Shown here: piece by piece, positions 1 to 27,095 of the stretch
Layout of the letters: each line of letters begins with the position of its first letter
Position numbering within the stretch: position 1 is the first letter of the stretch
From: a virus
IMG/VR virus record: IMGVR_UViG_3300020395_000083
Span: 1-27,095 of that record
Length of the DNA: 27,095 nt
Direction: 5' to 3' (one strand)
The notes under the pieces: generated by a model
What the model was told of the DNA's origin: nothing
Seen by the model: the letters and a program-made list of their open reading frames with translations, nothing else
The model's database searches: none
Made by a program: the position numbers and the translations under genes

Positions 1-1
1 A

Positions 2-73
2 TGCCATCAGAGGGATTTGAACCCCCGACCTTGGCTTTACAAAAGCCCTGCACTACCACTGTGCTATGATGGC
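2..73 (-). tRNA. tRNA-Thr (anticodon UGU)
   Basis: The reverse complement folds as a full cloverleaf. The acceptor stem GCCATCA/TGATGGC pairs perfectly, the D stem is GCAC/GTGC, the anticodon loop is TTTGTAA with anticodon TGT, and the T arm is GGGGG-TTCAAAT-CCCTC. The CCA end is not encoded. One mismatch (G-A) sits at the top of the anticodon stem. It reads ACA threonine codons, which suit an AT-rich phage. Its first 10 bases overlap the stop-codon end of the upstream HNH ORF. Confidence 0.93.
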
Positions 74-417
74 AATAAAATAAGTTCTGGTAAATCGACA
101 TAACCGTGATTAAGTAGTCTGTGACAATTTGCACATAAGGGAGCACACTTATCTATCTCATCTTTGAGTTTAGCATAAGATGCGATACATTGCAACTGAG
201 ATATAGTAGATATCTTAGAAGCAGGATCTATATGATGAAGTTCCATAACTTCCACTGGATACTGCTTATTGCATATAACACATGGGTGAGACTTGGCCTC
301 ATCTACCATCTGTTTTCTTCTCCTATGACCAACTTGATTCTTTCTCTTTGTCTTCCCGTTTTTTCTAGCCCACTCTCTTTGATATTTTCTATTTGCTTCC
401 TTGTCTTTAATTGGCAT
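64..417 (-). CDS. HNH endonuclease (free-standing, homing-type)
   Basis: A 117-residue protein with a very basic first 40 residues, followed by a zinc-bound HNH fold. Two CxxC pairs are visible (C46/C49 and C95/C98), the HH-x-D core is H61-H62-D64, and CHRLLNH at 98-104 supplies the last catalytic histidine. The family cuts DNA with one metal ion, and in T4-like phages such genes usually spread as homing endonucleases. It is the last protein gene of the cpeT operon, two bases after cpeT. Its TAG stop lies inside the 5' end of tRNA-Thr. The family call is firm; the target site is unknown. Confidence 0.88.
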   Translation of the reverse strand: MPIKDKEANRKYQREWARKNGKTKRKNQVGHRRRKQMVDEAKSHPCVICNKQYPVEVMELHHIDPASKISTISQLQCIASYAKLKDEIDKCAPLCANCHRLLNHGYVDLPELILLPS

Positions 418-419
418 TA

Positions 420-941
420 CTATTGCCTCACGAATTTAAGATACCCGTATTCAGAACCCCAGACTCTCTGGTTTGTATTTACATCCTTACCTGTATCTAG
501 TATATGTAACTCATTCTCATCTAATCTTATTTGATTAATAATATAGGTTTGCTTTCCACCCCAATCAACATAACACTTACATCCTTCTGTGCCACCCTCA
601 TATCTATTATTTCCTACCTTTCTAAAAACTAAATCACAATGCTCACGGAATCTTAAATGTTCGTCTGTTATCTCTTCTACATTAGCACCATTACAATATC
701 TCTCAGGAGTCTTGATGATCTCGTGATTCTTTGTACGAAACGTACCATTATCCTCAACTATATCAATAACATACTGTAAATAAGGTCTTTGCCTCATATA
801 ATTATATGCCTGTTCACCATAATATCTATTATCACTAATTTTTTTGTATGTCACCCAAATATGAGCATAGCGTGTTGGATGACACTGTGCTTGTGTTTTA
901 TTTGAGAAGACACCCTCTAATAATGATAAGAATTCGTTCAC
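420..941 (-). CDS. cpeT: CpeT/CpcT-like phycobiliprotein lyase
   Basis: A 173-residue protein that looks like the cyanophage version of CpeT, a chromophore lyase that attaches or chaperones phycoerythrobilin on phycoerythrin in the host cytoplasm. Typical features are the N-terminal L..LLEG..SN..QA, the YGEQAY segment near residue 42, the R-Y-C patch near 82 and the GCKCYVDW segment near 120. The start is GTG, which shares GTGA with the TGA of the PsbN-like ORF, so the two are translationally coupled. The phage also carries ho1 and pebS, which make a likely ligand. Whether the phage protein binds bilin cannot be seen here. Confidence 0.78.
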   Translation of the reverse strand: MNEFLSLLEGVFSNKTQAQCHPTRYAHIWVTYKKISDNRYYGEQAYNYMRQRPYLQYVIDIVEDNGTFRTKNHEIIKTPERYCNGANVEEITDEHLRFREHCDLVFRKVGNNRYEGGTEGCKCYVDWGGKQTYIINQIRLDENELHILDTGKDVNTNQRVWGSEYGYLKFVRQ

Positions 942-1096
942 TTTTTACTATGTCCGTGTGCAATACCTAATTCATGCATTTTAGCATGTTCTGCTATAGG
1001 ATCTCTAACATCCTTTTTACCTGGCCCAAAAGTAAACCAGATTCCTACTCCTACTAAGGCAAAAAGAATGCCTACGATTATAAAAACTATAATCAT
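938..1096 (-). CDS. PsbN-like small membrane protein
   Basis: A 52-residue ORF. Residues 2-23 form one hydrophobic helix (IIVFIIVGILFALVGVGIWF). Then comes FGPGKKDVRDPIAEH, which matches the pattern FGPxxxxLRDPFxxH that I remember at the C-terminal side of cyanobacterial PsbN. In hosts PsbN is a stroma-exposed single-span protein needed for photosystem II assembly and repair. The extra tail is His-rich (MHELGIAHGHSKK). The ATG overlaps the previous stop as TAATG and the TGA overlaps the cpeT GTG, so it is part of a photosynthesis operon. The PsbN call rests on one short motif plus the topology. Confidence 0.6.
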   Translation of the reverse strand: MIIVFIIVGILFALVGVGIWFTFGPGKKDVRDPIAEHAKMHELGIAHGHSKK

Positions 1097-1224
1097 TATT
1101 CAGCCTCTTTTGAAGATTTTTCTAATACACGCAATGCTTCCAATAGTTCTGGAGTTTCTTCCCACTCCCAAACTTGATTGTGTTGTGGATTCTTCTTTTC
1201 TATAGTATATGTTCTTTTTGTCAT
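1096..1224 (-). CDS. Small hypothetical protein (42 aa)
   Basis: A 42-residue acidic ORF starting MTKRTYTIEKK with WEWEETPELLEALRVLEK in the middle, predicted helical after residue 23. Both ends are coupled: its ATG shares TAATG with the upstream 51-residue ORF and its TAA shares TAATG with the PsbN-like gene. I do not recognise the family. The tight coupling on both sides argues that it is real. Confidence 0.6.
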   Translation of the reverse strand: MTKRTYTIEKKNPQHNQVWEWEETPELLEALRVLEKSSKEAE

Positions 1225-1379
1225 TATGTTCCCTTCTCCTGTAGAGTTACTACATCTGTTAGTAGATTAGTTATTTTATTGATTGTTTCAATATCTCCAT
1301 CCTTTGCTGCTTGTGCTAGGGCAACACGAAGTCCACCTCTAACATCACGCAATGCTTCAATTAGTGCATCTGATAGCAT
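1224..1379 (-). CDS. Small hypothetical protein (51 aa), first gene of the cpeT operon
   Basis: A 51-residue ORF beginning MLSDALIEALRDVRGG, rich in Ala, Leu and Asp and probably an all-helical hairpin. It lies 22 bases downstream of the -10 box at 1401-1406, so its leader would be only about 15 bases, with no clear Shine-Dalgarno sequence. It ends in a TAATG overlap with the next ORF. The function is not recognised. Confidence 0.55.
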   Translation of the reverse strand: MLSDALIEALRDVRGGLRVALAQAAKDGDIETINKITNLLTDVVTLQEKGT

Positions 1380-1400
1380 ATTATATTTAACGCTGGAGAA

Positions 1401-1429
1401 ATTATAGCATAAAAAAGGAGGGGTCGCAA
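1401..1429 (-). promoter_or_regulatory. Sigma70-type promoter of the cpeT operon
   Basis: On the minus strand TTGCGA (1424-1429), a 17-base spacer and a perfect TATAAT (1401-1406). The -35 box lies in the loop and upper stem of the terminator hairpin at 1411-1437, so terminator and promoter share DNA. Confidence 0.7.
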
Positions 1430-1437
1430 CCCCTCCT
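1411..1437 (-). terminator. Intrinsic terminator after the secreted-protein gene
   Basis: A 9-bp stem (AGGAGGGGT / ACCCCTCCT) with a 4-base loop, followed on the minus strand by six T. It closes the 1459-1833 gene and overlaps the next promoter. Confidence 0.85.
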
Positions 1438-1458
1438 GATATTATTCACTCTGTGAAT

Positions 1459-1833
1459 TTAGAATGTGAACTTAGCACCAACTTTTCCTGAGAAGTCAAG
1501 ATCGTCGTCAGCAGTCTGACCATAAAGCTCTCCGTATAGTGAAGTAGACTCTGTGATAGACTTAGAAGCACCGAAGTATCCAGCGATTTCTACATCACCG
1601 AACTCGTCAGCAGACTCAGTATGGTTAACTGTAGGTCCAACAGATGCATACCATCCAAGACCACCTTCAGTTTCTCCCTCAACACCAACTTGAAGCTCAA
1701 GGTTGCCTGAAGAGTAAGATCCGTCTGGATATGAACCATTCGCTTCAACGTTCACGTAAGGACCAGCAAAAGCTGCACCAGCGAGAAGGAATGGAGATGC
1801 TGCAACAGCAGCGATTGTTGATTTAATAGACAT
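1459..1833 (-). CDS. Secreted small beta-barrel-like (porin-like) protein
   Basis: 124 residues from the ATG at 1831-1833. It starts MSIKSTIAAVAASPFLLAGAAFAGP, a clear signal peptide cut after AFA. The mature part of about 100 residues alternates polar and apolar residues, is rich in Gly, Tyr, Ser and acidic residues, and ends KVGAKFTF. A terminal Phe with alternating aromatics is the usual C-terminal signature of outer-membrane barrels. The reading frame is open 28 codons further upstream, but that part runs through the leader hairpin, and the signal peptide fixes the start. It has its own promoter, folded leader and terminator. It might alter the host envelope during infection; that is inference. 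It is too short for a normal trimeric porin. Confidence 0.65.
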   Translation of the reverse strand: MSIKSTIAAVAASPFLLAGAAFAGPYVNVEANGSYPDGSYSSGNLELQVGVEGETEGGLGWYASVGPTVNHTESADEFGDVEIAGYFGASKSITESTSLYGELYGQTADDDLDFSGKVGAKFTF

Positions 1834-1862
1834 GTTTGTTTTTTTGAGTGTCTCGCAAGAAT

Positions 1863-1923
1863 AAAAAAAATCCTGCGGATGATAGTATCCCTCGACATGG
1901 GATCTGTTTTCATTCAACGCAGG
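1863..1923 (-). promoter_or_regulatory. Folded leader with terminator-like hairpin upstream of the secreted protein
   Basis: On the minus strand CCTGCG (1918-1923) pairs with CGCAGG (1872-1877), enclosing a smaller hairpin ATCCC/GGGAT (1899-1903 with 1887-1891), and eight T follow at once (1863-1870). It lies between the promoter and the ATG, 30 bases before the start codon. It could be an attenuator, a processing site or the end of a short RNA. Confidence 0.5.
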
Positions 1924-1984
1924 GTACGATTATTTCGGGCCTTTGTCATTTATTAAGTTGTGTGAAGATTGCCTTCACTCAAGT

Positions 1985-2022
1985 TATTTATACATTATGA
2001 CATCTTATAGATGTGAGGTCAA
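1985..2022 (-). promoter_or_regulatory. Overlapping sigma70 and T4-type late promoter
   Basis: TTGACC (2017-2022), a 17-base spacer and CATAAT (1994-1999) form a good early promoter. TATAAATA, the T4 late promoter motif, lies at 1985-1992 directly after it. Both point to the secreted-protein gene, with a leader of roughly 140-155 bases. Confidence 0.6.
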
Positions 2023-2030
2023 CCACCCTT

Positions 2031-2052
2031 GTGACAGTTATATAACTGGCAC
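2031..2052. repeat. Inverted repeat after the needle gene
   Basis: A perfect 14-base palindrome CAGTTATATAACTG (2035-2048), extended by GTG/CAC after one mismatch. There is no T tract, so it is not a classic terminator; it could be a weak terminator or a protein-binding site. Confidence 0.35.
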
Positions 2053-2053
2053 A

Positions 2054-3148
2054 CTAGTTCAACTTGATAATGCCACCTGATGTAGAGATCTTAACATCAC
2101 CACCTGTAGAATCAATTTCTACAGATTTACCAGAAATGGATGTTGTCTCCTTTCCTTTTAGAGTCAAGTCTCCAGATGTAGATTCTATTGTAGCATCTCC
2201 AGTGCTCTCAAAGGTCATATCACCGTCTTTTGTCAGGATATCAATATCTCCTTTCTTTGCTTCAGCGTATATACCTTCAGTATCCGTTATCATTTCTATG
2301 CCTTTCTTTGCCTTTATTTTAAGGTCATCTAAGAATGCCCTAATATCAACAGAAGCAGAAGCATTTTTTATAAGTTTTGTGCCACCTTGCTTTCCAGCAG
2401 TCCAATGTTGATAATTACCAGCGACCCAAAGCTTATAATCTCCAAGGATCTTATGGTTTAAATGACCTGGAGTAAGAACTGTTTGAGTAGAACGAGGATC
2501 ATAAGAAACAGTTGTGTTTTCTTTAACACCTGCTTTTAAATCTTGTCCAAAGATGACATCCATCTTATTATCAATTATATTCGTTTCATCTGTTGCTCCT
2601 GTTACTATATCACCTCCTGTAATCATTCTAATACCATTAGAACCTTCTAATATTAATTGATCTATGGCCTTGATATGAATTATATTTGCTTCAATATATC
2701 TTTGTCCACCATTTGTTACCTCTGTATAATTACCAGATTCAATTTTTACATTTAATGCATCCTTATCAGTCTTAGCTTCACCATTTTTATCTTTTTTTGA
2801 AGCATCACCATCTTCTTGGTTACAAGATATATGAAGAGTACCTTCATTTTTCCACAATCCTCCATGTGAAGATATATTCAATCTTCCACTACCATTACCA
2901 TATTCTTTATCGTGTCTACCACAAATAATTCCGATACCTCCAATATCATCCATCTTAATCCTAGCACCACCCTCTGCTGGACCCCATATCCTCAAGAGAG
3001 TCGAAGTTCTATCTTTGCCAGGTAAAAGATATTCATTAATTTCAGATCTACTAAAGTGTCCTTTCCATGCAGTAGATATTTTAGGAGTATCCTCAAGAGT
3101 TTGGGTCTCATCAGGAGTTATAGGATCTGCAACTTTTGTAATAGACAT
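2054..3148 (-). CDS. Baseplate needle-like protein (gp5 C-terminal beta-helix type)
   Basis: 364 residues from the ATG at 3146-3148, which overlaps the previous stop as TAATG; a TTG three codons upstream is less likely. The N-terminal third includes RIWGPAEGGARIKMDDIGG, as in phage spike proteins. From about residue 260 to the end there are short alternating repeats such as GDIDILTKDGDMTFESTGD and GDVKISTSGG. These are typical of the triple-stranded beta-helix that forms the T4 gp5 membrane-piercing needle and the VgrG spike. It follows the gp5-like hub gene directly, so the needle seems to be encoded apart from the OB-fold hub. No lysozyme residues are seen. The role is inferred from repeats and position. 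Confidence 0.65.
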   Translation of the reverse strand: MSITKVADPITPDETQTLEDTPKISTAWKGHFSRSEINEYLLPGKDRTSTLLRIWGPAEGGARIKMDDIGGIGIICGRHDKEYGNGSGRLNISSHGGLWKNEGTLHISCNQEDGDASKKDKNGEAKTDKDALNVKIESGNYTEVTNGGQRYIEANIIHIKAIDQLILEGSNGIRMITGGDIVTGATDETNIIDNKMDVIFGQDLKAGVKENTTVSYDPRSTQTVLTPGHLNHKILGDYKLWVAGNYQHWTAGKQGGTKLIKNASASVDIRAFLDDLKIKAKKGIEMITDTEGIYAEAKKGDIDILTKDGDMTFESTGDATIESTSGDLTLKGKETTSISGKSVEIDSTGGDVKISTSGGIIKLN

Positions 3149-5994
3149 TATGGACAATCAACGTAGCGGCCAGTACCAATCTTAGTAGCACCAACTGTGG
3201 CCAGTTCATTAGTACTTAGACATTTCAGTGATGGTATTAATTTACCACCTGCTCCTGAACCAATAACTCTAACTTCAGGATATTCATCAAATGTTAATTC
3301 TCTTCTCAATACTCTTGCACCTATAAGGAATCCATCTTCACTAATAATTGCTTCTGCAACATCTGTTTCTCCATTAACATAAACAACTGGTTTCTCTGTA
3401 TATCCTCTACCTGGTCTAATAACAGTAAAGGAATCTATTATACAACGAACACCATTCGACTCAGGATCATTTATCTTATATCCATAACCACCTTTCTTGA
3501 CACGAATTTCTGTAAGATACCCATTCTCATCTAACAATCCACTAGCAATTGCTCCTATTCCTTCACCAGAAACAAAGACATATGGTGGTTCTTCCCAAGG
3601 AGATCCAGTTTGATCTATTGGAATATCAATAATACTACCATTACCATCAGTTATTACATTACCTACAGTAGGTAAATTAAATTCTTGATATTGATTCTCT
3701 GCTGTTTCTCCTTCACCATCATCAAAATCAGAAAGACTGTTATCACCAGCAGTAATATAGACATCAACTGAAGCACCAGTACCATTAAGAGTAAATGTTA
3801 ATGTTTCTACCTCTTCAACTTGACTATCTTCTGCTATACCAACTGTTACGAAAGATTTCCCATCATTAACTACACAAGATCCATATAATTCTCCACCAAT
3901 AATATCTTGAGAAGTAATATTAGGTCCACTAAGAGTCCAGTAAAGAACAGTACCATTTTCTACATTAGTAGTAGAAATAGTATATACTACAAATTCATCT
4001 TCAGGTACAGTAGTTCTATTAGCAGCAACAGCATATGTTTGTGATGTTCCTACTTCTTCTATCTCTTCATCAACAGGCCAATCAACAAGATCTATTAATG
4101 TACCAGGATCTGATGGTTTTGGTGTATAAGGATCACCCTTCTCTTTAATCCGTTTCTCTATAATAGTACACTTACCAAGATTTTTAACAAAATTAATTCC
4201 TATCTTACTACCTGCTCCAGGAGTACTCTTCTTAAGATATACAAAGAAATCTTCTTCTAATTCCGATTCAACATTATACAAAGTTCTTATTTCAATTTCT
4301 TTAGTAGTCTCATAAGGAGCAAATCCAACAATACCATCATCTGCAATATAATCTACACCAGGAGTAGCAGTACCTTGCTCTTTAAGTGTCTTCCATGTAC
4401 AAGATGATGCTATATCTGTATATCCACTTCTAGTAACTGTAAATTTAGCAAAATCTCCTTCAGTTACCGTAATATCATCTATAGAATATCTAATTTTTCG
4501 TTTTTCTGGTGTAGATCCACCTCCATTTGGTAATGGTAATCCACCAACAAATCCAACAGTAGTAACTGTTAATGGTTTACCAGTATATGCTTCATCACAA
4601 ACATACTGTGTATAATCTTCTCCAGTTGAAGGAGATAAATTATCAATACTATCCAATAAATTATCTAACCAATTTTTATCTTCTTCCTCTGCATCTGTTT
4701 CATCGACTTTAACACCATCAACACATACTTTAGAATACTGCTGACATGTTCTATCAGGTCCAGTACAAGTAATACCTAAGATACCGAGAATATAGTTTAT
4801 AGCACCACCAATGATGTTAAGTGGAGCTGCAATTGCCCCAAGAATCGCCTGTAATGGTCCTAATATTGAATTTAATAGATTATTCAATAAATCAAACAAT
4901 TTGGAAAGAATACCATTGACTAATGAATCAATCTGACAAGCAACAGAACGATAAATTTGCTCAACATAACTCATCAAAACATTAGTTAACCATTCCATCA
5001 AACGATCACCAATATCTGCCATTGAACATCCTAATTCCTTCAGTAGTTTATTAAAGAACTTAGTAACTGGAGTTAATGCATTACCTTTATCATCAGGACG
5101 CATTATTGCTTCAGTAAGCCATTTTACTGCTTCCTTTAATTTACCTATTATAAATCCCTTAATCTTAGCGATAAACTTATTAATAACCGCCTTTACCTTC
5201 TTAATATACTTTCTAGCAACACCCTTAGCATCAAAAAGTTTTCCTGTTACTCTATCAATAAGATATGTACCTATCTTTCCATTATTATTCTGAACTTCTT
5301 CTAGAAATTCTGCAATATAAAATTTTAAATCCTTCTTAAATTCTACCTTATCACATTTCTCTGCTACACTCTGACACCAATTCTCGTCTTTAATTACAGT
5401 TAAAGTATTACGGCCAGGCTTTGTCTCTGCATTAACGTCATCACTACCAGTACATAATTTACCTGTATCTAATCCACAACCAGTTCTATTAAGATTTTGA
5501 AAATCTGCCTTAGCAATTTCTTCACCATCTTTATTCTCTTTAGATGGAGTGCCATCACTACCATCAATCATCTCATCACTAGGAATTGCCGTAGTGAATG
5601 GATAATCGTCAGGTCTCGAATATACTACTTTACCTGTAGCACCTGGGGTCTGTCCAATAGACCCCATAATTATTGGTTTTTGTCTATCTGGATCAAGATA
5701 GAATCCAATCACCCAACATCCCTTCTGTAACTGTGGATGTGCTCCAGCAGTATTACCAGGCATAAAAGGAACATTAACTGGCATCATTACCTGACACCAA
5801 GGAAGTTCTGATGTTGGTAAAGTTTCAGGATCTTTAGGATGATCTCCTACTATCCTAACTTTATATCTAGCACCACCCTTAACGTTCTTATCCTCATGGT
5901 GTAAGGCAGATTCCTCCACCTGACCAACCCACCAGTTGAATCCGTCATTACCAACTCTATTGGTTGGTATCAGTTGTGATGCTAATTGATCCAT
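3148..5994 (-). CDS. gp5: gp5-like baseplate hub protein with Calx-beta-type domains
   Basis: 948 residues. Residues 15-125 (NWWVGQVEE through KGCWVIGFYLDP and IIMGSIGQ) match the N-terminal OB-fold of T4 gp5. About 225-420 is a long Lys- and Leu-rich helical region with amphipathic and hydrophobic stretches and several Cys. About 500-615 (DDITVTEGDFAKFTVTR, later GVDYIADDG) looks like a Calx-beta domain, and 650-750 like a second, weaker copy. From 800 on come Gly-rich repeats of the type LTEIRVKKGGYGY and RPGRGYTEKPVVYV, common in marine phage tail proteins. No T4-type lysozyme domain is visible. It probably sits at the baseplate centre between the gp27-like hub and the needle. Confidence 0.75.
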   Translation of the reverse strand: MDQLASQLIPTNRVGNDGFNWWVGQVEESALHHEDKNVKGGARYKVRIVGDHPKDPETLPTSELPWCQVMMPVNVPFMPGNTAGAHPQLQKGCWVIGFYLDPDRQKPIIMGSIGQTPGATGKVVYSRPDDYPFTTAIPSDEMIDGSDGTPSKENKDGEEIAKADFQNLNRTGCGLDTGKLCTGSDDVNAETKPGRNTLTVIKDENWCQSVAEKCDKVEFKKDLKFYIAEFLEEVQNNNGKIGTYLIDRVTGKLFDAKGVARKYIKKVKAVINKFIAKIKGFIIGKLKEAVKWLTEAIMRPDDKGNALTPVTKFFNKLLKELGCSMADIGDRLMEWLTNVLMSYVEQIYRSVACQIDSLVNGILSKLFDLLNNLLNSILGPLQAILGAIAAPLNIIGGAINYILGILGITCTGPDRTCQQYSKVCVDGVKVDETDAEEEDKNWLDNLLDSIDNLSPSTGEDYTQYVCDEAYTGKPLTVTTVGFVGGLPLPNGGGSTPEKRKIRYSIDDITVTEGDFAKFTVTRSGYTDIASSCTWKTLKEQGTATPGVDYIADDGIVGFAPYETTKEIEIRTLYNVESELEEDFFVYLKKSTPGAGSKIGINFVKNLGKCTIIEKRIKEKGDPYTPKPSDPGTLIDLVDWPVDEEIEEVGTSQTYAVAANRTTVPEDEFVVYTISTTNVENGTVLYWTLSGPNITSQDIIGGELYGSCVVNDGKSFVTVGIAEDSQVEEVETLTFTLNGTGASVDVYITAGDNSLSDFDDGEGETAENQYQEFNLPTVGNVITDGNGSIIDIPIDQTGSPWEEPPYVFVSGEGIGAIASGLLDENGYLTEIRVKKGGYGYKINDPESNGVRCIIDSFTVIRPGRGYTEKPVVYVNGETDVAEAIISEDGFLIGARVLRRELTFDEYPEVRVIGSGAGGKLIPSLKCLSTNELATVGATKIGTGRYVDCP

Positions 5995-5997
5995 TAA

Positions 5998-6264
5998 TTA
6001 CTCGTCATATACTCTACATTCAAATGCATCTGGATGATTGTCACAATACACTTCAAGATGCTGATCTTGATGTCTAGTATGATAGTCATTGATTGCACCA
6101 TCATTCTTGTCTACTACATCACCTTCATGATACTTATCATAATCTGCATGAACATCTTTCAGATCTGCTTCAGAATACTCAAGCATACCATGATTGATAT
6201 GTTCCTTATGATCTTTCGGATCAAGATAAACTTCATGATCTAAATCGTGTTTGATTTGTGTCAT
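5998..6264 (-). CDS. His-rich protein with a CP12-type C-terminal motif
   Basis: 88 residues with 11 His and many Asp and Glu. The C-terminus VYCDNHPDAFECRVYDE matches the GAPDH-binding end of CP12, which I remember as YCEDNPDAAECRIYDD: two Cys (C74, C83) separated by eight residues, then R-V-Y-D. CP12 is a redox switch that ties GAPDH and phosphoribulokinase into an inactive complex and so shuts the Calvin cycle in the dark; cyanophage CP12 genes are known. The N-terminal Cys pair of host CP12 is absent, and the front part is a novel His/Asp-rich stretch. It lies three bases upstream of gp5, inside the tail module, which is odd for a metabolic gene. Confidence 0.6.
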   Translation of the reverse strand: MTQIKHDLDHEVYLDPKDHKEHINHGMLEYSEADLKDVHADYDKYHEGDVVDKNDGAINDYHTRHQDQHLEVYCDNHPDAFECRVYDE

Positions 6265-6289
6265 AATTTTATTACTGTGGTAAGATTAT

Positions 6290-7738
6290 TTATTGGCCAT
6301 GGGTAGATATTCTATCCTTCATACCAAAAGAATCACGCATAAGTCTTAAGGTTGTGATAAAACGACCATTTGCATTTTCAAGTCTAGCGTATTCATGTGT
6401 AACCTCTTCAACGAGATACACTCCACTACTCTCTTTATCAAATGGTTCATCTTTTGTATCCTCTGCTGGCAATTTATTTGCCAATCTAAGATCAACTAAA
6501 TCTCCTGCACAAATAGCAGAATTACCAGCGATCTGAACTGTAGCATATTGATTCTTCAAAAACTCATACCTTGTTAAAGCCTGAGTTGCATAATATTTCT
6601 GCCAATCAGCAAATTCAGTGGGATTTTTCGCACTTTCATCTTCAGGATTAGCTGGCCAACCTCCATTATACCACGATTCATGGTCAATGTAAACGGACAT
6701 AATTCTTGATGGTACTCCTGTTAAATCATTTTGGTCATCTGAAACTAACTCAGCACTCTCTTGTCCTCCCAAATGAGACATATTATCATAGTTATCAGCA
6801 GCATTGTAAGTATATTCTTCATATTCACCTGTACTATGATTAAAGAATGCGATCATAGTACCATACTGACCCATTCTTAAGGATTCCAACACATCTAACT
6901 GTGATCCAAAACTAGCTTGTAATATATTAGACCTTTCATCTACTTCTGGTACATCATCTGTATTAGCAGTTCTTTCTATATACGGACCCCATGCAGAACT
7001 TGTATAAGAATCTGATCTAAATTTAGATCCCTCTTCTGCAAGTAAAGTATCTACAGAGAAGAAATTATATCCTCTTCTATTCTCCCAAAAGAAATATCCA
7101 GCACTACCTTTAATAGTTTCAGTTGTCTCTTTAGTAACTCTACCCCTTCTATTCTTAACTACCGTAGTAGTTGTTCCTTTCTCACCAACACTCTTCAAAC
7201 AAACCTCTGTAATAAGATCAAATGGTCTCCTTCTTGATGGAAGCATATTTAGTTTAAACCTAGAAACCTCTGTAAAAACATCCTTCTCTGTTTTTATAAA
7301 ATTTTCCATGAGATCAACTACAATAGAATCACTATGTCCTCTAAGTGGTTTACTTACTCTAATAGTCTCATTTTTAATGGCCTCAGCAGAAATTAAACCC
7401 AATGTATATACTTGTTTCTGTCCTTTAGCAAATCTATTATTAATACTCCAGACTTTCATTTTATATACTATTGGATCCTCTTCAGAACTTGTTTTAAGTG
7501 TAATCCATATATTTTCTGTGCCTTGTATAGGTAATCCACTTAAAAGACCACCACTATCAAGAATGGTCATAGTACCTGCAACAAATGGAGATGTAATACT
7601 TTCAACATAAGAAAAAGTTATTACAGTACCAGTCATGTCAATAGCACCAGGACCAGTTGGCGTTCCAGCTGGCCATATCCTTACGTTCTCAACCTTGAAG
7701 TCTAAACTATTCTGAAATTGTTCATTGACTTCACTCAT
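6290..7738 (-). CDS. gp27-like baseplate hub protein
   Basis: 482 residues. The N-terminal part (FKVENVRIWPAG, TGTVITFSYVESI, GTMTILDSGGLL, ENIWITLKT) and the later QVYTLGLISAEAI fit the tail-hub fold of T4 gp27 and its relatives, which forms the trimeric cup under the tail tube and holds gp5. The C-terminus (GVYLVEEVTHEY then FITTLRLMRDSFG) also fits this family. The ATG overlaps the stop of the tape-measure candidate as TAATG. The order gp26-gp51-tape measure-this gene-gp5 supports the hub role. The family call comes from fold-like patterns and synteny, not from a strict motif. Confidence 0.6.
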   Translation of the reverse strand: MSEVNEQFQNSLDFKVENVRIWPAGTPTGPGAIDMTGTVITFSYVESITSPFVAGTMTILDSGGLLSGLPIQGTENIWITLKTSSEEDPIVYKMKVWSINNRFAKGQKQVYTLGLISAEAIKNETIRVSKPLRGHSDSIVVDLMENFIKTEKDVFTEVSRFKLNMLPSRRRPFDLITEVCLKSVGEKGTTTTVVKNRRGRVTKETTETIKGSAGYFFWENRRGYNFFSVDTLLAEEGSKFRSDSYTSSAWGPYIERTANTDDVPEVDERSNILQASFGSQLDVLESLRMGQYGTMIAFFNHSTGEYEEYTYNAADNYDNMSHLGGQESAELVSDDQNDLTGVPSRIMSVYIDHESWYNGGWPANPEDESAKNPTEFADWQKYYATQALTRYEFLKNQYATVQIAGNSAICAGDLVDLRLANKLPAEDTKDEPFDKESSGVYLVEEVTHEYARLENANGRFITTLRLMRDSFGMKDRISTHGQ

Positions 7739-9834
7739 TATCTAATACTCCTTATTCTTAAATTGGCAAATACTTCAGTACCAGTATCTGCCATACTAAT
7801 ACCATTTAAGTATCCTGATGGTGTGGTTCCAGGTTGTCCACTACCTTCACCTGTCATTACATTATTAACAACTATAGGATTATTTCCTGCCATTACAAGA
7901 GCTTGATCAGCTGATAACTGATTAAGATTATTTGCTGTTTCATTTCCAGTGGTTGTTACACCACCATTACCCGATCCAGTATTATTATTTGTTCCAGTAT
8001 TATTTCCGCTTTCTGGAAGAATTACTTGTTCTTTAATAAGATAATCTAATTGACCCTGCCAGTTATTCTGCCAATCATCACCAACAGCAGATTTCATTGC
8101 AGCAAAATCTGAACCTTCCCAACCAAATAATCCACCATCCATATTACCAACAAAACCAGAAGCATCATTGATTTTATTTGTCCAATTAATTGCGTCTTCT
8201 CTTGAAACTCCTTGACTCTGTAAATATCTAAGTACTTGTTCTGGATCAACTGTTGGTTGATTTTCTCTTTTCCATCCCAACCATCTTGGACCCCAATATC
8301 CATCACCTATCTCAGATCCTATAATTGCTCTAGTTGTTGCTCCTATTCCTCCACCATGTACAACTTCATCTTCTGCTTTTAATTGTCTTCCTACTTCAGT
8401 ATTTTCATTAAAGAGTCTTAAAAAACTCGGTCCCCAATATCCGTCACCAACTTTACTTCCTATCAATCCACGGAGTAATTGTGAAGTTGCTTGTTGAAAT
8501 TGTGAAGGTGGTTTATTCTCTTGATTACCAGCACCATCACCGCCACCACCCCAGAAACCTGGATATTTCCTTTGGTTCCAATATAATCCTAATCCAATAA
8601 CTTTAGAATACTCCTGTTCCTTCTGAATCATATGATCAAGGAAATACTCAGGTATTTTCTTTAATTGTGGTTCATTAGAAACTACTTCATCTGGATGGAG
8701 TATTGCTCCAAATCCACCTTGTCCATCTATTCCTCCCGTAGGTTGCTTATTAACTTTACCACCAGTATTCATACTAGCAGCATTATTTGACATATCTCTA
8801 GCTAATATTGCAGTATCAAGGGCTACTGCAAGAGGAATTCCTGCACCAGTCAGTGATAATGCTCCAGAACCTATCTCAGCAATACCTCCCAACCAATCAC
8901 CTTTAGCAAATTTTTGCAATCCAAATATTAAACCCAATCCTAAACCAAGACCAGGAACTGCTTTTGCTGTTACTTTTGATGCACCTTTAAGTGCTGCTTT
9001 TCCACCTGCTTTGGCAACTCCACGTTTGGCAGCTCTACCAAGACCATGTTTCATTATAGAACCAGACTTTCCACTCTTCCCAAGACCAGATAGAGACTTA
9101 CCTGCTTGTTTTCCTAATGCAGTACCTCCAAGAGCACTCATCAAAGCCATGGTCGTATCACCTGATCCACCACCTTTTCCACCACCCATAGCGAGGCCCA
9201 TGGCCATATTAACAAAATCACCACCACCTCCACCAGAAGGAGAACCAGAACCACCCTTAAACATTTTCTGTTCTAAGAATGCTCGTGATCTAGCCATCAT
9301 CACATCATCATGTTTCTCTTTTCTGAGAGACATGTGAACCATAGAGTATTTGTGCTCTTTGACTTCTCTAACTAAACTATCTACACCATCAGCAATTCTT
9401 TGTAAAGTGTCAGATGGATCATTCTGACCAATAGGCCCCATAGACGTAGGGCTATATATCCCATCTTGAGATGCACCAGCATAATGTACTATAGTCTCAT
9501 CTGCTTTTATATGAGGATCTCTTTTAGGTTGTAAACTTGCTAATCCAGATCCAGAGAAATTAGTTATTGCTCCACCTTTCTTAGATGGAAGTCCAAACAT
9601 TGAAGTCTGTCCAGCAATTTGTACCGCTTCTTCAACTTCTTCAGAAGTTACATCTATAACTGATACATCAACTGGAAATATGGACTTATCCTGAGTTAGA
9701 CCAAGTGCCGTTTTCTTTTTTCTTTCTCCAACAGTTTTAGCTGCTTTTTTTAATTTGTCCCAGGCCCAATTATGCAAGTCTTTATAACCCTTGCTTTCTG
9801 GTAATTTACCAATACCTTGGAATCCATGTGCCAT
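7738..9834 (-). CDS. Probable tail tape-measure protein
   Basis: 698 residues lying directly after the gp26/gp51-like chaperone pair, the place where tape measures sit in long-tailed phages. It has Gly-rich low-complexity stretches (196-226), a basic Ala/Gly/Lys region (240-292), a hydrophobic region with two likely membrane-inserting segments (293-346), and FGAILHPDEVV at 375-385, similar to motifs in phage tail-tip and tape-measure proteins. Two copies of a GDGYWGP motif occur (459-471 and 506-518). The end is Asn, Thr and Gly rich. T4 gp29 has 590 residues. The ATG overlaps the previous TAA as TAATG. It could instead be another hub-associated structural protein. Confidence 0.5.
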   Translation of the reverse strand: MAHGFQGIGKLPESKGYKDLHNWAWDKLKKAAKTVGERKKKTALGLTQDKSIFPVDVSVIDVTSEEVEEAVQIAGQTSMFGLPSKKGGAITNFSGSGLASLQPKRDPHIKADETIVHYAGASQDGIYSPTSMGPIGQNDPSDTLQRIADGVDSLVREVKEHKYSMVHMSLRKEKHDDVMMARSRAFLEQKMFKGGSGSPSGGGGGDFVNMAMGLAMGGGKGGGSGDTTMALMSALGGTALGKQAGKSLSGLGKSGKSGSIMKHGLGRAAKRGVAKAGGKAALKGASKVTAKAVPGLGLGLGLIFGLQKFAKGDWLGGIAEIGSGALSLTGAGIPLAVALDTAILARDMSNNAASMNTGGKVNKQPTGGIDGQGGFGAILHPDEVVSNEPQLKKIPEYFLDHMIQKEQEYSKVIGLGLYWNQRKYPGFWGGGGDGAGNQENKPPSQFQQATSQLLRGLIGSKVGDGYWGPSFLRLFNENTEVGRQLKAEDEVVHGGGIGATTRAIIGSEIGDGYWGPRWLGWKRENQPTVDPEQVLRYLQSQGVSREDAINWTNKINDASGFVGNMDGGLFGWEGSDFAAMKSAVGDDWQNNWQGQLDYLIKEQVILPESGNNTGTNNNTGSGNGGVTTTGNETANNLNQLSADQALVMAGNNPIVVNNVMTGEGSGQPGTTPSGYLNGISMADTGTEVFANLRIRSIR

Positions 9835-9992
9835 TATTTGTTCTTAGCCTGTTCTTGTTTTACTTTCTCAAGATGTTGCATCAATAAAGTGGTATAAACT
9901 TGCCTTTCCCAAGGCATCATATTTTCAATCTCACTTAAGCTATATTTATGGTATTGCATCAAAGCGAAATTGGTCTTATAATAACCCTCCAA
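9834..9992 (-). CDS. gp51-like baseplate hub assembly protein, possible -1 frameshift extension of gp26
   Basis: A short ORF in the -1 frame after gp26, in the position of T4 gene 51. It contains YYKTNFALMQYHKYSLSE and then ENMMPWERQVYTTLLMQ, the compact pattern of phage tail assembly chaperone C-parts. It is open from the gp26 slippery site to the TAA at 9834-9836, which overlaps the tape-measure ATG as TAATG. No ATG stands before the conserved part; candidates are TTG at 9990-9992 (used here) and the ATG at 9957-9959, neither with a well-placed ribosome site. Translation by frameshift from gp26 would give a fusion of about 296 residues. Confidence 0.65.
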   Translation of the reverse strand: MEGYYKTNFALMQYHKYSLSEIENMMPWERQVYTTLLMQHLEKVKQEQAKNK

Positions 9993-10022
9993 CGATGTGT
10001 GAAAGAGGGCTATCCGAAAAAA
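9985..10022 (-). promoter_or_regulatory. Candidate -1 programmed ribosomal frameshift signal
   Basis: On the minus strand gp26 ends AAT TTT TTC GGA TAG. T TTT TTC (10022-10016) is a canonical X XXY YYZ slippery heptamer. Six bases later CCCTC (10009-10005) pairs with GAGGG (9989-9985) across a 15-base loop, with one extra G-U pair possible. The -1 frame is open through the gp51-like ORF. Confidence 0.6.
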
Positions 10023-10723
10023 TTCTGTAACCCATTGATTACGTATTCAGATTCTACACCAGTTTCAGGATTCTTAATATTAAACCTATGCTCTAACTTA
10101 GGTATAGTATCAAAGAATTTTGTAATATCCTTAAATTGATTGGTAGTCAATCCTTCAATAAATTCCTTAAATTCTTTCTTACTAGTAGTAGATGAATCAT
10201 ATACTTCTTCTCCATCATATATCTGATCTACACATCCAGCAATAACATCAATATATCCTTCAGGATCAAGTTGTTTCCCTATAATTGAAGATTTAACAAA
10301 TTCTGGGAATGTAGGATATCTAAAAATAATACCCAAGTCATCAGAAAGCTTAATCTTAGGATCATGGCCTTCTGGTTTATCTATTTTAACGTCAAATAAA
10401 CTAAATGTATATTTCACCTCTGTTTTATTATCATCTTTACAGGTGATAGTCATATCTACTTCTTCACCAACAGATACAGCACGAATATTCAAAAACAAAT
10501 ATTCTAGATCAAAAGTTGGTAATTGATCAATCTTAATTCTGCTCTGAACGCAATTTTTCAATAATTCTTTAACTGCTGATGTTATTGCAGCTTCTTCTTC
10601 TGTGTCCATAGCCATTAAAAGAAGTTTTTCCTCTTTTACGACAAATGGACGATATTTAATATTTTTCCCATTTGAGGGTAATTCCAGTTCATAAGTCGGG
10701 AGTGCGACTTTTGGTAATGCCAT
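10010..10723 (-). CDS. gp26: gp26-like baseplate hub / tail assembly chaperone
   Basis: 237 residues beginning MALPKVALPTYELELPSNGK, then FVVKEEKLLLMAM near residue 30, the typical start of the T4 gp26 baseplate family (T4 gp26 has 208 residues). The middle has LPTFDLEYLFLNIRA, CKDDNKTEVKYTF, LGIIFRYPTF and EFKEFIEGLTTNQF. By position it corresponds to the chaperone made before the tape measure. It ends LQNFFG just after a slippery run of six T, so part of the product may be extended into the gp51-like frame. A TATAAATA late promoter lies 20 bases before the ATG. Confidence 0.82.
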   Translation of the reverse strand: MALPKVALPTYELELPSNGKNIKYRPFVVKEEKLLLMAMDTEEEAAITSAVKELLKNCVQSRIKIDQLPTFDLEYLFLNIRAVSVGEEVDMTITCKDDNKTEVKYTFSLFDVKIDKPEGHDPKIKLSDDLGIIFRYPTFPEFVKSSIIGKQLDPEGYIDVIAGCVDQIYDGEEVYDSSTTSKKEFKEFIEGLTTNQFKDITKFFDTIPKLEHRFNIKNPETGVESEYVINGLQNFFG

Positions 10724-10742
10724 AATAATCAGTTTGAGGTCA

Positions 10743-10750
10743 TATTTATA
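10743..10750 (-). promoter_or_regulatory. T4-type late promoter of gp26
   Basis: A perfect TATAAATA on the minus strand, 20 bases upstream of the gp26 ATG, leaving a leader of only about 10 bases. Confidence 0.6.
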
Positions 10751-10754
10751 TATA

Positions 10755-10818
10755 TCGACTTTTCAAGCAAAAAAATTGCCGAGTAATTTTTTCGACTTTT
10801 ATGGAATCAAAAAGTCGA
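10755..10818. repeat. TCGACTTTT repeats and hairpin between gp26 and the tail-tube-like gene
   Basis: TCGACTTTT occurs at 10755-10763 and 10792-10800 and inverted at 10810-10818. The last two form a 9-bp stem with a 9-base loop. The same TCGACTTTT occurs again at 14475-14483 after gp53. No T tract follows in the direction of transcription, so it is not a plain terminator. Confidence 0.45.
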
Positions 10819-10828
10819 ATTTGCTGGC

Positions 10829-11506
10829 CTACCAGCGTCCATCAAATCCAAGAGAGAATCCACCACCGAAAGCCATGTCTCTTGCATCTTCAGTCTCACC
10901 CATGTTTGAAATATCGCCTTTAACAAATCTAATGTCGTGATCCATCGTGTAATGACGCATGTATGAGAACTGAGCAGTTACTTGAACTACTTGATTAGTA
11001 CCATACTGTAAAGGAACAGCGTCAATAGCATATGGATATGCTCTTTCTAAAATATATGTTATTGGTTGTCTTTGTACAGCAGACTTTGGACCTGGTTCTG
11101 CTTTAATTATGGCAATATCAGAAACATACTCATCCATGTATGATAATCTTACTTCCCTATTTTGTACTTTATCAATAGATCCACGTTGTTGATTAAACAT
11201 AAGATCTTGCCACTCATTTAAGAACTTAAGTACAGTCATATTAGCATCACAAAGGAATCCAAGTTGAATTTCCGTATAGACCCTAGTATGCGGATATTTT
11301 ACCTGTCCTGATCCAACATACATTCCATTAATACTACTTTCTGCTGTATTAATGTTAGGTAATTGTGCTTCATTACAGTAAAATTCTATAGTCTCATCAA
11401 GGTCAAAAGATCCTACACTAGAATCTAATATCCTTACAATAAAACTATTACTAGACGCTAAACCACCGTCTTTTGATACTCTTTGTATAAAACGACTAAC
11501 AGACAC
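10829..11506 (-). CDS. Tail-tube-like protein (gp54/gp19-type baseplate tube initiator)
   Basis: 225 residues. The layout SNSFIVRILDSS, EFYCNEAQLPNINTAESSING, VKYPHTRVYTEIQLGFLC, then LKFLNEWQDLMF is that of T4 tail-tube fold proteins (gp19, gp48, gp54): an N-x-F opening, a CNEAQLP segment, a Y-P-x-x-x-x-Y-x-E strand and an F-x-x-W helix. It sits at the divergent start of the baseplate module, opposite gp4. The start is GTG at 11504-11506. As gp48 is present elsewhere, the likely role is gp54-like tube initiation, but a tube paralogue is possible. Confidence 0.55.
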   Translation of the reverse strand: MSVSRFIQRVSKDGGLASSNSFIVRILDSSVGSFDLDETIEFYCNEAQLPNINTAESSINGMYVGSGQVKYPHTRVYTEIQLGFLCDANMTVLKFLNEWQDLMFNQQRGSIDKVQNREVRLSYMDEYVSDIAIIKAEPGPKSAVQRQPITYILERAYPYAIDAVPLQYGTNQVVQVTAQFSYMRHYTMDHDIRFVKGDISNMGETEDARDMAFGGGFSLGFDGRW

Positions 11507-11541
11507 ACTAAATATCTACTAATGATACAACTATATTTATG
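11506..11541. promoter_or_regulatory. Divergent late-promoter candidates
   Basis: Only 32 bases separate the GTG of the tail-tube-like gene from the ATG of gp4. CATAAATA on the minus strand (11534-11541) and ACTAAATA on the plus strand (11506-11513) resemble the T4 late motif TATAAATA. Each lies inside or against the start codon of the opposite gene, a near-symmetric arrangement. Confidence 0.4.
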
Positions 11542-11970
11542 GCCTACTCTGGGATTTATAGGCCCATCAATCCTCAGAAGTATCGCGGTAATCCAAGAAA
11601 TGTGGTCTATAGATCGTTATGGGAACGTAAGTTTATGGTTTACTGTGATAACCACTCACATATATTAGAGTGGGGAAGTGAGACGGTAATAATACCATAT
11701 CATGCTCCTGATGGGAAAATACGTCGCTACTATCCTGACTTCTACATAAAAGTTAGAGAGAAGGGAGGAGGAACGGCTAAGTATATTATAGAAATTAAAC
11801 CAAAGAAACAAACAAAACCTCCTAATGCGAAAAATAAAAATACTGCTTCCTATCGTAATGCTGTAAAAACCTACGCAAAGAACCGTGCTAAATGGAGATC
11901 TGCTAAGAGATTTTGTGAAGATAGGCAGATGGAATTCTTAATATTTACAGAGGATAATTTAGCGGTATGA
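11539..11970 (+). CDS. gp4: gp4-like head completion protein
   Basis: 143 residues, close to the 150 of T4 gp4 (gp50/65). NPRNVVYRSLWERKFMVYCD, EWGSE, YYPDFYIKV and KYIIEIKPKKQT are the hallmarks: E29, D67 and E85-I-K87 give the TnsA / PD-(D/E)xK nuclease-like core known in this head completion family. It acts at the last step of head filling, before the tail joins. It opens the plus-strand run gp4, gp2-like, gp48, gp53. The start ATG lies within a possible divergent late promoter. Confidence 0.85.
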   Translation: MAYSGIYRPINPQKYRGNPRNVVYRSLWERKFMVYCDNHSHILEWGSETVIIPYHAPDGKIRRYYPDFYIKVREKGGGTAKYIIEIKPKKQTKPPNAKNKNTASYRNAVKTYAKNRAKWRSAKRFCEDRQMEFLIFTEDNLAV

Positions 11971-11974
11971 AAAA

Positions 11975-12688
11975 ATGGCACAAGGATTTGGAGAACTACA
12001 AAATAAAGCGTCTGCTAATATTTCAAAGGCAGGATTAATTACTGGTGGTAATACACTATTCGAGAAAGTAAAACAAGCAGCAGGTGGAGAAAAACAATCA
12101 TTACAATGGTATCGTGCTACTACTCAGAAATTATCACTACAATATAAAAAGAATTTTGACAAGTTTATCCGCGACGAAAGAAGAGACTCATTAGACACTG
12201 GAATCAATCAAGATCAGAACCAACTACGTAGATGGGCTGTCCAAGGACATATGTATCTCTTTGAATATAAAGACCCAAAATTTATTAAGAAACTAAGGTA
12301 CTACGATACTTATCCCCTTGTCTATTGTATCAGATCAAATAAAGAAGAGTTCTGGGGAATCAACTTCCATTACATTGCATTAAAGAAGAGAATCGTTGCA
12401 GCATCTAAGTTAGCACAAGGTAGAATTGATGTACCCAAGGCATCTCTGCATAAATATTTACTTAGACACGTTGATCAACAATTACTTCTTGATGTTGCTA
12501 TAAATGAATGGGATACTGTTGTCCTATTACCTATAGAAAACTTTGTGAGAGATCTAAACGGGTTACAATTTCCTATCAGACGAGAGGATGTTTGGGAAGA
12601 TACCGATGAAAACTTCTACGACAAATATAAAGGCCGCAGAGTCATCAAAGGTTATGGTACACCAGAAAGTATAGATATGGCGAGATAA
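11975..12688 (+). CDS. gp2-like DNA end protector candidate
   Basis: 237 residues, four bases after gp4. It starts MAQGFGELQNKA and has a Lys/Arg-rich front (QSLQWYRATTQKLS, KFIRDERRD), then GHMYLFEYKDPKFIK, LRYYDTYPLVYCI and FWGINFHYIALKKR. The Y-D-x-x-P-L-V and G-I-N-x-H-Y patterns are ones I associate with a widespread marine T4-like protein annotated as DNA end protector. T4 order 2-4-53-5 supports gp2 beside gp4. The protein's enzymatic nature is not visible, and a baseplate role cannot be excluded. Confidence 0.5.
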   Translation: MAQGFGELQNKASANISKAGLITGGNTLFEKVKQAAGGEKQSLQWYRATTQKLSLQYKKNFDKFIRDERRDSLDTGINQDQNQLRRWAVQGHMYLFEYKDPKFIKKLRYYDTYPLVYCIRSNKEEFWGINFHYIALKKRIVAASKLAQGRIDVPKASLHKYLLRHVDQQLLLDVAINEWDTVVLLPIENFVRDLNGLQFPIRREDVWEDTDENFYDKYKGRRVIKGYGTPESIDMAR

Positions 12689-12691
12689 ATT

Positions 12692-13846
12692 ATGCCAAGC
12701 ACAGAAAAAATACAAGAAAGAGTTAGGAGTAGGGAGCTCAGAGCTCTAAAAACACGAAATGAAAAAAGAGAACGTGAAGCAAGAATTGATGCGTTCATAG
12801 AGAATAACCCTGTAGAACAAACACAGTATCCAGAAATAGCTATTGATGGTAAAGCTCTTAGGTATCCATCTAATCCACCTATAAGAGATCAAAGCGACTA
12901 CGTTGTATTCAAATTCTATAAGTATCAACCACCTTGGGGAAGATCATTCCACGACCAAGCAGATGGTATGGGAATGAGTGCTACTAATATGTCAGGCGTT
13001 TGGTTTGATAAGAACAAGTATGTAGAACAAAGTGGATTTAATCACTCTGAGGAAAAATTTGAACAAGCATATACTGATTTTGTATCAAAAGGAAAGAGTG
13101 TCTTAAATGTATACAATAGAGCAGATCAATATACTGAGACACCTGATCCAACTATTATGTTATACATGCCAGATGATATCTCCACTGGTTACAAAGCAAA
13201 CTGGGGTGGTAAGTCTGTTGGAGCAGCAGGAAGAGCAGAACTAGTAGCAAAAGGATCAGAAGGAATTATCAAGAAGGAAGTAGAAAGTATAAGAAGATCA
13301 TTCCAACAGTGGGATAGATGGGCTGCTGACTATGGTATGAATATAATAAAAGATAGTGTTAAAAAAATTAGTGGTGATGTATTAAGTGATGATGATTTAT
13401 ATGGAGGAATATCTGGTGTAGTTCAAAACCCAAACGCTGAGCTACTATTCCAGAACATTGATATGAGAACATTCTCATTGAAATTTAGATTAGTTCCTCG
13501 TAACCAAGAAGAAGCAGTCAATATAAAATCTATAACAAATCTCTTTAAAAGAAATATGTTACCTAGCACTGGTGTAAGTCAGGTGTTTGGATGGTCAAGA
13601 GGTGATGGTGTTGCTGCTGGATTCATAAAAGTACCTGACCTAGTTAGAGTAGCATTTATGAGAGGAGGAAATATTAATAATGATGTTCCACAATTTAAAA
13701 TGTGTGCTCTATCACAAGTAGATATAAACTACACTCCTGATGGAACTTATGCTACATATCATGATGGAAGTATGGTTGCAACAGAATTAACTTTAAACTT
13801 CCAAGAAACAAAACTTGTATACAAGGAGGAGGCTGATCTCTACTAA
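12692..13846 (+). CDS. gp48: gp48-like baseplate tail-tube cap
   Basis: 384 residues (T4 gp48 has 364). NPNAELLFQNIDMRTFSLKF, RLVPRNQEEAVNIKSI and NLFKRNMLPST are characteristic of gp48, which caps the baseplate and starts the tail tube. VDINYTPDGTYATYHDGSM and ATELTLNFQETKLV near the end are typical of the tube-fold C-terminal half. The first 45 residues are strongly basic and helical. The stop overlaps the gp53 ATG as TAATG at 13844-13848. Confidence 0.88.
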   Translation: MPSTEKIQERVRSRELRALKTRNEKREREARIDAFIENNPVEQTQYPEIAIDGKALRYPSNPPIRDQSDYVVFKFYKYQPPWGRSFHDQADGMGMSATNMSGVWFDKNKYVEQSGFNHSEEKFEQAYTDFVSKGKSVLNVYNRADQYTETPDPTIMLYMPDDISTGYKANWGGKSVGAAGRAELVAKGSEGIIKKEVESIRRSFQQWDRWAADYGMNIIKDSVKKISGDVLSDDDLYGGISGVVQNPNAELLFQNIDMRTFSLKFRLVPRNQEEAVNIKSITNLFKRNMLPSTGVSQVFGWSRGDGVAAGFIKVPDLVRVAFMRGGNINNDVPQFKMCALSQVDINYTPDGTYATYHDGSMVATELTLNFQETKLVYKEEADLY

Positions 13847-14475
13847 TGTACTTCAGAAATCTACCAAACATAGGATATGATCAGAAACCTATAAAATATC
13901 CATTCTCATCTTCTGATGTTAAGATAGCAAAGAACTTCTTCAGAAGATATAAAGTGAATGAAGATGTATTTTCTTTGGCCGTATACTTTCAGAAGTATGG
14001 TATTGTGGACGGAGAAAGACCTGATACATTAGCAGACAAAGCATATGGTAACCCACATTATGACTGGATCATTCTTATAACAAATAATATGATCAACGCA
14101 CAGTATGATTGGCCTTTATCTTCTTATGAAATATATGAGACATTAGATAAAGAATATGATGATGCTTTTGCTGAGATACATCACTATGAAACAATAGAAA
14201 TAGCACAGTACAAAGCAGGTACTATTGTAGATGAAACATTCTATAATGCTACACACAAATTAAATGTTAATGGAACTGTACAAGATAAACTTGGAAGTTC
14301 TTTTTGTAATGCGATATCAGTAGCAGAATGGTTCACCAAAGAAAATGAAAAGAAGAGAGAAATATATCTATTGAAACCATCTTATACTTCTCAGTTTATT
14401 GATGACTTCAGAAGAAATAATAAGTACGAGAAGTCTAGTACATATATTAATAAGAGATTAAAAGCAACTGGTTGA
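13846..14475 (+). CDS. gp53: gp53-like baseplate wedge protein
   Basis: 209 residues (T4 gp53 has 196). TLADKAYGNPHYDWIILITN with N-x-x-x-x-Q-Y-D-W-P-L-S is the conserved gp53 core; a late segment KREIYLLKPSYTSQFIDDF matches the family's C-terminal IKIIAKS..NSF..D type region. It sits in the baseplate wedge and links wedge and hub. It is the last gene of the plus-strand run and ends 16 bases before a bidirectional terminator. Confidence 0.88.
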   Translation: MYFRNLPNIGYDQKPIKYPFSSSDVKIAKNFFRRYKVNEDVFSLAVYFQKYGIVDGERPDTLADKAYGNPHYDWIILITNNMINAQYDWPLSSYEIYETLDKEYDDAFAEIHHYETIEIAQYKAGTIVDETFYNATHKLNVNGTVQDKLGSSFCNAISVAEWFTKENEKKREIYLLKPSYTSQFIDDFRRNNKYEKSSTYINKRLKATG

Positions 14476-14490
14476 TCGACTTTTTAGACA

Positions 14491-14523
14491 AAAAAATACC
14501 CCGAAAATTTTTCGGGGTTTTTT
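14491..14523. terminator. Bidirectional terminator between gp53 and the small membrane genes
   Basis: A stem ACCCCGAAAA / TTTTCGGGGT with six T on the plus side (14518-14523) and six A on the left (14491-14496), so it can stop transcription from both sides. Confidence 0.9.
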
Positions 14524-14544
14524 AGTATTCATTTTTCAATTTTG

Positions 14545-14673
14545 CTAGATCAATCCTAGTGATCCAGCAGTTACTCCTACTGCAATAAAGAATCCAAACT
14601 CCAAGAGACCATGAGCACCTGCTGGAGTATTAATTAAAATATTATTGAAAAACGATAGTGCTGATGGCTCCAT
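14545..14673 (-). CDS. Small hydrophobic protein (42 aa)
   Basis: A 42-residue ORF, MEPSALSFFNNILINTPAG then HGLLEFGFFIAVGVTAGSLG. Residues 21-42 make one likely membrane span. It lies in a block of photosynthesis-linked small membrane proteins behind an early promoter. It overlaps the 26-residue ORF in another frame by 32 bases. The family is not recognised; small photosystem or thylakoid subunits have similar size, but no motif allows a name. Confidence 0.5.
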   Translation of the reverse strand: MEPSALSFFNNILINTPAGAHGLLEFGFFIAVGVTAGSLGLI

Positions 14674-14722
14674 TGAAATAAACGTATGCTCCGATTAAAC
14701 TGAAGAAAATAATTTGTGGCAT
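14642..14722 (-). CDS. Very small hydrophobic ORF (26 aa)
   Basis: MPQIIFFSLIGAYVYFNGAI and six more residues, one possible membrane span. The ATG lies about 15 bases downstream of the predicted start point of the promoter at 14745-14773, which supports translation. It overlaps the 42-residue ORF by 32 bases. Very short single-span proteins are common in photosystems, but I cannot name it. It may be only a leader peptide. Confidence 0.35.
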   Translation of the reverse strand: MPQIIFFSLIGAYVYFNGAISTIVFQ

Positions 14723-14744
14723 TGTACTAAGTATTAATACTATA

Positions 14745-14773
14745 AGTATATATACTTGTTAGCATTTTGTCAA
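14745..14773 (-). promoter_or_regulatory. Strong sigma70 promoter overlapping a stop codon
   Basis: A perfect TTGACA (14768-14773), a 17-base spacer and TATACT (14745-14750). The TGA inside the -35 box is the stop codon (14770-14772) of the preceding 64-residue gene. Confidence 0.75.
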
Positions 14774-14964
14774 GCTCCTGATGGTACTGGAACCATCTCC
14801 TGTTGACGGACACGGATTCCTTTACCACCATCATTATCATCGTCGTCATTATTAAACGCACGAAGAATTAATTCTATCAACACTAAAACAGCCATCGGGT
14901 AGAAGCACCACAAGATGGCTGTTAGAGGTGATATACTGTCTTGGGCGGCTATTAAGTCGCTCAT
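14770..14964 (-). CDS. Single-span membrane protein (64 aa)
   Basis: MSDLIAAQDSISPLTAILW, then a membrane span at about 15-36 (AILWCFYPMAVLVLIELILRAF), then an acidic run NNDDDDNDGG and a basic tail ending VPVPSGA. A good AAAGGA ribosome site lies 9 bases before the ATG. The stop codon forms part of the next promoter. No known family is recognised; it lies in the hli block. Confidence 0.65.
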   Translation of the reverse strand: MSDLIAAQDSISPLTAILWCFYPMAVLVLIELILRAFNNDDDDNDGGKGIRVRQQEMVPVPSGA

Positions 14965-15017
14965 TGATTGTGTTCCTTTAAGAATATTTACGAATAACTA
15001 TTTAGTTTTGTTAAGAT

Positions 15018-15113
15018 TTAACTAAAGTATGTAACCTTAGTGTAAACCGCTATTCCGATCCAGAAGGCTACCATTGTGAACCTTCCGTTTGCTCTGATTA
15101 CTAGGTCTGCCAT
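15018..15113 (-). CDS. hli: Short Hli-like protein (31 aa)
   Basis: MADLVIRANGRFTMVAFWIG then IAVYTKVTYFS. ANGRFTMVAFWIG resembles the single chlorophyll-binding helix of high-light-inducible proteins (E-x-x-N-G-R-x-A-M-x-G-F), but the Glu is replaced and A-M reads T-M. It starts by TAATG overlap with the hli gene before it. It may be a degenerate or divergent Hli that pairs with its neighbour. Confidence 0.55.
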   Translation of the reverse strand: MADLVIRANGRFTMVAFWIGIAVYTKVTYFS

Positions 15114-15220
15114 TAGAATATACCTGGAATGATTTGACCTGTGGTGATGTAAGCACCTGTTGCTGCAACGAATCCAATCATTGCCATCCAACCGTTAAAC
15201 TTTTCTGCTTCTGGTGTCAT
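15113..15220 (-). CDS. hli: High-light-inducible protein (35 aa)
   Basis: MTPEAEKFNGWMAMIGFVAA then a hydrophobic end GQIIPGIF. The motif E-x-x-N-G-x-x-A-M-x-G-F at residues 6-17 is the chlorophyll-binding core of Hli proteins (one-helix Cab-like), which protect photosystems under excess light; phage copies are made during infection. A strong AAAGGAG ribosome site precedes the ATG. It shares the ending PGIF with the 69-residue Hli upstream, which suggests a tandem duplication with loss of the N-terminal part. Confidence 0.88.
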   Translation of the reverse strand: MTPEAEKFNGWMAMIGFVAATGAYITTGQIIPGIF

Positions 15221-15264
15221 TGTTTTAAACTCCTTTCGTTTGATTGTATTAGGGATAGAAAGTG

Positions 15265-15280
15265 ACCTGCTATTGCAGGT
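15265..15280 (-). other. Intercistronic hairpin between two hli genes
   Basis: ACCTGC-TATT-GCAGGT, a 6-bp stem with a 4-base loop and no T tract. It may stabilise or separate the hli messages. Confidence 0.4.
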
Positions 15281-15307
15281 GGTGTAAGAGACCTTCGACT
15301 CAATCTC

Positions 15308-15517
15308 TTAGAATATACCTGGTATAACTGCTCCAAAGAGGATGTAGTTGTGTACCAGTGCAAAGAATCCAATCATCGCTAGGCGGCCATTGGTTTGCTC
15401 TGCGTTAGTCCAGTAATCAACATCAAGCACTTCTACTTGAGGTTCATGAGCAAACATATTCTGCTTGCCATACTCGGTAGTAGTGTAACGTTTCATACTG
15501 TTCGTAGATGAAGTCAT
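15308..15517 (-). CDS. hli: High-light-inducible protein (69 aa)
   Basis: 69 residues. After a polar front of 38 residues, AEQTNGRLAMIGFFALVHNY carries the full Hli motif (E-Q-T-N-G-R-L-A-M-I-G-F), followed by ILFGAVIPGIF. It would sit in the thylakoid membrane as a single chlorophyll-binding helix near photosystem II. It is first in a row of three hli-type genes and has a strong promoter about 30 bases upstream. Confidence 0.92.
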   Translation of the reverse strand: MTSSTNSMKRYTTTEYGKQNMFAHEPQVEVLDVDYWTNAEQTNGRLAMIGFFALVHNYILFGAVIPGIF

Positions 15518-15545
15518 ATTAACTTATGTTAAGTAACGTAACATA

Positions 15546-15575
15546 ATTATATAGCAAACATAAAGTATTTGTCAA
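15546..15575 (-). promoter_or_regulatory. Sigma70 promoter of the hli genes
   Basis: TTGACA (15570-15575), an 18-base spacer and TATAAT (15546-15551). Both boxes match the consensus exactly; the spacer is one base over the optimum. Confidence 0.75.
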
Positions 15576-15599
15576 GTATAAATGCCTAGATAACCGCAC

Positions 15600-15630
15600 A
15601 AAAAAAGGATCACCATTGCTGATGATCCTT
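15600..15630 (-). terminator. Intrinsic terminator upstream of the hli promoter
   Basis: AAGGATCA / TGATCCTT, an 8-bp stem with a 10-base loop, followed on the minus strand by a run of T (15600-15606). It ends the 75-residue gene. Confidence 0.85.
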
Positions 15631-15647
15631 ATAAGTAATCTTTATCT

Positions 15648-15875
15648 CTACTGTTGGAACCTCTCTTCTGGGGGATTGTGCTCCTTCTCTTCATCCTTCT
15701 CAGGATATATCCTCTTGTCGTCCGACTCGTATGGAGGTTGGACTGCTTGAATAAACGTAGTGAGGTCTGGAGGTGCTGTACCATGAATAACAGACGAACC
15801 AGTGGCAATGAGGCCAACTGATAAGGTGGTAGCTATCATGGTTGCTTCTGCCAACTGTAATAATTCTGCTAACAC
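15648..15875 (-). CDS. Small membrane protein (75 aa), GTG start
   Basis: 75 residues. The first 33 (LLQLAEATMIATTLSVGLIA) make one likely membrane span, and the rest is very charged and Pro-rich (DDKRIYPEKDEEKEHNPPEE). The start is GTG at 15873-15875 with AAAGGA 9 bases before it. It has its own promoter-like TATAAT upstream and a terminator after it. The function is not recognised. Confidence 0.6.
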   Translation of the reverse strand: MLAELLQLAEATMIATTLSVGLIATGSSVIHGTAPPDLTTFIQAVQPPYESDDKRIYPEKDEEKEHNPPEERFQQ

Positions 15876-15897
15876 TTGTCTTCCTTTAACTAATCAT

Positions 15898-15931
15898 ATT
15901 ATACAATAAAAAAGGAGGTCGTGTGACCTCC
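15898..15931 (-). terminator. Terminator with a built-in promoter -10 box
   Basis: GGAGGTC-ACAC-GACCTCC, a 7-bp stem, then six T, then TATAAT at 15898-15903. The best -35 is the weak GTCACA (15922-15927) with 18-base spacing, in the hairpin. The layout copies the module at 1401-1437. Confidence 0.7.
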
Positions 15932-15941
15932 ATGTGCCAGT

Positions 15942-16127
15942 TTAATAATCGTCATCCTTACTCTCAATGTATTCTTTGTTCCGTTTGCAAACACCATGCA
16001 CATCTATTTCTTGATGAAGATGTGCCATAGTATGCAGTGCTTCTATACCACCGAAGCATATTATTAACATCATTGGTAGCATCCATAATGGATGACTTGC
16101 TACTTCTCCTGTGGTTCTTTTAGACAT
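15942..16127 (-). CDS. Small membrane protein (61 aa)
   Basis: 61 residues. A membrane span at about 13-31 (PLWMLPMMLIICFGGIEAL) is followed by a His-rich turn (HTMAHLHQEIDVHG), one Cys and a charged end KDDDY. The start overlaps the 3' end of pcyA by 28 bases, so it is co-transcribed with the bilin reductase genes. The His cluster after the helix could bind a metal or pigment, which is speculation. No family is recognised. Confidence 0.55.
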   Translation of the reverse strand: MSKRTTGEVASHPLWMLPMMLIICFGGIEALHTMAHLHQEIDVHGVCKRNKEYIESKDDDY

Positions 16128-16801
16128 GGTAGATCAAAAAGTACTGTGTTTATGTATTCTTCTGCCCATTCTTTATCAAATAACTTCTCTAGTATACCAC
16201 GAGTCTTGTCGTTCTTCTTCTGTTGGTTACAATAATATACCTGATCATCATACCTCTTCATAGTATCAACCCACACATCATCCTTCAATGTATGATGTAT
16301 ATCATTAGAGAATACATTAAGGTAGTTCATAACAATACAATAAAAGTTTGCTATCTCTATGCTCTTACTAATACGCATGAACTTACAGTAAGGTGAGAAG
16401 ATTTCGTCTGCCCACAATGGTAGTGGCCTTCTCTCACTAAATGTAAAGTTGTTACTGATCTCTCTTATCTGACTGTAGAATCTATCATCCACACCATGAA
16501 CAGGAGACACATCAACGATAGCAGCAGTGATGGCCTTGTCAGTAGCAACTATATCACATCCAAAGATAGGTAGATTGTAATGTGGATCAGGATAGAATAT
16601 AGAATGTAGTATCTTCAATCCATTTAGATCTGCTATCTCAACGTGCATCTTCCTGAGTGAAGGACACTGATACATCTTGTTTGTAATGATCAAGTCATCC
16701 TTCTTCACTTCAGGAAATGCACTCTCTAATGATTTGACATCAGGAAAACTCTCCATCACCTGAGTGATTGCAAATGATAGATCGTCTACAATGTCACGCA
16801 T
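16100..16801 (-). CDS. pcyA: Phycocyanobilin:ferredoxin oxidoreductase
   Basis: 233 residues of the ferredoxin-dependent bilin reductase family. It should reduce biliverdin IXa by four electrons to phycocyanobilin, using ferredoxin. MYQCPSLRKMHVEIA, GLKILHSIFYPDP, LPIFGCDIVA and AAIVDVSP match PcyA closely, as does the end YCNQQKKNDKTRGILEKLF. The catalytic set is present: E55, H66 and D83 take the places of Glu76, His88 and Asp105 of Synechocystis PcyA. Its ATG overlaps the pebS stop by 8 bases. The substrate comes from ho1 at 20804. Having both pcyA and pebS is less usual than having one. Confidence 0.9.
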   Translation of the reverse strand: MRDIVDDLSFAITQVMESFPDVKSLESAFPEVKKDDLIITNKMYQCPSLRKMHVEIADLNGLKILHSIFYPDPHYNLPIFGCDIVATDKAITAAIVDVSPVHGVDDRFYSQIREISNNFTFSERRPLPLWADEIFSPYCKFMRISKSIEIANFYCIVMNYLNVFSNDIHHTLKDDVWVDTMKRYDDQVYYCNQQKKNDKTRGILEKLFDKEWAEEYINTVLFDLPCLKEPQEK

Positions 16802-17468
16802 AACTAAAAAAGAATTCTTTGATTAGTTTTTCAGACTCTTCCTTTCCAAATGAATTGGATAGGTATCCTGATATAGGATCAAGTCTTATCATATACTTAT
16901 CAAAATCATTATACTGACTAGTATCAGTTCCAGTAGGTTGTGCTTTCTCTACCATGTCTTTGTAGATAGAGAGATACTTCTTGAACATTGGTAAGTGATC
17001 ATCAACCTCTGACATAGTACAATATCTAACGTAGATATTCTCAGAGAAATGATTACCTGGTTCAAAGAAACGATAGGTTCCTTCTGCTTTAGGTAGATCA
17101 GGTACAGAGAATAAAAACTTCTCTACTGGATGTTGGAAATCAAATACTATGATAACTTTCTTCTCAAAGAAACCCATAAGATCCATCCCGAAACAAGGGA
17201 GGTTATGCCCTGTCTTAGGATAGATCACATTGTTATGGATATTTAATTTGTCATCCCAGATGTCAACATGTCTGGACTTAATAAAATGCTGACCTGAATA
17301 CAGGTCAGCAGTAAGATGGACATCTTTTTTATTAGTCCAGTGTACATGTTGTTTTTCAAACTTCAGCTCAGGGAAAGTCTCAAAGACTGCTGACCTGTAG
17401 TTCTTCCAAATATCAGTCTTCCTCTGCGAGTTTTGCAAAGTAGGATAGGGCATCGTCATCATCAACAA
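16794..17468 (-). CDS. pebS: Phycoerythrobilin synthase
   Basis: 224 residues, very close to cyanophage PebS of P-SSM2 as I remember it: VIYPKTGHNLPCFGMDLM, KKVIIVFDFQHP, EKFLFSVPDLP, YRFFEPGNHFS and RLDPISGY. PebS turns biliverdin directly into phycoerythrobilin in two two-electron steps, work that needs PebA and PebB in the host. The catalytic aspartates are D96 (PebS Asp105) and D197 (PebS Asp206). The start is uncertain: four Met codons (residues 1, 3, 4, 6) all lie inside the 3' end of gp32, giving a 41-56 base overlap. No start codon of the usual kind follows the gp32 stop in frame before the conserved part. Confidence 0.93.
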   Translation of the reverse strand: MLMMTMPYPTLQNSQRKTDIWKNYRSAVFETFPELKFEKQHVHWTNKKDVHLTADLYSGQHFIKSRHVDIWDDKLNIHNNVIYPKTGHNLPCFGMDLMGFFEKKVIIVFDFQHPVEKFLFSVPDLPKAEGTYRFFEPGNHFSENIYVRYCTMSEVDDHLPMFKKYLSIYKDMVEKAQPTGTDTSQYNDFDKYMIRLDPISGYLSNSFGKEESEKLIKEFFFSYA

Positions 17469-18306
17469 CCGCTTCTTTTTTCACTGGTGTATTCGCACTT
17501 ACTTTAGCACGAAATGATGAAGGTTCTGGTGCTTTTACTGGTTCATATTCCTCAGTGTCTACAGTAGTAACTGCTGCACGTTTGGCCTGACCTAGTACAA
17601 AACTCAACCTTCTTTCTAAATCCTCATAGGATTTGAACTGATCCTTAGCAAGGAATGATTCTAACGAATGTTCCTTGTTCCAGATTGCTTCAAGTTCAGT
17701 ATCATCTGAACTAAGAGCACTAACAGAATCAAACTCACTACTATCATAGTTCCAGAATCCTGCTACCTTCTTGATCTTTAACTTAAAGTTAGCACCTTCC
17801 CAGAAATCAAATACATTTACTGGTGTCTCATCCTGAAACTCAGGATTCATTGCTGCAAGGATCTTGTCGTGGATCTTCTTACCATACTTATACAAGAATG
17901 TCTTACCCTCATTGTCAGGATTCTTAGGATCCTTAACAACTAAGATGTTACTGTAGTAAGATAACTTACGCTTCTGTCTACGTGCAGTGTCCTTGTCTGC
18001 CTCTTCACCACTGTTCCAAAGGCGACGATTAACTTCACCTACTGGATCCTTTTCTCCTAGTGTAGTGAGACTGTTTTCAATGTACCAACCACCTGGTCCT
18101 TGGAATGCATGACTGTAAACTTTCGCCCAAGGTACTGTCTCTCCTTCTGGTGCTGGTAGGAAACGGATAACTGCGTACCCATTACCTGATGCATCTACTT
18201 CTGGTTTCCAGAAGCGATCATCAACTTGTCTGCCACTGACAGACTTCTCTAATTCTTTTTGTAAAAATTCTAAATTGGATTTCTTTTTTAAATTTGCAAA
18301 TGACAT
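17413..18306 (-). CDS. gp32: gp32-like single-stranded DNA-binding protein
   Basis: 297 residues (T4 gp32 has 301). The basic N-terminus FANLKKKSNLEFL matches the cooperative-binding B domain. The core has NGYAVIRFLPAPEGETVPW, GGWYIENSLTTLGEKDPV, SYYSNILVVKDPKNPDNEGK and FKLKIKKVAGFWNYDSSEF. The C-terminus DDDDALSYFAKLAEED is the acidic protein-interaction tail. It coats single-stranded DNA in replication, repair and recombination. A 230-base folded leader precedes it, and 30-40 bases before the ATG are A/C/T-rich and unpaired, similar in plan to the autoregulated T4 gene 32 leader. Bases at the 3' end are shared with pebS. Confidence 0.93.
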   Translation of the reverse strand: MSFANLKKKSNLEFLQKELEKSVSGRQVDDRFWKPEVDASGNGYAVIRFLPAPEGETVPWAKVYSHAFQGPGGWYIENSLTTLGEKDPVGEVNRRLWNSGEEADKDTARRQKRKLSYYSNILVVKDPKNPDNEGKTFLYKYGKKIHDKILAAMNPEFQDETPVNVFDFWEGANFKLKIKKVAGFWNYDSSEFDSVSALSSDDTELEAIWNKEHSLESFLAKDQFKSYEDLERRLSFVLGQAKRAAVTTVDTEEYEPVKAPEPSSFRAKVSANTPVKKEAVVDDDDALSYFAKLAEED

Positions 18307-18344
18307 ATTAGTTTAGATTTAATTGGATTTGTTTGGGGTGGGAG

Positions 18345-18534
18345 GTTGGAATTATGTATACCAACAAGTAAGGGGCATTGCTACATGAGTAGATTTTTAC
18401 CTCACTGTCTGAGACCCGACTGGTAAGTCGATTCTTCCTTGGGGGAAGCAGCACCACCTGTGTCTCATCACCTTAACTAGCCTTATGCCAGCAAGTTTAT
18501 TCAGTCACTCCCGTGTCAGGGAGCGACCCCGACA
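18345..18534 (-). ncRNA. Folded 5' leader of gp32 (candidate regulatory RNA)
   Basis: On the minus strand, in order: a 9-bp hairpin GTCGCTCCC/GGGAGTGAC (18527-18504, one G-U); a three-way junction closed by GAGAC/GTCTC (18466-18462 with 18415-18411), holding CTTCC/GGAAG (18448-18434) and CGACT/AGTCG (18430-18417); a small CTAC/GTAG hairpin (18392-18381); and GTTGG/CCAAC (18365-18345). After it comes an unstructured A/C-rich stretch up to the gp32 ATG. GGCAT near 18491 could also pair with ATGCC near 18375. No match to a known RNA family is recognised. Confidence 0.6.
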
Positions 18535-18538
18535 TTTA

Positions 18539-18569
18539 TATTTATAGCACGGATCAGAGGGAAAGTCAA
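18539..18569 (-). promoter_or_regulatory. Early promoter with overlapping late motif upstream of gp32
   Basis: TTGACT (18564-18569), a 17-base spacer and TATAAA (18541-18546). TATAAATA (18539-18546), the T4 late motif, overlaps the -10 box. The TGA in the -35 box is the stop codon of the preceding DUF1825-like gene. Confidence 0.65.
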
Positions 18570-18904
18570 CCCCTTTCCAAAGTTTCTTGCATCTGTCCAA
18601 CCTTCCTCTTCAAATCCTCAAACATCATTGGTACACTGAGTTCTTGGTTAGCTCCAAGCATTGTAACTCCCTTTGCCATGTTTTCAATCACTGACTTTGC
18701 TTCTGGATCGTCACTCAATTTCATTCTAGCATACAATATCTCTTGCTTGTCCAACAATAACAATAAAGCAGCAAGATATTCTTCCTTCCTCTCTTTGCTT
18801 AAAACAGGAAAACTCATCGCATATTTAAAACAAATCTGTTGGAGTTCCATCATCTCTTGGATGTCTCCACGTACTATTTCTGATTTAAAAAATTCGGAAG
18901 TCAT
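18566..18904 (-). CDS. DUF1825-like protein
   Basis: 112 residues. FFKSEIVRGDIQEMMELQ at the start, a long helix DKQEILYARMKLSDDPEA in the middle and FEDLKRKVGQMQETLER at the end follow the pattern of cyanobacterial DUF1825 proteins (FFDSEIVQQE..., YKIFMKRFELSDD...), which are small, helical and of unknown function. Cyanophages often carry it near gp33 and gp32. Its ATG shares ATGA with the gp33-like stop. Its TGA forms part of the gp32 promoter. Confidence 0.65.
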   Translation of the reverse strand: MTSEFFKSEIVRGDIQEMMELQQICFKYAMSFPVLSKERKEEYLAALLLLLDKQEILYARMKLSDDPEAKSVIENMAKGVTMLGANQELSVPMMFEDLKRKVGQMQETLERG

Positions 18905-19155
18905 ACTAACATTAACTTGGCTCTGGATGTACGTTTAATAAAATTAAGTTCTTGTGCATCATACTTAAGTTTTTCCTTAAGTGGTTTGGATATAAGTTTA
19001 GGAACTGTCTCCAATTCTATCTCATTTTGATCACAGTAATGAATAATAGCATCGATATAATTCATATCATTATTATCTAAAACTATTCGCTCCACTTCCT
19101 GCGAAAATTTCGCAGTAGTCATAAATTTATCCTCTAATAGTTTACTTTTTTCCAT
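18901..19155 (-). CDS. gp33: gp33-like late transcription co-activator
   Basis: 84 residues, shorter than T4 gp33 (112). FSQEVERIVLDNNDMNYIDA, then IHYCDQNEIELETVPKLISK and LKEKLKYDAQELNF-IKRTSRAKL are the conserved features of cyanophage gp33 as I remember them. gp33 links the sliding clamp to RNA polymerase carrying gp55 and so activates late genes from TATAAATA promoters, several of which are found in this window. It sits in an overlapping chain between the exonuclease and the DUF1825-like gene. Confidence 0.7.
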   Translation of the reverse strand: MEKSKLLEDKFMTTAKFSQEVERIVLDNNDMNYIDAIIHYCDQNEIELETVPKLISKPLKEKLKYDAQELNFIKRTSRAKLMLV

Positions 19156-19819
19156 TGTATTCGTCTATGTATTGTAGGAGAGAGTTTAGATACTCTTTCT
19201 TAACAGGACGAACCTCAACTTGAGTCTCTCCATCTTCACAAACAACTATAGTAACAAGTTGTTCGGCATGGAGATCATATCTTTCCTTGAGCATACATGC
19301 ATATGCACACTCTTGGACAAAATAATCATAAAGATATTTAACCCTCTTTGGTTTAGCCGAAGTCTTAAAATCGATTATGGATAACCGTCCATCGAATTCT
19401 GCAATACAATCTACACGACCTGCTAGTCTTAAAACGTCCGAGTAAAGTGCTGCTTCCTGTAGGTATATTTTATTTATGCGGTCTAAAGTATCTTTAGAAT
19501 GCTTAAACATCACTACTGGTAAGGGTTGATCGCTATGATCTTCTAGATTTAATTCGTTATTAATATAATCTTCTACTATACTATGGTACTTAGTACCACG
19601 TGTAGTAGATCTTTTTGATATGTTATTTGCTTTCTCTTCACCTACTTGCCTCCTCCACTTCATTATACCCTTCATCTTAGTAGGATTGCTACCTATTACA
19701 GTGGTACAAGATGGATATTTATTACCCTCTGGTGTGAAGTAGACACGTTTGCCTGTCTCCTCATCAGTTCTTGCCTCCATCTCAATGGGAGTTAACAAAT
19801 CAAGGTGTATGAAAGTCAA
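19142..19819 (-). CDS. PD-(D/E)xK exonuclease (RecB/MGME1-like)
   Basis: 225 residues. VYFTPEGNKYPSCTTVIG at the front is typical of the MGME1-like phage exonuclease family. TTRGTKYHSIVEDYI (72-86) gives the conserved R-G-x-x-x-H-x-x-x-E. The catalytic core is AGRVDCIAEFDG-RLSIIDFKTS with D137, D150 and K152, followed by a helix ending near Q169-E170. It probably trims or degrades DNA in recombination or host breakdown. The start is TTG at 19817-19819, sharing TTGA with the phoH stop; the next ATG (19780) would lose conserved residues. Confidence 0.82.
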   Translation of the reverse strand: MTFIHLDLLTPIEMEARTDEETGKRVYFTPEGNKYPSCTTVIGSNPTKMKGIMKWRRQVGEEKANNISKRSTTRGTKYHSIVEDYINNELNLEDHSDQPLPVVMFKHSKDTLDRINKIYLQEAALYSDVLRLAGRVDCIAEFDGRLSIIDFKTSAKPKRVKYLYDYFVQECAYACMLKERYDLHAEQLVTIVVCEDGETQVEVRPVKKEYLNSLLQYIDEYNGKK

Positions 19820-20559
19820 GTGTTACCTCCTGTGTTTATCTTACTGATAAGGTAAGACTTAACAAGACCAGATCTAATGATGTCCTCAATACCAAACTCA
19901 ACAGATGAAAACTCATCCATATCCTCAATGATACGTTGGAAGTCTAGGATACCATCCTTCTCATTAGTTCTAACTAGATCAGTCTGACTAACATCACCAG
20001 CAAATATAATCTTAGAGTCTTGTCCTACCCTAGTGATTATACTATCTAACTCATGGAAATTCAAGTTCTGTGACTCATCAACCAATACAATAGCATTGTC
20101 TAGTGTAGTACCACGTAAGAATGAAGTAGACCAGAAAGAGATAGTCTCTTGGTGCTTGAGGTTTTCATACAACATATCAAACGCTGCATCATCAGGCATC
20201 TTAAACATATGTCTTACCATGTTCTTGTATGGTATCTGATATAGTAATGCCTTATCATCATGGTCACCAGGTAGGAAACCAATCTCTCTTGTAGATACTA
20301 GAGACCTAACAATATAAACCTTATCGTATGGTGTGTTAGTTGTAAACACATCCTTCAATGCAAGATACAAAGCAATGAATGTCTTACCTGTACCTGCTAC
20401 ACCATAGGTGAAAATATTCTTACCCTTAGCATACTCCTCAAACAATAGATTTTGATTGTCTGTTAGTGGAGTAATCTCTCTGAAGAAGTTCTCATTAATG
20501 GGTCTCTTCCTCTTCGCTCTCCTCTTAGTAGGTTGACCATTAGCTTTAGTAGTAGCCAT
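19816..20559 (-). CDS. phoH: PhoH-like P-loop ATPase
   Basis: 247 residues from the ATG at 20557-20559, which overlaps the previous stop as TAATG; a TTG two codons earlier is less likely. Walker A is GVAGTGKT (53-60), and Walker B is AIVLVDESQNLNF with DESQN at 161-165. VYIVRSLVSTREIGFLPGD and KIIFAGDVSQTDL are classical PhoH segments. It is a cytoplasmic ATPase near-universal in cyanophages; in hosts it belongs to the phosphate-starvation regulon, but its phage role is unsettled. It is followed by the exonuclease gene. Confidence 0.95.
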   Translation of the reverse strand: MATTKANGQPTKRRAKRKRPINENFFREITPLTDNQNLLFEEYAKGKNIFTYGVAGTGKTFIALYLALKDVFTTNTPYDKVYIVRSLVSTREIGFLPGDHDDKALLYQIPYKNMVRHMFKMPDDAAFDMLYENLKHQETISFWSTSFLRGTTLDNAIVLVDESQNLNFHELDSIITRVGQDSKIIFAGDVSQTDLVRTNEKDGILDFQRIIEDMDEFSSVEFGIEDIIRSGLVKSYLISKINTGGNT

Positions 20560-20804
20560 TACCAACCCCTCACTCGTGAACCTGGTTGCTTCTGAACTTT
20601 ATTCTTCATAATATCTGCCCATCCTGGATGTGTTTTAGTCATTTTATCACGCCATTCACCCACCTCACCTACACCAGCACAACCCTTAGACCAGTCTTTA
20701 TCCCAGTCAGGATTCTCTTGCTTCCATTCTTCATACTGTTTCATAGACATGACTAACTCTTTAGTTTCTCCTGTCTCTTTATGTTTAAGTGGGTAGGTTG
20801 GCAT
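20559..20804 (-). CDS. Conserved small protein, MPTY-type (81 aa)
   Basis: 81 residues starting MPTYPLKHKETGETKELVMS, with KQYEEWKQENPDWDKDW and a C-terminus KQPGSRVRGW. The MPTY opening and layout recall FmdB-like small proteins of marine phages, but the zinc cysteines are missing (one Cys only). Its TAA overlaps the phoH ATG and its ATG overlaps the ho1 stop, so it is co-translated with both. The function is unknown. Confidence 0.7.
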   Translation of the reverse strand: MPTYPLKHKETGETKELVMSMKQYEEWKQENPDWDKDWSKGCAGVGEVGEWRDKMTKTHPGWADIMKNKVQKQPGSRVRGW

Positions 20805-21499
20805 TAATCATTTCCTCCTTTAAGTTTAGACTTTACAAAGTTACATGCTAGGTTTAAAAAAGACTTACTTGCATCCCCTTGCAATTCATCAAACATATAC
20901 ATGTTGAGTCTGAATGCATAGTTAGCCTCAGCAATCAATTCATTTATATCTTGCTCAGTTAATTCAATCTCATCTAAAACTGCTTTGTAATTAGTTTTAA
21001 ATGCTTTAGCATCTTCTATCCTAGGGAAATCATAGAAGTGTAGACCTTCACCCTTAGGTGGTTGTAAAGCATTCTGTGCTATACCCTTAAGGATTTGACC
21101 TCCAGATAGATCACCAATATATCTAGTATAATGATGGGCAATCAACAGATAGGGATTACTCTCTGCAATCTCATTAAGTCTGTAACAGTATGTATTACAT
21201 GCTTCAGATGGTGTCTGTTGCTCCCTCCACATAGGACCATAATAATATCTAAGATCCTGTTGTAAAGCAGCAGTACGAAACAAATCCACATTCCACTGCT
21301 GTAATACCTTTGCTCTAGGGTCAGTAGTCTTTGCTACTAACTGCTCCATTGTATCATAGACATACCAAAAGTCTGTAATTAACTTACGGTACTCTTCAGG
21401 ATCTAATACACCCTTAAGAAACTGTGCAACGAACTTAGTATTCTCTGCTGCTGAGTGAGACTTCTTAGTTCCTTCTTTTAATCGAGCAGTAAAACTCAT
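20804..21499 (-). CDS. ho1: Heme oxygenase
   Basis: 231 residues. LKEGTKKSHSAAENTKFV with proximal heme ligand H15, and AHHYTRYIGDLSGGQILKG with the distal-helix motif GDLSGGQ (129-135), are diagnostic. It opens heme with ferredoxin electrons and oxygen to biliverdin IXa, iron and CO. Biliverdin is the substrate of pebS and pcyA further downstream in this window. It is coupled by TAATG overlaps on both sides, to the 2OG oxygenase and the MPTY protein. Confidence 0.96.
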   Translation of the reverse strand: MSFTARLKEGTKKSHSAAENTKFVAQFLKGVLDPEEYRKLITDFWYVYDTMEQLVAKTTDPRAKVLQQWNVDLFRTAALQQDLRYYYGPMWREQQTPSEACNTYCYRLNEIAESNPYLLIAHHYTRYIGDLSGGQILKGIAQNALQPPKGEGLHFYDFPRIEDAKAFKTNYKAVLDEIELTEQDINELIAEANYAFRLNMYMFDELQGDASKSFLNLACNFVKSKLKGGND

Positions 21500-22041
21500 T
21501 AAGATACCCTCCTAAATTTATTGTTACCTGAATAGTAACGATGTAGATTGAAATTTATATTATACCTAGCACTAGCATTGGTTGTGGTAGATGAGTTGTG
21601 TTTAACAGACCCATCAAAAAAGACCATGCGGTTAGCCACTGAATCTATTTTACTACCATCTTGCATTCTTGTAAAGCCATCACAAGTATTTAATGAGAAA
21701 ATACCAGCAATATGCTTGAAAGGATAGTCAATGTGTGGTTGATGTTCCTTTAATGTTTCTGTGTGTGGGTATAGGTTTGCTTTCACTCGTATAAAAACTG
21801 TGAAGACCTCCTCACTATTAAATGCTGGTGCAAATATTTTGTATATGTTTTCAAAGAATTGACTCCTAGGTACATCATCTTTGTATAACAAATGAGTACC
21901 ATAACTGTTCCAAGGTTCCGACTTCTCACCTACGTAAGCACTAACCCCTTCTCTAAATCTATAAGTAAACTTCTTAGAAAGTTCTACCAGTTCATTAAAA
22001 GTATATGGATCTAAAAATCTATCAACAATTTTTACATCCAT
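21499..22041 (-). CDS. 2OG-Fe(II) oxygenase
   Basis: 180 residues. The iron ligands are H103-x-D105 in HQPHIDYPF and H148 in GSVKHNSS; R159 in ASARYNINFN is the likely 2-oxoglutarate anchor. NRMVFFDGSVKH is the usual strand before the distal His. Such phage enzymes hydroxylate proteins or other targets, but the substrate is not shown. It overlaps thyX by 10 bases and couples to ho1. One of four such genes in the window. Confidence 0.8.
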   Translation of the reverse strand: MDVKIVDRFLDPYTFNELVELSKKFTYRFREGVSAYVGEKSEPWNSYGTHLLYKDDVPRSQFFENIYKIFAPAFNSEEVFTVFIRVKANLYPHTETLKEHQPHIDYPFKHIAGIFSLNTCDGFTRMQDGSKIDSVANRMVFFDGSVKHNSSTTTNASARYNINFNLHRYYSGNNKFRRVS

Positions 22042-22670
22042 TCCAATGCCTCTGATACTATAGGGAACTGTTCTTTAAAGACTGATCTAACCATCTCTGC
22101 TATCTCCATGTGTTCCTTCTGGGTTCCATGTGCAGAACGTAGGTCTATGTAATGTACCCATGAACGTACACTACCAGTCATATAAATTCTGGTTGGTGTT
22201 GCTAACGGGAGAACAAATCTCGCACACTCCTTCGCAATACCATTAGCGAGGAGTTCATTGTATAGATCCATCGCTTCAACAAAGTGTTCTGCGATCTTCT
22301 CTTGGAGGTCTTGCTTCTTATTCTTTGGTACATCATCAGTACTATTCTGTCTATTCTTAGTGTCTTGGTGTCTAAGATCAAACATAGGAATCTCATCTGC
22401 TAACAGATTAGTAGCAGCATATCTCTGTGAGAATTCTTGAAATGTAAATGATCTATGTCTTAGTATCTGTGCAGCAAGACCACGTGTAGTCTCAATCTCC
22501 ACAGTCATGTGTGCTTGTTCAAAGACCGACCAGTGTTGATGCTTTATGCAGTAACCTAGTAATCCAGCTACTTTTGGATTGTCTTGATTGTTCGGGTTGC
22601 TGACTCTCGCCACGTAACCCATCGTCTCCTCCGCTTTGGGAGTGACTGTCACTAGTTTCACTTGTTGCAT
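22032..22670 (-). CDS. thyX: Flavin-dependent thymidylate synthase
   Basis: 212 residues. The ThyX motif R-H-R-x(7)-S-Q-R is RHRSFTFQEFSQR at 71-83. The region HWSVFEQAHMTVEIETTRG before it and TGSVRSWVHYIDLR near 165-178 are also typical. It makes dTMP from dUMP with FAD, methylene-tetrahydrofolate and NADPH for phage DNA synthesis. The start ATG lies inside the ORF of the preceding basic protein, which overlaps it by 152 bases in another frame. Confidence 0.95.
   Translation of the reverse strand: MQQVKLVTVTPKAEETMGYVARVSNPNNQDNPKVAGLLGYCIKHQHWSVFEQAHMTVEIETTRGLAAQILRHRSFTFQEFSQRYAATNLLADEIPMFDLRHQDTKNRQNSTDDVPKNKKQDLQEKIAEHFVEAMDLYNELLANGIAKECARFVLPLATPTRIYMTGSVRSWVHYIDLRSAHGTQKEHMEIAEMVRSVFKEQFPIVSEALEWM

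Positions 22671-27095: not shown

Follow-up and report, generated by a model that had tools for sequence, protein, structure and literature searches.

A predicted −1 ribosomal frameshift joining gp26 to a gp51-like reading frame at the tail assembly chaperone locus of T4-like phages

The gp26 gene of the window (the whole stretch of DNA that was analysed, 27,095 nucleotides from a marine cyanobacterial virus, positions 1 to 27,095 of IMG/VR record IMGVR_UViG_3300020395_000083) is very probably joined to the gp51-like frame behind it by −1 programmed ribosomal frameshifting, which would yield a short and a long tail assembly chaperone as in the lambda G/GT system. A sequence-only reading of this DNA had proposed such a fusion, and it is supported by a phased slippery heptamer, protein-level constraint on the −1 frame, a downstream RNA structure, the lack of a conserved start codon and homology to T4 gp51. 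The features of the junction are as follows.

10010–10723, minus strand: gp26, short tail assembly chaperone (TAC-N), 237 residues, the 0-frame product (Pfam PF12322 T4_baseplate, E 4.5e-72; PHROG 150)
10016–10022, minus strand: slippery heptamer T TTT TTC, one codon 5' of the gp26 stop (direct reading)
10010–10012, minus strand: gp26 stop TAG, bypassed by the predicted −1 shift
9982–10012, minus strand: predicted stimulatory stem-loop of 9 bp (arms 10012–10004 and 9990–9982)
10009–10005 and 9989–9985, minus strand: stem core, CCCTC and GAGGG (direct reading)
9837–10022, minus strand: −1 frame extension of 62 codons, FFRIALFHTSLEGYY...KNK, gp51-like C-terminal domain (TAC-C), open in relatives and matching PHROG 634 and the C-terminus of PHROG 150
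9834–9836, minus strand: −1 frame stop TAA, overlapping the ATG of the next gene (TAATG)

On the minus strand, gp26 ends in ...AAT TTT TTC GGA TAG, as read directly and checked by script. The heptamer previously noted at this end is in phase with the gp26 frame, as a simultaneous −1 slip from TTT TTC to TTT TTT demands, and six bases (GGATAG) lie between it and CCCTC. From the slip, the −1 frame runs open into the gp51-like protein for 62 codons, 58 of them beyond the gp26 stop, so that the predicted fusion comprises 234 + 62 = 296 residues; this fusion length agrees with the sequence-only reading.

In the proposed mechanism, the gp26 gene would give the short tail assembly chaperone as its 0-frame product. 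A ribosome positioned on TTT TTC, with Phe-tRNAs in both sites, would encounter an RNA stem 3–6 bases ahead, and in a minority of cases the two tRNAs would re-pair on TTT TTT one base back, such that the gp26 stop is bypassed. Reading of 60 more codons after the slip would complete a 296-residue long chaperone composed of gp26 followed by the gp51-like helical domain. If the system behaves like lambda G/GT, the tape measure would be coated by many copies of the short form and few of the long one, which would also recruit tube subunits. That the slippage is ribosomal, how efficient it is, and that the products act as chaperones are points that we infer.

Relatives were gathered from IMG/VR using the gp26 of the window and five other gp26 queries, and were supplemented with GenBank phages. 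The 216 loci counted are those with a readable junction, excluding Ackermannviridae and Tevenvirinae. All 216 contain a phased T TTT TT(C/T/A), located zero to two codons 5' of the stop, and the −1 frame is intact in all 212 complete relatives, with a length of 58–71 codons; the comparison of related junctions that had been suggested earlier showed both the slippery run and the open frame. When the sequences were clustered at <60% gp26 identity, the phased heptamer was present in 23 of 23 clusters, which are not fully independent, compared with an expectation of about 0.45 per cluster (0.72 × 0.63) for the T-TTT choice from the pooled codon usage of the same genes. Other Phe-Phe pairs in these genes occur in a slippery context in only 1 of 81 cases. 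The conservation of the heptamer among relatives is not due to chance. Isolates carrying it include the cyanophages S-PM2, S-SM1, ME01 and S-CRM01, as well as Aeromonas phage Aeh1, Vibrio phage D486, Pseudomonas phage Milchi, Stenotrophomonas phages Mendera and DLP6, Agrobacterium phage OLIVR5 and a Nitratidesulfovibrio phage.

Starting at the slippery site, the −1 frame is genuine coding sequence, as judged from its substitution pattern. Among 57 near relatives, the mean minor-base fractions at the three codon positions of −1 codons 3–10 are 0.07, 0.04 and 0.27, a pattern that matches the undisputed part of gp51. The signal starts right after the slip, upstream of any common start codon, and the residues following FF are alike even in remote phages (FFR or FFL, then I/V/L). 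In 42 of the 216 loci, a −1 stop lies immediately 5' of TTT TTT, and ordinary translation from upstream therefore cannot enter the −1 frame; in most others, the stop is found within 8 codons. A C-terminal domain that is open in the −1 frame and has no conserved start of its own is the arrangement that characterizes G/GT-type loci.

These observations bear on the alternative shown in databases, in which gp51 is a small gene in its own right whose translation begins behind the gp26 stop, either by reinitiation or at a coupled start. A separate gp51 coding sequence is indeed annotated in S-PM2, S-SM1, S-RSM4, S-CRM01 and others, an ATG occurs 3–6 codons past the slip in some loci, and in Ackermannviridae such as VP-1 and Limestonevirus the heptamer is missing and a TAATG overlap is present. 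However, the annotated starts conflict among relatives, the stretch is unannotated in ACG-2014e and S-WAM1, and protein-level conservation of the −1 frame extends 5' of any common start. A search for a shared start codon found only scattered candidates: the first ATG, GTG or TTG of the −1 frame is dispersed over codon indices 3 to 35 (0 being the first TTT) among the relatives, with no position held in common. In the window, a TTG that is not conserved as a start forms codon 11 of the extension and the first ATG is codon 22, within the conserved part. The earlier statement that no ATG precedes the conserved part is thus correct, with the qualification that a TTG does occur at codon 11. Independent initiation would also leave the conservation of heptamer and stem without explanation, and we regard it as very improbable.

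The absence of a Shine-Dalgarno (SD) sequence before gp51 was considered as a further argument for frameshifting and was dropped. It is weak evidence because gp26 itself is preceded by an SD sequence at just 65 of 208 loci, and the gene that follows frequently lacks one as well. Upstream of the slippery site, SD-like 4-mers occur in 42 of 70 loci, mostly 8–11 bases 5' of the site (12% in phase-matched controls), with Glu-Gly codons at this position as a confounder; no such element is present in the window itself. The arrangement resembles that of dnaX.

The hairpin of CCCTC and GAGGG six bases past the heptamer, noted in the sequence-only reading, is present, but the stem extends to 9 bp rather than 5 bp, and begins three to six bases from the heptamer, with the core at 6. 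The 48-base stretch of the window folds with −12.1 kcal/mol (z −2.9), a stability matched by just 7 of 1000 synonymous recodings of the −1 peptide (p 0.007). For 69 representatives, 48-base segments starting 10 bases past the first slippery T gave a mean z of −2.67, compared with −0.61 to +0.29 for flanking 48-base segments lying 20 to 180 bases to either side. When synonymous recodings of the −1 peptide served as the control, the relatives gave a mean z of −2.16 at this position, and −0.11 and −0.64 for the next two stretches. The stem varies in sequence by lineage, with a perfect stem of 13 bp or longer in S-PM2 and one of 10 bp in ME01, its registers shift among subtypes, and some lineages (Aeh1-like, Milchi-like) have a weak stem or none. 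Among near relatives, no compensatory changes altering both sides of the stem were found, only one-sided changes.

The identical fusion could also arise if RNA polymerase slipped on the T run and produced mRNA with more or fewer U residues. The site is a T run, which reaches 8 in TTT TTT TAG variants. Transcriptional slippage usually requires longer runs; the run here is usually just 6 and its phase is fixed to the codons. Moreover, polymerase slippage has no need of a conserved structured element at ribosomal spacing, and it is about as improbable an explanation as independent initiation. The junction as a relic frameshift without a product, arising by chance or decay, is scarcely credible: the frameshift has been lost in Tevenvirinae, but purifying selection on the −1 frame and the presence of the heptamer in all of the deep clusters contradict such a reading.

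The proteins encoded at the locus are consistent with the frameshift. The AlphaFold model of gp26 has a pLDDT of 86.8, and its top PDB match is the HK97 tail assembly chaperone 2ob9, with a probability of 0.92 but a non-significant E of 0.52. The extension matches PHROG 634 (baseplate hub assembly catalyst, E 1.2e-27) and the C-terminal end of PHROG 150 (E 1.4e-7), whose N-terminal part matches gp26, so that PHROG 150 spans both. Searches with the extension returned only chance matches in Pfam and, for its 60 residues, no match by fold; a sequence search of the PDB with gp26 and the extension gave no credible match. In a search of nine sequences, a profile of the fusion matched T4 gp26 (2e-26), T4 gp51 (1.5e-10) and Jiaodavirus gp51 (4.6e-16). 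T4 gp26 aligns to the first part of the fusion only, whereas the gp51 proteins of T4 and Jiaodavirus align to both parts across the junction. Therefore, T4 gp51 is an uninterrupted counterpart of the predicted frameshift product, and T4 gp26, by the same alignment, the counterpart of the short product.

The genes surrounding the junction are arranged in the order tube, chaperone, 698-residue protein and hub.

10829–11506, minus strand: tail tube protein gene, upstream of gp26 (Pfam PF23849 Phage_TTP_2, E 2.1e-77)
7738–9834, minus strand: gene for a 698-residue protein in the tape-measure position (assigned by gene order; weak PHROG matches only)
6290–7738, minus strand: tail/hub protein gene, downstream of the 698-residue gene (PHROG 350 'tail protein', E 1.8e-113)

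The gene following the junction had been called the tape measure, and its place and size fit that designation. Similarity to T4 gp29 does not support it: none was detected between the 698-residue protein and gp29 by sequence comparison, and the gene was not retained as a gp29 relative. Elsewhere in the window, a gp5-like protein (Gp5_OB) of 948 residues (3148–5994, minus strand) contains an inserted Calx-beta domain. Host-like genes typical of cyanophages were recognized by eye, all on the minus strand: heme oxygenase (20804–21499), a PhoH-like ATPase (19816–20565), a ThyX-like thymidylate synthase (22032–22670) and a high-light-inducible protein (15308–15517).

The frameshift-type junction was seen in Kyanoviridae, Pootjesviridae, Menderavirus, and the Straboviridae Aeh1 and Schizotequatrovirus. 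Kuttervirus, Taipeivirus and other Ackermannviridae have no heptamer. In VP-1, K355 (unclassified, of the same type) and Limestonevirus, a TAATG overlap provides an ATG for the C-terminal domain (loci L237, L088 and L238), which suggests that phages of the Ackermannviridae type make this domain as a separate protein. In all 17 Kuttervirus and Taipeivirus loci (L083, L086 and L207–L221), ATT occupies the place where ATG is expected and no start is evident; their junction, ATT TTC ATT TAA TTTTTG, has TAATT where Limestonevirus has TAATG, and the domain may be translated from the ATT, by a hop or by another shift. Tevenvirinae encode full-length gp51 as a separate gene. Pseudoalteromonas phage XG4 (L233) combines a slippery T TTT TTA with a TAATG overlap and may be an intermediate. 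It is about as likely as not that the gp26–gp51 frameshift is the older state of T4-like phages as a whole, with a full-length gene of its own taking its place in Tevenvirinae and a stop-start overlap doing so in Ackermannviridae. If this is true, three routes to the chaperone C-terminal domain exist within one lineage, with frameshifting as the commonest.

In the isolate records examined at the junction, gp51 is either a separate gene with inconsistent starts or unannotated, and none are joined. The gp51-like stretch is an unannotated gap at 1514–1694 in ACG-2014e (L243) and at 1514–1703 in S-WAM1 (L247). These records suggest that gp51 is misannotated or missing in hundreds of public cyanophage records. 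Frameshifting at this site would provide a simple account of how most oceanic T4-like phages produce two tail assembly chaperones, and would allow the genetics of T4 gp26 and gp51 to be interpreted with the G/GT model, which is better understood.

Vladimirov, Gautam and Davidson (Virology 566:9–15, 2022, doi 10.1016/j.virol.2021.11.003) reportedly identified tail assembly chaperone genes of T4-like phages, in a paper whose title is said to propose a non-frameshift mechanism. A passage of PMC12846349 credits that work with poly-T slippery sequences in the TAC-N genes of T4-like phages; frameshifting in such genes is thus probably already published in general, and the earlier view that a gp26–gp51 frameshift is undescribed is doubtful. 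No paper on a cyanophage gp26–gp51 frameshift was found in the open-access literature. Separate short and long genes in place of frameshifting are mentioned for some T4-like phages in part of PMC10885494, and a 2016 review (PMC5009743) lists T4 as an exception to G-T frameshifting. Lambda G/GT and other frameshifted tail assembly chaperones are attributed to Levin 1993 and Xu 2004 in passages of PMC5009743 and PMC12859696.

The locus shares with lambda G/GT a −1 shift, here predicted, where the gene for the short chaperone ends, a C-terminal domain with no start of its own and a position between the tail tube and the tape-measure position. It differs in its protein family (T4_baseplate, PF12322), its slippery heptamer and its downstream stem. 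The lambda heptamer is G GGA AAG. T4 gp26 is homologous to the short product and T4 gp51 to the whole predicted fusion; unlike T4, where gp26 and gp51 are two separate, divergently transcribed genes, a single locus with a predicted frameshift is found here. The chaperone frameshift of Vandenendeviridae and Andersonviridae uses GTTTTT (phage Adele, PMC12846349). Shared with the present locus are a poly-T −1 signal where TAC-N ends, an open −1 frame 5' of the tape-measure position and routine misannotation; the phage families differ. The kind of mechanism is not new and is familiar from long-tailed phages; what the present analysis adds is its breadth, the stem, the missing annotation, and the lineage split between frameshift, separate full-length gene and stop-start overlap.
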